Assembly (NCBI RefSeq): GCF_900120175.1
Contig: NZ_FQLF01000005.1
Span: 374,501-438,500, forward strand
Direction: 5' to 3'
DNA length: 64,000 nucleotides
Source: Oceanicoccus sp. KOV_DT_Chl
Lineage (GTDB): Bacteria; Pseudomonadota; Gammaproteobacteria; Pseudomonadales; Dasaniaceae
The notes under the pieces are model-generated. The model worked only from the letters and a program-made list of their open reading frames with translations. It was not told where the DNA came from and made no database searches. A program made the translations under genes and the position numbers. Positions within the stretch are counted from its first letter, which is position 1. Each line of letters opens with the position of its first letter. This document shows positions 1 through 64,000 of the stretch, one piece after another.

Positions 1-505
1 CCATTTGATACACCTTATCGAATTTCGATAGGTTTTTATGTATCCCCACATCAAACTCAATAATATGTAACGCCGCAAAAGCAAACAATAAATCATCAAA
101 ACTAACTTCCAACCCACCGATCTGATAAGCCAAACCCAATACATTAGTTGAAAACTGAAAAAACTGGCCACGCTCAAACTTACCTCTGGCCCAGCCATGA
201 CAGGAACGAATACGGGAAACAGGTGCGCGAACAGCGACAGCATAGGGCGCCGAATGCTGAAGCAGCGACTGAGAAATATCAATATTAAATTTTGAGTGAA
301 TCGCACCTATAACCTTATTTTCCTGCTCTTCCAGCTCCAGCATTTTATCGACAAAAGCAACAGCACTGAGATCATCCTTGGAACCCAAGGCTTGAGCATT
401 AGGAATGGACCTAGTGCCATGATAAGAGTGCATGCCAGCGATAGAGCTCAACGCGTTAGCCAAAAAAGTAGTAGCAGAAAAACCATTTGACTCTATATAA
501 AACAT
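1..505 (-). CDS. Sulfotransferase-like protein, 3' part outside the window
   Basis: An open frame starts at ATG 505 and runs off the left edge, giving about 168 residues. The N-terminus (FYIESNGFSATTFLANAL) resembles the 5'-phosphosulfate-binding loop of sulfotransferases, which bind PAPS and move a sulfuryl group to a hydroxyl or amino group of a carbohydrate or protein. A later stretch, AVRAPVSRIRSCHGWARG, could be the 3'-phosphate-binding segment (RxPxxRxxS). It is the last visible gene of the minus-strand modification block after flgL and starts 45 bases past the stop of the DUF1796 gene. The usual Gly/Lys-Thr/Ser loop is degenerate (GFSATT), so the assignment is by resemblance only. The acceptor is unknown; a flagellin glycan is inferred from position. 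Confidence 0.6.
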   Translation of the reverse strand, partial: MFYIESNGFSATTFLANALSSIAGMHSYHGTRSIPNAQALGSKDDLSAVAFVDKMLELEEQENKVIGAIHSKFNIDISQSLLQHSAPYAVAVRAPVSRIRSCHGWARGKFERGQFFQFSTNVLGLAYQIGGLEVSFDDLLFAFAALHIIEFDVGIHKNLSKFDKVYQM

Positions 506-550
506 AAGACCTCACAACCACAAAACATTAAAAGAATACTGAGAACAGCA

Positions 551-1261
551 TTAGAAAACAAAACTCTTGTAAAGCTCAAGAGCAAGTTGATTATCATCGG
601 CCTGAAGATACTGAACACCGGTATTTCTACCATTGGAAATCAACTTTATTGTAAAAATATTTTCCTCAGGAGCATCGCAGCTAATAGCAAGAGACTGATC
701 TGTATACTGGTCGATAAATACAAACTTTGCCAAAGAGTTTTTACTAGCAATAAAACTTATGCACTCACGATATGTATTATAAGTCTGCCCTAAGGGTACC
801 TGAAAAGACGCATCAAAACCTTTTGCCCAGCCAACTCTTTTTTCTGGCTCATTAACCAAAGTGCAAATAAAAACCGGAGGTATTACACCAACAATGGCAT
901 CCAAAAAACGCTTAACACAACGCACGTGGTAATCGTAATCCTCACCGGAAGCTAAAGGATTACGATGGTTAAACATAGAAGAGTGATACATCTTATGTCC
1001 AGCCGCAGCCCCATCTTTAACAGGATAAATCATCTCCTTATTCAGAAAAGTAGAAAAATCATCTTCTAAACAATGCTTTAGAATATCAGCAGAATTAAAT
1101 ATCCAATCAAATGGGCCGGAGAACTGCTTCGCCCCTGCCTGCTGCAAATACCAGGCAGTGTTACAATTTTGCCCAAGGGATAAAGGCAATATTTTTTCGC
1201 ACCCTAAAAAAACAGAGAGCTGGTCTTTAACAGAATTTAATTGTTGAGTAATTTCACTCAT
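551..1261 (-). CDS. DUF1796 putative papain-like cysteine peptidase family protein
   Basis: This 236-residue protein carries the DUF1796 (PF08795) signature: SLGQNCNTAWYLQQAG with Cys33, then SGPFDWI near residues 48-54, and a later His in MFNHRNP. The family is annotated as putative papain-like peptidases but also occurs in polysaccharide and glycosylation clusters, so its activity is uncertain. A longer frame opens with TTG at 1312 and would overlap the preceding sulfotransferase gene by 8 bases. ATG 1261 is preferred because GGGGTGG lies just upstream and homology begins soon after. No signal peptide or membrane segment is seen, so it is probably cytoplasmic. Lying between sulfotransferase genes, it probably serves the same surface-modification pathway. 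Confidence 0.7.
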   Translation of the reverse strand: MSEITQQLNSVKDQLSVFLGCEKILPLSLGQNCNTAWYLQQAGAKQFSGPFDWIFNSADILKHCLEDDFSTFLNKEMIYPVKDGAAAGHKMYHSSMFNHRNPLASGEDYDYHVRCVKRFLDAIVGVIPPVFICTLVNEPEKRVGWAKGFDASFQVPLGQTYNTYRECISFIASKNSLAKFVFIDQYTDQSLAISCDAPEENIFTIKLISNGRNTGVQYLQADDNQLALELYKSFVF

Positions 1262-1304
1262 AAAATAGCCACCCCATGTAAAAGCATAAAACCGATTGAC
1301 ACCA

Positions 1305-2060
1305 CTAACCAATCATTTTATAGCCAAAAGATTCGAACTCCTCTTTGTATATTTCATTAATTCTTTGAATCTGAGTCGGAGTAAATACTTCCTCGACAAC
1401 CAGATCAAGAGATGACATTCCTTTCTTATAGTGCTGGATAGGTTCGCGCTCCACACCACCAAAGCCCGTGACAATTTTTGCCACTTCGTCGACAAGGTTT
1501 TCGAACCGTACAATTCTAACGGTAGTAGAACCTGCGGGCGTTTTGTACATATCAATATTTTTGACCATACCAATCTGGCCAGCCGTAAACATACTGTTAA
1601 TTTGTAATTTTAAAACATCAATATCAGTTAGCATATCAGCGCCACTTTTCTTATATTCAGAAAAATTTAGCATCATATTAGCCAGCGAAATCACTTTTCT
1701 ATAAGGACATCTCTCGACTGCAAATACCGTCCAGTCCTGAGGAATATCGCCATAAGCATCCAATATCTCCCTGAGCGGCATATGGTTATAATACCGGCCT
1801 CTAGGGATCTGAATTGAAGCCAACTGATCCGGGTTAAGACCTGCCAGCTTTGCTATATATTCTGCATTTACGGCTTCATCAACTCCATAGTTCTGAGCCA
1901 CAGGCCAGCCTCTAAGCAATCGACTCTTTTCATCTATTGGTGTCACTGGTGTGATTATGTCTTGCTTGCCGCAAAACTGGGATAAATAAATCTCAATACT
2001 GGTACTGGCAACTTTATGCCCTTTAACAAATACAAATTTATTTTCTTTCGATAAAATCAT
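1305..2060 (-). CDS. Sulfotransferase family protein
   Basis: This 251-residue protein resembles the sulfotransferase-2 branch. KGHKVASTSIE (residues 13-23) fits the 5'-PSB loop (usual form PKxGxTS), and ERCPYRKVISLANMML matches the 3'-phosphate-binding segment with conserved Arg and Ser. Such enzymes transfer sulfate from PAPS onto hydroxyls of glycans. There is no signal peptide, so a cytosolic acceptor such as a nascent flagellin glycan or nucleotide-sugar-derived oligosaccharide is likely. It sits 36 bases after the upstream sulfotransferase gene in the same transcript direction. The coding sequence is visibly richer in A+T than the flg genes, which hints at acquisition by transfer. Acceptor specificity cannot be read from sequence. 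Confidence 0.75.
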   Translation of the reverse strand: MILSKENKFVFVKGHKVASTSIEIYLSQFCGKQDIITPVTPIDEKSRLLRGWPVAQNYGVDEAVNAEYIAKLAGLNPDQLASIQIPRGRYYNHMPLREILDAYGDIPQDWTVFAVERCPYRKVISLANMMLNFSEYKKSGADMLTDIDVLKLQINSMFTAGQIGMVKNIDMYKTPAGSTTVRIVRFENLVDEVAKIVTGFGGVEREPIQHYKKGMSSLDLVVEEVFTPTQIQRINEIYKEEFESFGYKMIG

Positions 2061-2096
2061 AATACAACCATATTATTAAGACTTGAAATGAGCTTA

Positions 2097-2825
2097 CTAA
2101 CCGCTGGCATACTCTTCAAACCAAGAGCGATCCAATTCATATCCATACTGAATCAATATATCAAAAAGCGCCGGGCATCTACTAAACTGTGAAAGCACAC
2201 GCTGTTTATGTTTTTCCTCACGCCAGCTATCAATTCGCGTCTTATCTACCGAACGAATAGAATTTAACGGTGCCTGTAACTGCGCAGGGATAGTACCCTG
2301 ATGAAAATCCTCAAAGCTATCTTTATAAGTAAAATCCAGCTCACACCCTAATCTTTGCTGAATACTAGCCGGATCCGAAACAAGGTCTTCAAACTTAACA
2401 AATAAAATATTCTTGCAGGCTTTAGTCTCATAGGCCTTAAAAATTGCATTATGAGTTTTAATAATTCCCGGATTAATATATTGAGGAGCCTTATTAGCGG
2501 ATATGAAATATTGATAGTCGTAGCCAATAAAATAATCATTGGCTACGCCTTGGTGACGGGACGTCATTATCGACCTAATATCTCTAACCAAAACAATAAG
2601 ATGAACATCTTTTTTATGCACATTGGCTTGGGGGATCTTGTCAATATCAAAAATATCTAGAGGACGCTTACTTACAACATTACCCTCACTCCCAAGCAGG
2701 GATAAAACTGGCGTTTCCTTATCCAGAAAAGCATAATTATCAACAGCATGTCGAAGCATGTTGTAAAACATTGTTGTTCCTGAGCGGGAATATCCTGCCA
2801 CTACAACATGAGACTTATTACTCAT
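2097..2825 (-). CDS. Sulfotransferase (P-loop type)
   Basis: This 242-residue protein has a textbook sulfotransferase PAPS loop at the N-terminus (VVVAGYSRSGTTMFYNML, residues 7-24) and the 3'-phosphate-binding stretch LVRDIRSIMTSRHQG near residues 78-93. It is shorter than typical eukaryotic enzymes but normal for bacterial ones. It starts 15 bases after the GT2-FkbM gene stop, so the two are probably co-transcribed and perhaps translationally linked. With the genes at 1305 and 1 it makes three sulfotransferase-like genes within 3 kb. No PAPS-synthesis genes (cysD/N/C) are visible here. The family call is firm; a role in sulfating flagellin or other surface glycan is inferred. Confidence 0.85.
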   Translation of the reverse strand: MSNKSHVVVAGYSRSGTTMFYNMLRHAVDNYAFLDKETPVLSLLGSEGNVVSKRPLDIFDIDKIPQANVHKKDVHLIVLVRDIRSIMTSRHQGVANDYFIGYDYQYFISANKAPQYINPGIIKTHNAIFKAYETKACKNILFVKFEDLVSDPASIQQRLGCELDFTYKDSFEDFHQGTIPAQLQAPLNSIRSVDKTRIDSWREEKHKQRVLSQFSRCPALFDILIQYGYELDRSWFEEYASG

Positions 2826-2840
2826 AAAATCCTATAAACC

Positions 2841-4361
2841 CTAAAGACTTCTTAACAAAAACCATTTTGCACCCTCACTAGAAACTGCCCCCAAGGCCGG
2901 ACTAATTTCACCACTAAGCAAATCAACCTCCATAGTCACATAAGAGCAGCCTTCAGGAAAAATGGCTTCTAATAACAAGCCGGTGGCCAAACCTGAGCGC
3001 GGCTCAACTTCAATGAAAATATCTGGAGTAAACTGGGCAATCAGCGGCCGCAATGACCTCAAGATAGATGCTGCAGGCATTCCTTTCGATAACAAAATTA
3101 AGTCCGGCGGAGCGGTATCCCCATCATCCACAATAGATATAATATCTACAGAATCAATACCACGATCAATAGAGTCTCTATCTCTAGCAGCATTAATTAC
3201 AATCGGCATATTTTCCGATTGTTCTTTAACACTCCACTCAACCGGTGCCGACGTAGAAGCTGGCAAAGCCTTAAAACACTTGATATATTCGCCCAGATTA
3301 TTTAGCTTAATATTTTTCTTACATCGTTCATAAGCCCAATTATTGGGCTCAAAAGAGACAACTGAAGCATTAGATATAGCGGCCATAACTATGTCAAAGA
3401 CACCTGTATAAGAACCTATATTATAAACAACCCTAGACTGACTTAGCTCTTTAATGCTCGTTAAAACTTGCATCAACGTGCTACTTTTTCGCCAAAAATT
3501 ATTTAACAACAAAACATCATCATTATTGCAATGAAATGATATCGACTTACCTTCAAGCTCAAGGCTTATATCATCATTAATCGGATAAGTTTTTGAAAGC
3601 TCTATGCATTGATCAATAGAAATATCAGCCATATCTTTTACTAACGTGGCTATTGATATTGAGCAGCCAGCGATTATTTCATTGCTTTTCTTCAACCGTC
3701 CTTGGTTATTGATCCGCTGTTTTTCTTTAGCTAATAATGCTTCAACCTGAACCCGCCACTGATGCCCATCTGCTGATCTTGGTCCTGTCGAATGACTCCC
3801 CCTTCGATTGGCAAAAAATATTTTATTTTGCTTAATGCATTTATTTTTTCGCCAAACATCCAAATAGTATTTAAAGTCCTCACCCGTATCCATATCTTTA
3901 TCGAAAGGAACCGTGAGGGCAATTTCGGTTTTAATAAAATGGCCCATTTGCAAAGTTATGAAAGGGTCATGTAACACCAACTCTTCAATAGTATTTATAT
4001 GAGGTAATTGCGGTAACCGAATATTGGCTTTTGTAGCATCAGGGCTTAACTCGGAAATCAGCCCCCATATCCCGTCATGACTGGCCAAGTACGGAGAAAC
4101 ATCTTTAAATGCGTTTGGAAGCATTAAATCGTCAGCATCCAAAAAAAATATCCAATCACAACCTAACTTCGAGGCCTTTTTAACCCCATTGTTTCGCGCG
4201 GTTGAACGGCCCAATTTAGCCTGTGTATCGTCGATGCTGACTAATTCTATAGAGGAAAATTCGCCCCGCGAATTTTTGAAAGCCTCTTCTACAGATTTTT
4301 TCATTTCCCTATAGAGGTCACTGTGACCTGGACCGATGGGAGTAATAACAGCACACTTCAT
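2841..4361 (-). CDS. Bifunctional GT2-like glycosyltransferase / FkbM-type methyltransferase fusion
   Basis: This 506-residue protein has two parts. The first ~240 residues are GT-A-like: CAVITPIGPGH at the start, RSTARNNGVKKA, and the nucleotide-sugar metal motif in IFFLDADDLM (DADD at residues 75-78). The C-terminal ~200 residues resemble FkbM methyltransferases: VYNIGSYTGVFDIVMAAI (SAM site), VVSFEPNN, and a late FIEVEP strand. It could add a sugar and then O-methylate the glycan. The motif GSYTG is weaker than the usual GANxG. It lies between the GT9-like gene (42-base gap) and a sulfotransferase gene (15-base gap). Such fusions occur in surface-glycan clusters; the substrate is not predictable. 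Confidence 0.75.
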   Translation of the reverse strand: MKCAVITPIGPGHSDLYREMKKSVEEAFKNSRGEFSSIELVSIDDTQAKLGRSTARNNGVKKASKLGCDWIFFLDADDLMLPNAFKDVSPYLASHDGIWGLISELSPDATKANIRLPQLPHINTIEELVLHDPFITLQMGHFIKTEIALTVPFDKDMDTGEDFKYYLDVWRKNKCIKQNKIFFANRRGSHSTGPRSADGHQWRVQVEALLAKEKQRINNQGRLKKSNEIIAGCSISIATLVKDMADISIDQCIELSKTYPINDDISLELEGKSISFHCNNDDVLLLNNFWRKSSTLMQVLTSIKELSQSRVVYNIGSYTGVFDIVMAAISNASVVSFEPNNWAYERCKKNIKLNNLGEYIKCFKALPASTSAPVEWSVKEQSENMPIVINAARDRDSIDRGIDSVDIISIVDDGDTAPPDLILLSKGMPAASILRSLRPLIAQFTPDIFIEVEPRSGLATGLLLEAIFPEGCSYVTMEVDLLSGEISPALGAVSSEGAKWFLLRSL

Positions 4362-4402
4362 TTATTAATCATCCTAAGGTCTAAAGCAGCTAGTTTCGCT
4401 GC

Positions 4403-5990
4403 CTATACATCGGTGATATCGGATAATGCCAGATTAACTTTCTGCATACACCCATCCCATGAGTCCAACTCAGAATTTCTAAACAAGCGCATACTCTGAT
4501 ACCACGGACTATCATCTCGCTCTAAAAACCATCGCCATTCAGCTGCCCTAGGTATCAGATTCCATATAGGAATACCAATTGCACCAGCTAGATGCGCATT
4601 AGTATTATCCGATGTGATATAAAGATCCAGCGCCGCCAAAAACGCCACAACGGTATCTATATCCGAGCGCAAATCAATTGCAGGGGTATATACACCTTGC
4701 GCATCCAGCGCTGCTATTTCTTCAGGGGTGGCATCGTACTGAAAGTTAATGAATTGACATTCTGGACGAGAAAATAATGGAGACCAAAGTGGTAGATCAA
4801 TAAACCTAGCATGATCACGGGTGGCTGATATACCACCGCGCCAACCAAAACCAATAAGTTTTTTATTTGGGAAGCGCTCTTTTAATTCTTTAGTATATTG
4901 CTCAACCAAGGTTTTATTTGGTTTTAAAAAAGCTTTTCCACTACCGAAGTCGTCGAAGCTTCTTAAGTAAAACGCCGGCAATGAGCCCATAGGCGAATGA
5001 TAATCATACTGGCCCGTAGAATTAGCTATTTCTTCAATACCCGCCTTATCGAATGAGAAAAAGTTTTCGATTTCAAAACTGCGCTTAAAAATATCTGCTA
5101 AACGCCTCTCCGCCATAACCGTCACTCTTGCGCCGGCGTCTACCAATCGAGGAATTAAACTACAGTACATCACCTGATCACCCAGGCCCTGATCAACCCA
5201 TAGAAAAATGTGCTTACCAGCTATTGGCTCATTATGCCACTGAGGAAAAGGCAAATTAAAACGCGCAATATTTTTCATTGACTCATGAAAACGCCATTCA
5301 TGATGCTGCCAACCCTCATCAAACATACCGACTTTCAACATAACATGCGCCAAGTTGATATGCGCCCCTAAATGATCAGGATTTATTTCTATAGCTTTAG
5401 CTAAATTGGTAACACCATCCACAAGATTCTCAATAGCAATATAACTCAAACCCAAATGAAAATATGGCTCGTCACGAGCGGGCTGAAGCTGTATTGCCAA
5501 TGTGGAGGAGGCAATAGAATCATGATAACGATTTGTTTTAAAATAACTTTCACCCAAGCCTAGTAGAGCATGAAAGTGTCTATCACCTGATGTGTCTTTT
5601 TCTAACAGAGATTCAAATATAGGAATTGAATCCTCAAAACGTTCCATTCTGTTTAACACCACACCTTTTACTGACTGTACGACCAAATTGTCCGGATTAT
5701 ATTTTTCCCCGATTTCAATTAGCTCCATAGCCTTGGTATGGGCATCGCGCAATGGACCGCTATCCAGCCAGAGCGTAATCTGAAGCCCTAACTCAGGCTT
5801 AATTTTACATGCTTTTTCAAAATACTCTTTAACCGGAGACCAGTAATCTGCATCTGCTGAAAACTTGGCAACATCAAGATAAACTTCTGCTTGTTGCGGC
5901 CGTGTATCAATCTTTTTTTATTTTTTTTGCTTCAATAAAGTCCTTCTCTTGGAGGGACGATTTAAGCTTGCTGAGTAACTTTGTGATCAT
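4403..5990 (-). pseudogene. TPR / GT9-like glycosyltransferase, frame broken near the N-terminus
   Basis: Most of the protein is in one frame: TPR-like helices first, then a GT9/heptosyltransferase-like domain with WVDQGLGDQVMYCSLIPRL and the donor-site motif ITSDNTNAHLAGAIGIP. That frame has only a TTG start at 5752, yet coding-like sequence continues upstream to a stop at 5918-5920. A second frame from ATG 5990 gives MITKLLSKLKSSLQEKDF and meets it at two A-runs (minus strand A8-T-A7, at 5913-5928). A +1 shift there joins them into about 525 residues. Proteins of this TPR-GT architecture are frequent next to flagellar genes and are thought to glycosylate flagellin. ATG 5990 lies only 23 bases past the flgL stop, supporting co-transcription. 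The break may be slippage, an assembly error or a lesion. Confidence 0.75.
5913..5928 (-). other. A-rich slippery run at the frame junction of the TPR-GT gene
   Basis: On the coding (minus) strand there are eight A, one T and seven A in a row, exactly where the two coding frames of the glycosyltransferase gene meet. Runs of this kind are classic sites of polymerase slippage and also of sequencing indels. Confidence 0.7.
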
Positions 5991-6013
5991 AAAATATTTT
6001 ACCAGTCCGAATA

Positions 6014-7342
6014 TTAGCGGAGGAAATTAAACAACGACAAAGTACTTATTTTAGCAAAACTCTGTTGCGCTGCCTCGAGCGTGAATGTTTCAAGGGTTAG
6101 TCTGCTCAAGGCTTCAGCATAATCCAGATCGCGTATTTCTGACAGTACTTCCTGATTTACCTGCTCCACACCTTCATGCAAGGTGCGCACGCTGTCCAAA
6201 GTGTTTTGCCGAGCACCGATTTGCGCCTTGATTTCAGACATTCTCGCTTCAGCATGATCCAGATTAATCAGAGTATCACTAAATAATCGATCCAATATCA
6301 ACTCATCAGCTACTGAATCGGTTAAGTTTTTCATCCCTTCAGATAGCTTACCCACTGTTGTCAGAACACTTTGTTTTTCGGTTGAGCCCACGTAAAACCG
6401 ATCACCAGTAGCAGGCGAGCCATTAATCGTAATCGACCAACCTAAGTTAGTAATATCAGGGCTGGCAGGCGCACCATCAATCGCGTTAGCGTCAATAACC
6501 ATGGGACTGCCGGTATCCAATATTGTCGCTAATGGCGTATCTAAAGTACCGTTATCCAGTTGATCGGCACGAGTATATATTGTGTAGAACGGCGCAGGTG
6601 GCAACCCTGCAGCATCATCATCGTAAATGACGATAAAATCATCCGGGTAGGCGTTGCGCTCGTAATTATTCAAATCATCCGCAGGATCGATCGTGACATC
6701 AATGCTGCTGGTACTGATAAAAGCGTTACCCGTGTTTCTCGCTTCAACAGTCGGCACGATGAGTTTCTGAGCGGATTCAATATCCACAAATATAGATTTA
6801 CCGCTGTCACTGATCGGAATAGTGGTGGAACTGGCAATCTGAACCTTACGTTGACCATCATCGCCGTTATAGATAAATTCACCAGCATCAGTTCGCTCAA
6901 AGGGCTTAACCGAGCCTTGAAACCCCGCAAAAATATATTCACCATTCACGTCCCGGGTATTGGCCAAATCCACTAATTCCTCTAAGCGGGTATCCAGTTC
7001 TGCAGCGATACCCTGACGGTCACTTTGAGTCAAAGCTAAACCACCACCCTGTATCGCCAACTCCCGAACTCTGACTAATAAATTTGAAACTTGCTGAATC
7101 TGATTCTCCGCCAGTGCCAAACGGTTTTCAACTGCATCGGCATTAGTGATGTACTGATTCAGTTGCGACAACTCCTGGTTGATTTGAATAATCCGCGCAG
7201 ATGCCACCGGGTCATCTGCAGGCGTAACAATGCGGCGACCACTGGAAACTTGCTGCTGGGTTTCAAAGGTTTGCTTTTGCGCCCGCAAAATCCCATTCAA
7301 GCTACTATTAAAACCTTGCAGGAAAGAAAATCTTACCGCCAT
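6014..7342 (-). CDS. flgL: Flagellar hook-filament junction protein FlgL (HAP3)
   Basis: This 442-residue protein has the flagellin-like N-terminus of FlgL: FSFLQGFNSSLNGILRAQKQ, then TQQQVSSGRRIVTPADDPVASA, the conserved coiled-coil entry of the D0/D1 domains. The matching C-terminal helix is RLTLETFTLEAAQQSFAKIS, ending NFLR. The variable middle (~180-330) is acidic and beta-rich, as expected for the surface-exposed D2 region. FlgL is secreted through the flagellar export apparatus and links the hook (through FlgK) to the flagellin filament. The start lies 22 bases after the flgK stop. It is the last canonical gene of the flgFGHIJKL run and is followed directly by the glycosyltransferase and sulfotransferase genes. 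Confidence 0.95.
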   Translation of the reverse strand: MAVRFSFLQGFNSSLNGILRAQKQTFETQQQVSSGRRIVTPADDPVASARIIQINQELSQLNQYITNADAVENRLALAENQIQQVSNLLVRVRELAIQGGGLALTQSDRQGIAAELDTRLEELVDLANTRDVNGEYIFAGFQGSVKPFERTDAGEFIYNGDDGQRKVQIASSTTIPISDSGKSIFVDIESAQKLIVPTVEARNTGNAFISTSSIDVTIDPADDLNNYERNAYPDDFIVIYDDDAAGLPPAPFYTIYTRADQLDNGTLDTPLATILDTGSPMVIDANAIDGAPASPDITNLGWSITINGSPATGDRFYVGSTEKQSVLTTVGKLSEGMKNLTDSVADELILDRLFSDTLINLDHAEARMSEIKAQIGARQNTLDSVRTLHEGVEQVNQEVLSEIRDLDYAEALSRLTLETFTLEAAQQSFAKISTLSLFNFLR

Positions 7343-7364
7343 GCTGATAACCCTCTGCCGACCA

Positions 7365-9434
7365 TCATCTCAATATACCTAACAGTGTATCGAAGATTTG
7401 CCGGGCAATGCTGATAATCTGTGCCGATGCATTATAGGACTGCTCAAACTTAATTAAATTCGCTGCTTCTTCATCCAAATTAACCCCGGACATCGAATCC
7501 CGACTTGCTTGCGATTGTAATAATAATGATTGTGCGGCATCACGCGCTACATCCGCTTGCGCAGACCGGGTACCCACCTCCTCAATCAAACTGCCATAGG
7601 AATTTTCAAAATTAGTTGAACCACCGTCAAGGATGTCAGCCTTACGAACCGCCCCCAAGGCTACTGCATTGCGGTTATCCGAGGAACCATTGGCATTAAA
7701 TTCTATTGTAAATTCATCACCAGCCTGTGGAATACCACTAATGGCGGCCTGAAAACCGAGATACCGATTAGGAATAGTGGTATCGGTTAAACTATTGGAA
7801 AATAAATTATTATTTTGCCCCGGGATAATAGTACCGGAAAATAAAACTTCTGGTGCTGACGGGTCCGACGCTTCATACATAGTGTAATCAGTCGCCGAAG
7901 TAAATCGAATTAACAACGGCGAAGCTAATATACCTGGAGCCGAATACAATGGGTTAGCCGGCGCAAAATCTGTACCTGCATCATCAACAATTTCCAACAT
8001 AACACCTGGCGTAATCAACCCACTACCGACATTACCGGAAGCCGCATCGGTTACGATAGGCGCCGCGTAGGCCAATTCCTGCACACGGGTCATTTCAACC
8101 GCCATATCCAAACCACCACTACGTGTTGGCCTGATATAAAAGCGATCATTATTGGCTAAAGCCGATTGGGTGCTGCCATCAATTGTAATAGTCACGCCAT
8201 CAACGGTGAAGCTTTGCGTATCTGTAGGTAAGGCTAAAGCCACACCATTAACCACAGTCACAGCATTATCACTTTTTCTGGTTATCTGGTAATCAAGCAC
8301 GCCGTCAGCGTTATTATCAATCACATTTAATTGATAATCGCTAGTGGTTAACTGGGTAATATCAGCGATAGTCGCAATGACAGATTGATTGGAAGGATCG
8401 GAATTATTAGAGTCTGTAAGTACACGCTGCCCAGGGATTTCACCCGCATTAATATCGCGAAAAATATCACCGCCGATGTTGCCATCCAGATCCACCCCCA
8501 AACTGTTCTGCTGATTCAGGCTATCAGCCAAACCTATGGATAAACGCCCTAACGAATTCACTACATCGCTGATTACATCATCGCGAAACTCTAACAAACC
8601 ACCTAATTTTCCGCCGCTGATAAAACTAGTAATAACCTGCGTCACGCCATTCTGATCAACAAAGGTAATATCATTATTGCCTAACTCATTAGGCGCAACT
8701 TCAACCCCCAGCATCGAGGCGTCGCCACCAATGACCAAGGGCTGGCCATTGCCGATAAAGACATCCAATGAATTGCCATTTTGCACGGTGGTTACCGAGA
8801 CCAGTTCAGCAAGTTGCCGCAGTAATTCATCGCGTTGATCCAATAATTGATTAGGCTGACCACCGCCCGAGCGACCTATTTCATCCGCAATTTTAACGTT
8901 TAATGCGGCGATACCACCAGACAAGGTGGAAACCTGTGTCGTCAATGAACTCATCTGAGCATTGACTAAATCAGACTGCTGTAACAATCGGCTTGTTAGG
9001 GTATTTATTCGCTGCGCTAAACCATCTGCTTCAGCCAATACGACCTGTCGCGATGGTTCCGACGTAGGATCCTGTGCACTGGCTTCAATAGCCGCAAAAA
9101 AATTACTGATAGCAGGCCCCAAACCACTAAATTCATCTGCTAGCAATGAATCCACCTGATCAATATTGGTGTTAAAAATATCCAGACTATTGAAACTGGC
9201 AGTATCTAATCGTACCTGCGTAACCAGAAATTGATCGACTACGCGAGTGATATCAGAAACGATACTCCCCGACCCGATAAAACCCGGACCACGCAACTGC
9301 TCGGGTAAGGTTTCCACCTCAACTCGCTGGCGGCTATAACTGGGCAAATCAGCATTGGCGATGTTGTTACCCGTCACCTGTAATGCTGTCTGACTATTAC
9401 TTAGACCACTAAGGCCAATACCCAACAAACCCAT
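7365..9434 (-). CDS. flgK: Flagellar hook-associated protein FlgK (HAP1)
   Basis: This 689-residue protein begins with the axial-protein signature (LGIGLSGLSNSQTALQVTGN, then NIANADLPSYSRQRVEVE) and ends with the paired helix (GVNLDEEAANLIKFEQSYNA, then SAQIISIARQIFDTLLGILR). The large variable central domain makes it longer than the E. coli protein (547) and similar to enlarged pseudomonad versions. FlgK assembles on the hook tip with FlgL to form the junction with the filament. The start codon is ATG, 45 bases after the flgJ stop. No export chaperone gene (flgN) is in the window. The assignment is secure from both termini and the order flgJ-K-L. Confidence 0.95.
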   Translation of the reverse strand: MGLLGIGLSGLSNSQTALQVTGNNIANADLPSYSRQRVEVETLPEQLRGPGFIGSGSIVSDITRVVDQFLVTQVRLDTASFNSLDIFNTNIDQVDSLLADEFSGLGPAISNFFAAIEASAQDPTSEPSRQVVLAEADGLAQRINTLTSRLLQQSDLVNAQMSSLTTQVSTLSGGIAALNVKIADEIGRSGGGQPNQLLDQRDELLRQLAELVSVTTVQNGNSLDVFIGNGQPLVIGGDASMLGVEVAPNELGNNDITFVDQNGVTQVITSFISGGKLGGLLEFRDDVISDVVNSLGRLSIGLADSLNQQNSLGVDLDGNIGGDIFRDINAGEIPGQRVLTDSNNSDPSNQSVIATIADITQLTTSDYQLNVIDNNADGVLDYQITRKSDNAVTVVNGVALALPTDTQSFTVDGVTITIDGSTQSALANNDRFYIRPTRSGGLDMAVEMTRVQELAYAAPIVTDAASGNVGSGLITPGVMLEIVDDAGTDFAPANPLYSAPGILASPLLIRFTSATDYTMYEASDPSAPEVLFSGTIIPGQNNNLFSNSLTDTTIPNRYLGFQAAISGIPQAGDEFTIEFNANGSSDNRNAVALGAVRKADILDGGSTNFENSYGSLIEEVGTRSAQADVARDAAQSLLLQSQASRDSMSGVNLDEEAANLIKFEQSYNASAQIISIARQIFDTLLGILR

Positions 9435-9479
9435 ATCAAATACCTAAAACGCCTTACGCGTGTATGCTAAAAAACTGGT

Positions 9480-10502
9480 TTATTCGCCAACCATTGCTAA
9501 TTGCGCAGGCTTATTTACATTACCTGCGGCAGTAAAATCTGTGCTGTTAATAATGCGAATGATTTTTTCACTGTAATTCGGGTCTGTCGCGTAACCCGCC
9601 GCTTCTAATGACTGGATATACTGCTCAGAATTTTCCGCCTGCAACGCCTGCTGATAGCGCGGGCTTTGACTAATAAATTCTGCATAGTCATTGAAACTCT
9701 GCTCGGGTGATGAGTAAGCGCGAAATGCTGCGATCTCTTTTACCGCCACACCATTCTTAATTTCCAGTGTAGGCACAGTAACAGTACTACCCTGCCAACG
9801 TTGATCCGCTTTAATATTGAAAAAATTAAAACTGGTTTTCTCGCCCAACCCAGTAACCTTTTTACCCCAACCGGTTTCCAGTGCCGCTTGCGCCAATAAA
9901 AACTCAGGTTCTACGCCTAATTTTTTCGCCGCTTTTTCGGCCATCGGATACAGGTATTCAATGAATTTTTCGCTGCTGCCATCGAACAGCATTGGCTTGC
10001 TGGCATTCTTAGCCAGCTGTTGATTTGTTTCTTGCGCTTCAGCTTTGGCGGTAGTTAAACCCACCACATCGGCTTTAGCAGTATGGCGATTAGCCAAATA
10101 CTGATTTAACCCGGCACTCTTTAACGATTTATCACTCTCACCGAATCGTCCTTTTAACTGTCGTACCATTACCTCAGCAATACCCAAACCTCGTCCCTGC
10201 GATAAAGACAGTGCCATTTGATCGTCAAACATTTCCTGATACATATCGCCTTCGTGGCTGGACAAATAATTACCTTCCGCAAATACTTCATTAGCCGAAC
10301 GCATACTTTTCATCATCATCCGCGTCATCATTGACTCGAACTGTTTGGCAACTTGCTCTAATGCCTGATTTTTATTTTCTCTCCCCAAATCACGAATCGC
10401 ATTCAGGCTGGATAAATCAGTATAGGAATCGCTAGCCTGTGCGCCATAGTTGGCGGCTGCACTAGTAGCGTAAGTCGATACCTGGCTGGATGAATTCATC
10501 AT
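9480..10502 (-). CDS. flgJ: Flagellar rod-assembly protein / peptidoglycan hydrolase FlgJ
   Basis: This 340-residue protein has two domains. The N-terminal ~130 residues form the rod-capping domain (QFESMMTRMMMKSMRSANEV). The C-terminal ~160 residues are a glucosaminidase-type domain with AQAALETGWGKKV carrying the likely catalytic Glu, and SFNFFNIKADQRWQG. FlgJ locally cuts peptidoglycan so the rod can cross the periplasm. The dual-domain form is normal in gammaproteobacteria. The first two codons are both ATG (10502 and 10499), so the exact start is open by one residue. The gene lies 14 bases after flgI. Confidence 0.95.
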   Translation of the reverse strand: MMNSSSQVSTYATSAAANYGAQASDSYTDLSSLNAIRDLGRENKNQALEQVAKQFESMMTRMMMKSMRSANEVFAEGNYLSSHEGDMYQEMFDDQMALSLSQGRGLGIAEVMVRQLKGRFGESDKSLKSAGLNQYLANRHTAKADVVGLTTAKAEAQETNQQLAKNASKPMLFDGSSEKFIEYLYPMAEKAAKKLGVEPEFLLAQAALETGWGKKVTGLGEKTSFNFFNIKADQRWQGSTVTVPTLEIKNGVAVKEIAAFRAYSSPEQSFNDYAEFISQSPRYQQALQAENSEQYIQSLEAAGYATDPNYSEKIIRIINSTDFTAAGNVNKPAQLAMVGE

Positions 10503-10516
10503 TCGGTTGCTATCCG

Positions 10517-11653
10517 TTAAATAACTATCAGTTCGGCTTGTAAAGCACCGGCTTGTTTCAGCGCTTCCAGAATGGCCATCAAATCACCTGGTGCCGCGCC
10601 CACTTCATTCACTGCACGTACCAATTCATCCAGCGTGGTGGTTTCCTCCAAGGCAAACATACGGCTGTTTTCTTCGGTGACACTGACATCCGACTGCGGT
10701 ACCACAACCGTACGACCGCCAGCCAATGCATTGGGCTGACTAACCTGACTGCTATTCGTAATCGTCACGGTCAAACTACCGTGGGTAACCGCGCCGGAAC
10801 GCACCCGTACATGCTCACCCACAACAATGGTGCCGGTTCGCGAGTTAATCACTACTCGCGCTGGCGCTTTACCGGGATCCACATGCACATTTTCCAATAG
10901 TGATACAAATGCTACGCGTTGGTTGGCATCGCGCGGGGCAGTTACATGGATAGATGTGGCATCCGATGCTCTTGCTACATCGGGACCTAATAACTCATTA
11001 ATACTTTCGGCAACACGACGGGCGGTAGTGAAGTCGGAACGATTTAGATTCAACGTTAAATGCGAACCCGCAGAGAAACTATTCGCAATCGCCCGCTCTA
11101 CAATGGCACCATTGGGAATACGCCCGGCACTGGGGATATTTACTGTGACGCTTGAACCGTCTGCACCATCGGCACCAAAACCACCGACAATCAATTCACC
11201 CTGGGCAATGGCATAAACTTGCCCGTCAGCGCCCTTAAGTGGCGACATTAACAAGCTGCCACCGCGCAAGCTTTTTGAGTTGCCGATTGAAGACACCTGC
11301 ACATCAATATTTTGACCGGGCTTGGAAAAAGCAGGTAATACCGCATGAATAGTAACCGCAGCGACATTTTTCAATTGAAACGACTGCCCTTCTGGTAGCG
11401 CTATACCTAATTGTTGCAACATTGAACGAAACGCTTGCGTAGTAAAAGGCGTTTGTGTTGTCTGATCACCCGTGCCATCCAGACCCACCACTAAACCGTA
11501 ACCAATTAAGGGGTTATCACGCACTCCTGCAATAGACGCCAAATCCTTCAAGCGATCGGCCTGAGCAGAATACATAGTGGTCCAAAACGCCATTAATACC
11601 ATCAAGGCTTTGGCAATTAGATGATTCTTTTTTCGAAGACTTGTTAACAACAT
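10517..11653 (-). CDS. flgI: Flagellar P-ring protein FlgI
   Basis: FlgI forms the periplasmic P-ring around the distal rod in the peptidoglycan layer. The mature part matches the family: [33 protein letters not shown], the repeated [16 protein letters not shown] region, and the end [19 protein letters not shown] signal peptide (hydrophobic [21 protein letters not shown]) precedes it. The open frame extends to 11704, but ATG 11653 (MLLTSLRKK) is preferred: it has an AAAGAGA ribosome site a few bases upstream and places the signal peptide sensibly. From this start the protein is 378 residues. It lies 14 bases before flgJ and about 61 bases after flgH, as in other flg operons. Confidence 0.95.
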
Positions 11654-11714
11654 AATATTTCTCTTTACTTCGTAGGCTTCAATGACGTTGCTTAAAACAC
11701 GCAATCAAGCTGAA

Positions 11715-12404
11715 TTAAAACGGCCAGTATTCACTATTAAAGAATCGCGATGCCCAACCCTGCTTATTGGAATCAGCCAACTCACCGGTACCGCTATAGG
11801 TTATTCTGGCATCCGCTAAACGGGTAGACAAAATCGTATTGTCAGGCTGAATATCTTCCGGTCTCACCAGCCCAGAGATGCGAATAAACTCTTCACCACG
11901 ATTCAAGGTCATCCATTTCTCACCGCGCACCATCATCAAACCGTTAGGCAATATCTCGGCAACCGTCACAGCGATACTACCGTTCAAGCTATTACTCTGG
12001 TCGCTTGCAGCTTCGCCGGTAAGCTCACGATCCTGTTCCACCGCTGTCGCCAGGTTGTAATTACCCATACTGGGTGTCACTCCCATTATCGTGCCAGCAT
12101 CTATAGAGATCGAATTTTCCTTGGTGATTTCGGTATCCGCTGTTTTGCTAGACTGAGTGCGCTCACTTAAAATTACCGAAATCACATCGCCAACTCTGGT
12201 AGCTCGACGATCTTCAAACAACGACACAGAAAAACCAGGACGATAGATACCGCCAAGATTAGGCGACGGGATTTCCGTTGACGCAGGAATGACTGGTGCA
12301 TAACGTGGATCATCGGGTACTGGCTGGGGACCAATGGTGCAACCCTGTAATAACATCAAGACTGCTGCCACTTTCACGAAACCGTTTTGCTTGCCTATAT
12401 TCAT
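11715..12404 (-). CDS. flgH: Flagellar L-ring lipoprotein FlgH
   Basis: This 229-residue protein begins with a lipoprotein signal peptide ending in the lipobox LLQGC (Cys about residue 22). The mature part has family landmarks RPGFSVSLFEDRRATRVGDV, ISVILSERTQSSKTADTEI, LNGSIAVTVAEILPNGLMMV and RGEKWMTLNRGEEFIRISG, with VRPEDIQPDNTILSTRLADA near the end. It forms the L-ring in the outer membrane, the bushing around the rod. It starts 20 bases after the flgG stop. Length and motifs are normal. Confidence 0.95.
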   Translation of the reverse strand: MNIGKQNGFVKVAAVLMLLQGCTIGPQPVPDDPRYAPVIPASTEIPSPNLGGIYRPGFSVSLFEDRRATRVGDVISVILSERTQSSKTADTEITKENSISIDAGTIMGVTPSMGNYNLATAVEQDRELTGEAASDQSNSLNGSIAVTVAEILPNGLMMVRGEKWMTLNRGEEFIRISGLVRPEDIQPDNTILSTRLADARITYSGTGELADSNKQGWASRFFNSEYWPF

Positions 12405-12424
12405 AGTCAGTAACCTAATTCGGT

Positions 12425-13210
12425 TTATAAATTCTGCGAAATGTATTGCAGCATTTGATCGGCGGTAGAAATGACTTTTGAATTCATTTCATAGGTACGC
12501 TGAGTAGTGATCATGCTAACCAACTCTTCCACTACGTCGACATTGGAATTTTCCAGCGAGCCCTGCTCAATACTCCCTAAACCTTGATTACCTGGCTGGC
12601 CTTGCTGTGGCGTACCACTGGCAGCAGTTTCGGTGTACATGTTGGAACCAATCGCCTGCAAACCGGTGGGATTAACAAAATTAGTTACCGTTAATTGCCC
12701 TAAGTTTTGCGCTGCCGGGCTATTGGCTACGGTCGCCTCAACAATACCGTCAGAACTGATAGAGATGCTTTGTGCGTCTTCAGGGACAGTAATTGCTGGT
12801 TGCAACACCATACCTCTTGCAGTTACCACCTGACCGTCTGCATTAATCTGGAATTGTCCATTACGGGTATAAGCCGAACTGCCATCGGGTAACAGGATTT
12901 CAAAAAAGCCGCGACCAACGATGGCTAAATCCAACGGCTTTTCAGTAATCTCAACGCTACCGGGAGAAAATTCTTTCTGGGTACCGATTACCCGCACACC
13001 CGTACCTACCTGCAAACCAGAAGGCAGCTGGGTATTCTGTGACGATTGCGCACCTGGTTGACGACGGATTTGATACAGCAGATCTTCAAACACCACACTG
13101 TCGCGCTTGTAACCTACCGTCGCCGCATTGGCCAGATTGTTAGAAATCGTAGCCAAGCGCGTATCCTGAGCGCTTAAACCGGTCTTACTGATCCATAATG
13201 ATTGATTCAT
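12425..13210 (-). CDS. flgG: Flagellar distal rod protein FlgG
   Basis: This 261-residue protein has the axial rod signature: SLWISKTGLSAQDTRLATIS, then NNLANAATVGYKRDSVVFED. The mid-region EKPLDLAIVGRGFFEILLPD is diagnostic of FlgG/FlgF, as is the C-terminal LENSNVDVVEELVSMITTQR followed by TYEMNSKVISTADQML. FlgG builds the distal rod from the MS-ring region to the hook. Length matches the usual 260 residues. It starts 39 bases after the flgF stop in the same orientation. The gene is intact, in contrast to the frameshifted flgF before it. Confidence 0.96.
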   Translation of the reverse strand: MNQSLWISKTGLSAQDTRLATISNNLANAATVGYKRDSVVFEDLLYQIRRQPGAQSSQNTQLPSGLQVGTGVRVIGTQKEFSPGSVEITEKPLDLAIVGRGFFEILLPDGSSAYTRNGQFQINADGQVVTARGMVLQPAITVPEDAQSISISSDGIVEATVANSPAAQNLGQLTVTNFVNPTGLQAIGSNMYTETAASGTPQQGQPGNQGLGSIEQGSLENSNVDVVEELVSMITTQRTYEMNSKVISTADQMLQYISQNL

Positions 13211-13249
13211 AAATACCTCTGACTTGTTTCAAGTCTGTTCTAACGATAA

Positions 13250-13992
13250 TTAGTTGCTGCGCAAAATTTGTGTAGCGGCGCTGGAATTGTCCTCAATGAC
13301 TTTCATCAATTTCACATTGACTTCAAATTGACGCGCCAGGGCCATGATCGTGGTGAGCTCATCAACCGGATTGGTGTTGCTGTTTTCCAAAAAACCGGAC
13401 TGTAAACGAATACTGGCATCCGGCACTTGTTCTTCGCCGTCTTTGCGACGTACCAAACCATCCACACCCTTCACCAGGTCCTGATAATCAGGTTTCACCA
13501 ACTTAATCCGGTCCACTGTAGACAGCACATCCGCCGGCTGGCCTGAAGGCTGAATAGTGATCGTGCCATCAGCTCCCAGCGTCACTTTGTCTGAAGGAGG
13601 CAACGCAATCGGGCCACCATTACCCAATACCGGCAAGTTGTTGCCGGTCAGCAACTGGCCACTGGGTCCAGTTTTAAATCCCCGGCACGAGTAAATGCCT
13701 CGCTACCATCTGGGGCCAATACTGCTATCCAACCATCGCCTTCGACGGCCAAGTCCAAATCCCGGCCCGTCTGGTTTAACGAGCCACGGTTGTAATCGGT
13801 ACCAGGTGTTTCGGTCATGCTATAAGCACGGGTACTGTAACCATCACCGTAATAGACGCCCATTGCCCTAGCCTGGGCAAAATCAGCCTGAAAACCGGTG
13901 GTATTGGCATTAGCAAGGTTATTAGCGTGAATCGCCTGATTGGCCATAATCTGCTGGCCCGCGGTCATCGCTACATAAATCGCTTTATCCAT
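13250..13992 (-). pseudogene. flgF: Flagellar proximal rod protein FlgF, single-base frameshift
   Basis: Two frames together make a complete FlgF. The N-terminal half starts at ATG 13992 (MDKAIYVAMTAGQQIMANQA), has a GGAG ribosome site just upstream, and runs to AFTRAGDLKLDP. The C-terminal half continues as SGQLLTGNNLPVLGNGGPIA and ends with LENSNTNPVDELTTIMALAR. They meet at a run of three C on the coding strand (13664-13666); one added C would restore D-P-S-G-Q. FlgF is a rod protein needed for flagellar assembly, so a true null would be expected to cost motility. All other flg genes here are intact and many other genes show similar homopolymer breaks, so an assembly error is the likelier cause. 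It is the first gene of the flgFGHIJKL transcript. Confidence 0.9.
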
Positions 13993-14113
13993 TCTGTTCT
14001 CCACTCATTCGAGCTTGTTGCTAGTAACCATCCGGCAAGCATGGGAAAAGCCTTGCCGCTTTTAGCACTATATCGGCCTATTTGAACCCAAAAAGCGCTG
14101 TTACAAGGTAATC

Positions 14114-14129
14114 AGCAAGAAGGATGCCA
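14114..14129 (-). promoter_or_regulatory. Sigma-54-type promoter upstream of flgF
   Basis: On the minus strand the 16-mer TGGCATCCTTCTTGCT matches the RpoN consensus TGGCAc(g)-N4-TTGCw, with the -24 GG and -12 GC at the correct spacing. It lies about 120 bases upstream of flgF. In Pseudomonas aeruginosa the flgFGHIJKL transcript is known to be RpoN dependent, so function and position agree. The two bases after TGGCA deviate (TC instead of CG). Confidence 0.75.
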
Positions 14130-14246
14130 ACGTGAAGAAAGTGGGCTAGCAGGGAGCTGACAAATTACCATTCGTTTAACTAATGACACAGACCGCGTTG
14201 CTTGCGCTATAAAGCAAATCCTTTAATTGCTACTCAGGCTAACTCT

Positions 14247-15101
14247 ATGAAAGTAACTGGTGCTGTATTTGATGAACCCGCTATTGCCAGTGAGGTGGAC
14301 GGCGTTGCGCGCGAGCGCTTTACTGCAGACGTCTGTAAAAAGATAGATGACCATAACTACCTGATTGATGGACAAGCGGTTGATTTTCCGGTGGTGGTCG
14401 CTGAGGCCTCCATGCTAATGAATGCTTTTTTAGTCGATGCCAAAGTCGCTCAGTCAATGATCGCTGATAGCGGCTTTCAAGTGGTGGAATTGTTCCCGGG
14501 CAAGGCCATCCTGCAATTGCTCTTTGTCGATTACCGCAAGAATGATCTGGGGGACTATAACGAAGGCGCGATTATTTTTCCGGTGCTGACTCCCGGCCAG
14601 AAAAAGCCTTTTCCCTTCTTCGGCACACTCAAACAAATGGGAGCAGGAACCTTGGGTAACTTTGTCTACCGGATGCCCGTCGATCAGGAATATACCACCC
14701 ATGCGGGCCGTTATATTTGGGGCTTTCCCAAATGGGTATCACGTGTGGATATTGAGTTTGAAGCGAAACGCGCAACAGGCCGCTTTATCGATGAAGGCGA
14801 GCTGGTCTATGCACTCGCAGCTAAAGCCGGTGGCACTGGTGCCTCCAAAGAGATGCGGGCACCATCGCTGGCGATTCGCGAAGGTAAAGCCTGGAAAACC
14901 TACGGCAGCAACTCCGGCAGCGGGGTTACTTTTTCTCTCGGTGGCGAGATGCCGGAAATTGGAGAAACGCACCCTTTGGCAAAAGAACTGCGCGCACTGG
15001 GATTACCCAAAAAGCCATTATTTAGTATTTCCATCGCCCAGACGGCAATGCGTTTTGAAGGGCCAGAGTCGGCAGCGATCGGCCAACCCTTTAGCAAATA
15101 A
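14247..15101 (+). CDS. Acetoacetate decarboxylase-like protein
   Basis: The protein fits the acetoacetate decarboxylase superfamily (PF06314) in length (284 residues from ATG 14247) and motif. GRYIWGFPKWVSRVDIEFEA corresponds to the segment holding the Schiff-base lysine of the clostridial enzyme (GxxxxGFPKK); the first Lys is present, while the second, which tunes its pKa, appears to be Trp. It may therefore be a family member with a different reaction on a beta-keto acid or related substrate. A longer frame starts at TTG 14202, but ATG 14247 follows an AGG-type site. The SDR and alpha/beta-hydrolase genes lie just downstream on the other strand, suggesting ketone or ring-cleavage metabolism. 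Confidence 0.75.
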   Translation: MKVTGAVFDEPAIASEVDGVARERFTADVCKKIDDHNYLIDGQAVDFPVVVAEASMLMNAFLVDAKVAQSMIADSGFQVVELFPGKAILQLLFVDYRKNDLGDYNEGAIIFPVLTPGQKKPFPFFGTLKQMGAGTLGNFVYRMPVDQEYTTHAGRYIWGFPKWVSRVDIEFEAKRATGRFIDEGELVYALAAKAGGTGASKEMRAPSLAIREGKAWKTYGSNSGSGVTFSLGGEMPEIGETHPLAKELRALGLPKKPLFSISIAQTAMRFEGPESAAIGQPFSK

Positions 15102-15202
15102 TAATCAGACGTTTATCTATGCAGCTGCATTTAAATGGCTGCCTCTAAAGAAGAGTGACGATAGACAGTCTTCTCAGTGCTGAAACGTTAACGGTGCTTT
15201 CC

Positions 15203-15241
15203 GACTCTTTATGTACCTTATAGAAGCGCGCATAAAGAGTC
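15203..15241. terminator. Stem-loop between convergent ADC-like and SDR genes
   Basis: GACTCTTTATG (15203-15213) pairs perfectly with CATAAAGAGTC (15231-15241) across a 17-base loop, between two convergent genes. There is no clear U-tract, so it may be a weak or bidirectional terminator. Confidence 0.4.
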
Positions 15242-15284
15242 AGCTAAGCTGCTTCAGCGCCAGACAGGGATACTGCACCAGCAA

Positions 15285-16073
15285 TTAATGGGGCATATGT
15301 TCGCCACCATTCACATCCAACTGCGCACCGGTAATCGCACAGGCATAATCCGATGCCAAAAAGATAACCGCTTTAGCGCAGTCAGCGTCATCGGGAATTT
15401 TGCCTAGCGGAATATTTTTCTCCACATCGGCAATCATCGCCTGCTTATCGGCGCCAGTATGTTTAGCCATCATATCGAAATAGCCTTCTACCGGAGGGCC
15501 CCACATCCAGCCCATATAAGTGGAGTTAACGCGGATATTATACTGACCCAATTCCGTAGCTAAATGTGCTGTGGCACTACTTAAGGCGGCCTTGGAGGCA
15601 CCATAGCCGCCTTGTGTCGCCAAAGGCTGTCGCGTCACCATGGTATTCACCATAACAATGGCACCCCCACCCTGTTCTTTCATTTGCGGGATGGCTTCCA
15701 ATGTTAAATTCATGGTGCCAAATAAATTGACATCCAATGCCGCTCGCCAACCATCCAGATTGGCTCTTTCAATGGGCTCAAAACTACCCGGGTTATAGGC
15801 GCTATTAATTAACGCATCGACGCGACCATATTTGGCAACTGCCTGCGACACCAGATTTTTACACTGCTCGCGATCACTAATATCAGTGGGAACCTTTATC
15901 AGTTCAGTATTCAAACCCAATGCGGCAACCGCCTTTTCAGCATCGTCCAACTTTGACGCGGTGCGTGCCGCCACCACTAATTTGGCGCCTTGAGCGGCAG
16001 CTTGTACCGCCAACTCAATACCCAGCCCCGGTCCAATACCGGACACAATAACCACTTTATCTTGTAGCAACAT
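15285..16073 (-). CDS. Short-chain dehydrogenase/reductase (SDR)
   Basis: This 262-residue protein is a classical SDR, which oxidises or reduces a hydroxyl/keto substrate with NAD(P)H. The cofactor loop SGIGPGLGIELAVQAAAQGA sits at residues ~11-30, and VVAART follows the second strand. The active site Tyr-Lys is in QGGYGASKAALSSAT, and the C-terminal half has VRVNSTY-type strand residues (NIRVNSTYMG). The substrate cannot be told. A GAGG ribosome site lies just upstream of the ATG. The alpha/beta hydrolase gene upstream on the same strand is about 100 bases away, so the two may be one operon. Confidence 0.88.
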   Translation of the reverse strand: MLLQDKVVIVSGIGPGLGIELAVQAAAQGAKLVVAARTASKLDDAEKAVAALGLNTELIKVPTDISDREQCKNLVSQAVAKYGRVDALINSAYNPGSFEPIERANLDGWRAALDVNLFGTMNLTLEAIPQMKEQGGGAIVMVNTMVTRQPLATQGGYGASKAALSSATAHLATELGQYNIRVNSTYMGWMWGPPVEGYFDMMAKHTGADKQAMIADVEKNIPLGKIPDDADCAKAVIFLASDYACAITGAQLDVNGGEHMPH

Positions 16074-16175
16074 AACTGAACCTCTTATTAATGTATTACG
16101 CTGTTTTTTCTTATACGCCCAAATTACTCAACCTGCCCAGGGTTAACCACACCTAAAAAGGCTAGGCTTGATAAT

Positions 16176-17039
16176 CTACTGGGGTTCCGACAATAAAAAA
16201 GCACTTACCACCCTTTCAAATGACTGCTTGCATTCAATCATTGCCCAGTGGCCACAATCAGGAAATATATGTAGCTCACAATTAGGGATTATTCTCATCG
16301 GCAACAACGCAATATCCATCGGGCTGACGCGATCATCCCGGCCCCACACGATGAGGGTCGGCGCCTGGATAGCGGCCAAATAAGCATAGGACTCTATACC
16401 CGCAGGCGATCGCCGAAAAGAGGCAATTTCGCCTATCGCTTCACGGGAGTATATTTTACGGGTGGTCGCCAACGTCATCGGATCCGTCGCTTGCTGATAA
16501 CGCTGATCAATTAGCGCATCTGTAACCAATGCCTGATCATAGACCATTGAACGCAGCCACTGCTCTATCCGCTCGCGGGTAGGATCTTCTGCAAAGGCCG
16601 TTAATAAATTTAAACCTTCACCTGGAAACGCTGAAAAAATATTCAAGCCAACACCACCGATACTCACTAAACGATGCACTTTTTCCGGAAAGCGTGCCGC
16701 AATATGCGAAGCGACAATGCCTCCCAATGAATTTCCGATGATATGGGCACGCTCAATCGATAATTTTTCCAGCACTGCCATCACCTGCTTGATACAAGCT
16801 TCAATCGGCGGTCCTTCCAGTGGGTCACTTTCTCCATAGCCGGGAAAATCAACTATCAAACAGCGAAAATGACGAGCAAAGAAATCCAGATTGCCCTGAT
16901 AATTTGCCCAACCAGTGACACCTGGGCCGGAGCCGTGTAACAACAGTAGCACTGGGCCAGCCCCTGCATCGTAGTAGCGCACACGGCCGTGCTCCAGGTT
17001 CAAATATTGACTGCTAGTTTCACTACTCACATTACGCAT
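16176..17039 (-). CDS. Alpha/beta hydrolase, meta-cleavage product hydrolase-like
   Basis: The fold motifs are clear: LLLLHGSGPGVTGWANYQGN (oxyanion HGxGPG), the nucleophile elbow IIGNSLGGIVASH with Ser, WGRDDRVSP for the acidic residue and DCGHWAMIE for the His. HGSGPG and GNSLGG are typical of MhpC/BphD/HsaD-type hydrolases, which cleave C-C bonds of ring-fission products. The start at 17081 gives 301 residues, but ATG 17039 (MRNVSSETSS) has an AAGGA ribosome site and is preferred (287 residues). With the neighbouring SDR and decarboxylase-like genes it suggests degradation of an aromatic or steroid-type compound, although no dioxygenase is in the window. Confidence 0.8.
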   Translation of the reverse strand: MRNVSSETSSQYLNLEHGRVRYYDAGAGPVLLLLHGSGPGVTGWANYQGNLDFFARHFRCLIVDFPGYGESDPLEGPPIEACIKQVMAVLEKLSIERAHIIGNSLGGIVASHIAARFPEKVHRLVSIGGVGLNIFSAFPGEGLNLLTAFAEDPTRERIEQWLRSMVYDQALVTDALIDQRYQQATDPMTLATTRKIYSREAIGEIASFRRSPAGIESYAYLAAIQAPTLIVWGRDDRVSPMDIALLPMRIIPNCELHIFPDCGHWAMIECKQSFERVVSAFLLSEPQ

Positions 17040-17273
17040 AAGAAATTCCTTATAGAAAAACGCGGTTAACATTTTGTGCATGGGCTTTAATCTACTTCAA
17101 CAGTGATTAAAGCTCAGGCAAATAAGACATCCGCCTCATTAGTCCGCTAATCTTACAAGTAAAAAACATTAAAGAATAAGCACAACATTGATAATTAATC
17201 CGCCGTTAATGTCGTCATTACAGCGCTATGCTATAAAATTGCCCAGTATGCTGTAGAACTTTTCGGCTAAGCC

Positions 17274-17322
17274 AGCATCTAGCATCTAGCATCTAGCATC
17301 TAGCATCTAGCATCTAGCATCT
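17274..17322. repeat. Seven-copy tandem heptamer repeat upstream of the RND pump
   Basis: The heptamer AGCATCT is repeated seven times without interruption. It lies in the untranslated region about 40 bases before the start of the membrane-fusion-protein gene and is not in a reading frame. The unit length is not a multiple of three. Such tandem repeats change copy number easily and could tune promoter or ribosome-site spacing. Confidence 0.9.
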
Positions 17323-17361
17323 AAGAAAGTTAAACCCTCTCCACTAGCAAAGGAAACAAAA

Positions 17362-18675
17362 GTGCCCGCCCATTACGGACAAGCTTTACGCCCTATTTTG
17401 ATTATTGTGATTGCGAGCTTAATCGCCTTTGGCTTTTATCTCAGCCGTCCCGCTCCTAAACACGCTGAGATAAACATCCAACCCTTATTAGTCAATGCTG
17501 CCAAAACAGTAAAACAGGATATCCGTATCTCAGTCCGGGCACAGGGTGCGGTGACGCCGCGCACACAAACTACGTTAGTGGCTGAAGTGTCCGGACGAGT
17601 GATTAAAGTTAGTGAAGCATTTAAAAGCGGCGGTTTTTTTAATGAAGGCGATATGTTGCTACGTATCGATCAACGCGACTACAAGGCCGATTTAAAACGG
17701 GCTGAAGCCGCTGTTGCTAGCGCCCGTTCAAATCTCGCCTCAGAACAAGGGATTGCCGAAGTCGCCTATCAGGACTGGATGAAATATAAAAGCTCCGTTA
17801 AACGCAGCCAGGCAGCAACTGATTTGGCATTGCGTAAACCGCAGCTGGAAGATGCAGAAGCGAAACTGGCTTCGGCATTAGCCGATTTAGATACTGCCAG
17901 AGACCAACTTGACCGCACGACTATCCGTGCGCCGTACACCGGTTTAATAAAAAGCAAAATGGTTGATATTGGTCAATACATCAATGTCGGCACTACAGTT
18001 GCAGAAACATTTGCTATCGATGTCGCGGAATTACGACTGGCTCTACCGGAAAGTAAATTAAACTATTTAGAGCTGCCATCGATTTCTGATCCAGAAAACA
18101 CCTTACAACCCAAGGTAGATTTAACTGCAGACATTGGCGGTAGTCGCCACCACTGGCAGGGTAACATTGTGCGCACCGAAGGTATTTTTGATGAACGCAG
18201 CCGGGTGTTATTTGCCGTTGCTGAAATAGAAGACCCCTATGGTTTACAACAACCAAGAGCACAAGCACTGCGCATCGGCACCTTTGTTGACGTCAACATC
18301 GAAGGCCGAGTGATCAATGATTTAATCGCACTGCCTCGACACATTTTACGTGCAGGTAACCAACTATGGGTGATTGATCAACAGCAGCGCCTGCAAAATC
18401 GTCAAGTGAGCGTGCTGCGCACCGAAGGATCAAATATTTATATTACTAGCGGTCTGGATGAAGGCGAGTTGGTTTGCCTTTCAACAATTAGTGCCGCAGT
18501 GCCCGGGACTCAGGTTCGTATTGCTGAAACCACTCCTACTGACCACCAACCCAGCATTCCTCCAATTCCTGAAGACGTTCCTGCCAATCAGGAGAACGGT
18601 TTAGAAATAGCGCCAGCACCAGATCAAGCTCAACCTTTAGATCCTAAAACAGCACATAAGGATCAAGCAGCATGA
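17362..18675 (+). CDS. RND efflux periplasmic adaptor (membrane fusion protein)
   Basis: This 437-residue protein has an N-terminal membrane anchor (LRPILIIVIASLIAFGFYLS). After it come a lipoyl-like region (VTPRTQTTLVAEVSGRVIKV), a coiled-coil hairpin (RAEAAVASARSNLASEQG, then DAEAKLASALADLDTARDQL), a beta-barrel region (TIRAPYTGLIKSKMVDIGQY) and a Pro/Gln-rich tail. It would connect the inner-membrane pump to an outer-membrane channel. No TolC-like gene is nearby. The start is GTG, preceded by AAAGGAAA. Its stop overlaps the pump gene start (ATGA), so the two are translationally coupled. Confidence 0.9.
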   Translation: MPAHYGQALRPILIIVIASLIAFGFYLSRPAPKHAEINIQPLLVNAAKTVKQDIRISVRAQGAVTPRTQTTLVAEVSGRVIKVSEAFKSGGFFNEGDMLLRIDQRDYKADLKRAEAAVASARSNLASEQGIAEVAYQDWMKYKSSVKRSQAATDLALRKPQLEDAEAKLASALADLDTARDQLDRTTIRAPYTGLIKSKMVDIGQYINVGTTVAETFAIDVAELRLALPESKLNYLELPSISDPENTLQPKVDLTADIGGSRHHWQGNIVRTEGIFDERSRVLFAVAEIEDPYGLQQPRAQALRIGTFVDVNIEGRVINDLIALPRHILRAGNQLWVIDQQQRLQNRQVSVLRTEGSNIYITSGLDEGELVCLSTISAAVPGTQVRIAETTPTDHQPSIPPIPEDVPANQENGLEIAPAPDQAQPLDPKTAHKDQAA

Positions 18676-21600
18676 GCACTAACGACGAAGTCACAGCAAA
18701 CACTGTCGAGCACAAAGGTATTATTGCCTGGTTTGCAAAAAACCCGGTGGCGGCCAACCTGTTAATGATCGTTATTTTTGCAGTAGGCGCAACAGCTGCA
18801 TTCAATGTTCAAAAAACCCTTGATCCCAAAATCGAAACCAACATTATTACCATCAACATGATATATCCCGGCGCCGCACCGGAAGAGGTAGAACAAGGTA
18901 TTGTCTTTAGAATTGAAGAAGCATTAAAAGATATCGAATCTATCAAAAAGGTCGAAGCCACTTCGCAAGAGTCTATAGCCAACCTAGCTATTACGGTTTA
19001 TGAAGACTATGACGTACTGACGGTACTGGACGAAGTAAAATCTGCTGTCGACGCTATCAGCAGTTTCCCTGAGCAAGCAGAGAAACCCATCATCAAACAC
19101 CTGCGTTTTAAAAGCCATGCGATTAACTTGCAGGTGTATGGCAATATGGATGAAAAAGGGCTGAAAAATTTTGCCGAATCGGTAAAAAACGAATTACTGT
19201 CCGACCCGAATATTGCCTACATCGATATTTTTGGTGCACGAGACTATGAAATCACCATCGAAGTCCCCGAAATCACTTTGCGTAAATACAATTTAACTCT
19301 GGCGCAAATTGCCCAGACCATCCGCCGCTCATCTTTGGATTTACCCGGCGGTGCAGTTAAAACCAGCACTGGCGAAATCATGCTGCGAACTACTGGCCAG
19401 GCCTATCAGCAATATGATTTTGAACAAGTTGTTTTAATCACCTACCCGGACGGTACCCGCTTAACGCTGGGTGACATCGCCACCATTAACGATGGTTTTG
19501 TCGAGGCCCAGGGTTTCGCCATGTTCGATAATCAATTCAGTATAAACCTCACCGTATACGCAGTCGGCGATCAAGATGCTCTTGAAGTCTCGCGTGCCGC
19601 AAAGGCTTATGTCAAAGCAAAACAAAAAACTCTCCCTCCCGGCCTTCATATCGAGTACTGGGCCGACATCACCTATTATCTTGAAGGGCGTCTGGGGATG
19701 ATGCTAAAAAATCTGGTGCTGGGTGCCTTTCTGGTTTTCTTAGTACTTGCTCTTTTTCTGGATATAAAACTAGCCTTTTGGGTAATGGCAGGCTTGCCCG
19801 TTTGTTTCCTCGGTACCTTTATCCTGATGCCGCTAGAATTTATCGATGTAACATTAAATATGATCAGCCTGTTTGGATTTTTACTGATTCTTGGCATCGT
19901 CGTTGATGATGCCATCATCATTGGCGAAAGCGCGTATCGTGCTACAGAAGAAAAAGGTCACAGCGTCAATAATGTTATTGAAGGCGTAAAGCGGGTAGCC
20001 ACCCCAGCCACCTTTGGCGTGCTGACTACAATTGTCGCTTTTATGCCTACCATATTTACTGAAGGAATTTTAGCCCCATTTCCTGCAGCACTTGGCTGGG
20101 TGGTAATTCTTTGCTTGATATTTTCCCTCATTGAGTCTAAATGGATTTTACCCGCTCACCTTGCCCACAGCCGTCCCCTGCAAGGAAAAACATGGAATAA
20201 ACTCAATGCTATTCCAGAGAATAATAATCGCAAACTAAATTATTTTATTGAAAAAAAATACATGCCTTTTTTGATGAAGTGTATACGCAACCGTTACACC
20301 ACTATGGCAATTTTTGTTTCCATGTTGATATTGGTCGCGGGTCTGGTGACTGGCGGCGTCGTCCGCTATGTATTAATGCCCGCCATCCCCGGGGATTTTT
20401 TACGCACCGACCTGGAAATGGTTGAAGGTACACCGGATCACCAAACGCTGGCAGCTCACAAGCACATCAGCAATTCGCTGTATGAAATAGATGCTGAGTA
20501 TAAGGCGGAAAACAATACTGACATTGGACTGGTGAATCATATTTTTTCATGGGGCCGCGACGGCCGTTTCACCAGTTCGATGATGGAGCTGACCAAATCA
20601 GAAGTACGCAGCATAGACAGCAATGAGATAGCAAAACGCTGGCGGGAAAAGGTCGGCGATATTCCCGGTGCTAAAGTACTGTCCATCAGTAATATGGAAG
20701 ATATGGGCGGCCCTGCTTTGGGATTTAAATTAATTGGCAGCGACCTTGAGCAATTAAAAATTATTGCCGAGGAGCTGGAACAACAACTCGCTACCTATGA
20801 AGGCACTTATGATATACGCAGCAGCGCCAGCGCCGTGCAGGATGAAATAAAATTATCAATAAAACCAGGTGCCGAAGCGTTGGGAATCACGCTGGAAGAT
20901 TTAGGCACACAGGTTCGACATGCGTTTTACGGCGCCGAAGCACAGCGATTACAGCGAGGAATTAATGAAATTAAGGTGATGGTGCGCTATCCACAAGAAG
21001 ATCGGGATACTGTGGCCAATTTGGAAAACATGTATATCCGCACACCCAGTGGTGACGAACTACCCTTCACCTCAGTTGCCGAAATTACCGTTGCACCTGG
21101 CTATAACAAAACCACACGCATCAACAGCGAGCGGGCGATCAAAGTCACCTCACAGCTTAATAAAGCCCTCAGCGAACCTTCTGCGATCACAGAGGATATT
21201 GTGCAAAACTTTATGCCCCAAGCTAAAAACCGCTACCCCGGCTTGAGTTATAAATTAGACGGTGAAAGTGAAGAGGCAGCAAAACTTTTAGGTAGTATGT
21301 TTAATGGGTTTTTCATAGCATTATTTGGTATCTACGCTTTACTGGCAATACCGTTAAAATCGTATCTGCAACCTATCATTATTATGGGTGTTATTCCTTT
21401 TGGCATTATTGGCGCTATTATCGGCCATATTTTTATCGGCATTCCATTCGACATGATGTCCTTCTTTGGTGTTATTGCACTATCGGGCGTAGTAGTAAAC
21501 GACAGTTTAATAATGGTTGATTTTGTTAATAAGAGCACTGCTGACGGCACTGACAAGTTTGAAGCGATAGTGAATTCCGGAGCCAAACGATTTCGGGCAA

Positions 21601-21824
21601 TATTGATTACCTCGCTCACTACCTTTTCCGGGTTACTGCCGATGCTAATGGAGACTAGCTTACAAGCTAAACAGGTATTACCCATGGCGGTGTCTTTGGG
21701 CTTCGGTATCATTTTTTCTACTGTGATTACCCTGTTGCTAGTGCCCTGCCTGTATATGGTGTTGGATGATATAGCAAAGTTTTATGATAATTTAACGGGC
21801 AAGAAACTCGCGCAAGCAACATAA
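18672..21824 (+). CDS. RND efflux pump permease
   Basis: This 1050-residue protein matches the AcrB/MexB-type RND size and layout: an N-terminal TM segment (NPVAANLLMIVIFAVGATAA), a large periplasmic loop with IYPGAAPEEVEQ, and a proton-relay TM4 segment GIVVDDAIIIGE with the paired Asp. A second periplasmic loop follows, and the C-terminal half carries VVVNDSLIMVDF. It would export hydrophobic compounds using the proton gradient. The ATGA overlap with the adaptor gene shows an operon. The substrate is unknown; the HAE-type family includes drug and fatty-acid/lipid exporters. The protein is full length with no broken motif. Confidence 0.92.
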   Translation: MSTNDEVTANTVEHKGIIAWFAKNPVAANLLMIVIFAVGATAAFNVQKTLDPKIETNIITINMIYPGAAPEEVEQGIVFRIEEALKDIESIKKVEATSQESIANLAITVYEDYDVLTVLDEVKSAVDAISSFPEQAEKPIIKHLRFKSHAINLQVYGNMDEKGLKNFAESVKNELLSDPNIAYIDIFGARDYEITIEVPEITLRKYNLTLAQIAQTIRRSSLDLPGGAVKTSTGEIMLRTTGQAYQQYDFEQVVLITYPDGTRLTLGDIATINDGFVEAQGFAMFDNQFSINLTVYAVGDQDALEVSRAAKAYVKAKQKTLPPGLHIEYWADITYYLEGRLGMMLKNLVLGAFLVFLVLALFLDIKLAFWVMAGLPVCFLGTFILMPLEFIDVTLNMISLFGFLLILGIVVDDAIIIGESAYRATEEKGHSVNNVIEGVKRVATPATFGVLTTIVAFMPTIFTEGILAPFPAALGWVVILCLIFSLIESKWILPAHLAHSRPLQGKTWNKLNAIPENNNRKLNYFIEKKYMPFLMKCIRNRYTTMAIFVSMLILVAGLVTGGVVRYVLMPAIPGDFLRTDLEMVEGTPDHQTLAAHKHISNSLYEIDAEYKAENNTDIGLVNHIFSWGRDGRFTSSMMELTKSEVRSIDSNEIAKRWREKVGDIPGAKVLSISNMEDMGGPALGFKLIGSDLEQLKIIAEELEQQLATYEGTYDIRSSASAVQDEIKLSIKPGAEALGITLEDLGTQVRHAFYGAEAQRLQRGINEIKVMVRYPQEDRDTVANLENMYIRTPSGDELPFTSVAEITVAPGYNKTTRINSERAIKVTSQLNKALSEPSAITEDIVQNFMPQAKNRYPGLSYKLDGESEEAAKLLGSMFNGFFIALFGIYALLAIPLKSYLQPIIIMGVIPFGIIGAIIGHIFIGIPFDMMSFFGVIALSGVVVNDSLIMVDFVNKSTADGTDKFEAIVNSGAKRFRAILITSLTTFSGLLPMLMETSLQAKQVLPMAVSLGFGIIFSTVITLLLVPCLYMVLDDIAKFYDNLTGKKLAQAT

Positions 21825-21852
21825 AAAATAACAGTCAACGTCTAATAGACTA

Positions 21853-22532
21853 TTAGGCTTTGACTAATAGCGCCCTGCCACGGATGACTTCCTGCAAACA
21901 AAACGCATGCAAAAACAAAGCATTGATTTCATCTTGATTAATAAATTCGATACCGTAGGCAAAACCGCATTCAGGATAAGCCTCTGAGGGCTCAGTTTTA
22001 TTACGCAGTTCAGCGGTTAATTCCATATCCCGCTCCAACCCCTGTGCTGATAGCATCACCCCCACTGTCATCGTTGTAACCATGCTGGTAATTTCTTTTT
22101 CCAATACAATTTTGGCTCCAGTGACACTCACATCCAGCATAAAACCATTAATCGAGCTGGTATTCATACCCAATGCAGTATGTCCGGTCAGCTCAACCGG
22201 GGTATCGACCGGAATACGCTCGTGTTGACGCAACCGGGAAAAATTAACTCCTAACGGATAATCCAACACCAAATATAAAAAGGGCGACTCATGAATATGC
22301 TCAATAGCCGTTTCAAATTGCACACTTCCTTTAGCCATAGGCGCCTCTAGACTGACCGCCTGACCCGCCTGCAATAAAACTTGCCCTGGTTTCGACAACA
22401 CCGTAACCAACAAATTTTTTCCTTCATTAAAACCGAGCAACTGCACATCGATTTTATGTTTTTATAATCCAAGCCAACCATACGCATGGTCATTTTTTTG
22501 CCAACGGACAAATCAAGCTCTTTAAAACGCAT
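21853..22532 (-). pseudogene. YcgR-like PilZ protein A, frameshifted
   Basis: The downstream frame carries a PilZ domain with both c-di-GMP contacts: RLRQHERIPV (RxxxR) and LDVSVTGAKI (DxSxxG). The upstream frame starts at ATG 22532 as MRFKELDLSVGKKMTMRM and joins it at a run of four A on the coding strand (22452-22455). One more A would restore DYKN-IK-IDVQLLGF. The paralogue at 22972 confirms this: its residues DQQNYSLDTVYIGSL align across the joint. PilZ proteins of YcgR type bind c-di-GMP and slow flagellar motility. It is 55 bases from dgkA. Confidence 0.82.
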
Positions 22533-22586
22533 AATCACTTTTAACCCTAAAATAAAAAACTAACTTTCAACACAATAACGATAAAA

Positions 22587-22964
22587 TTAACTCTGCAGTC
22601 CGAATAGATAGGGATAAAAAACTATCACCGCCACTACCATTGCCGCTAAAGAAAATATCAACACTGCTGCCGCGGCAACATCTTTTGCCAACTTGATTAA
22701 TGGGTGCTTTTCAGGATGACAAGCGTCAGCTAACGCTTCTACCGCAGTATTCAGCGCTTCTGTAGTCCACACTCCAGCGATAGCAAATACTATTGCCACC
22801 CATTCCCAACGTTGTAGATGTAAATAATATGCCAAGGCTAACACCACAACAGTGGCGACAATATGAATACGAGCATTGGCCTGAGTTCGCACTAGCGCCG
22901 ACAATCCTGAAAAGGCATAAGCAAAGCTACGCGGTCGTGATTTTAACTCAAACACACTATTCAC
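22587..22964 (-). CDS. dgkA: Diacylglycerol kinase / undecaprenol kinase family protein
   Basis: This 125-residue protein has the short integral-membrane kinase layout with three TM segments: HIVATVVVLALAYYLHL, EWVAIVFAIAGVWTTEALN and VAAAAVLIFSLAAMVVAVIV. The conserved active-site region TTEALNTAVEALADAC has the Glu and Asn of the family. It phosphorylates diacylglycerol (or undecaprenol) at the membrane, recycling lipid formed in cell-wall and osmoadaptation pathways. The start is GTG with an AGAGA site very close. It lies between two PilZ paralogues and is probably co-transcribed with them. Confidence 0.85.
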   Translation of the reverse strand: MNSVFELKSRPRSFAYAFSGLSALVRTQANARIHIVATVVVLALAYYLHLQRWEWVAIVFAIAGVWTTEALNTAVEALADACHPEKHPLIKLAKDVAAAAVLIFSLAAMVVAVIVFYPYLFGLQS

Positions 22965-22971
22965 TCTCTAG

Positions 22972-23649
22972 TTATACGGTTGCACAGCTACCCGCTTGCA
23001 AGCCATTAAGGACAAAAGCATGTAATAAAATACGCTGCTCATCCGGCAAAGGTAAAAACTGTACACCATAAACATTGGCATAGGTTTGATCTTCATTATT
23101 TGCATTAGCCAAACGCGCCCGGATCACCGCTGGCAAACTTAACTCGCGCTCGATTCCAGCAAAATACATGGTGATATGGATCGTCAATTCATCACCGACA
23201 CGGCCAATATTGGTATCCGTAGCCAACTTCAAACCTGACACACTTATATCCAACACCCGGGACTGAAAGCCTGAACTGTCATCACCCTCATCGACTTTAG
23301 CCACTTTAGCTGGCAATTCAACTTTAACTCTAGCCGCACCGCGGACTTCGCGAAAAACCACCTCTTGTGGATAAGACAAATGAATATAACTATAGGGGCG
23401 CTCACCTATCGCATCTATGCGGCTACTTAACGTCGCCACCCCGGTGGGCATGATCACTGTCATTGCCAAACGCATGCCGCTACGCCATTGCACTTCCAGG
23501 TGAGGAGAGGGCATTGCCACCAGCAAAGAATGCAAGGCCAAGGAACCAATATAAACCGTATCAAGACTATAATTTTGTTGATCGTTACCGACTACAACCA
23601 ATTGTACTGATGCCCCCGGCATTAATTTCAAATCTTCAAATTGCTTCAA
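22972..23649 (-). CDS. YcgR-like PilZ protein B (putative c-di-GMP flagellar brake)
   Basis: This 225-residue protein has a YcgR-type N-terminal half (~1-105) followed by a PilZ domain. RGAARVKVELPAKV gives the RxxxR-like arginines and RVLDISVSGLKLATD gives DxSxxG. The N-terminal halves of this protein and the gene at 21853 align over their length (for example TVYIGSLALHSLLV with VQLLGFNEGKNLLV), so they are paralogues. YcgR proteins bind c-di-GMP and act on the flagellar motor. The start appears to be TTG (23649). The stop lies only a few bases before the dgkA start. The RxxxR motif is looser than in A, so c-di-GMP binding is less certain. Confidence 0.82.
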   Translation of the reverse strand: MKQFEDLKLMPGASVQLVVVGNDQQNYSLDTVYIGSLALHSLLVAMPSPHLEVQWRSGMRLAMTVIMPTGVATLSSRIDAIGERPYSYIHLSYPQEVVFREVRGAARVKVELPAKVAKVDEGDDSSGFQSRVLDISVSGLKLATDTNIGRVGDELTIHITMYFAGIERELSLPAVIRARLANANNEDQTYANVYGVQFLPLPDEQRILLHAFVLNGLQAGSCATV

Positions 23650-23784
23650 TTGCCAATCCCGAATTAGTCATTATTCTTGTCATTGCTTAGCCTTGGAATG
23701 TAACCACCCACTAAGCCTAAAGTGTAGCAGAACATGAACCAAGTACCTCTAGCTTCAGCTGACTAACTCTCACACTAATAACTA

Positions 23785-24921
23785 TCACGGGGATAGACTA
23801 TGACGTCGATTTTGTAGCACCAGCAACTGTGCTTGCCGCTGTTTTTTTTCCAGGCGAGCCAGCAGCGCCACCTGCTGATAAAAAAGGCCCATCTCGCTAC
23901 CCTGCTCAAGTAATAACTGCTGAAATGCCGGTACCCATTGATGATAACTAGCCACCGTGACTAGTCGTGCATTATTCACCGGCTGCTGCATCCAGCTATC
24001 AAAGGCGGTAGTGTGATGCCAGCGCTGCTTAAAGTGCTGGTAGCGGATTGGCAAGCTCTCGCTGAACAGCTGCTGCTTACGTTGTTGTTTTTGCTGCTCA
24101 CTGACTGGCTCAGCATATAACTGCTCTAGCTGTTGCCGAAAAGCTAATAGCATCTCAACAAAATCGGCCTGCATTAACCGCTGCTGCTGGTAACTGGCTA
24201 CCTGTAGCGGGTCCAACCGCTGCTGTTGTACCCAACGTTCAATACCTGCCAATTCAACTGCGGTAGCAAAACTTTCATTAAAAACCGTATCGCCTCCTAC
24301 ATAAACCTGCTGATGAGCCAGCTCATGAAAAATTAATCCCGCCAAACGCAACGGTTTGCGGTAGATAAACGTATTTAGTAGGGGATCGTCAAACCAACCC
24401 AAGGTGGAATATGCCGACACACCACCCACATAAGTTTCATAACCTTGCTGTTGTAATTGTTGCGCGTAATCAAGCGCTTTCTGCTCAGAAAAATATCCAC
24501 GGTAGCTCACACAACCGGCGATAGGAAAACACCACTGCAAAGGCTCGATGGAAAAAGGACTGGCGGCAAACACATTCCAAACGACATAGTCCCGCTCGGT
24601 GTCCGCGTAGTAACGATAACTATTATTATCAGGTAAGCCTAATTGCTCGGAAGCAAACTGACGATACTGCTGAACTTGTAACAGTTGCTGCTTTAATTGA
24701 GGGCTGGTGTCATCCGCATGCAACAGTTCATTAACTTTTTGACGCTGCCACCAAATTGACCACTGTCCCTGCGCTGCCTGCGAATAATAGGCAGCTGTTT
24801 CGCAGCCACTGATAACGCCTGTTAACGCGACCAGTATCAACAGGCGAAATACCCAGCGACTGCTAGCTCCACGGCGACCACTGGCCTTTACTAACCGTTT
24901 TTTTGATTTTGTCACGCTCAA
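23785..24921 (-). CDS. Putative aminopeptidase (COG4324, PF10023), lipoprotein
   Basis: This 378-residue protein has a basic N-terminus and a lipobox-like LTGVISGC, so it is likely an envelope lipoprotein. It carries a zinc-peptidase signature (IFHELAHQQVYV, HExxH-like) in the COG4324 putative aminopeptidase family, with NESFATAVELAGIERW downstream providing the third metal ligand. The C-terminal third is rich in Gln and charged residues. The start is TTG at 24921, which is weak, and a start a few codons in is possible. The protein is normal length. No partner genes are close. Confidence 0.72.
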   Translation of the reverse strand: MSVTKSKKRLVKASGRRGASSRWVFRLLILVALTGVISGCETAAYYSQAAQGQWSIWWQRQKVNELLHADDTSPQLKQQLLQVQQYRQFASEQLGLPDNNSYRYYADTERDYVVWNVFAASPFSIEPLQWCFPIAGCVSYRGYFSEQKALDYAQQLQQQGYETYVGGVSAYSTLGWFDDPLLNTFIYRKPLRLAGLIFHELAHQQVYVGGDTVFNESFATAVELAGIERWVQQQRLDPLQVASYQQQRLMQADFVEMLLAFRQQLEQLYAEPVSEQQKQQRKQQLFSESLPIRYQHFKQRWHHTTAFDSWMQQPVNNARLVTVASYHQWVPAFQQLLLEQGSEMGLFYQQVALLARLEKKQRQAQLLVLQNRRHSLSP

Positions 24922-25047
24922 AGTTATACCGTGGTTGTAGTTTTAGATGCTGTGGATATTACCACTCAATAATTTCAGGTTGGCCACATCATATCAGTAA
25001 CGTATAGTGGCACCAACGCACACAGGCTCCACTTTACAGGAAACACC

Positions 25048-25350
25048 ATGGGTAATTTTCAACGCATATCTACCACTCAGGCAAAGCAACTTATCGCACA
25101 AGGCGACATTGCTATTGTTGATGTGCGTGATGGCCAGTCCTATCACAACGGCCATATCGACCAGGCTATTTTGCTCGACAATAGCAGCGTTAATCAGTTT
25201 ATTGCCAGCACTGAAAAATCGACCCCCGTACTGGTCTATTGTTACCACGGCAATAGCAGCCAAAACGCAGCGCAATTTTTATTCGAGCAAGGTTTTGCCG
25301 AAGTCTATAGTATGGATGGCGGCTTTGAAGCCTGGCGCCAGCAGGACTAA
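25048..25350 (+). CDS. glpE: Thiosulfate sulfurtransferase GlpE (rhodanese)
   Basis: This 100-residue protein is a single-domain rhodanese of normal GlpE length. The active-site loop is YCYHGNSSQ with Cys, and DVRDGQSYHNGHI is the conserved N-terminal motif. It moves a sulfane sulfur from thiosulfate to an acceptor such as cyanide or a thiol in the cytoplasm. An AGGAAACACC ribosome site precedes the ATG. It is a single gene here; the glp regulon neighbours of E. coli are absent. Confidence 0.9.
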   Translation: MGNFQRISTTQAKQLIAQGDIAIVDVRDGQSYHNGHIDQAILLDNSSVNQFIASTEKSTPVLVYCYHGNSSQNAAQFLFEQGFAEVYSMDGGFEAWRQQD

Positions 25351-25514
25351 CATCCACTAAAACTATAATATTTATCCAACTTTTTCACCACACTATAGCT
25401 GTAACAATGTGTAAACATTGTGGAAATACCTGGAAACTATTGTACTGGCTTAGGATAGGAGGATAGGATTCAAAGCTGTACTTACTCAGCCTAGGCTCGA
25501 AGCGGGTTTTATTC

Positions 25515-26909
25515 TTGCGTATTCACAATAAATTATTACTGGTACTGGTACTTAGCAGCTGCTTAGTGGTGGTTATTATGTTCGCGTTTTTTCAGCGCAG
25601 CATAGACCGGGGCATGCTGGAATACGTCAATACTCAAATGATTGAGGAGCTGCAACCCGCAGTCAATTCTCTGGCCAAGCTCTATCAACAACAAGGTGAC
25701 TGGCAAACCGTTCGCGATAACCCCAAGCTACTAAGGCACGCTTTTTTGCCAATCCTGCGTGACAAAAAGCTACGCCATTTTTTCCCGCCGCCCGACCCCG
25801 ATCAAAAACCTCGACGCGGCATTGCACTACTTGATAGCAACCAGCAATTAGTCGCTGGAAATGAAGTTACCGAGCATAAAACCACCCGCATAGCTATTCA
25901 ATCCTCCGGCCAAACTGTCGGCTGGCTAATACTACCGCAGCGCCGACACATCACCGACGGCTTTGAATTACGATTTATTGAAAAACAAACCCAAGCACTG
26001 CTCGTTATCAGCATTGCGGTACTGTTAGTGTCGATTATGATTGCACTACCCCTAAGCCGCCACTTTGTGAGGCCGATTAAAAAACTAGCCGCTGGGGCAC
26101 TGGACTTAACTCAGGGCCGTTATCAATTAACGCTTGATACCCAGCGTAAAGACGAACTAGGGGAACTGGCAAGAGACTTCAAACAGCTTGCCAATACCTT
26201 ACAAGCCACGGAGAGCAATCGTAAACGCTGGCTGGCTAACACCTCACATGAGTTGCGCACACCACTCGCTATACTGCGCGGCGAACTGGAAGCTATGCTG
26301 GACGGCGTGCGCCCCGTCAGTATCCAGAATATTCAATCTGCCCAACAAGAGGTACTGCACCTGGCCAAACTGGTGGATGACCTATACCAACTGAGCAATG
26401 CTGATTTAGGCAGTCTGCGCTACCAGAAAACCTCTGTCGATCTTGCCGAATTACTGCAATTGACCGTGAATTCCCAGCAAGCACTGTTTAGTCATCAAGG
26501 GCTGCAATTGACCCTGCAAACAGCAATAACCAAGGCACCTGTCTGGGCCGATAGCGACCGCTTGCAACAATTGCTCAATAACTTATTAGCCAACAGCCAG
26601 AAATATACTGACCCTGAACAAGGCGTGGTTAATATTACGCTTAACAGCGATAAAGATTTTTACTTCATCATTATTGAAGACTCCGCGCCCGGAGTGCCCG
26701 ATGACGCATTGCAACAATTATTTGATCACCTTTACCGCGTTGAAAGCTCCCGCAACCGGGATACCGGTGGCTCTGGACTAGGTCTAGCGATTTGCCAACA
26801 AATTGTTGCCGCCCATGACGGCACAATCAGGGCTGAACACTCTGAGCTTGGCGGTTTAAAAATCACAGTACAGCTACCTATTGAGCCGGAGCGTTCGGAA
26901 GATGACTAA
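25515..26909 (+). CDS. baeS: Sensor histidine kinase, BaeS-like
   Basis: This 464-residue protein has two TM segments around a ~130-residue periplasmic sensor, a HAMP-like linker (RHFVRPIKKLAAGALDL), an H-box (ANTSHELRTPLAILRGE), an N-box (LNNLLANSQKY) and G-box (DTGGSGLGLAICQQIV). BaeS detects envelope stress such as indole or misfolded protein and phosphorylates BaeR. The stop overlaps the baeR start, showing an operon. The start is TTG (25515), without a convincing ribosome site, so an alternative start cannot be excluded. BaeR-like residues in the partner protein support the naming. Confidence 0.85.
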   Translation: MRIHNKLLLVLVLSSCLVVVIMFAFFQRSIDRGMLEYVNTQMIEELQPAVNSLAKLYQQQGDWQTVRDNPKLLRHAFLPILRDKKLRHFFPPPDPDQKPRRGIALLDSNQQLVAGNEVTEHKTTRIAIQSSGQTVGWLILPQRRHITDGFELRFIEKQTQALLVISIAVLLVSIMIALPLSRHFVRPIKKLAAGALDLTQGRYQLTLDTQRKDELGELARDFKQLANTLQATESNRKRWLANTSHELRTPLAILRGELEAMLDGVRPVSIQNIQSAQQEVLHLAKLVDDLYQLSNADLGSLRYQKTSVDLAELLQLTVNSQQALFSHQGLQLTLQTAITKAPVWADSDRLQQLLNNLLANSQKYTDPEQGVVNITLNSDKDFYFIIIEDSAPGVPDDALQQLFDHLYRVESSRNRDTGGSGLGLAICQQIVAAHDGTIRAEHSELGGLKITVQLPIEPERSEDD

Positions 26910-27612
26910 GAACGAAACGACCACTGGGAAAATTCTCATTGTTGAAGATGAACGAAAACTGGCGACATTGATGCAGGATTATTTAATGCAAGCCGGTTTT
27001 AATACTCACATTATCGACCACGGTGACAAAGTTATTGACTGGCTGACACAACATCAAGCCGACACCATCTTGCTTGATCTAATGCTACCAGGAAAAGATG
27101 GCCTAACTCTATGCAAAGAAATCAGAGCCTTTTCCAATACCCCTATCTTAATAATCACTGCCAAAGTAGACGAAATTGATCGTTTACTCGGACTAGAACT
27201 TGGCGCTGATGATTATATCTGCAAACCTTTTAGTCCCCGAGAAGTCGTCGCCAGAGTTAAAGCTATATTACGCCGCAGCCAACCCTCAACGCAGCTGGCA
27301 AACGCAGAATTCAGCCTCGATCCAGATCGTGTTATCGCTCGCTTTCAACAACACACCATTGAATTTACCCAGGTAGAATTTCAATTATTAAAATTGCTCT
27401 ACAACACACCAGGGAAAATCTTCTCACGCAATCAATTGATGGATAATATTTATAGTGATCATCGTATTGTCAGTGATCGTACTATCGACAGCCATATCAA
27501 AAAGCTACGTAAAAAACTCCACCTGCAATTCCCTCACTATGAATTTGTCCACTCGGTGTACGGTGCTGGTTACAAATTTGACCTGCTAAAAAAGTCATCA
27601 AGCCCTATTTAA
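26902..27612 (+). CDS. baeR: Response regulator BaeR-like
   Basis: This ~236-residue OmpR-family regulator strongly resembles BaeR. It has ILIVEDERKLATLMQDYL, the phospho-acceptor Asp in TILLDLMLPGKDGLTLC, and the stretch KVDEIDRLLGLELGADDYIC, then KPFSPREVVARVKAILRR, which is characteristic of BaeR. The C-terminal winged helix (SRNQLMDNIYSDHRIVSDRT) binds DNA. The ATG at 26902 overlaps the baeS stop and follows a GGAAG site. The spy-like gene downstream is a classical BaeR target in E. coli, so it may be regulated here too. The RND pump at 17.3-21.8 kb is a possible second target but is not adjacent. Confidence 0.9.
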   Translation: MTKNETTTGKILIVEDERKLATLMQDYLMQAGFNTHIIDHGDKVIDWLTQHQADTILLDLMLPGKDGLTLCKEIRAFSNTPILIITAKVDEIDRLLGLELGADDYICKPFSPREVVARVKAILRRSQPSTQLANAEFSLDPDRVIARFQQHTIEFTQVEFQLLKLLYNTPGKIFSRNQLMDNIYSDHRIVSDRTIDSHIKKLRKKLHLQFPHYEFVHSVYGAGYKFDLLKKSSSPI

Positions 27613-27699
27613 TGCACCTTTCATCCACAATTTTTGCACAATGTTTGGTTATAGTTATATCACTGGCTAACAAAGCCGTTACAACCAAGAGGAATTATC

Positions 27700-28026
27700 A
27701 TGAGAACGCTTATCATTTGTTTAGCACTAAGCTTATTTAGCATTACTGGTCTTGCCGGCGATCGTCAGGATAAGATGCTGCATAAATTAACCAAGAAATT
27801 GGATCTCACTGAACAGCAGGTAGTGGAAGTCAAATCCATCATGGATGAACAGCAAGCAGAACGCAAAGAGATCCGCAAAGCGATGGAAGCTTTACACGCA
27901 GCAACAGTAGAAAAAATGTCAGTGGTGCTAACACCGGAACAACTGGAGAAATTCAAGCGTATGGAAAAAAAGCGTGACCACAAAAAAGACAAGCATAAAG
28001 ATCACCACCACGACAATGAAGCCTAG
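27700..28026 (+). CDS. Spy/CpxP-like periplasmic protein with His-rich tail
   Basis: This 108-residue protein has a signal peptide (LIICLALSLFSITGLAG) and LTxxQ-type motifs of the Spy/CpxP/ZraP family: LDLTEQQVVEV and LTPEQLEKFKRM. Spy-type chaperones hold unfolded proteins in the periplasm. The tail is Lys/His/Asp-rich (KDKHKDHHHDNEA) and may bind metal, more like ZraP/CpxP variants. A clear AGAGGAA ribosome site precedes the ATG. The BaeSR-like system directly upstream suggests it is the local output of that system. Confidence 0.78.
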   Translation: MRTLIICLALSLFSITGLAGDRQDKMLHKLTKKLDLTEQQVVEVKSIMDEQQAERKEIRKAMEALHAATVEKMSVVLTPEQLEKFKRMEKKRDHKKDKHKDHHHDNEA

Positions 28027-28050
28027 CTATCAATTCTAGCAATTCAAAAC

Positions 28051-28084
28051 TAGTCTGACTTTTATAGATACCAAAGTCAGACTA
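28051..28084. terminator. 12-bp inverted repeat between spy-like gene and the response regulator
   Basis: TAGTCTGACTTT (28051-28062) is repeated as AAAGTCAGACTA (28073-28084) with a 10-base loop. It sits between two convergent genes. No clear U-tract is present on either side, so it is either a weak bidirectional terminator or another hairpin. Confidence 0.4.
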
Positions 28085-28142
28085 AACCATACTTGTTGCT
28101 TTCAACCCCCTTAAAAAGCCCTGAAGCTGAACCGGTTATGGA

Positions 28143-29780
28143 CTAATTCAACCGACCGCGCATTTTAGTCACGCGCTCCGCGTGATGTCGCTCACTATCG
28201 ATACTGGAAACAAAATCAAGACGCTGACGGCAGATATCCTTAATTTCCATATCATCTGGATATTCACCGAAATGCCCAAGAGCAGACATCACGTAGTTAA
28301 GGTGGAACTCCAAACAATTGGGAAAAACTTCAATCCCCTGATTGAAGATCTTCATCGACCCTTTATAGTCCCGAGACTTGTACAGGGCTGCGCCTTCCGA
28401 GTTGATCTTTGCCAACCTGGCGCGCCCTTGGGCGGAGATGGGCTCGGATGACACCCTATCAATACGGTTAATTGCTGCTTCCTGATTTTCATAAACCACC
28501 CCCAGTTTGCGAATAATCTGGTTGGCGGTTTTTACTTCATTCAGTTGCAACAAGCCCTTGATGCAACCGAGGGTGATGGTGAAGTTTTCTTCCTGATAAT
28601 TCACCGTGGCATTGATAAGCTGCCGGGCTTTGTCTATGCACTCATCCGCTTGCGGCCGCTGATCATTTTCTCTGGCCTCAATAGCTTGGCCAATGAACTG
28701 GCTGACACGGACCCAGTCATCGACATTATCCCCTTCAAGTGCTGATTTAAGGTGACGATTTGCCTCAGCCACTATTTTGCGCTTATCTTCCGGCCGATTT
28801 AGCTGCTGGGCGTGGACCATCTGTGCCTGAGCCAACTCCACCATACTGACCTGACTGGCTCTGCTGGTAAATCGGCCCAGCTTGATAACATGCTTACAAG
28901 CACGTACAGCTTTGTCGGTATCACCATTATCCAGGCACAACTGGGAATAAACCTTTTGCCGGGCATAGGTATTGGGCGACAAGCTAACTCCCTGCTCCAG
29001 TGCTTTCTGGGCCAGGCTTGGCGCCAGTCGTTTCAGCTGGATATCCGCTAACAAATCGTAGACCTGCATTTCGGTAGTGGCGGTATCCACCAACGACTCC
29101 AAAATCTCCACAGCCTGTTCTTCCTGACCCAAACCATGCAGTGCCTGCGCCATTCCATAGCGGGCCCAGTCCGGTGGGTTAGAAGGCATACAACGGTCAT
29201 AGGCACCATGCGCCTTCTCTAGCTCCCCATAACTCAAAAGCAGATCGGCGTAAAATCGTAGCAGCTTGATACTAGGCGATTCCTGTCCGTCGATAATGGC
29301 CTTGCATTGGCTGGCGGCCTGCTCTCGCTGACCCTTGGCGTCGGCCTCAAGCACAGGCTTTAACAGCGACTTCTCTTTCAGTAAGCGGTTGAGTTTTTTT
29401 TCTATGGTGACCTGGTTAAAAGGCTTGGCAATATAATCATCGGGGCGGCACTCCAGTGCGCCCAACACCATTTCTCGGGAAGTTTCAGCGGTGGCCATCA
29501 GAAATAAGGTCTGGCGCCCGATCAGGTCGCGAGCGTATAACTCCTCCAAAAACTGCTGACCATTCATTCTCTCACCCATATTGTAATCAGAGAGAATAAT
29601 GTCAAAACCTTCGCCATCATCAAACTGAGGTAGCTTCAATGCAGCCTCGGCGGAGTCCACTATTTCAATTTTTTCATAGCCGAGCGCGTTCAGCATACGT
29701 TTGAGAATCATCTGCGAGTCTCGCAGATCATCCACGATCAATAGACTGTTAGCACTGGGGTTTCTGAATTTAGCATCCAT
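28143..29780 (-). CDS. Response regulator with C-terminal TPR domain
   Basis: This 545-residue protein begins with a CheY-like receiver domain: LLIVDDLRDSQMILKRML, the phospho-acceptor Asp in ILSDYNMGERMNGQQF, and the conserved Lys in YIAKPFNQVTIE. The remaining ~400 residues form repeated helical TPR-like units (for example AHGAYDRCMPSNPPDWARYG and LNVDDWVRVSQFIGQAIE-type repeats). It would be a protein-protein hub rather than a DNA-binding regulator. No partner kinase is next to it. The start ATG 29780 is supported by the receiver N-terminus. The gene is isolated, followed by mscS on the same strand further away. Confidence 0.82.
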   Translation of the reverse strand: MDAKFRNPSANSLLIVDDLRDSQMILKRMLNALGYEKIEIVDSAEAALKLPQFDDGEGFDIILSDYNMGERMNGQQFLEELYARDLIGRQTLFLMATAETSREMVLGALECRPDDYIAKPFNQVTIEKKLNRLLKEKSLLKPVLEADAKGQREQAASQCKAIIDGQESPSIKLLRFYADLLLSYGELEKAHGAYDRCMPSNPPDWARYGMAQALHGLGQEEQAVEILESLVDTATTEMQVYDLLADIQLKRLAPSLAQKALEQGVSLSPNTYARQKVYSQLCLDNGDTDKAVRACKHVIKLGRFTSRASQVSMVELAQAQMVHAQQLNRPEDKRKIVAEANRHLKSALEGDNVDDWVRVSQFIGQAIEARENDQRPQADECIDKARQLINATVNYQEENFTITLGCIKGLLQLNEVKTANQIIRKLGVVYENQEAAINRIDRVSSEPISAQGRARLAKINSEGAALYKSRDYKGSMKIFNQGIEVFPNCLEFHLNYVMSALGHFGEYPDDMEIKDICRQRLDFVSSIDSERHHAERVTKMRGRLN

Positions 29781-29960
29781 TTAGCTGTTTACGAATACCG
29801 CTATCCGTCCATTCATATTATTCAATCGGCGGCAAAGCCGAGCCCTATCGACAGCTACTATAGTGTAATGGCAAGCAAAAACAAAAGTACGATTTACTAA
29901 GCCTTTCTAGCAACGGATAATTTCACCATCTAACCCGCGCTCCTTTCAGCCAATACAACC

Positions 29961-30806
29961 TTAGTCATTACCACTGTCGCCCAACATCCGTACTTCCCGC
30001 TGCGGGAATGGAATAGTAACACCCTGTGTTTTCAGTGCCGTAAAAGCAGCCTGATTCATGGCATAGAGCGATTGATAATAACGCTGGGTAGGCAGCCAAG
30101 CCCGAATCCCGATATTGATACTGCTATCACCAAAACTCTCAATACCTACCTGATGGGGCTTATCAGCACTAATGTCCAGTGATGTAATAGCGTCATAAAT
30201 AATCTTAACCGCTCGCTCAGGATCTTCATGATAAGCAATTCCGATAGTGACTTCCGCTAAAGTACTGGCAGCGGAATTATGAATAATTTCACCGACAATA
30301 TGTTTATTCGGAATACTTATTCGGACGCCATCTTCATCAATTAAAATAGTAAACGCCAAATGCACTTCGGCGACCAGACCTGCCACACCTTCAACACTGA
30401 TGGTATCTCCCACTACAAAAGGCCGGGTAATAATAATATTTAAGCCCGCACCATAATTTGACAGTAAACCCTGTAATGCCAAACCGACCCCTAAAGACAA
30501 AGCACCTAAAACCGCCAGAAAAGGAGTGACACTAATGCCGACTTTACCTAAGGCAATAACGGCTACCATAACAACAATGGCAATTTTCACTGCCGAGGCA
30601 ATAAAATTACTTAGCGTTACATCAAAATCTCTTTTACGTAACAATCCAAGCACCCAGTTACTAACTTTGTTTGCAACAAAGATACCCACTAACAATATCA
30701 ATAAAGCGCCGATAATTTGAAAACTATAGGCGACAAAAAACTCCACAATCATTTGATAAATTGCGGCAGCTTGCTCTATTTCTTTTTCGATTAAATCATC
30801 TTTCAC
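29961..30806 (-). CDS. mscS: Small-conductance mechanosensitive channel MscS
   Basis: This 281-residue protein has the MscS size and layout: an amphipathic N-terminus, three TM segments, and the pore helix ALSLGVGLALQGLLSNYGAG with the Gly/Ala pattern of the channel. The C-terminal cage contains NKHIVGEIIHNSA. It opens under membrane tension to release solutes during osmotic downshift. The start is GTG at 30806. The neighbours do not indicate an operon. Confidence 0.93.
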   Translation of the reverse strand: MKDDLIEKEIEQAAAIYQMIVEFFVAYSFQIIGALLILLVGIFVANKVSNWVLGLLRKRDFDVTLSNFIASAVKIAIVVMVAVIALGKVGISVTPFLAVLGALSLGVGLALQGLLSNYGAGLNIIITRPFVVGDTISVEGVAGLVAEVHLAFTILIDEDGVRISIPNKHIVGEIIHNSAASTLAEVTIGIAYHEDPERAVKIIYDAITSLDISADKPHQVGIESFGDSSINIGIRAWLPTQRYYQSLYAMNQAAFTALKTQGVTIPFPQREVRMLGDSGND

Positions 30807-30895
30807 TGTTACAGCCTTTTATTTAAGCCCATGACAAAACTGAAAGGATAAAGCTAAAGCACAGCGTTGTGCTATCAACCTATCAGATACTAAAA

Positions 30896-32754
30896 TTACA
30901 GCGCAGCACAAAACCCGCAATGCAAATAAACTCCCTGCGGATCATTCATGTGACTGATAAATTCAAAATTGGATTTTAATGGTTTTAACCATTGCTGCAG
31001 TTGGCCCAATATACCAGAGCGAGCCGCTGTTGAAGCGGGAAAATACCACGCCACTTCTCCGCTAAGCTCTTTCAAAAACTGCTCCTGAGGCGTCAGTGGA
31101 ATTTGAATTAAATACTTTTTATAGCTTTCCAATTTAGCCAATGCCGCTGCTGATTCGACGGCTTGTTGCAAACCACCGAGGTGGTCAACCAGACCTAACT
31201 GCTGAGCATCTTCGCCAGACCACACCCGCCCTTCAGCCAGACCGGCAACTTGCTCAACACTCATATCACGGCCATCGGCTACCAATTTCAAAAAACGGCG
31301 ATAGCCATTTTCAATGGTACTTTGAATCACCTTTGCTGCCAATGGCTGTAACGGACGATCAATCCGCAATGCCCTGCCAAACTGGTAGTACCAACACCAT
31401 CAGTGCTAATTCCCAGTTTTGCCAAACTTTTATCAACCGTTGGAAACGCACCAAAAATCCCGATAGAGCCTGTCAATGTAGTAGGCGTCGCCCAAATCTG
31501 ATCCGCTTGAGCGGCAATCCAATAACCACCCGACGCAGCCATACTTCCCATAGAAACCACCAGCGGCTTACCCTCGGCACGTAACAACTCCAGTTCACGG
31601 CGAATAATTTCCGAGGCAAAGGCACTGCCGCCACCGCTATTAATTCTCAGCACTAGCGCTTTTACTGAATTATCCATTCGCGCATCGCGAATCAGCAAGG
31701 ACAGCGTATCACCGCCGACTACACCTGCGGGCTGGTCGCCATCAACAATATTACCGGACGCAACAATAATCCCGACTTTATTTTCAGTGACCGGCTGTGA
31801 AGATTCCAATCGTTTTAACCAAAGGTATTTTTTAAAACCCACCGCCTGATAGTTACCGTCTTCATCCTCGGCGCCGACCTGAGAAATTAAATAAGCATTC
31901 ACTTCATCGCGGTTTTTAACACCGTCGACCAAGCCGCTAGCCACTGCTACCGATGCAGTGTCGCCATGATATTGCTCAAGTAATTTATCGATACCGTTAA
32001 TATATTCATCCACTGCCGTTGCCGCTAAATTCCGGCGCTGCGTGATGCCGCTAGTATACTGCTGCCATAAATCACCTAGCCACACCAGATTTGCCTGCTT
32101 GGCTTCATTCGACATATCGTCACGCATATACGGTTCCATCGCAGATTTAAACTCGCCAACACGAAAAACATGGTAATTAATTTCCAGTTTATCCAGGGCC
32201 TTTTTAAAATAGTTGCGATATAAACCGTAGCCCTCAATCAGCACTCCGCCAAAAGGATGCAGATAGACCTCGTCAGCCTGCGCCGCCAACCAGTACTGAT
32301 CCTGGGTGTAGATATCACCGAACGCGATGATTTTTTTACCGCTATCCCGAAAAGCCTGTAATACCGGTGCAATTTCCTGCATTTTACTAATGCCGCCATA
32401 GCGCATCTGGTCCAGCGATAACACCAACGTAGTAATTCGCTGATCGTCCCGGGCAAAGTTCACCGCGTCAATCACATCCTGCACTAACACTTCCTGCTGC
32501 GAAGGGTCAGCCTGCCCAATCAATTGGGTCAATGGGTCTATATAGTTTTTTTGATCTACCAAACTACCCTGGATATTTAACAGCAATGCCGTTTTCTTCG
32601 GCACCGATGGAATATCTGTTGATGAGAGCGCAATGATCACAATACTGACAATAATCAGGAACACGAGGTTAATAACCAATAGGCGCAATGCACTGATAAA
32701 CTTCATCAGCCTGCTATAGCTACGTCGAATTATTCCAGGTCGTTTTTCTTCCAC
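30896..32754 (-). pseudogene. sppA: Signal peptide peptidase SppA, frameshifted
   Basis: Two overlapping frames join at a run of three G on the coding strand (31372-31374). The first ends VDKSLAKLGISTDGVGTTSL-AG and the second continues ALRIDRPLQPL; one added G makes AGALRIDRP, as in the family. The protein has a TM anchor near its N-terminus, the Ser nucleophile motif MGSMAASGGYWIA, and a Lys in the N-terminal half typical of the SppA Ser/Lys dyad. It cleaves leftover signal peptides in the membrane. Start GTG 32754 with a clear GGAGAG site. It sits at the end of a possible arsC-wrbA-DUF2069-sppA transcript. Confidence 0.9.
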
Positions 32755-32802
32755 TCTATCTCTCCGGTACCCAAACTATATGTCAACAAGACTTCATACT
32801 AT

Positions 32803-33216
32803 TTAATCAGCGTTCTGTGACTCTTCAAAGTCTACAGCACTGGCCGCTATATCCGCTTTTAATTCGCGGGAACGCCAGCGTATAAAAAGCAAGGCGGCAA
32901 TAAATAAACTACTAATCAGCGATACTTCCAACAAGGTTAGCCACGACGTACAGGCAAACGCGGTAGACACTGACGCCATAAAGAACCCTAATAATACAAA
33001 AGTTAACCACGCGTGGCCGCGAACATCCTGTTTAATAATGGCAGGCAAAAACGGTAGCAACAATAATAGATGAATACACCAGATAACCGGATTTGGATCA
33101 CGATTACAACTGGGCGCAACAACCGTGACCAACGTAAATACCACCAACAAGGCCACATAAGAAAACCACACTGTGATGCGGGCTCGTCGAGCTAATACGG
33201 TATATTTGTTTTGCAT
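32803..33216 (-). CDS. DUF2069 membrane protein
   Basis: This 137-residue protein has four predicted TM helices (WFSYVALLVVFTLVTVV, HLLLLLPFLPAIIK, FVLLGFFMASVSTAFA, VSLISSLFIAALLFI) and matches the DUF2069 family. Its function is unknown. It abuts the wrbA stop with no gap, so co-translation is likely, and arsC, wrbA and this gene occur together in pseudomonads (from memory). Family recognition is fairly good; a role is not inferable. Confidence 0.75.
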   Translation of the reverse strand: MQNKYTVLARRARITVWFSYVALLVVFTLVTVVAPSCNRDPNPVIWCIHLLLLLPFLPAIIKQDVRGHAWLTFVLLGFFMASVSTAFACTSWLTLLEVSLISSLFIAALLFIRWRSRELKADIAASAVDFEESQNAD

Positions 33217-33840
<624 letters not shown>

Positions 33841-33873
33841 TCAGTGATAACAATGTTTAGACTGACTGACATA

Positions 33874-34224
33874 CTAGATCAACGCCAATACATTTTCAGG
33901 AGGACGACCCAATACCGCTTTATTGCCTTTAACCACAATAGGCCGCTCTATCAATTTAGGAAATTTCACCATCGCCGCTACTAATTGCTGTTCCGAAAGC
34001 GACCCATCCTTTAGGTCATTTTCTTTGTAAGCATCCTCGCCTTTACGCAGTAAATCTCTCGCACTAATACCTAATTTTTTTAATAGGTCGTTAATAACAT
34101 CAGCTGCCGGAGGGGTTTCTAAATACAGGATAATTTCAGGTGTGACACCATTATCTTCCAGTAATTGCAAAGTTTGACGGGATTTTGAACAACGGGGATT
34201 ATGGTAAATAGTTACTTGGCTCAT
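33874..34224 (-). CDS. arsC: Arsenate reductase family protein ArsC
   Basis: This 116-residue protein has the glutaredoxin-coupled ArsC signature YHNPRCSKSRQTLQLLEDNG with the catalytic Cys at position ~12, and the Arg-containing end ERPIVVKGNKAVLGRPPENV. It reduces arsenate or, in some homologues, acts elsewhere; without an arsenite exporter nearby the physiological role is uncertain. An AGAGAG ribosome site precedes the start. It heads the arsC-wrbA-DUF2069-sppA run. Confidence 0.9.
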   Translation of the reverse strand: MSQVTIYHNPRCSKSRQTLQLLEDNGVTPEIILYLETPPAADVINDLLKKLGISARDLLRKGEDAYKENDLKDGSLSEQQLVAAMVKFPKLIERPIVVKGNKAVLGRPPENVLALI

Positions 34225-34385
34225 AAAACTCTCTTTCTATTTTCTCACTGGTATTAATCCCGGCATAAGCAGCAGGGAGATAAAAACAACACTCGTATTA
34301 ACGATGAGTCAATAATGGTCAGCTCGTGTATACTCTGGAGCAACACAATGGGCAACATTATACACGAGCAACAACGATCCACCCC

Positions 34386-35639
34386 ATGAAGAAGCTACTA
34401 AAAGACACTCTCGATCTTATCCGCTACGTCTATCGCCGCTATCACTCCGATGGCTGTAATAATAGCGCTGCTGCTCTCACGTATATGACGCTATTTGCGG
34501 TAGTACCCTTAACCACTGTCATGTACGCTATTCTCTCCGCAGTCCCGGCCTTCCAGGAAGTAGGCTTGCAAATCCAGCAGATTATTTTCGACAATTTTGT
34601 ACCTGCCACTGGACAAGGCATTGAAAAGTATCTTGAACAGTTTTCCCAACAAGCCCGCAAACTCACCGGTGTAGGCGTTGTTTTTCTTGGCATCACCGCG
34701 GTGCTCATGCTCAAAAACATTGAAAAAACCTTTAATGCCATTTGGAAAACTCGGGAAAATCGTAGCGGTATTGCCAGCTTTTTATTGTACTGGGCAATTC
34801 TTAGCTTAGGCCCAATTTTTATCGGGCTGGCCATTGGCATAAGTACCTATTTGCTGTCGCTTAAAGTGATAGCAGAGCAAGTAGAGATGCTCAGCATTGG
34901 TCCGCAGCTTCTCCGCTTTACGCCCTATCTACTTATTTCTGCGGCGTTCACTTTGATTTTTACCGCCGTACCCAATTGCCGCGTGCCGATCAAACACGCC
35001 ATTATTGGTGGCTTAATCAGTGCTTTGATTTTTGAAGTCGCCAAACAACTGTTTACCGGTATTGTCTCGAATACCAGCTACCAAACTATCTATGGCACCT
35101 TTGCTACTGTGCCATTATTTTTACTGTGGATTTATTTATCCTGGATAATTGTACTGGCGGGTGCTGAATTTGTTTATGCACTGGGCGGTTTTAAAAGCGA
35201 AGCCAATGAACGTTTTAATGACTTCACTCTATGTGTAGCTGTGTTGGAGTTACTATGGCGCAAACATCAACAGGGCAACACGGTTTCTGAACATGATCTC
35301 ATGCGAACCCCCTGGCTGTTTAATCACTACTCTATTTCACCGGATCGCTGGCTGAGTATACGCAACTTTCTGTTTCAGGGAGGTTTAATACGCACAGATG
35401 AAACTGGAAAATTCATTCTGGGCCGAGACCTCGATCACTATACATTGTGGGATTTATCTTGCCTGCTAGGCCATCATACCGATACCCAACAGGATGCTTT
35501 TAACGATTCAGATCAATGGTTTCAGTCCTGCCTGAAAATAATGAATGACAGCCAGCAACAACAGCAACAACATTTATCCATTTCGCTGACCCAATTATTT
35601 ACCACCTCAGCGTCTAACCCTGCAACTACAGCACCCTAA
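34386..35639 (+). CDS. YihY/virulence factor BrkB family membrane protein
   Basis: The protein has six predicted TM helices in the family arrangement (NNSAAALTYMTLFAVVPLTT, and the conserved later motif VASNTSYQTIYGTFATVPLF-like region). It was historically called ribonuclease BN, but that activity belongs to a different protein; the role of YihY proteins is uncertain. The frame is open from GTG 34326. ATG 34386 (MKKLLKDTLDLIRYVYRR) is preferred because family members begin near this residue. It is divergent from arsC and precedes a thioredoxin-like gene, an order also recalled from Pseudomonas. Confidence 0.82.
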   Translation: MKKLLKDTLDLIRYVYRRYHSDGCNNSAAALTYMTLFAVVPLTTVMYAILSAVPAFQEVGLQIQQIIFDNFVPATGQGIEKYLEQFSQQARKLTGVGVVFLGITAVLMLKNIEKTFNAIWKTRENRSGIASFLLYWAILSLGPIFIGLAIGISTYLLSLKVIAEQVEMLSIGPQLLRFTPYLLISAAFTLIFTAVPNCRVPIKHAIIGGLISALIFEVAKQLFTGIVSNTSYQTIYGTFATVPLFLLWIYLSWIIVLAGAEFVYALGGFKSEANERFNDFTLCVAVLELLWRKHQQGNTVSEHDLMRTPWLFNHYSISPDRWLSIRNFLFQGGLIRTDETGKFILGRDLDHYTLWDLSCLLGHHTDTQQDAFNDSDQWFQSCLKIMNDSQQQQQQHLSISLTQLFTTSASNPATTAP

Positions 35640-35653
35640 TCGACCTAACGAGT

Positions 35654-36082
35654 ATGCGTAGAATTAATCTTAGCCTTGCCATTATAATTTGCTTACTAAC
35701 TAGCAGTTGCAATCAACACAATGAAAGCACGATCAATAGTTCAGACTTTGAAGGTTGGTTAGTCATAAATTATTGGGCTAGCTGGTGCAAACCCTGTATT
35801 CAAGAAATACCCGAATTAAATCACCTCGCCACCTCCAAGGCTAACAGTTTAACTGTGCTCGGGGTTGATTATGACAACAGTCAAGGCCAGGCTCTACAGG
35901 AGAAAATCAGTCAACTAGGTATTAAATTTACTGTTCTACATTCCGATCCAGCAGCCGAATTAAACTATCCACGGCCAAGTGTGTTACCCACCACCATCAT
36001 AATTAACCCGCAGAAACAGCTACATAAAACGCTAATCGGCCCACAAACCGAACAAAGCATTTTACAAGCCATTTACCCATAG
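35654..36082 (+). CDS. TlpA-like thioredoxin lipoprotein
   Basis: This 142-residue protein has a lipoprotein signal (ICLLTSSC) and a thioredoxin fold with WASWCKPCIQEIPEL as the CxxC active site. A cis-Pro region occurs in PSVLPTTIIINPQ. It would act as a periplasmic thiol reductase. It starts 14 bases after the YihY gene stop, so the two are likely co-transcribed. Confidence 0.85.
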   Translation: MRRINLSLAIIICLLTSSCNQHNESTINSSDFEGWLVINYWASWCKPCIQEIPELNHLATSKANSLTVLGVDYDNSQGQALQEKISQLGIKFTVLHSDPAAELNYPRPSVLPTTIIINPQKQLHKTLIGPQTEQSILQAIYP

Positions 36083-36254
36083 TAGCTTACACAACTAAAG
36101 CTCAGGCCAAGCCCCACCCGCCAAACAGCATTAGCGACAATTCTTTTGTTCAATAGGTATCATTCTGCTAGATTAGAAAGGTGGGAACTAAAGGGCGATA
36201 TTTCTGATAATCAGTAGCATAAGATGTAGTGGGCATTGAGGCCTCTGGTAAGCG

Positions 36255-39069
36255 ATGACATTCAGTACCCCAAAAATAATAGTCATACATCCAACCGCCC
36301 TGCTTAGACTTTGGTTCTTGAGCTGGTTTTTTATACTATTTATTAGCCCAAGTTACGGGCAAGTTTTAACATTCCCCTTGCAATCATCAAACGCTATAGA
36401 AGTTTATCAGCAAAGTGGCTGGCTATTTGAAGAAGATACCCCATTAGGCCCTGCCGAATTACTCACTAAGCCAGCACTCTTTAAACCATTTAATACTCTC
36501 AACAACCCCTTTAGCCTCGAAAATAGAGCATACATAAATAATCAACCTGCAGGCATTTGGTTGCATATCCCACTACAAAACACTAGTGCCGATACCATAG
36601 CACTCACCTTATATGGCAGAGAAAGTGTTGAACTTGGCAAACTGGCAATATATCGATCCAGCGGCAACACTACAACCACGCTAAAAATGACTCGACTACC
36701 TCAGCAACGCTATGCTTACTCTGTAAGCTTTGAGCTAGCAGCCAATAGCAACGAAACATTGTTAATTTATTGGCCGGGTCAAATTAATCCGAGTACGTTA
36801 AAGCATTTCAAATTACTGACTAACGACGACTATCAACAAGACATCATTAAGCATTTTGCCATCGCTTATTTGACCACGGGGATGGCACTGGCATTAGCAC
36901 TCTACAATCTATCTTTATTTATATATACCAGGGAAAAGCCGTATTTTAATTATGCCTGCTATGTCATTTTTGCCGGTATATTCTTTTCCTTACATGACGA
37001 GATTGGCTTTCAGGTACTGGAACACTTTTCTTTTTCTGCCGAATTAATGAGCAAATTTTTATGGTGGAGCTATATGCCAGGTATCATCGGCCTGATGTTA
37101 TTTTCCAGGGAGTTTCTGCAATCCAGAATTTATCAACCTCGACTGGATAAAGTCATTTTATTGCTCATTGCCATAGCAGTATTTATATCGCTGTTTGGTC
37201 TTGCTTTGGAACAAAGTTTAATTAGAGATGCTTCAACACTCACCGTTAGTTTCATTTATCCGGCACTGTTAATACTTGGAATAAGGGCATGGATTAACGG
37301 ACAAGCACAATCAAAAATCTACGTAATCGCCTTTTTATGCTATTTATCCATGGCGCTACTCGGCGCCTTGGCAATAGTCATCGGCAACGATACCGATGCG
37401 GCCTCTGAGTATGTAGAACTTACCCGAATAGGCTTAATGGCTAATTTATTTTTGCTATCCATCGCCTTGGCTGACCGCATCCAAACCATGAAGCAATTAC
37501 AAAGTGAAGCCATCGCCGAGGCCAATGCGGCAAAAGAATCTTCCGACCTAAAAGGCCAGTTTCTAGCCAATATGAGCCATGAATTGCGCACTCCTATTAA
37601 TGGCATTATTGGCATGGGACAAATTATTAAAGAAAATGCAAAAAACGCTAATGAAGAGAATAATGCCAACATCCTTTTAAACTCTGCAGACAATCTATTA
37701 AATGTCGTCAATGACATTCTTGACTTTTCCAAAATTGAAGCAGGAAAACTCCGCATTCAAAATGAAAGCTTTGCGATTAGCCAAGTACTGACACAGCTCG
37801 GCACAATTTTTTTCGGCATTAATGACCATCCTGCCATTAAGTTTTCCATCAAGGTCGATGGCAATCTGGCAACATTTTTAATTGGCGACCAACAACGTTT
37901 GATACAAGTACTCAATAACTTGTTGAGCAATGCCTTTAAATTCACCAGCCAGGGTAATATCACTCTAAATTGTACCTGCCTTGAGACCAATGACCGAGAA
38001 CAAACGATTCGATTTTCGGTTATAGACTCAGGTATTGGTATTAGTGAAAAAGACTTGGAAAATCTGTTTGAAGCCTATGAACAAGCTGATAAATCCTCTA
38101 CTCGGCAACAAGGAGGTACTGGTCTTGGACTGACTATTACCAAGCAACTGATTGAACTTATGAATGGCACTATTGGTGTCAACAGCGAACCGGGTAAAGG
38201 CTCCGAGTTCTGGTTTATCCTCACGCTGGCTATTGATCAACAACAGCAGAAATTATTGCAACAACAACGGCAGCAATTAAAAGGGAAACGTATTGCCATT
38301 ATCTTCGCCGACCAAACCTTTGGTCAAAATGAATTCGGTCGCTGTATTGCCATTGGTATGCAACCTAGCCTTTATATTTATGATGAAAAATCAGCCGAAC
38401 TGCCGACAATAGCCCAAGATAATTTTGACGTAGTTTTCAGCAGCGACTCTATTGGTTCAATGCTCATCAAGGTGGTTCAACAGTGTGCAGAAACCCAAAC
38501 CGCACTAGTTATAGCTCGAACCGGTCGCGGCTATTTTGAAGATCAGTGGTTGCAGCAGACCAATATACAAATCCTGAACATTCCCGCCACCACATTAACC
38601 TTAGAAAACACCATCACAACGGCCTTATCCTGCAATATTCTGGTGACCGATCACGATAAAAACTTAATACCCAACAGCCACCCCCCCACACCAATCAATA
38701 TTTTAGTGGGCAGAGGACAACCCTACTAATCAATTGGTGATCGAAGCGTTACTCAAGAAATTGAAACAAAATATCACCATGGTGGCTAATGGAGAGGAAG
38801 CATGGCAGTACTATCAACAACAACCGAAGACTGTAGACTTGATTCTTATGGATTGTGAGATGCCAGTAATGGATGGCTACCTTGCGACAGAAACTATTAG
38901 AGCATTTGAACGCGAACAAGCTATTCGCGCAGTGCCCATTTTTGCATTAACCGCTCACGCATTAGATGAAAATCGTCAACGCTGTTTACGCATAGGAATG
39001 GATGGAGTCATCACCAAGCCCGTTAAAGTAAATACGCTTAAATCCTTATTATTTAAGCTAAACCAATAA
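36255..39069 (+). pseudogene. Hybrid sensor histidine kinase (7TMR-DISM type), frameshift before the receiver
   Basis: The first frame encodes an extracellular 7TMR-DISM sensor, about seven TM helices, a histidine kinase core with LANMSHELRTPINGIIGMGQ (H-box), LNNLLSNAFKF (N-box) and GGTGLGLTITKQLIELMNG (G-box), and then a degenerate receiver-like segment. It ends at a stop at 38727. A second frame continues with DNPTNQLVIEALLKKLKQNI, LILMDCEMPVMDGYLATETI and TKPVK. Removing one G at 38708-38710 gives VAEDNPTNQLV, the expected receiver start. So one ~937-residue hybrid kinase is the likely original. Ligand unknown; these sensors often detect carbohydrates. No cognate partner gene is adjacent. 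Confidence 0.85.
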
Positions 39070-39093
39070 CATCTACTTACTACGCACAGCCAG

Positions 39094-39739
39094 CTATTTG
39101 TCACTAAACCGAATGTCGGCATAGTAAGCTACAGCCTTGCCACCGTGGTTATCCGCATCGGTCATAATCGCTACCCCATCTGCTGTTTTTATTCGGCGAC
39201 CAAAAATACGATAAAAATCCTCTGCTACATTCACTCTTTGTTGATGCCACTCCCCAAGCCTAAAGCCCCCCACCGCACTGGAATCATCACCGCCTTGCTG
39301 GTAAAAGGATTTGACCAGAAAGACTTGGGTGTTTCTGTATTAGACCAGACATAATTCAATGCAATAGTTTGCCAAGGAAAAATGCCTTCCCTAACCACCA
39401 CATAGATTCGCGCGGGATAATCATCACCCTGCTTGATGGTTTGATCGGTAATGTCGTAAATATTTTCAACTCGCCACTGCCAATGCAAAATGGGGTTTGC
39501 TCTAAATCAATGGCTATTTCACGGAACAATGCCGACGCCGACGCCTGAGCACTTGCCTTTAAAACTGTGCGGCCATCAACGCTTACCAACGAGTAATCCG
39601 TTTTACTCTCGAATCGCTTTTCACTGAAAGGCGCTAAACCTTCGGCAGCAAAATCACTGACGATTAGATCCTCGGCAACCGATGACACACAACAACAGCA
39701 CAGCAATAGCGAAAAAATTTTCAAATAATGCATCCTCAT
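39094..39739 (-). pseudogene. DUF3047 secreted protein, two frameshifts
   Basis: Three frames together read as one DUF3047 protein. The first has a signal peptide and DFAAEGLAPFSEKRFESKTD. It joins at 39487-39490 (four T on the coding strand; one more T gives TPFLHWQWRVENI) to KQGDDYPARIYVVVREGIFP. That joins at 39237-39239 (three A; one more gives INKRVNVAEDFYRIFG) to IMTDADNHGGKAVAYYADIR, ending at a stop at 39094-39096. The family is periplasmic with unknown function. It is convergent with the hybrid kinase, 24 bases apart. Confidence 0.78.
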
Positions 39740-39960
39740 TGCTTGGGCGTCAGAGTATTTGCAACCAGCACATTCATTAATATCACCCTGTCAATCATCA
39801 ATATCAGCACTGTAAGCAGTCAGGCAATACACACCTGATATCCAAAAAATAGCTCTCAAGGTTGGCAAATCGCGGGGTTCATCACATTTAAATGACCGAA
39901 GCGATCACTTTTCAGCAACAGCGACTATAATGTATTGCAAATTGCTGAAGATCTACAAAC

Positions 39961-40737
39961 ATGCTTAAATTTATCGCTCTAGTCATCACTTTATCTATCA
40001 ACCTGCTGATCCCCGCCCAAGCGGAAATTTATAGCTGGAAGGACGCTGATGGCAATACAGTCTACAGCGATCAAAAACCCTCATCAGATGCCACCCCCAC
40101 CCGTTCTGGCAGTACAGTTAATTATTACTCCAACCCAACGTCGACCACTACCCCAACCACGCATAGCAAGCTATCACCTACTGACCGTCTGGATGCCTTA
40201 AGCGAAGTAACAGAGCAAGATATTTCAGAAAAAATGACTGAGCAGCAGTGCCAATCTTTATTTGCCACTAACTGTGACCAAGTGGAAAACTGGTTGAAAT
40301 ATGCTCTAGAGCAGTGCGTTGATGATAGCCGTTGTCAGGACCCTAAATTTCTGGAGAAAAAATATCGCCCCCGCAGTCTGGAAGAGCTACAGGCGATTGC
40401 CCGTCGGGCTGGCGTCAGAAACAACATGCAAGATAAAAAAATCGATCAATTTCTCAACCGTAAATACGGCAATCAATGCGAAGTGCAAGCCCAACAATAC
40501 TGCGCACGCCAACGGGATAGAAACTGTGCCGCTAACATCATGGCTGCGTGTAAAGACCCTCGTGGTTTAAATGATATTTTTGCCCGTTATGACAACTTGA
40601 GCGCTGCAGAACGGAAAGCTATTGTCGCCAAGGCCAAAGCAATAGCACTCGCTAACGGCGACGACCCTGGCAATTACGATAAACTCGCTGCTGGTATCAT
40701 TGACATTTTATTATCACAAGCGCTACTGGGCATATAG
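39961..40737 (+). CDS. DUF4124 domain protein, secreted
   Basis: This 258-residue protein has a signal peptide (LVITLSINLLIPAQA) and a DUF4124 domain (EIYSWKDADGNTVYSDQKPS) at the mature N-terminus. The remainder is Cys-containing and helical, with CQSLFATNCDQVENWLKYAL and QCEVQAQQYCARQRDRNCAA. The paired cysteines may form disulfides in the periplasm. Function unknown. It is not in an operon. Confidence 0.75.
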   Translation: MLKFIALVITLSINLLIPAQAEIYSWKDADGNTVYSDQKPSSDATPTRSGSTVNYYSNPTSTTTPTTHSKLSPTDRLDALSEVTEQDISEKMTEQQCQSLFATNCDQVENWLKYALEQCVDDSRCQDPKFLEKKYRPRSLEELQAIARRAGVRNNMQDKKIDQFLNRKYGNQCEVQAQQYCARQRDRNCAANIMAACKDPRGLNDIFARYDNLSAAERKAIVAKAKAIALANGDDPGNYDKLAAGIIDILLSQALLGI

Positions 40738-40745
40738 CTCATAGT

Positions 40746-40773
40746 AGTGCAATTAATGATTATTCATTGCACA
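40746..40773. terminator. Weak hairpin between convergent genes
   Basis: GTGCAAT and ATTGCAC form a stem around an AT-rich loop between the DUF4124 gene and the substrate-binding-protein gene. No strong T-run follows. Low confidence. Confidence 0.3.
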
Positions 40774-41610
40774 AACTATTACTGTTCATCCACTTTTTTA
40801 AATAGCTATTGTGCAGGTGTTCTAACTTGCCACTTTCGGTTATTTTCTTCAAATAGTCACTAAACTTATCCACTAATGGCACCCACTGAGAACCGCCCTT
40901 AACAGCAAAATAATAATTCGTTGCTGGATTGTGAAACGACTCAAACTCAAAGTCATGCACAATACCTCTGTGCAGTAAAATACCTTTGGTCCGATAAAAG
41001 CCACTAATTAAATAGTCACCCTTTCCCTGCATCATATAATCGATACTTTGTTCCGTCGATTGAGTTTCCCGAAATACTAAACCGTTATGTCTGGCTAATA
41101 AATAATTAGCATTAGCCTCTTTATCCTGCCCCAATACTGCAACCAGGCCACGCTTTGCCCGCCAGGCTTCAGTATCAGAAGTATCAACAGGATTAGATTT
41201 TAAGTAGACAATAGCCTGATCCGAAACAACTATCGGCTCGGTAGAATAATGTAATGCAGGCAGTTGAGGTGAGGCAGGGATTGCCACCAAAGCATCTATC
41301 TCACCGGCAGACAATTCACCAATTAAAGTCGGCCAAGGTAAATCTTTTTCAGGCTTGGCTTCGTTATACGCTAATAGCACCCCATGCCGCTTAGTAAAAA
41401 AATCATACAATATATGATACATACTGCCGATCAACTGCCCGTTACAAGGATTAACCCAACTAAAAGGCGGGTAGAATCTGTAATCACGCCACCCACGCGC
41501 ATGATTTTATTGGAAGGAGTGTTTGAAGTATCATCGCCCTTAAACGCAAGAGCTTCTATAGGGAAAAAGAATAAACATAAAGCCAGATAAGAAATTTTCA
41601 CGATCAACAT
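40760..41610 (-). pseudogene. Periplasmic solute-binding protein (SBP_bac_3-like), frameshifted
   Basis: The N-terminal frame has a signal peptide (MLIVKISYLALCLFFFPIEA) and KIMRVGG; the C-terminal frame continues RDYRFYPPFSWVNPCNGQ, GSMYHILYDFFTKRHGVLLA and so on. One added G near 41489 would give VGGRDYRFYPPFSW, the typical start of the domain. The protein would bind an amino-acid-like solute or serve as a sensor. No ABC-transporter permease genes are near, so it might be a solitary binding protein. ATG 41610 is used, although the frame opens at 41643. Confidence 0.72.
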
Positions 41611-41674
41611 CCTGTGACACTTGAAAAGTTTGCTAATACCCACCTTAGCAGAAATTGACTTGCTAAATACAGTC

Positions 41675-42549
41675 CTAATTGTCTGTAGCGACCCGGTTGA
41701 TAAACCTCAGAATATCTGTGTGAACCGAGGAACTATTACGCAACGGGACGGACAACGCGGCTAATATTCCAGTGTGCGTTAGCTCCGCATAAAAAAGGCT
41801 ATCTACCCGCCCCTGCCGTTGTTTCACTGTGGCGGTCAGACTATCAATATTACGCCGCTTAACCGTGTCATCTGCCTCACCATATAACAGCAGTAATGGC
41901 GGCTCCGTTCCGGAGACAAAATTCACCGGCTGGGAGCTGGGGAATGCTACTTCAGGTGCAAATAACGCGCGCTGATATTTACGTGTTAGTGGCAGAAAGT
42001 CATAGGGGCCGGCCAAGCCTATAAAGCCTTTTAGCGCAGCATAATGCTCAACCGGGAGATAGCTCTCATTGAGCGTTAACATAGCAGCCATATGAGCGCC
42101 GGAAGAATGCCCCATTAATACCAACTGATTGGCATTGCCACCATAAGTAGTAATATTTTTATGCACCCAACTCACCACAGCGGTAGCATCCTGCATAATA
42201 CTGGCGAATAACACCTCCGGGTAACGTCGATAATCAGCAATCACTACCACTGCATCAGTGACCGCCATAGCCTGCGCGACAAATCGATAATGCTCTTTTT
42301 GAAGTTCAGTACACGCCCCCAACAACCACCATAAAAAAACACTACTACTGGCCGCGGTTTATCTAATGCATCCAATGGGGCATAGATATCTAACCGCTGT
42401 ATTTTTTCGTGGCCGTAGGCAATATTTGAGTCAAGCCGATAATCACTGCCAGCTGCCAAGGTATTTGCTACCCACAACTTCATTTGACTGACACTGCACG
42501 CGGTTAATGAACCGCTTATTAATACTATGAGCAACAAACGAAAATTCAT
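41675..42549 (-). pseudogene. Alpha/beta hydrolase (esterase/lipase type) lipoprotein, frameshifted
   Basis: The N-terminal frame (ATG 42549, MNFRLLLIVLISGSLTAC, lipobox) ends in RPVVVFFYGGCWG; the second continues ACTELQKEHYRFVAQAMAV. At 42316-42320 five G occur on the coding strand; one more joins WG-ACTEL. The catalytic elbow GHSSGAHMAA carries the Ser, and TEPPLLLLYGEADDTV contains the likely Asp, with THTG for the His. The oxyanion motif is YGGCW rather than HGG. It is a likely outer-membrane or periplasmic esterase. The start is 11 bases from the DUF433 stop. Confidence 0.8.
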
Positions 42550-42559
42550 CACACACTTT

Positions 42560-42748
42560 TTATTGAATATTTTCCAAGGCATATTGCACACAAGCTTTAA
42601 TATCTTCAGCACTCAGTTCAGGAAATCTATTTTCGATATCGTTGATGTTCATGCCGGCTGACAATAATGCCAACACATCTTCGACACCGATATCTACCCC
42701 ATCAATACGATGCTTACCCGCCTCAAAATATAAACGTTTAGCCATCAT
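42560..42748 (-). CDS. DUF433 family small protein
   Basis: This 62-residue protein matches the DUF433 fold (GVDIGVEDVLALLSAGMNIN, then ENRFPELSAEDIKACVQYAL). DUF433 proteins are often antitoxin-like with a winged-helix-type fold, but no toxin gene neighbours it. The start is ATG 42748 or the next ATG codon, 9 bases after the rsmJ stop. It is probably translated with rsmJ. Function unknown. Confidence 0.7.
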   Translation of the reverse strand: MMAKRLYFEAGKHRIDGVDIGVEDVLALLSAGMNINDIENRFPELSAEDIKACVQYALENIQ

Positions 42749-42756
42749 TCAACTCG

Positions 42757-43536
42757 CTATTTTCCATACGCTTTTAAGCTATAGATATCAAATCGAATCG
42801 CTTTACCTTCGACAGAAAAGTTTGGTTTCCTGGCGGCCAGATGTTCAGCCTTTTTCGGCCGTTTAACCACAACCCGATGTCTAGCGGTAAGCAACGCCTG
42901 TTCTATCAAGGCCTCACTATCATTGTCAGCTCCGACCAACTGATGGAAGACCTGCATTTCTTTTTTAACCAGCGCAGATTTTTTTGAGGGTGGAAACATC
43001 GGATCAATCACCACCGCATCCACTGATTGCGACCCTAAAAGCTGCATATATTCCACAGCGTTCGTGTTAATCAACCGCATATTGTTAACTATATTGCGCA
43101 ATTCTACCTCGTCGGCCTTAGCCGCCCGCTGCAAGCCATCTGCCAATAAGGCGGCAATAAGTGGCGAGCGCTCACACAAGGTTACCGGATAGCCGCAACT
43201 GGCCAGTACAAAACTATCGCGCCCTAAACCCGCTGTTGCATCCAGGACGGTCGGTTTATTTTGTTTATCCCCTGCCACCGCTTTCACGATCAACTCACCG
43301 CCCCCTTGCTTGCGTCGATGCTCGCTGGCGCCAGCTAAAAAATCTACCCGCACAGGGCCGGGTGCTTTAGGGCCGGTTTGCTGGATCGCTACACCCCGCT
43401 CATCGACAATGAGTACAAACGGTGTCGACGGCTCGGTTTCAACCAACTGCAGTTGCAACTGTTGCGCAAGTTGCTGGCAATCACTGCTATAAACAGCGTG
43501 GTTTTGAACCGCAATCAAGTGCGCCAGGGAACTCAC
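42757..43536 (-). CDS. rsmJ: 16S rRNA (guanine(1516)-N2)-methyltransferase RsmJ
   Basis: This 259-residue protein has RsmJ hallmarks: VDFLAGASEHRRKQGGG, the SAM motif DATAGLGRDSFVLASCGYPV and the catalytic region VVIDPMFPPSKKSALVKKEM (DPMFP). It methylates G1516 of 16S rRNA. The start is GTG (43536), just 6 bases after the HD-gene stop. It is placed between the HD protein and the DUF433 gene in one transcription direction. Length is typical. Confidence 0.93.
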   Translation of the reverse strand: MSSLAHLIAVQNHAVYSSDCQQLAQQLQLQLVETEPSTPFVLIVDERGVAIQQTGPKAPGPVRVDFLAGASEHRRKQGGGELIVKAVAGDKQNKPTVLDATAGLGRDSFVLASCGYPVTLCERSPLIAALLADGLQRAAKADEVELRNIVNNMRLINTNAVEYMQLLGSQSVDAVVIDPMFPPSKKSALVKKEMQVFHQLVGADNDSEALIEQALLTARHRVVVKRPKKAEHLAARKPNFSVEGKAIRFDIYSLKAYGK

Positions 43537-43542
43537 AAGAAC

Positions 43543-44477
43543 TCAGGGACGTAGTAGCGGTTGGTTTAGCAGTGCGGGATTATTTTCTTCAATCAACTGC
43601 TCCAAATAACGGCAATTGTTTTCCAGCGCTTCCATATATAAATTGCGCCCGCCAAAGTGGGCAGCCACATGGTGATACAGCCCATGAAAATGACCTTGCA
43701 GGCGCGTTTCAATCGTTTGTTTAATAAATGCAGGGGTTTTTAGCAATAAATCCTGAGCAGATTCATAGAGAACTGTTTCACTGCCATCAGCCTGCTGCTG
43801 GCGAGTCATGCCACCTAATTCAAACTCCGGGTATAAACGGTCACGGCACTTCTCTAAATACGCACGATCAGCCATTTGTGCAATGACGTCCGCGGTACCC
43901 GCCAACCCCCCCATGACTCGCTGCTGGGGACTATCCAATTCAATCTGTTCGGGAGAATACTCATAGCCAGTGAAATGCACCAGCTTGCCCGCTAACTCGA
44001 CCCAATGATCACAGCCGATACCGGGGAGATACTCAGCCATAAATTGCGCGCTGCGACTGACATGAATTTTGGTATATTCGGCACCGTTTTGAATACCGGT
44101 TTCACCTTGCCGGCGGATATAACCCGAATCGTGAAACAACGCCACGATCATGCCTACAGTAGCTAACTCTGCCCCAGTCGGGATGCTGCAGGCTGCGAAC
44201 TGTCGTAACCATCAATTAAACGGGCCATCGCCAAGCTCACATCCAGCACATGCTGGCTGTCGTGATAACTGGTGTCACAGGCTAAAAAACCCGCCAATTC
44301 ACCACGATAAAGGGTATCGAAATCAGTATAGATTTGTTTAATTATGGAGAAATCAGCCTGCGGATAGCGTTTTTGCAGTATCGAGATAACAGCGGCGCAA
44401 ACATCACTGGCTTTAGTCACATCGACTGTGCCACTGACATCCAGCGCAGGTGGTAAGGGAGATTGAGACGAATTCAT
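43543..44477 (-). pseudogene. HD-domain phosphohydrolase-like protein, frameshifted
   Basis: The first frame (ATG 44477) carries YHDSQHVLDVSLAMARLIDG and ends QPAASRLG. The second continues AELATVGMIVALFHDSGYIR. At 44172-44175 four G occur on the coding strand; one more G joins RLG-AELATVG. The HD metal motif is H...HD (SQHVLDV and ALFHDSG). The later part YTKIHVSRSAQFMAEYLPG and HFHGLYHHVAAHFGGRNLYM adds histidines. It may be a nucleotide phosphohydrolase or phosphodiesterase; the substrate is unknown. It precedes rsmJ, 6 bases away. Confidence 0.75.
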
Positions 44478-44589
44478 AGTAAGGGGTTAGCGCCCTGCCG
44501 TTAGCATTTATACCAAGCAGTATAGACCAGCTTACTAAAGCTGGCAGCAGGGGCATTTGCCAGCAAGCACAGCCCACACCACCCGACAC

Positions 44590-45339
44590 TCAACTCTCGC
44601 CCTGCTCGCGGCCACTTAATGAGGGGGCATGAGCGATTATCCGGTCAGCCAACCGAGAAAATGGCAGGCTTTGAATCCACACCGCGCCCTTGCCGGTCAA
44701 TGTCGCCAAACAGATGCCCTCACCACCAAAAAATAAACTTTTAAGGCCGCTAACCATTTTTATGTCGTAATCAATACCAGCGCTAAAAGCGACCAGGCAG
44801 CCGGTATCCAGGTATAACGTTTCGCCGTTCAAATCCTTGCGTACCACCGTGCCACCGGCATGCATAAAGGCCATGCCATCGCCTTCCATACGCTGCAGCA
44901 CAAAACCTTCGCCGCCAAAAAAACCACTACCAATACGTTTGTTAAAAGCGATATCGACCTTTGTGCCCAAAGCTGCTGCTAAAAACGAATCTTTCTGACA
45001 GATCAAGCCACCGCCAAATTCTGCAAGATTAACCGCCACAATAGAACCTGGAAAAGGTGCAGCAAATGCCACTTGCTGTTTGCCATGTCCGGAATTACTG
45101 AAATGCGTTAGAAAAAGTGATTCACCGGTTAACAACCGCTTGCCTGCGCCAAATAATTTACCAATCACACCTTGATCGGCCTTTGATCCATCCCCCATTT
45201 TAGTCTCAAAGGTAATCCCGCCCTGCATGTACGTCATTGCTCCGGCTTCAGCTATCACAGTTTCACCAGCATCAAGTTCCACTTCGACCATCTGCATATC
45301 GTGGCCAATAATTTTGTAATCTACTTCATGGCAGCGCAT
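44590..45339 (-). CDS. TIGR00266/AIM24 family protein
   Basis: The protein (249 residues from ATG 45339) matches the TIGR00266/AIM24 family, with the [20 protein letters not shown] region, [18 protein letters not shown], and later [15 protein letters not shown]. Its fold resembles a double beta-helix-like trimer; function is unknown, although some homologues act in mitochondria. The frame extends to GTG 45357, but ATG 45339 has an AGAGG ribosome site. It is followed upstream by a small PilZ gene, 14 bases from the extended start. Confidence 0.8.
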
Positions 45340-45371
45340 GACTGTCCTCTCTGGCACTAATACTAAAACGA

Positions 45372-45635
45372 TTACACAAACATCAAGCCCATGCCGCCAC
45401 TGTGATGATGCACGACCTGCATATCGACCGGCTGTTCATTGATGACACCGGTATGCCGTTTGATTCTTGCCTTCACTAGCGTGCCAATGGGTAGCGCTAT
45501 GTGATTGCCCAAGAACACAAAGACTCCACCGTCGGATAAATCTTTGGCTTTAAATTCAACAAGTCCCAAACTGGGGTGACTAATTTCAACCTGTGCCTGG
45601 CTGTTGGCACGCATGTATCGGCGTTGATCTTGCAT
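45372..45635 (-). CDS. Small PilZ domain protein
   Basis: This 87-residue protein is a stand-alone PilZ domain: RRYMR (RxxxR) at the N-terminus and [13 protein letters not shown] (DxSxxG) mid-way, both needed for c-di-GMP binding. It may be a receptor or a PilZ-type pilus/flagellar effector. It is the third PilZ gene in the window. It lies upstream of the AIM24-like gene in the same direction, probably co-transcribed. Confidence 0.85.
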
Positions 45636-45814
45636 CGACTGACCTATTATTAGAATTAAAGGTGTAGGAACACTATATTACTGGTGAATTCTATTATAGT
45701 TGGCTTCTACGATACCGTGACCACCATAAGAATCAAAGTACCAACACAGACTTATCAGGGCATTGCTCGGTGTCACTCGCTACAGGTAGACAATTAAACC
45801 TAATTGGCAGACAC

Positions 45815-45836
45815 AAAAAAGGCGGCTTACGCCGCC
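45815..45836 (-). terminator. Rho-independent terminator of the choice-of-anchor-I gene
   Basis: On the minus strand GGCGGC and GCCGCC form a GC-rich stem with a 4-base loop followed by six T. It terminates the gene at 45870. Confidence 0.85.
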
Positions 45837-45869
45837 CTGCACCTACGAGGATAGGTAAAAAACAAATGC

Positions 45870-47531
45870 TTAGTGCACCAGTCTGGGAGTCACTTGATAA
45901 ACCGTAGTGGTACCACTGACTTCATTACCCACTAACAGTAAAGGCATACCATTCGGGCTTTGTTCCGCAGGCACAAAACTAAAGCCTTCCGGCCCCAAGT
46001 CACCCGCATCAACACCCTCACCGGGCTCAACATCAAAGTTGCGGTTAGTGATGTACTGTAGGAATTGGGCATCCGCAGGCACTGAAATGTCATAGACCAT
46101 AATGCCGCCCACCCGCTCCAGACCAATAAAAGCATAGGTTTTACCCAGCACTTTACCCACCACAATGGCTTCCGGTTCCGGCCCTTTATCATCACTACGG
46201 CCATCACCATCATTTTCTTCATTGTCATTATTGAAATTATCACCCAGTTGCGCTGACGTAATGACTTCGAAATCATTGCCACTATCAAATACCACCTTAC
46301 CTTCGGTATCCCAAATAGTGAATGAACGAGCACCGTAGCTGTAAATTGCTTCGTTCAGACCATCATTATTAGCATCACCCAACGTTGATGTCGTTTTTAA
46401 GCGACCTAAATTTTCTGATTCCACTAAATCCGGATCAGAAAAAACTGCAGGATCCAGTTCCAGATCTTTCACTCGCAACTCTTCACTGAATGCCAGGCAG
46501 CCATCATCTTCATCATAATCCTGACCGCCAGCAGCCAAACAGCTAGCTTCATCCTCCGCATCAAACCAGTAATCTCTGGCGTCACCTTCATTAGCAGTCA
46601 CTATGTAGGTTTTGCCTTTGATGCTAACGGTATCAATCGAGTCCGGTTGATACATACCCAATACTGGCCAAGGGGCGATGTTGATGGCGTCATCTTTATT
46701 ACTGGCATCCATCCCATTAACTAATAAAGAGTGGTCTTTGGTTCCCAGTGGCAGCAGTGTTTTTACCTTGGCACGACGTACATCAACCACAGCAATAGCA
46801 TTATTTTCCTGCAAGGACACATAAGCTGTTTTACCGTCATCGCTGACACTAATGTATTCAGGTTCCAAATCCTGCGCAGCATTAGCGCCCGGCCCAAAAA
46901 TACGAATACCCTGCGCACGCAATTCATCTTCCTTGCCAATATAAGCTGAAAAGTCTGCCGTCTTAACTGTCGCTTTGCTGACACCGCGACGTAAATTAAT
47001 CACGCTGATAGACCCTTCAGGATCATTTTTATAATCGCTACTGGGCTCACCTTCATTCGCTACCAGTACATACTTGCCATCCGGTGAAAATGTCACCATG
47101 TCAGGTAAAGCGCCAACGGTTACGCTATTCAGTAAACTTAAATCCGAAGCATTATAAAAAGCGACGACACCATTGTTCTGCTTGTTTTCCGCCTGAATCG
47201 CGACAGCAACAATCCCGTTGTGCGCGCTCACACTATTAGCCCCACCGCCGAGAGCAGTCGCATCAATCGTACCAATCAACACCGGTGCGGTCGGGTCGCT
47301 CATCCCTAATACATCAACGGTAGATGCATTGGCATTAACCACAAAAGCACGCTGGCTCACAGCATCGTAAGTCACTATTTCTGCAGCACTCTGGGCAAAC
47401 ACACCCGACTGGTAGCGACCAATCTCTTGCAATTCAATCGTGGTGTTTTTACAACTGGTAAAGCCAAAAGCAATTGGCAACGCCGCCAACGCAAATGCCA
47501 GGGGTTTTAATGGAAGGGAATAGGAAGCCAT
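45870..47531 (-). CDS. Choice-of-anchor I family beta-propeller protein, secreted
   Basis: This 553-residue protein has a signal sequence ending near FGFTSC (lipobox-like) and a beta-propeller: IDATALGGGANSVSAHNGIV, LPDMVTFSPDGKYVLVANEG, EPSSDYKNDPEGSISVINLR, and later FIGLERVGGIMVYDISVP. The region with DARDYWFDAEDEAS is typical of the choice-of-anchor-I family, which occurs with phytase/phosphatase-like proteins. Enzymatic role is not established. A GGAGAAA ribosome site precedes the start, and a GC-rich hairpin terminator follows the stop. Confidence 0.82.
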   Translation of the reverse strand: MASYSLPLKPLAFALAALPIAFGFTSCKNTTIELQEIGRYQSGVFAQSAAEIVTYDAVSQRAFVVNANASTVDVLGMSDPTAPVLIGTIDATALGGGANSVSAHNGIVAVAIQAENKQNNGVVAFYNASDLSLLNSVTVGALPDMVTFSPDGKYVLVANEGEPSSDYKNDPEGSISVINLRRGVSKATVKTADFSAYIGKEDELRAQGIRIFGPGANAAQDLEPEYISVSDDGKTAYVSLQENNAIAVVDVRRAKVKTLLPLGTKDHSLLVNGMDASNKDDAINIAPWPVLGMYQPDSIDTVSIKGKTYIVTANEGDARDYWFDAEDEASCLAAGGQDYDEDDGCLAFSEELRVKDLELDPAVFSDPDLVESENLGRLKTTSTLGDANNDGLNEAIYSYGARSFTIWDTEGKVVFDSGNDFEVITSAQLGDNFNNDNEENDGDGRSDDKGPEPEAIVVGKVLGKTYAFIGLERVGGIMVYDISVPADAQFLQYITNRNFDVEPGEGVDAGDLGPEGFSFVPAEQSPNGMPLLLVGNEVSGTTTVYQVTPRLVH

Positions 47532-47639
47532 GGTTTTTCTCCGAAGTTATGCTGTCGGCACAAAATACTGACTTCGTGTTACGAAACGATGGCAACTAGA
47601 TGACAATTTGCTTGTTGATACGTCTTAAATTGGCGAGGA

Positions 47640-47960
47640 TTAGTCATCGGCAGCAAAAATAAACTGGCGACTAAGCAATGTCCACGCCCAGGGACCGGAC
47701 TGTACAGCAACGCGATCTGGCACCACGCCAAAATCCCAACTGGGATGACCGCAGTAACGGCAAGGTGGTAAATCCATCGCGGCAATTTTAAAAAAATGCC
47801 TGGTTAAATCCTCGGCATCGTAGTAGACATCATTTAACTCGGCGTTAAATAAATACTGCCCCTGACATTGATTACAGGATTCAATACGCAAACGATCAGC
47901 ACCACATAAATTGGCGCCGCGTTCAGCGAGCAGGGCAAAATTAAATTCCAGCTTTTCCAA
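47640..47960 (-). CDS. Unknown zinc-ribbon-like protein after a MaoC-like gene
   Basis: This 106-residue protein is not recognised. It has two CxxC pairs, ESCNQCQGQYLF and PPCRYCGHPSWD, which suggest a zinc ribbon. The N-terminus is a short helical region and the C-terminus is hydrophobic (GPWAWTLLSRQFIF). It starts 2 bases after the stop of the MaoC-like gene, so the two are almost certainly co-translated. It might be a partner in acyl-CoA or DNA binding; nothing more can be said. Confidence 0.55.
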   Translation of the reverse strand: MEKLEFNFALLAERGANLCGADRLRIESCNQCQGQYLFNAELNDVYYDAEDLTRHFFKIAAMDLPPCRYCGHPSWDFGVVPDRVAVQSGPWAWTLLSRQFIFAADD

Positions 47961-47962
47961 CC

Positions 47963-48424
47963 TTAATCTTCTGGATAAAAACGGCTGATAGTTTCGATAA
48001 CACAGGCAGGACGATCACCGCCTTCAATCTCTACAGTGACGCGCACCACGGCCTGAAAGCCACCCTTCACTTCCTCGACACTAAGCATTTCACCGCCACC
48101 GCGAACTCGCGAACCGACTGGCACCGGTGCTGGGAAACGCACTTTATCGCAGCCATAATTCACACCCATTTTCATTTCCTGCACTTCCATAATCTGCGGC
48201 AGAAATAAATTCACCAGCGATAAACTTAAATAGCCGTGTGCAATACACTTGCCAAACGGGCCATCTTTCGCTTTCACTGGATCAACATGAATCCATTGAT
48301 GGTCACCTGTTGCATCAGCAAATAAATTAATCCGGTCCTGCTCTATCGTCAGCCAATCGCTATAGCCTAAATGTTTACCAACGGCTGCGGGTAATTCATG
48401 GGGGGTTTTAAAAATAGTAGTCAT
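47963..48424 (-). CDS. MaoC-like (R)-hydratase/dehydratase domain protein
   Basis: This 153-residue protein is a hot-dog fold MaoC protein: INLFADATGDHQWIHVDPVK contains the conserved Asp/His pair for enoyl-CoA hydration, with AKDGPFGKCIAHGYLSLSLV after it. It would add water to trans-2-enoyl-CoA or a related thioester. An AAGGAATCACC site precedes the ATG. It heads a two-gene unit with the zinc-ribbon-like gene. Confidence 0.85.
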   Translation of the reverse strand: MTTIFKTPHELPAAVGKHLGYSDWLTIEQDRINLFADATGDHQWIHVDPVKAKDGPFGKCIAHGYLSLSLVNLFLPQIMEVQEMKMGVNYGCDKVRFPAPVPVGSRVRGGGEMLSVEEVKGGFQAVVRVTVEIEGGDRPACVIETISRFYPED

Positions 48425-48590
48425 GGTGATTCCTTGTTATTCGGCAGCCAAACCAATGGCCTCACAGGTGCGCAACTATAGCAGCTTCACCCCTTGGGAT
48501 TGAACCGGTTCCTACCATTTTGTAATCCTTTAAGCCCGCAATAACCGTTATAGTCAGCGCCATAAAATTCAATCACTGCTGAGGTTTATT

Positions 48591-49688
48591 ATGCGCGCTG
48601 CCATTCTGGAACAGGCCAACCAGCCAATCAAAATTTATGATGACGTAGAAATTATCGAACCCCGCGTTGGCGAGGTACGGTCAATGTTAAATACTGTGGC
48701 CTGTGCCATTCCGACCTGGGATTTGTTGATGGCAAGATGCCGCTAGGTGGCCAGATTATTTTGGCCATGAGGCGTCCGGCATCGTCGAATCCATTGGTCC
48801 CGGCGTCACCAATCTGCAACCCGGCGACCACGTTGTACTCACCCCCGCACCTCCCTGTGGAGAGTGTTATTACTGCCAGCGCAATGAACACAGCCTGTGC
48901 GTCAACGCCATGAGCATCATGACTAATACCCTGCCCGATGGTATCAGCGGATTATCACGCAGTGGGGAAGCCGTATTGCGAGGCTGTGGCGTAGGTGGCC
49001 TGGCTGAATATGTGGTCACGCCCTCTACCGGGGCGATTAAAATTGATAAAGACATTCCACTGGATGTGGTCTGTGTGATTGGCTGTGCACTGCAAACCGG
49101 CGTCGGCGCGGTGCTTAACACCGCCAAAGTAGAAGCCGGTGCCACTGTGGTCATTATGGGTTTGGGTGGTGTCGGTATGGCCACGGTACAAGGCGCCAGA
49201 ATTGCCGGTGCCAGCACCATCATTGTGTCCGACCCGGTCGCTGCCCGCCGCGAGGCCGCGAAAGAATTTGGTGCCACCCATGTGGTAGACCCCACCACTG
49301 AAGACCTCGCAGCGGTCTGCCTGGAACTGACTAACGGTATTGGTCTGGATTACGCCTTTGAAACGCCGGGAAAGCTATCTTAATTGAGCAAGGTATTGCT
49401 CTTACCCGCATGGGCGGCACCACCGTGTGCGTCGGCGCACCGGCGTTAGAAGAAGGGATTAGCCTGCCCAATGTGGTGTTATTTGCCGCTACCGAGAAAA
49501 AACTCTGCGGCTGCCTGCTGGGCTCCAGCAACTCCATTTACGAAATTCCCCGCCTGATTCGCTTGTGGCGTCAGGGGTTATTAAGCATGGAAGAGATGAT
49601 CACTTCGCGCCGCCCCCTGAGTGAAATCAATGAAGGGTTTGATGATTTGGCTAATAGCCGTGGCATCCGCACCGTGATAGAAATTTAA
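48591..49688 (+). pseudogene. Zinc-dependent alcohol dehydrogenase (MDR family), three frameshifts
   Basis: Three single-base losses split one ~365-residue gene. At 48679-48680 adding G gives EVRVNVKYCGLCHSDLG; at 48763-48764 adding G gives [15 protein letters not shown]; at 49371-49373 adding A gives ETPGKAILIEQG. The catalytic Zn Cys is in the CGLCHSD stretch and the structural Zn cysteines in [35 protein letters not shown] is the NAD-binding loop. It resembles class III-type Zn-dependent dehydrogenases. An AGGTTTATT spacing gives a plausible start at ATG 48591. The losses are in runs of two or three G and three A, so assembly error is likely. Confidence 0.85.
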
Positions 49689-49695
49689 ATAAAGC

Positions 49696-49770
49696 GTGGC
49701 TGGGGATACTCTCATCAACCGGAACCCAACTCTCATTGAGACTACTACTATTGAGAATAGCCCCAGCCAC
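49696..49770. repeat. Long imperfect inverted repeat between the dehydrogenase and MFS genes
   Basis: The sequence GTGGCTGGGG (49696-49705) and CCCCAGCCAC (49761-49770) are perfect complements, and pairing extends over about 19 bases with a few mismatches. The central loop has its own TCTCA/TGAGA stem. It might be a terminator for the dehydrogenase gene or a REP-like element; no T-run is prominent. Confidence 0.55.
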
Positions 49771-49935
49771 ACCCTAGCAGATCGCAGCCGTAGCGCCCGA
49801 TCATCACAGTAAAACGCTTAATTAAACAATTACACCTTCAGATTCCAGAATTCGGTTGTTACACTTATTCTAACGCTTTAATCTACCTGCCTTTTTATTC
49901 AAGCAATTAATCGCTTAATACAGTCTTGGAAATTC

Positions 49936-51264
49936 ATGATTCGCTCGCTTACCCCGCTCGCTGCCCTCCTAATTTCTGATGCCCTGGTTTTGCTTGGACA
50001 CGGCTTATTACTGACATTGATCCCTGTTTCTGCCAGTCAGCTAGGGTTCTCTGATTTTCAGATAGGTTTAACCGGCACCGGCTATTTTGTTGGTTTTGTG
50101 ACTGGCTGCCTGGCAACCCCTTACGTGTTAAAACGAGTGGGGCATATTCGTACTTTTGCTGTGCTTGCTTCAGCCTATACAGCGTTTATTTTATTTTTTG
50201 CTTGGAGCCAAAGCTTTGCTGGCTGGATGTTCCTGCGTTTTATGATTGGCGCGATAATCGCTGGTATTTATATGATTATTGAAAGCTGGTTAAACGAACG
50301 GGCTGACAAAAACAATCGCGGGGCGATCTTGTCGTTTTACGCCATGATGAATCTCATGATGATCACGATTGCCCAGCAACTATTAAACTTGGGTGGGGTA
50401 AACCCAACATTGTTATTTGCATTGGCGGGCATCTTTTTATCGCTGTCTATTGTGCCAGTATCACTGACTTTAGCGCTGGCACCCGCCCCTATTCACAAAG
50501 TGAGTATCGACTTTACTAAAGTCTGGAAGCATTCACACATTGGCATCATCGGTTCAATTTTTTCCGGTCTGATCACCGGTTCATTCTGGACACTAGCGCC
50601 CATTTACGCAAAAGATAGTGGCCTCACGACCTTTCAACTAGCAAACTTTATGTCTGCAGTCGTACTGGGTGGGGCATTGTTTCAAATTCCATTAGGCAGA
50701 TTTTCTGACAAATTTGACCGTCGTTTAATCCTGATTTTTATCGCACTAGCTGGGGCTATTATTTCCCTGCTTACTTTTATTGCCTCGTTTGAAAATTACT
50801 ATGCAGGAGCAGTTTCCACTTGGCTGGCATTTATATGGGGAGCTTTTAGCATGACAATGTATGCCATCTGCTTGGCACACGCCAACGACAATGCTGATAG
50901 TGCCGACTTTGTCGATATCGGCAGCGCCATGCTGATCACCTATGGTTTAAGTTCAGCAATTAGCGCACCGATTGCATCTGCACTTATGGGCATGCTGGGC
51001 CATCAATATTTATTTGTTTTTATGGGGACCAGCTTTGCGATTTTTTGCGTTATCCTAATTGCTCGCCGTAAATCCCATGTATTACCAGTGATGGCAGAAC
51101 ACAACGGAGAATTCCATTCAGTAGCCGGCTTGACCACCCCCGAGGCTTATAACCTTGACCCCCGTGCTGAAGAGTTAAATGAAGCCGTGCCAGCAAGCGA
51201 ATTGGAACGGGAGTGGGCCGATGTCGATGCAGACTACCATGATAATATTGATAAAAAGACGTGA
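49936..51264 (+). CDS. MFS transporter, YcaD-like
   Basis: This 442-residue protein has 12 predicted TM helices (for example LLISDALVLLGHGLLLTLIP, GYFVGFVTGCLATPYVLKRV). The MFS loop is short (KRVGHIR between TM2 and TM3), and AIIAGIYMIIESWLNERAD is characteristic of the YcaD-like group. The long C-terminal tail is acidic (ELNEAVPASELEREWADVDA). Its substrate is unknown. The start follows a GGAA site. It is a lone gene. Confidence 0.85.
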   Translation: MIRSLTPLAALLISDALVLLGHGLLLTLIPVSASQLGFSDFQIGLTGTGYFVGFVTGCLATPYVLKRVGHIRTFAVLASAYTAFILFFAWSQSFAGWMFLRFMIGAIIAGIYMIIESWLNERADKNNRGAILSFYAMMNLMMITIAQQLLNLGGVNPTLLFALAGIFLSLSIVPVSLTLALAPAPIHKVSIDFTKVWKHSHIGIIGSIFSGLITGSFWTLAPIYAKDSGLTTFQLANFMSAVVLGGALFQIPLGRFSDKFDRRLILIFIALAGAIISLLTFIASFENYYAGAVSTWLAFIWGAFSMTMYAICLAHANDNADSADFVDIGSAMLITYGLSSAISAPIASALMGMLGHQYLFVFMGTSFAIFCVILIARRKSHVLPVMAEHNGEFHSVAGLTTPEAYNLDPRAEELNEAVPASELEREWADVDADYHDNIDKKT

Positions 51265-51403
51265 TTGAAGTTCAGTAGTTCAACAGCACTTTAAGGCCCA
51301 AGTAAAAACCGGACAAAAAACCCATCGTCGTGCAGCACCAAGTCAGACAAACTTTATTACTGTTCGCCAAGTTTATACAGACACCTAATAGTTTTAGGCT
51401 CAG

Positions 51404-51553
51404 TTACTTTGTTAAAACCTGATAATTACCATTGCTGCACTTATAGCTTAATGCTCCGTCAATAACTATCGCCTTGAATGTTTTAGCATTTGTGCTGATG
51501 GTACTTTTAAAATCAGCAGGCTGCGTCCAAAATAATCCAGCAGGTAACCACAT
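51404..51553 (-). CDS. Possible small ORF downstream of rapA
   Basis: A 49-codon ORF starts at ATG 51553, nine bases past the rapA stop, and ends at TAA 51404-51406. The protein begins MWLPAGLFWTQPADFKSTIS and ends with SYKCSNGNYQVLTK. Its composition looks coding-like, but no ribosome site is evident and it is not recognised. It may be a real small protein or a remnant of a larger one. Confidence 0.35.
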   Translation of the reverse strand: MWLPAGLFWTQPADFKSTISTNAKTFKAIVIDGALSYKCSNGNYQVLTK

Positions 51554-51561
51554 TACAGTGC

Positions 51562-54504
51562 TTAAATGACCAAAGCTATCCGCACTGCATCCAATTTCAG
51601 CTGCGCGCCCTGTAAATACCGCTGCGCTTTAACATTGACTGCTTTTAAATAATCCAATTCTTGCTGACGAATATTGGGGTTCACTTTCGCCAGTGCTGTG
51701 AGTCGTTGCAACTCCGCGGTTTGTTCTGACTGCATCGCTTCTGCCGCAGAAGTCAGGATATTGTCTTTCTGCTGTTCGGCTAACTGCTCGGCGGTATTAA
51801 CCATGGTGCTAATTTGCGGACGGGCATGACGCACTAAATCCTGAGCACTGCGCTTGGCCACTTTCTGACCCAGCTTTTCCAAATGCGCCGTTGTTAATAC
51901 ATTACTCAAATTACTGTTATTGCTGTCTACAACAATACGCACAGGGGTCAGAGGCAAATGCCGCTGTAATTGTAATTCCCCCGGAGCGGTACACTGCACG
52001 ATAAAAATAGCCTCCAAAATAACCGTGCCCGCTTTGAGCGGCGGTAATTTCAAAGTACAAAAAGCGGTGTTGCCAAAATCGCCACTGAGCACCATATCCA
52101 TGGCGCCGGTAACCATCGGGTGCTCCCAACTTAAAAACTGCATATCTTCGCGGGACAAAGCCACTTCCCGCGAATAGGTAGCGGTCACTGCATCATCAGT
52201 TAAACCAGGGAAAGTATGATTAATCATATGGTCACCGGGCCGCAAAATAACCGCCGCCGCACTGTGATGCTCCTGATCGACACCAAACTGATCAAACACC
52301 TTTTCCATATAACCGGTCAATTCTTGCCGCCGCTCTTCTTCGACCATGGCCTCAACAATGGCATCGGCCTGTTCATGGTTACAGGAGTTAAGTTCTAACA
52401 ATCGATCCCGGCCTTGCTGTAAGGCCTGCAAGGTTTCAGCTGTGCGCGCCTTGGTGTTTTCTATCAACTGTTCCAATTCTGCGGATTGTTCCTGTTGCGT
52501 CAAACACTGCAGCAAGGACTGCTCAAACTCCTGATACAAAGCTAAACCGGCGGGGCAAGTCCGCTCAAACGCATTGATACCTTCGTGATACCAACGCAGT
52601 AATACCTGCTGCGCACTATCCTGATAATAAGGAACATGCAACTCAACAGTGTGACGCTGGCCGATGCGATCAAGACGACCAATACGCTGCTCCAACAAAT
52701 CGGGGTTTAACGGTAAATCAAATAACACCAGATGATGAGAAAACTGAAAGTTTCTGCCTTCACTACCAATCTCGGAGCAAATTAATACCTGCGCGCCCTC
52801 TTCATCATCAGCAAAATAAGCAGCGGCCCGATCACGAGCAACTAAGGATAAGCCTTCATGGAATACCGCTGAATGCACGCCGCCACGTAATCGTAAATGC
52901 TCTTCCAAATCCAGTGCGGTATCAGCCTTGGCACAGATCACTAACACTTTCTCGGAGCGGTGCTGTTTCAACCAATCGCTGAGCCACTCTACCCGTGGAT
53001 CTTCAACAATCCAATTGGGCCCTAATATAAATTCCGGGGCTAATTGCTGTTCAATCGTCACCGCATTGGCATCCGCACTGCTGCAGGCCGCTACATAACG
53101 CGCTGGTGACACTAAGGGATAGTGTTGTAAACAGCGCTCGGGGAAACCGGCAACTGAGGAGCGGGTATTACGGAACAATACTCGACCAGTGCCATGCCGA
53201 TCCAGTAATTGTGAAATAACAGCCTCGACTGCTAACGTAAACCCAGCACCATCATCGCTATTAATTGCCGTTGCTAACTCTGCAACGGTATCTTGCCCCA
53301 GATAATCGGTCAATTGCGCTAACAGGTTGGCATTGTTTTGCATCCGTTGCTGTGCATCTTCTGCCAATAATTCCTGTACCAGCGCATTCACCGGCTGGTG
53401 ATTTTTTTCTTCTTCAATAAAGGTTGGTAAATCGTAATAACGGTCGGGGTCTAATAAACGCAGACGGGCAAAGTGACTGGCTACACCTAATTGCTCAGGG
53501 GTGGCGGTTAACAATAATAATCCTCGCGCTTGCTTGGCCAAGGCTTCAATCGTGCTATATGCCGGACTGACTTGCTGCTCACTCCACTCCAGGTGGTGAG
53601 CTTCATCTACGACCAGTAAGTCCCATTCCGCCGCCATCGCCTGCGCGTGCCGCGCAGGATTGTCACGCAAAAATGACAAGGTACAGAGGACTAATTGCGC
53701 GCTATCGAAAGGATTAAAATTATTATCGGCATGATCATCCATCATAAAAGGATCATCGAACTCCTCAGATAAATCTCCAAACTCTTCCAATCCCTGACAG
53801 CGCTGCTCATCCAAAATGGTAAAAAATAAATTAAAGCGGCGCAGCATTTCAACCAACCACTGGTGCAACAAACTATCAGGCACTACCACTAACACCCGCT
53901 TGGAGCGGCCAGTAATTAGCTGTTGATGAATAATCAAACCCGCTTCAATGGTTTTACCCAAGCCCACTTCATCCGCCAGTAATACGCGTGGTGCGTAACG
54001 GTTAGCGGCTTCGCTGGCGATATAAAGCTGGTGCGGTAATAACTGGACCCGCGCGCCTAACAAACCGCGGACGGAAGATAGTTGCTGATGGCGAATCTGC
54101 TCCAGCGTTTCACACCGCAGGCGAAAGGCGCGGTTTTTATCAATTTGCCCGGCAAATAAGCGGTCTTGCGGTTTGCTGAATTGAACAAAACTGCTCAAAT
54201 CCAATTCCGGCACAATCACCTGCTCGCCATTCTCATCAGTGGCGTTGTAGATAAAACAACCATTATTGTCGATCACATCCACGATAGTGACGGCTTGCTC
54301 GGACTCCGTCATGACCTGCTGCCCCACTTCGTATTGAACCCGGCTGATCGGCGCATTTTCCATCGCATAAGTACGCTGTTCTCCCGCGGCTGGAAAACTG
54401 ATTTCAACGCGGCGATTGGCAATTTCAACCACAATGCCGAGGCCTAACTCTGATTCGGTATTACTAATCCAGCGCTGGCCGGGAACAAATACAATAGTGG
54501 ACAC
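51562..54504 (-). CDS. rapA: RNA polymerase-associated SNF2-family ATPase RapA
   Basis: This 980-residue protein has RapA features: N-terminal Tudor-like region (VFVPGQRWISNTESELGLGI), the Swi2/Snf2 core with LADEVGLGKTIEAGLIIHQQ (Walker A), VVDEAHHLEWSEQQV (DEAH), QRIGRLDRIGQRHTVELHVP (motif VI), and the C-terminal RapA region. It recycles stalled RNA polymerase. GTG 54504 is the likely start, with an AGAGAG site. The protein is close to the E. coli length (968) and intact. Confidence 0.95.
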   Translation of the reverse strand: MSTIVFVPGQRWISNTESELGLGIVVEIANRRVEISFPAAGEQRTYAMENAPISRVQYEVGQQVMTESEQAVTIVDVIDNNGCFIYNATDENGEQVIVPELDLSSFVQFSKPQDRLFAGQIDKNRAFRLRCETLEQIRHQQLSSVRGLLGARVQLLPHQLYIASEAANRYAPRVLLADEVGLGKTIEAGLIIHQQLITGRSKRVLVVVPDSLLHQWLVEMLRRFNLFFTILDEQRCQGLEEFGDLSEEFDDPFMMDDHADNNFNPFDSAQLVLCTLSFLRDNPARHAQAMAAEWDLLVVDEAHHLEWSEQQVSPAYSTIEALAKQARGLLLLTATPEQLGVASHFARLRLLDPDRYYDLPTFIEEEKNHQPVNALVQELLAEDAQQRMQNNANLLAQLTDYLGQDTVAELATAINSDDGAGFTLAVEAVISQLLDRHGTGRVLFRNTRSSVAGFPERCLQHYPLVSPARYVAACSSADANAVTIEQQLAPEFILGPNWIVEDPRVEWLSDWLKQHRSEKVLVICAKADTALDLEEHLRLRGGVHSAVFHEGLSLVARDRAAAYFADDEEGAQVLICSEIGSEGRNFQFSHHLVLFDLPLNPDLLEQRIGRLDRIGQRHTVELHVPYYQDSAQQVLLRWYHEGINAFERTCPAGLALYQEFEQSLLQCLTQQEQSAELEQLIENTKARTAETLQALQQGRDRLLELNSCNHEQADAIVEAMVEEERRQELTGYMEKVFDQFGVDQEHHSAAAVILRPGDHMINHTFPGLTDDAVTATYSREVALSREDMQFLSWEHPMVTGAMDMVLSGDFGNTAFCTLKLPPLKAGTVILEAIFIVQCTAPGELQLQRHLPLTPVRIVVDSNNSNLSNVLTTAHLEKLGQKVAKRSAQDLVRHARPQISTMVNTAEQLAEQQKDNILTSAAEAMQSEQTAELQRLTALAKVNPNIRQQELDYLKAVNVKAQRYLQGAQLKLDAVRIALVI

Positions 54505-54573
54505 TAAACTCTCTCTACAACTTTAATACTGGGGATTTATCAGGAAGGTGATGGACGCGGATGATAAGGGATA

Positions 54574-54614
54574 AGAAAAGCGACTTCAAAGGTTTTATCT
54601 GTCAGATTAAGTCG
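54574..54614. other. Possible stem-loop between rapA and yeaD
   Basis: AGCGACTT and AAGTCGCT form an 8-bp stem separated by about 25 bases between two divergent genes. It could be a regulatory hairpin or chance. Low confidence. Confidence 0.25.
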
Positions 54615-54657
54615 CTAAGCTAGCGCCCCTAATCATTATTTGAGGTTGTAACGCTCC

Positions 54658-55608
54658 ATGGATATTGGCCAGCAAATGCAGCAGCTCTATCAACAATTTG
54701 GCGAGCTACCAGGAATTACCATTGAATTGCATAAGGAATTACTGGCGATCAATATTGAGAACGATATGGCGCAGGCAACTGTTTTTCTGCAAGGCGCCCA
54801 ACTCAGCCACTTCCAACCCAAGCAGCAGGCTCAGGCGGTCATCTGGTGCAGCCCCGACTGTGACTACCGTCAAGGTCAATCACTGCGAGGTGGCATTCCC
54901 GTATGCTGGCCTTGGTTTGGCGATCCCAGCCGCAACCCGGAAGCAGTACAACAATTAATGGGCGCTGAGCCACTTAGTGCTCACGGCATAGTTCGCAATC
55001 AATTATGGGATCTCAGGGCGATAGAAATTGTTAATACCGGACATACCCGCTTAACGTTATCTCTAACAGTGGAAAATGAGCCTGCCTGGCCTTATACATG
55101 CCAACTACAACTCATGATTGATATCAGCGATCAACTTCAACTGCACTGGCAAATAACCAACCTCAGTCAACAAACGCTCTCGTTTAGCGGCGCGCTGCAC
55201 AGCTATTTTGCCGTCAGTAAAATAAGTCAGTTAGCAGTGAACGGCTTGGAGAATCTCAATTATATTGACTGTCTCGATCAGTGGCAGCTCAAATCTGAAG
55301 CTGAACCGGTTATCATCGACCGGGAAGTGGACCGTATTTATCAGCAGTGCAGTAACAGGGTTTCCCTACTCGATAGCGGTTGGCAACGGCTGATACACAT
55401 CGACAGCCAAGGCAGTAATAGTGCGGTGCTGTGGAACCCATGGATAGAAAAAGCCAAACGCCTGTCTCACTACCCTGATGATGCCTATCAAGCCATGGTG
55501 TGCCTGGAAACAGCTAATATAGTTGACGACATGGTGACCTTGGCAGCAGGCGCTAGCCACCAATTAAGCATAACTATTAGCACCGAGTCACTAGCAATAA
55601 ACCATTAG
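54658..55608 (+). CDS. D-hexose-6-phosphate mutarotase (YeaD-like)
   Basis: This 316-residue protein matches the aldose-1-epimerase-like YeaD family: QSLRGGIPVCWPWFGDPSRN, SAHGIVRNQLWDLRAIEI and GALHSYFAVSKISQLAVNGL. These contain the conserved His and acidic residues of the sugar-phosphate site. It interconverts anomers of glucose-6-phosphate. The nhaA gene follows 42 bases later, in the same direction. Confidence 0.88.
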   Translation: MDIGQQMQQLYQQFGELPGITIELHKELLAINIENDMAQATVFLQGAQLSHFQPKQQAQAVIWCSPDCDYRQGQSLRGGIPVCWPWFGDPSRNPEAVQQLMGAEPLSAHGIVRNQLWDLRAIEIVNTGHTRLTLSLTVENEPAWPYTCQLQLMIDISDQLQLHWQITNLSQQTLSFSGALHSYFAVSKISQLAVNGLENLNYIDCLDQWQLKSEAEPVIIDREVDRIYQQCSNRVSLLDSGWQRLIHIDSQGSNSAVLWNPWIEKAKRLSHYPDDAYQAMVCLETANIVDDMVTLAAGASHQLSITISTESLAINH

Positions 55609-55650
55609 CCTCAAAGCCATTAAATTAGCCCCGACAACAGAGCAAGTAAA

Positions 55651-56826
55651 ATGATCGAGCCAATCAAAACGTTTTTAAGGCTGGAAAGTGCCAGCGGTAT
55701 ATTATTAATTGCCGCGACAATCCTGGCCTTGTTATTTGCCAATACCCCTTTGGAAGCACTCTACGTCGGTTTTCAAAATATCCCGGTCGAAGTACGGGTT
55801 GGCGCATTGCAAATTGCCAAGCCCTTGTTGCTTTGGGTTAACGATGGGCTAATGGCCATCTTTTTCTTTTTAATCGGACTGGAATTAAAACGCGAACTCG
55901 TAGATGGCGAATTATCCAAACCCGGTAATATTATTCTTCCCGCCGTGGCCGCCGTCGGTGGTATGGCGGTACCTGCGGCAATATACAGTGGATTCAATTG
56001 GCATGACCCCATAGCCATGCAAGGCTGGGCGATTCCTGCCGCCACCGACATCGCCTTCGCCTTGGGGATTCTTACGCTACTGGGTAATCGCGTGCCCACT
56101 GCCTTGAAAGTGTTTTTAGTATCACTGGCCATTATTGATGATATTGGCGCCATTATTATTATCGCGCTGTTTTACACCTCTAATTTATCGGTAACCTCAC
56201 TGACTATCGCAGCTGTCTGCCTGGCAGTATTGTTTATCCTTAACCGCAAAGGGGTCACCGATATTCCGGCCTATATGGTGGTGGGCTTAATCCTGTGGAC
56301 TTCGGTATTAAAATCCGGGGTCCACGCCACGCTGGCAGGCGTGGCTCTGGCATTTTTTATTCCCTATAAAGACGGACATGGTGGCTCGCCGGTAAAAATG
56401 TTAGAACATAGCCTGCACGGTACAGTCGCTTTTTTTATTCTGCCGCTATTTGCATTTATGAATGCAGGGGTCGCCCTCAACAGCGATGCTATTGCGCAAG
56501 CACTCACCCCTATCCCCTTAGGCATTGCCCTGGGCTTATTAGCGGGCAAACAAATTGGCGTATTTGGGTTTAGCTGGGTTGCGATCAAACTCAAGCTGGC
56601 GCCGCCGCCAAGCTTTAACATGAGCCAGCTATACGGCATATCCATATTATGCGGGGTAGGCTTTACGATGAGTTTATTTATTGGCTCACTGGCTTTTGAA
56701 GAAACCGGAGCAGGCAATTTATCCGTAGACCGCCTGGGCATATTGGCAGGGTCATTTTTATCAGCAATTTTTGCCTATATGTATTTATGGCTCACCCTGC
56801 CAAAGCAAGGCAAAGATGAGGCCTAA
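55651..56826 (+). CDS. nhaA: Na+/H+ antiporter NhaA
   Basis: This 391-residue protein has 12 TM helices with NhaA motifs: the two-Asp ion site [15 protein letters not shown] and [20 protein letters not shown] in the fourth and fifth helices. The length matches E. coli NhaA (388). It exchanges Na+ for protons and regulates cytoplasmic pH, which fits a saline environment. The start is ATG 55651 and the protein is intact. Confidence 0.95.
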
Positions 56827-56874
56827 GTTTGATCATTCATAGACCAGAGCAATAAAGCGTACCAATAAGGCAGC

Positions 56875-57505
56875 TTAATTCCGTGCCGGTAATTTCGACA
56901 ACATGGCCGGAATTAAATCAGCAAGTACATCACTGACTTTTTCGGCGCCTAGATCACTATCTTCAACAATTTTATTAGCCGTAACCTGCCATAATAATTT
57001 ATCGGTTTTCGGCTCAGTCAACATAATATCCAATATCGACTCACTAATTTGTGCAGGAATATAGTGGTTATAAACTTCGGTATTACTCAAATCCCTTGTA
57101 CATTCCAGGCAGCATCCGCTTCATTAGTCGGCGAAATCATTCCTCCTTGATCAGCTTTCACCTTGCGCGCAACCCGATACTCAACAATGAAATCAGCGTC
57201 TTGCCTGGCTGTTCTGTTAAACCCTTTCTGCGCTAACACCTGATCGACATTTTGGCGCAGAAAACGATCGATATTGTAATACCTCCATCTCGACCAGCAT
57301 GTTCGGGCGACTTTATAGCCTCTGTTTCCCAGGCGTAGGTCTGGTAAGACGACGCAGTGAATTGATGTGCAGGATCAACCTTTATATGAGTGCTGATACA
57401 CGCCGTTAATAAACTCAATAGCATGACCAGTAATACAGTCCGTGATTTTAACGCCAATGACTTCAATTTAAATAGTTTCAACGCTGACTCCTTTAGCCAC
57501 ATCAA
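56875..57505 (-). pseudogene. DUF4136 lipoprotein, two frameshifts
   Basis: Three frames make one DUF4136 protein. The first has a lipoprotein signal (LVMLLSLLTAC) and KVDPAHQFTASSYQTYAWET. At 57278-57279 two T on the coding strand, expanded to three, give GGIYNIDRFLRQNV. The middle frame reaches AAWNVQGI. At 57089-57091 three T, expanded to four, give ILSNTEVYNHYIPAQISESI. The family is a periplasmic or outer-membrane lipoprotein of unknown function. It is convergent with nhaA. Confidence 0.78.
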
Positions 57506-57529
57506 TAAACAGGCTGTTATATTAACCCG

Positions 57530-58609
57530 TCAATCACTGAACAGCGAGAGCTGTCGGCCACCATCACTCACCATCTCTTGAAAGCGCACCCCCAAACCCA
57601 ATAAACGTACAGGCAAACCATCGCCGCGCAAACAAGACTGCTGACATAGATCATTAAATACGCTGATGCGTGGGCTGCCCTTGGTTACACACTCCATCGT
57701 TGTTGATTGAAAATTATTAAACTTCACTTTTACGAATTGCTTGGAGACTAGATACTCTTTGCCCAATCGCGCCAAGCGCTCGCTTAACTTATTAAATAGT
57801 TGAGGTAGCTGACTAACGCAGCCAGTAATGGTGGGTAAATCGCTGGCATAGGTATGCTCAACACTCAATGACTTGCGTCGACGGCTTATTTGCACTGGCC
57901 GATGATCAATACCATAACTGAGTTGATGCAGCCTTGGGCCAAAACTGCCGAAGCGATCAGACAATTCAAATACATCAAAGCGCCGTAAATCACCGCACGT
58001 ATCAATACCCAGACGATGCATCTTATCCGCCGTCACCCGCCCCACACCGAATAAACGCGCTACCGGTAATTGACAAACGAACTCGTCAACCTGTGCCGGC
58101 GTCACCACCCACATACCATTGGGTTTATTCCAGTCACTGCCAATTTTAGCTAGAAATTTATTAGGCGCGATGCCCGCTGATACGGTAATCCCCACTGTTT
58201 CGAAAACGCGTTGTCGGATCTCTGTCGCCATCAACGTCGCACTACCATGGCAAAAAGGCGATTCAGTGACATCTATAAAGGCTTCATCCAATGAGAGTGG
58301 CTCCACTGATTCAGAATAATCGTAAAAAATCTCACGAATTTGCTCCGCTGCCTGTTTGTATTTATCCATGCTATGGGGCAATACCAGTAAATCAGGGCAT
58401 AAGCGTTTTGCCGTTGCCGTCGCCATAGCCGAGCGCACACCATAGGCACGCGCTTCGTAGTTACAAGTAGAAATCACACCACGACGATCCGCATTGCCAC
58501 CCACTGCTATAGGACGACCACGTAATGAAGGGTCGTCACGCATTTCAATGGCCGCAAAAAAACAGTCCGCATCGCAATGAATAATCTTGCGCGAACCGTA
58601 ATCGCTCAT
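57530..58609 (-). CDS. dinB: DNA polymerase IV DinB
   Basis: The Y-family polymerase core is clear: IIHCDADCFFAAIEMRDDPS, CNYEARAYGVRSAMATATAK, VEPLSLDEAFIDVTESPFC (catalytic Asp/Glu), and a C-terminal little-finger domain. It performs error-prone translesion synthesis after SOS induction. The frame extends to 58708, but ATG 58609 (MSDYGSRKIIHCD) is preferred because a LexA box lies at 58660-58675, inside the longer frame. From this start it has 359 residues, close to E. coli Pol IV (351). An alternative start is the ATG pair at 58642-58645. Confidence 0.93.
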   Translation of the reverse strand: MSDYGSRKIIHCDADCFFAAIEMRDDPSLRGRPIAVGGNADRRGVISTCNYEARAYGVRSAMATATAKRLCPDLLVLPHSMDKYKQAAEQIREIFYDYSESVEPLSLDEAFIDVTESPFCHGSATLMATEIRQRVFETVGITVSAGIAPNKFLAKIGSDWNKPNGMWVVTPAQVDEFVCQLPVARLFGVGRVTADKMHRLGIDTCGDLRRFDVFELSDRFGSFGPRLHQLSYGIDHRPVQISRRRKSLSVEHTYASDLPTITGCVSQLPQLFNKLSERLARLGKEYLVSKQFVKVKFNNFQSTTMECVTKGSPRISVFNDLCQQSCLRGDGLPVRLLGLGVRFQEMVSDGGRQLSLFSD

Positions 58610-58659
58610 ACTGGGTAAATTATCGGGTGAAAACAGCATCATTTCCGGAACCACATTAA

Positions 58660-58675
58660 CTGTATATAAAAACAG
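58660..58675 (-). promoter_or_regulatory. LexA box (SOS operator) upstream of dinB
   Basis: CTGTATATAAAAACAG fits the LexA consensus CTGT-N8-ACAG perfectly, with an AT-rich centre. It lies about 50 bases upstream of the preferred dinB start, as expected for SOS control. dinB is a classical LexA target. Confidence 0.9.
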
Positions 58676-58902
58676 TATAACGAGTCTTATCCAGATTACT
58701 AGCCTCAATAGCTGGCTGCTGACGCCGCGATTATTAACTTACTGTATGTGTTGTTAATACCCGGCCCTACGCTGACAACCTGCTGCATAAGTAAGCGCCA
58801 TTCGGGCCTGGGGCCAATACATGAAAGCAATCTCCCCGAAAGCGCTCAAGCCCGTTATAATCACCCCCGTTCAATCCTTCACCCCTAATATCGGAGCCAT
58901 CC

Positions 58903-59309
58903 ATGTCACTCGGCAGTTGGGATCCCCAAGCAGAACAAAACAGCACTGATTTTCACATTGAGCCCTCAGTGTTAAATACATTTATTGCCCTAAGTGAAAA
59001 TAATCAGCTCGATCAACTCAGCCAATACCTCCCCCTGAACAGCAACAGCAACAAGCCCAGTTAATGCAGCAACGCAAAGCGGATTGGTTTCATGTCGCGT
59101 CGACGCTAAGTGATGAGCAACTACAACATCTAATGCGATTTTTCACAGTGGCAGAGAGTTTACCAGGCTGGGAAGCCGGCGATAATTCACCGGTTATCTG
59201 GTTGGGAAAAGTATTAAAACAGCGTGGCACAGGGATCAGCCGGGAGCTGGTATTGTGGATAAAAGCCAATAGCAGCAATCAATTCTTGCCCCATGGCGCG
59301 TTGCTATAG
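58903..59309 (+). pseudogene. Unknown protein, one frameshift
   Basis: The first frame starts at ATG 58903 after a GGAG site and reads MSLGSWDPQAEQNSTDFHIE to QLDQLSQYLP. It joins at 59031-59035 (five C; one more gives LPPEQQQQQAQLMQQRKADW) to WFHVASTLSDEQLQHLMRFF, ending GKVLKQRGTGISRELVLWIK, then LPHGALL. It would be about 135 residues. I do not recognise the family. It is divergent from dinB and convergent with the DUF1244 gene. Confidence 0.6.
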
Positions 59310-59453
59310 TCATCGCCATCAATGAATTGGCCTATTCGACTATCAAATTTCATTAGTCGGGATATTTTGCTACTTTGCGGTTTTACTAAAAAACCAATCG
59401 GGTCATACCCAAGCTCTGAAATCCGATCAAATTCACAGGCCAATCCATCGTTA

Positions 59454-59765
59454 TTACTTACCGCGGTTATTAAACTGCTCCAGCTGCTCAGGTGTTGCTT
59501 CAAGTTGGTGCTTGTCTTTCCATTGCGTATACGGCATCCCATAAATAACTTCTCTGGCCTGATCATAGTCCACCACAGTCCCTTGCTCCTCTGCAGCAGC
59601 CATATACCATTTAGATAAACAATTGCGGCAAAAATTAGCCAAAATCATTAACTCGATATTTTGTACCTGCTTATTTTCATCCAAATGCTGTATTAAACGA
59701 CGAAACACTGCTGCCTCTATTTCAGTACGTTGTTGATGAGTTAAATCTGCGGTCGCGTCTTTCAT
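59454..59765 (-). CDS. DUF1244 family protein
   Basis: This 103-residue protein carries the conserved DUF1244 stretch FRRLIQHLDENKQVQNIELM, ILANFCRNCLSKWYMAAAEE and REVIYGMPYTQWKDKHQLEA. The FCRNCLSKWY cysteines and YGMPYxxWK are the family hallmarks. Its function is unknown; it is common in gamma- and alphaproteobacteria. An AAAGG-like site precedes the ATG. Confidence 0.85.
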   Translation of the reverse strand: MKDATADLTHQQRTEIEAAVFRRLIQHLDENKQVQNIELMILANFCRNCLSKWYMAAAEEQGTVVDYDQAREVIYGMPYTQWKDKHQLEATPEQLEQFNNRGK

Positions 59766-60062
59766 ATGCCTAAAACCTTTCTGGGTGGATTTGCTTTTTA
59801 CTAAGGCCGTGAATTATATCATGATAAAAATAAACGCCTGAGTAATCGGCAATTGATTGTGGTCAATAATAAAAAGCCATTTAGGGAATAAGACGATTTT
59901 AATTTTAACAATTGAACCTAAATCAATAAGAAATCGAAGATAACAGCCAAAAAAATTAAATTAATCATCATTTTTTCTATTTTTTATACCAACTTTTTTT
60001 AAAGTGGTTATAATTCGCTCGGTTTTATCAACACCTTTAATCGATGTAAGGAAGTAAAAGAA
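59766..60062. other. AT-rich intergenic region before the AlgP-like gene
   Basis: Mostly A/T runs with no gene, tRNA or terminator seen. It likely carries the divergent promoters of DUF1244 and the AlgP-like gene; a TATAAT hexamer at 60009-60014 is the clearest element. Confidence 0.5.
60009..60014 (+). promoter_or_regulatory. Possible -10 box of the AlgP-like gene
   Basis: TATAAT is a perfect -10 hexamer about 49 bases before the start codon. No good -35 is found at the usual distance, so it is a weak prediction. Confidence 0.5.
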
Positions 60063-60767
60063 ATGCCAGTAAATTCTGTCGCTCAACTAGAGAAAGAAAT
60101 CGCCCAGCTTCAAGCCCAATTGGAAAAAGCTGTAGCAAAAGAAGCAACTAATGCTGCCAAAGCTGCTGACAAAGCTGCCAAAGCCGCCGCCAAAACCAAA
60201 GCTGCACTTGCTGCTGCAGGTAAAAAACTAGCCGCTGCTCGCAGCAAAGCTAAAGCCAAACCAACAGCGACGGCCAAAGCACAAGTGGCTAAAGCTCGCG
60301 AAGCGGTTGCTAATGCAACAGCTGCCAACAATGCCGCTAAAACTGTCGCTAAAGAAGCTAAAGCCGCTGCTACTACTGCTAAAGCAAGCGCTGCAAAAGG
60401 TGCCGCCGTTGCTAAAGCTGAAGCTGCTGCACAGAAAGCTTTAGACAAAGCTGCTGCTGCTAAAGCCAAGAAGGCTGCTGCTAAAGCTAAAGTTGCTGCC
60501 AAGAAAGCAGCAATTAAAGAAAAAGCCGCTGCCAAAAAAGCGGCTGTAAAAGCTAAAGCCGCTGCCAAGCAGGCCGCTGCTAAAGCCAAGGCAAAAGCCA
60601 AAAAAGCCGCTGCTAAAGCTAAAACTGCCGCTAAAAAAGCCGCAGCAAAAGAAAAAGCAAAGGCCAAGCAAGCAGCTGCCAAAGCCAAGAAGACTGCGAC
60701 TAAAAAGCCTGCCAAGAAAAAAGCAAGAAAAGCTAAAGCTGCCAAAAAAGCCGCTCCGGCTAGCTAA
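60063..60767 (+). CDS. AlgP-like histone-H1-like Ala/Lys-rich protein
   Basis: After a short helical N-terminus (NSVAQLEKEIAQLQAQLEKA) the 234-residue protein is almost entirely Ala and Lys in KAAAKAK-type repeats, with a very basic end (KKPAKKKARKAKAAKKAA). This resembles AlgP (AlgR3) of Pseudomonas and the C-terminal tail of histone H1. It would bind DNA nonspecifically and may modulate transcription. AlgP is known to have changeable repeat number. An AAGGAAG ribosome site precedes the ATG and a strong hairpin terminator follows. The same region is open on the other strand only because of its composition. Confidence 0.8.
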   Translation: MPVNSVAQLEKEIAQLQAQLEKAVAKEATNAAKAADKAAKAAAKTKAALAAAGKKLAAARSKAKAKPTATAKAQVAKAREAVANATAANNAAKTVAKEAKAAATTAKASAAKGAAVAKAEAAAQKALDKAAAAKAKKAAAKAKVAAKKAAIKEKAAAKKAAVKAKAAAKQAAAKAKAKAKKAAAKAKTAAKKAAAKEKAKAKQAAAKAKKTATKKPAKKKARKAKAAKKAAPAS

Positions 60768-60784
60768 GTAAGCCTTCAGCAACT

Positions 60785-60825
60785 TAAAAAAAGGCCAATG
60801 AGAGCAATCTCATTGGCCTTTTAAT
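60785..60825. terminator. Bidirectional terminator after the AlgP-like gene
   Basis: AAGGCCAATGAGA pairs with TCTCATTGGCCTT around a short GCAA loop, with A-rich sequence before and T-rich after. It terminates the AlgP-like gene and may also serve the gene at 60881. Confidence 0.85.
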
Positions 60826-60880
60826 TTAAATCTATTTTACACCTTATAGACAGGTCAACAGCCCTTTATCACTCACGAGG

Positions 60881-62188
60881 TTACTTCCGCGCGCTCAGTT
60901 TAATCGTGCTGCGGCCATTGCCACCCACTTTACACTCCGCTTGATACTGCAACGTTCTACCGCTGGGATTTAATGCATCAAAAGGAATAACCGCTAAATA
61001 TCCACTTTCGTCATTCCCTTCCAATTCCGGTATTTGCTGATGTAACACTTGTACATTGAGCATTGTTTTGGTTTCACGCTTCAGCTCCCCAATACAAACC
61101 TCAACAATCGCGGCGGTATCGATGGCAGTAACCACTTCCGCCACGTCTTCCTCATCAACCAGGCAAGATGCCTTGAAATCTCGCTGATTGCCATCCGGAT
61201 CATTCGCTTTAAATGGAATGACCATACTAAAACGACGACCTAGCTCTGTCTCAATGGTTTTCTCTTTACTAGGCTGCTCAGCAACTTCAACGGATTTCAT
61301 TAATAAGGTTTCTGTTAGCAAGCTATCTTTACAAATGGTAAATGCACCACTGGGTAATAATTCCAACCCAATCTGTGCATCCCCTTCGGCGCTTAATTGG
61401 CAATCGGCCTGATAACGTATCACCGACCCTATACGATTCTTGACATCAAACGGAATTTTATAATAAAAACCCCTCAAATCTGGCAGCGCTTCAATTGCTT
61501 CGTCATCAAATTGAATCCGGCCATAGAGTACCGTTTCAGCACGTACTTCATCACGGCAAATGGTTAACGCGCCGGCACTTTCCAATACTAATCGCGCCTC
61601 AACATCTCCTTGTTCTGCCACCTCACATTCAATTCGGTAACGCACATCGTTGCCCAAGTCGCTTTTAGCGGTCATAGGGAGACGGTAAAAGAAACCACCA
61701 TTGCGAGGAAAAGGTTTAGAAATTTCCTGCTCAATAACGCTAACGCCATCCAGCTCATCGGTTAATTTGGTTAACTGATTGCGACAGATTTTCAATGCTT
61801 TGTCTGCATCTAGCCCCGCCTCTTCAACCTCCACCGCTTGCTGCTTTTTTTGTTCTGCTCTGGACACCTGCTCAGCAACCATGGTTGGTGCCTCGCCTGC
61901 TACCGGAAACTCATAACTGAGGGTATAACTTTTAAATCGACTATCTCTGCAAGTAATGACGAAGTAATAATGATCTGCGGTATTTTTTCGAACGATCATC
62001 TCTCCGCCTAACACATCTACACAGCGCTCGGTTCGCTCGGCATCACGTGCAGCTGCTAATAACTTGGGTTTCACTGCCTTGTATTTTTTGGGTAACCAGA
62101 TACGACTTTCATCCAGCGCCCAGCATTGGCCGCTAATAGCCACCGTTGTAATAACACTAAAAATTAAAGTAATTCTAGGGAATAACAC
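60881..62188 (-). CDS. Unknown secreted protein with repeated cysteine-pair domains
   Basis: This 435-residue protein has a signal peptide (LIFSVITTVAISGQCWA). I do not recognise the family. The mature part contains four tandem units of about 75 residues (131-205, 206-281, 282-357, 361-435). Each has a Cys at the start (ICRNQL, ICRDEV, ICKDSL, VCIGEL) and one about 54 residues on (ECEVAE, DCQLSA, SCLVDE, ECKVGG), with FxxxIPFxAxNxxG-like text between (IPFDVKNRIGS, IPFKANDPDGN, IPFDALNPSGR). Cys pairs are at 135/188, 211/263, 286/342 and 365/419; an earlier pair at 56/80 may be a divergent fifth unit. The spacing suggests disulfides within each unit and a periplasmic or surface adhesive role. 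The start is GTG. Confidence 0.7.
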   Translation of the reverse strand: MLFPRITLIFSVITTVAISGQCWALDESRIWLPKKYKAVKPKLLAAARDAERTERCVDVLGGEMIVRKNTADHYYFVITCRDSRFKSYTLSYEFPVAGEAPTMVAEQVSRAEQKKQQAVEVEEAGLDADKALKICRNQLTKLTDELDGVSVIEQEISKPFPRNGGFFYRLPMTAKSDLGNDVRYRIECEVAEQGDVEARLVLESAGALTICRDEVRAETVLYGRIQFDDEAIEALPDLRGFYYKIPFDVKNRIGSVIRYQADCQLSAEGDAQIGLELLPSGAFTICKDSLLTETLLMKSVEVAEQPSKEKTIETELGRRFSMVIPFKANDPDGNQRDFKASCLVDEEDVAEVVTAIDTAAIVEVCIGELKRETKTMLNVQVLHQQIPELEGNDESGYLAVIPFDALNPSGRTLQYQAECKVGGNGRSTIKLSARK

Positions 62189-62253
62189 GAGTTAATACTT
62201 TCCTTACAGGGATCCAATGATCAGTATAGACAATAAGCCAGGGCACCTCTGAA

Positions 62254-63396
62254 CTAATTAGCAAAGGGCGCAACACTTTTAAGAATAAGTTGAATGAGTT
62301 TAGTTTGGCGAGTCAAACCCGTTTTGGAAAAAACCGAACTGAGGTGCGATTTAGCTGTATTGCGCGATACCTCAAGTTCTTCGGAAGCTTCATCCAGTGT
62401 TAAACCATTGGCCAATAACAATGCCAGCGCAGCCTCAGCAGGAGTGAAACCAAATAAATCCGCCAGAATTTGCGCTGGTACTTGCCGGCGCTGATTGGGA
62501 TCACTGATAAAAATTGCGACTGAGGGGTTTTCTTTCCCTTCTGAAGAATCCACTAACGGCAAAGGCCTTAACAGCAAACCTAAACTGTTAGCAGCCTCCG
62601 AAGCACCAATTCGGAAAGCTTTAACAAAACCGGGTTCAGAACTGCGATGGGCTTGCAGCACTTGTTCCAACACTTGCCGAAAGGCTTTATCTTCGCTGCG
62701 CTCCCCCACATATAAACGGCCAGCTTTGACGCGTAATCTATCATTGGCTGCCAGCAACTGCCGTGCGGCTTTATTAGTGTTTAATACTTTGGCCTGATCA
62801 TCAAGAATAACCGTCCCCATCGCTAATTGATCGATAGCATCAGCATAAAATTCCCGCTCGCGTTCAGTGCGCTTGAGCTGCGAATGCAGCACGATAGACT
62901 GCTGTAGATGCGGCAGTAGCAACTGGCACAACTCAATCTCTTGCGAAGAAAAATCATCACAGCCTGTCGGCCGGGTAATCCGCAGACGTGCATTTAAACC
63001 GTCAGCGGCAACCATATCAGCGCCCATATTATGAAATACGCCTACCGGCTTCATATATTCCTGATAATACTCGGTTTCAAATAAGGCCTCACGAGGCATA
63101 AATTGCGCCAGTGTCACTACCTTTCCAGCCGGCAAGTTTACAAACGGATCCAGCTCGAAATAACTGTGTTTGTAAATTTCGCGAATATTTTCAGAGGCGA
63201 CCACGGCATTTAGAATTAACCCCGCATCCCCAACTTTTGGCGGGCGCAACAACAGGGTAGCGTAATTTGCCTGCATGGTCTGTCGCAATAACTCTAAGAA
63301 ACCATGCCATGGCTGATGTTCCAGCGGCCCTTGATAGATGGCTGTAATCAACTGATTGACGAGAGGGGAAATAAATTGAGCGCTCACAACATCCAA
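62254..63396 (-). CDS. LuxR-family transcriptional regulator with a PAS-like sensor region
   Basis: This ~380-residue protein ends with a LuxR-type helix-turn-helix: LFGFTPAEAALALLLANGLT, LDEASEELEVSRNTAKSHLS, SVFSKTGLTRQTKLIQLILK. The N-terminal part contains a putative sensor domain and a PAS-like segment (AIDQLAMGTVILDDQAKVLN, then TNKAARQLL). It is not a typical autoinducer-binding LuxR. Its ligand is unknown. The frame opens at TTG 63396, and GTG 63387 is an alternative. It is downstream of flgE but separated by the flgE terminator, so it is transcribed separately. Confidence 0.82.
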   Translation of the reverse strand: MDVVSAQFISPLVNQLITAIYQGPLEHQPWHGFLELLRQTMQANYATLLLRPPKVGDAGLILNAVVASENIREIYKHSYFELDPFVNLPAGKVVTLAQFMPREALFETEYYQEYMKPVGVFHNMGADMVAADGLNARLRITRPTGCDDFSSQEIELCQLLLPHLQQSIVLHSQLKRTEREREFYADAIDQLAMGTVILDDQAKVLNTNKAARQLLAANDRLRVKAGRLYVGERSEDKAFRQVLEQVLQAHRSSEPGFVKAFRIGASEAANSLGLLLRPLPLVDSSEGKENPSVAIFISDPNQRRQVPAQILADLFGFTPAEAALALLLANGLTLDEASEELEVSRNTAKSHLSSVFSKTGLTRQTKLIQLILKSVAPFAN

Positions 63397-63513
63397 CTTC
63401 GCTAACTAATGACGATGCATTGTCGCGGCTGGGCAATCGGCAAGTCAAGGTGAACCTTGTGGCATCCTCTCCTGCGCGTCTTGCGCTCGAGACATACCAC
63501 TCATCCTGAGCAT

Positions 63514-63543
63514 AAAAAAGGCGATGGTGTTTAAACCATCGCC
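63514..63543 (-). terminator. Rho-independent terminator after flgE
   Basis: On the minus strand GGCGATGGT pairs with ACCATCGCC around a six-base loop, followed by a T6 run. It closes the flgE (and presumably flgBCDE) transcript. Confidence 0.9.
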
Positions 63544-63562
63544 TTAAGTTACTGCCAGAAAA

Positions 63563-64000
63563 TTAACGGATATTAATGATAGCCTGCGTAACAGTATCCG
63601 CAGTTTCAATCGTCTTCGCATTGGCCTGGAAGTTCCGCTGAGCAACAATCAACCTGACCAATTCTTCTGATAAATCCACATTAGATTCTTCCAGCGCACC
63701 GGATTGGATAGCACCTAAAGTACTGGTTAGCGGCGCACCCACCACCGGCTCTCCCGACTCAAAGGATTGCGCCCACGACGTTTCGCCCAAAGCACTTAAA
63801 CCCTGTTCATTGGCAAAGGAAGCCATCGCTACCTGGCCTAAAATTAATGCCTCACCATTGGTATATCGAGCAAAAATTTCGCCGGTACTGTTAATTTCCA
63901 ATCCGCTTAACTGCCCGGTAGCGTAACCGTCCTGATCAACTGAGGAAACGGCAAAGTTACTACCAAATTGAGTAGAGGTACCTATATCGACAACAAAATC
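63563..64000 (-). CDS. flgE: Flagellar hook protein FlgE, C-terminal part
   Basis: The open frame runs off the right edge, so the N-terminus is missing. It carries the FlgE C-terminal landmarks: [60 protein letters not shown] and the terminal helix [40 protein letters not shown]. FlgE polymerises to form the hook. The flgF-like gene normally after flgE is not here; a terminator and a LuxR gene follow. It is about 49.5 kb from flgF at 13992. Confidence 0.95.

Follow-up and report, generated by a model that had tools for sequence, protein, structure and literature searches.

The genes directly behind flgL in the genome of Oceanicoccus sp. KOV_DT_Chl probably form a flagellin-modification island of the FlmG-like TPR-GT type, placed in a hypervariable slot and directing a glycan that would be sulfated in the cytoplasm before export. 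The genome amounts to 4.83 Mb in 7 contigs, and the stretch of 64 000 nucleotides that was analysed, called the window here, covers bases 374501–438500 of contig 5. On the minus strand the gene order is flgK, flgL, TPR-GT, GT2-FkbM, ST-B, ST-A, DUF1796 and ST-C. Intergenic gaps in the island are approximately 15–50 bases and every gene behind flgL lies on the same strand, an arrangement that fits co-transcription. The features, in window positions, are as follows.

6014..7342, minus strand: flgL, hook-filament junction gene and right-hand border of the island (Pfam Flagellin_N and Flagellin_C)
about 5990-4403, minus strand: TPR-GT (GT9/GT41-like), proposed flagellin O-glycosyltransferase, frame interrupted near its start (TPR repeats in Pfam; relatives in the slot)
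5907..5930, minus strand: A8-T-A7 tract with one-base frameshift and resulting TGA (direct reading; comparison with the intact G006 protein)
2841..4361, minus strand: GT2 glycosyltransferase fused to FkbM-type methyltransferase (Pfam GT2; NCBIfam fkbM_fam 38.1 bits, cut-off 37.7)
2097..2825, minus strand: ST-B, sulfotransferase (Pfam Sulfotransfer_1 37.2 bits, cut-off 22)
1305..2060, minus strand: ST-A, sulfotransferase, Sulfotransfer_2-like (Pfam 21.0 bits, cut-off 22; conserved motifs; fold)
about 551..1261, minus strand: DUF1796 protein (PF08795 33.1 bits, cut-off 23; start at the ATG giving MSEITQQL)
2..505, plus 198 bases past the left edge of the window (L004:2304-3005), minus strand: ST-C, sulfotransferase-like by motif only (complete frame of 233 aa)

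Setting and variability of the slot

Left of ST-C, on the part of the contig beyond the left edge of the window, fliC, flaG, fliD and a fliT-like gene were found on the plus strand, with a fliS-like gene, a GGDEF-EAL response regulator and fleQ ahead of them. The island occupies the gap between flgK-flgL and fliC-flaG-fliD-fliT, up to the fliT-like gene, and both glycosyltransferase genes (TPR-GT and GT2-FkbM) sit between flgL and fliT-fliD-fliC; this gap is the usual site of flagellin-modification genes. The sequence-only reading had proposed looking for flagellin further left, and fliC lies just past the window's edge. The genes that it named behind flgL were all correctly placed on the minus strand, but ST-C, which it took for a partial gene, is complete in the genome with 233 aa, and the TPR-GT frame is broken. 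Two more flagellin-like matches, perhaps extra flagellin genes, were seen away from the locus in the same genome (C2:393860-394435 and C2:580569-580952).

GC content was 0.38–0.43 in the island, against 0.46 for flgKL and 0.456 for the window as a whole, in agreement with the earlier remark that the island is richer in A+T than the flg genes. Import, which had been suggested on this ground, is plausible in view of the low GC and of the absence of the sulfotransferases from relatives; mobility genes, however, were not seen within the island. According to the gene list and Pfam, the island also has neither a polysaccharide polymerase nor a flippase or ABC exporter, and pseudaminic acid genes were absent from it. 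Promoter- and terminator-like matches were not more numerous than in shuffled sequences. None of the island proteins had a strong 19-residue hydrophobic segment or clear membrane span, the sole borderline case being the DUF1796 protein (1.92).

For comparison, 80 flgL-side regions from the order and seven from the genus and family were examined. The next filament gene after flgL was visible in 70 loci, 30 of which carried at least one open reading frame of at least 150 aa in between; the Pfam scan of 117 proteins from these intervals was evaluated among the 25 commonest families, a depth at which rare sulfotransferases may be missed. Within the genus, the fliD-flgL gap of G001 and G004 holds a fliT-like gene only, the slot of G006 holds a TPR-GT (60% identical to that of the window) together with a polysaccharide pyruvyltransferase, and the slots of G002 and G007 hold a TPR-GT (38–40%; 38% in G002), a protein matching FkbM below threshold, a small protein and a methyltransferase. 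No sulfotransferase was found in the slot of the same-genus relatives. Because the slot is either empty or variously filled within the genus, it is best described as a hypervariable flagellin-decoration slot, and the variation in island content among close relatives is that expected of a flagellin glycosylation island.

Relatives of the TPR-GT were located near flagellin genes in several families. In L144 (G033), positions 1507-4206 between flgL and fliC encode one protein of 899 aa that combines TPR repeats with a GT9 match below threshold and a pyruvyltransferase domain; the TPR-GT/polysaccharide pyruvyltransferase pair is thus fused in G033 and encoded by separate genes in G006. In G526, which belongs to another family, a relative of GT2-FkbM (35% identity, E 6e-69) is located next to a TPR-GT in the flgL-fliC interval, and a similar gene again adjoins a TPR-GT in G461. 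Together with the adjoining fliC-flaG-fliD-fliT block and the variable slot, these recurrences strongly support the flagellar setting that had been claimed for the glycosyltransferases.

Interruption of the TPR-GT gene

TPR repeats of the TPR-GT were detected with Pfam; its glycosyltransferase part scored below every Pfam cut-off and was assigned from the relatives in L144 (just under the GT9 cut-off) and L151 (GT41). A profile scan of the named genomes gave matches for the TPR-GT only in two Oceanicoccus MAGs. The A8-T-A7 stretch near the gene start occupies minus-strand positions 5913-5928, with A7 at 5919-5913. The frame from the ATG at 5990 encodes MITKLLSKLKSSLQEKDFIEAKKIKKD and then meets a TGA stop (5909-5907); the main frame resumes after a one-base slip in A7. 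The intact TPR-GT of G006 starts MIKKLLSKLEQTLKDGDVNEAKKIIAKIHKRPQMPEVYLDIA and runs on, its window counterpart being one base out of frame after A7. An internal TTG at 5752 would yield a protein without about the first 80 residues. RNA structure near the frameshift was in no way unusual.

The A8-T-A7 site is possibly a slippage site, a mutation or an assembly error. The break in the TPR-GT frame may leave the system silent in the sequenced strain, unless the frameshift is erroneous or bypassed. The island could in that case be decaying or switched off, either because the A tract slips reversibly or because loss is under way, with the attaching enzyme disabled and the flagellin of this strain undecorated. 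We regard this as rather unlikely, despite the one-base frameshift in A8-T-A7 opposite an intact relative in G006: the other island frames are all intact, a state better explained by recent loss, reversible switching or an assembly error than by long decay, and A7 is short in comparison with known phase-variation tracts.

The sulfotransferases and their proposed substrate

The sequence-only reading had counted three sulfotransferases, of which ST-B and ST-A are solid and ST-C resembles one at its motifs only. In ST-B, the profile match is accompanied by the PAPS-binding motifs RSGTT and RD...S, which are kept across its family. ST-A falls just under the Pfam cut-off (21.0 versus 22 bits), and a fold comparison was therefore needed. 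In an alignment of its nine-sequence family K..K....S and R.P.....S were conserved, and a model predicted from this alignment was usable (mean pLDDT 78). Sulfotransferases made up 50/50 of the structural matches listed for this model, with Z values of 6.9–8.3 that are middling by themselves, the argument being the uniformity of the matches listed; Foldseek also placed sulfotransferases on top, with a weak best E of 0.012. ST-C gave no match in Pfam, NCBIfam, PDB or with the ST-A family profile, and its single-sequence model had a pLDDT of 31, too low for use; without profile match or relative in the genomes searched it is called sulfotransferase-like by motif alone. Chance clustering of three ST-type genes within five same-strand genes is judged implausible. 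The genome encodes an APS kinase, the enzyme by which PAPS is usually supplied.

Searches of 58 near genomes (own genome excluded) returned two relatives of ST-A and none of ST-B or ST-C; among 370 genomes of the class, own genome again excluded, there were 6 for ST-A, 6 for ST-B and 0 for ST-C. Among the regions fetched, the loci of the ST-A relatives (at least six other genomes) were polysaccharide-type or unrelated and none was flagellar, and the same applied to the loci of the ST-B relatives. ST-A and ST-C had no match in phages, ST-B had none in plasmids and ST-C none in viral contigs. In the genus and order, Sulfotransfer_3 matches fall on numerous long open frames (about 500–800 aa), with 11 matches counted in the own genome; this family is too frequent across the order to be informative about co-location.

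Other sulfotransferases were encountered in flagellar clusters elsewhere. In G439, from a different family, a TPR-GT with an open frame (25% identical to that of the window), a GT8-like gene and two sulfotransferases are inserted between fleQ and fleS-fleR-fliE-fliF (L137, G439:C1:963500-982517). One of the two is Sulfotransfer_2-like (21.3 bits, cut-off 22) and the other, on the opposite strand, matches Sulfotransfer_1 (81.7 bits); this insert is missing in the same-genus relatives G488 and G529. The L137 cluster also encodes a GSCFA-family protein between two fliC copies, and the L137 features named here occupy 4296-8534 and 15028-16029. In L151 (G524), a TPR-GT41, a hexapeptide transferase and an ST-like gene occupy 13891-18282 between fliC and flaG; the product of the last has a sulfotransferase-like P-loop and no Pfam match. 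Phmmer found no match between the G439 sulfotransferases and ST-A or ST-B, and for this reason the association appears to have been put together more than once. With the ST-B family profile, the Sulfotransfer_1 protein of G439 was reached at E 0.0006. The motif and phmmer screens each missed some of the G439 and G524 sulfotransferase genes, which were found by reading neighbourhoods, and counts of recurrence are accordingly lower bounds.

That the flagellar cluster of G439 independently combines a TPR-GT with two sulfotransferases strengthens the reading of a sulfated flagellin glycan. This combination also argues against a role of the sulfotransferases in another surface glycan (O-antigen or capsule), with a chance landing in an insertion hotspot. 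That role would accord with the other genomic relatives of ST-A, which are mostly found among polysaccharide-type glycosyltransferase genes, but the island is devoid of polysaccharide export or polymerisation genes and its sulfotransferase genes are packed behind flgL together with the TPR-GT, so that we consider it improbable. Direct sulfation of Tyr in flagellin or another protein, of the RaxST/TPST kind, is very improbable: tyrosylprotein sulfotransferases do occur among the structural matches of ST-A, but glycan sulfotransferases rank equally high, the rest of the island consists of glycan genes, and the fliC product has two Tyr in 515 residues and a middle domain of about 30% Ser+Thr.

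Relation to known systems and meaning

In FlmG of Caulobacter crescentus, a TPR domain binds flagellin and a GT domain attaches the sugar (PMC7591256). The TPR-GT of the window would correspond to this soluble enzyme, which serves flagellin in the cytoplasm and in which TPR repeats form the N-terminal and a GT-B type glycosyltransferase the C-terminal part (PMC7591256), the GT part of the window protein being taken from its relatives. FlmG uses pseudaminic acid, whereas the window island pairs its TPR-GT with GT2-FkbM and sulfotransferases, and the text of the FlmG study does not contain the term 'sulf' (PMC7591256). By analogy with FlmG, the TPR part would bind new flagellin in the cytoplasm and the GT part would attach the initial sugar to Ser/Thr residues in the exposed middle domain. 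GT2-FkbM, judged by its domains, may extend and methylate the glycan, onto which soluble ST-B and ST-A, perhaps with ST-C, would transfer sulfate from PAPS before flagellin export, giving a filament surface with negative charge.

The flagellin glycosylation islands of Pseudomonas, Enterobacteriaceae and Aeromonas are likewise variable insertions next to flagellin genes that encode glycosyltransferases and methyltransferases, and the term 'sulf' was not found in the main texts of the papers that describe them (PMC3927599, PMC4875605, PMC7874193). The archaellin and S-layer of Halobacterium salinarum carry a sulfated N-glycan (PMC11980604, where Wieland 1985 is cited). Two sulfotransferases decorate the filament-protein glycan there, as is proposed for the island in the window, but the Halobacterium system is archaeal and N-linked, with an unrelated pathway and an unrelated filament, and loss of sulfation altered motility little (PMC11980604). 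Sulfated flagellin from Bacteria was not found in the full-text literature, a scope that leaves out most subscription papers; what came up was the Halobacterium work and a paper on giant viruses. The statement of the sequence-only reading that this is not a described system holds for Bacteria in the literature searched, but Halobacterium is well known for a sulfated glycan on its archaellin.

More tentatively, and with somewhat less than even confidence, we suggest that the flagella of some gammaproteobacteria from the sea bear a flagellin glycan with sulfate groups. Exchangeable cassettes of TPR-GT and sulfotransferase genes, assembled independently in several families, would make this glycan; the resulting charged filament surface would be convergent with that of sulfated archaellin, and in the present genome the poly-A tract of the TPR-GT gene might act as a switch. 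Motility, phage attachment and the way in which other organisms recognise a cell are all shaped by flagellin glycans. Near relatives that carry no cargo, a pyruvyltransferase, methyltransferases or sulfotransferases in the slot form a natural series for comparison, the pyruvyltransferase being another route to negative charge. If the proposal is true, sulfate would place a strong negative charge on the filament in seawater, and sulfated swimming filaments would extend from Archaea to Bacteria.
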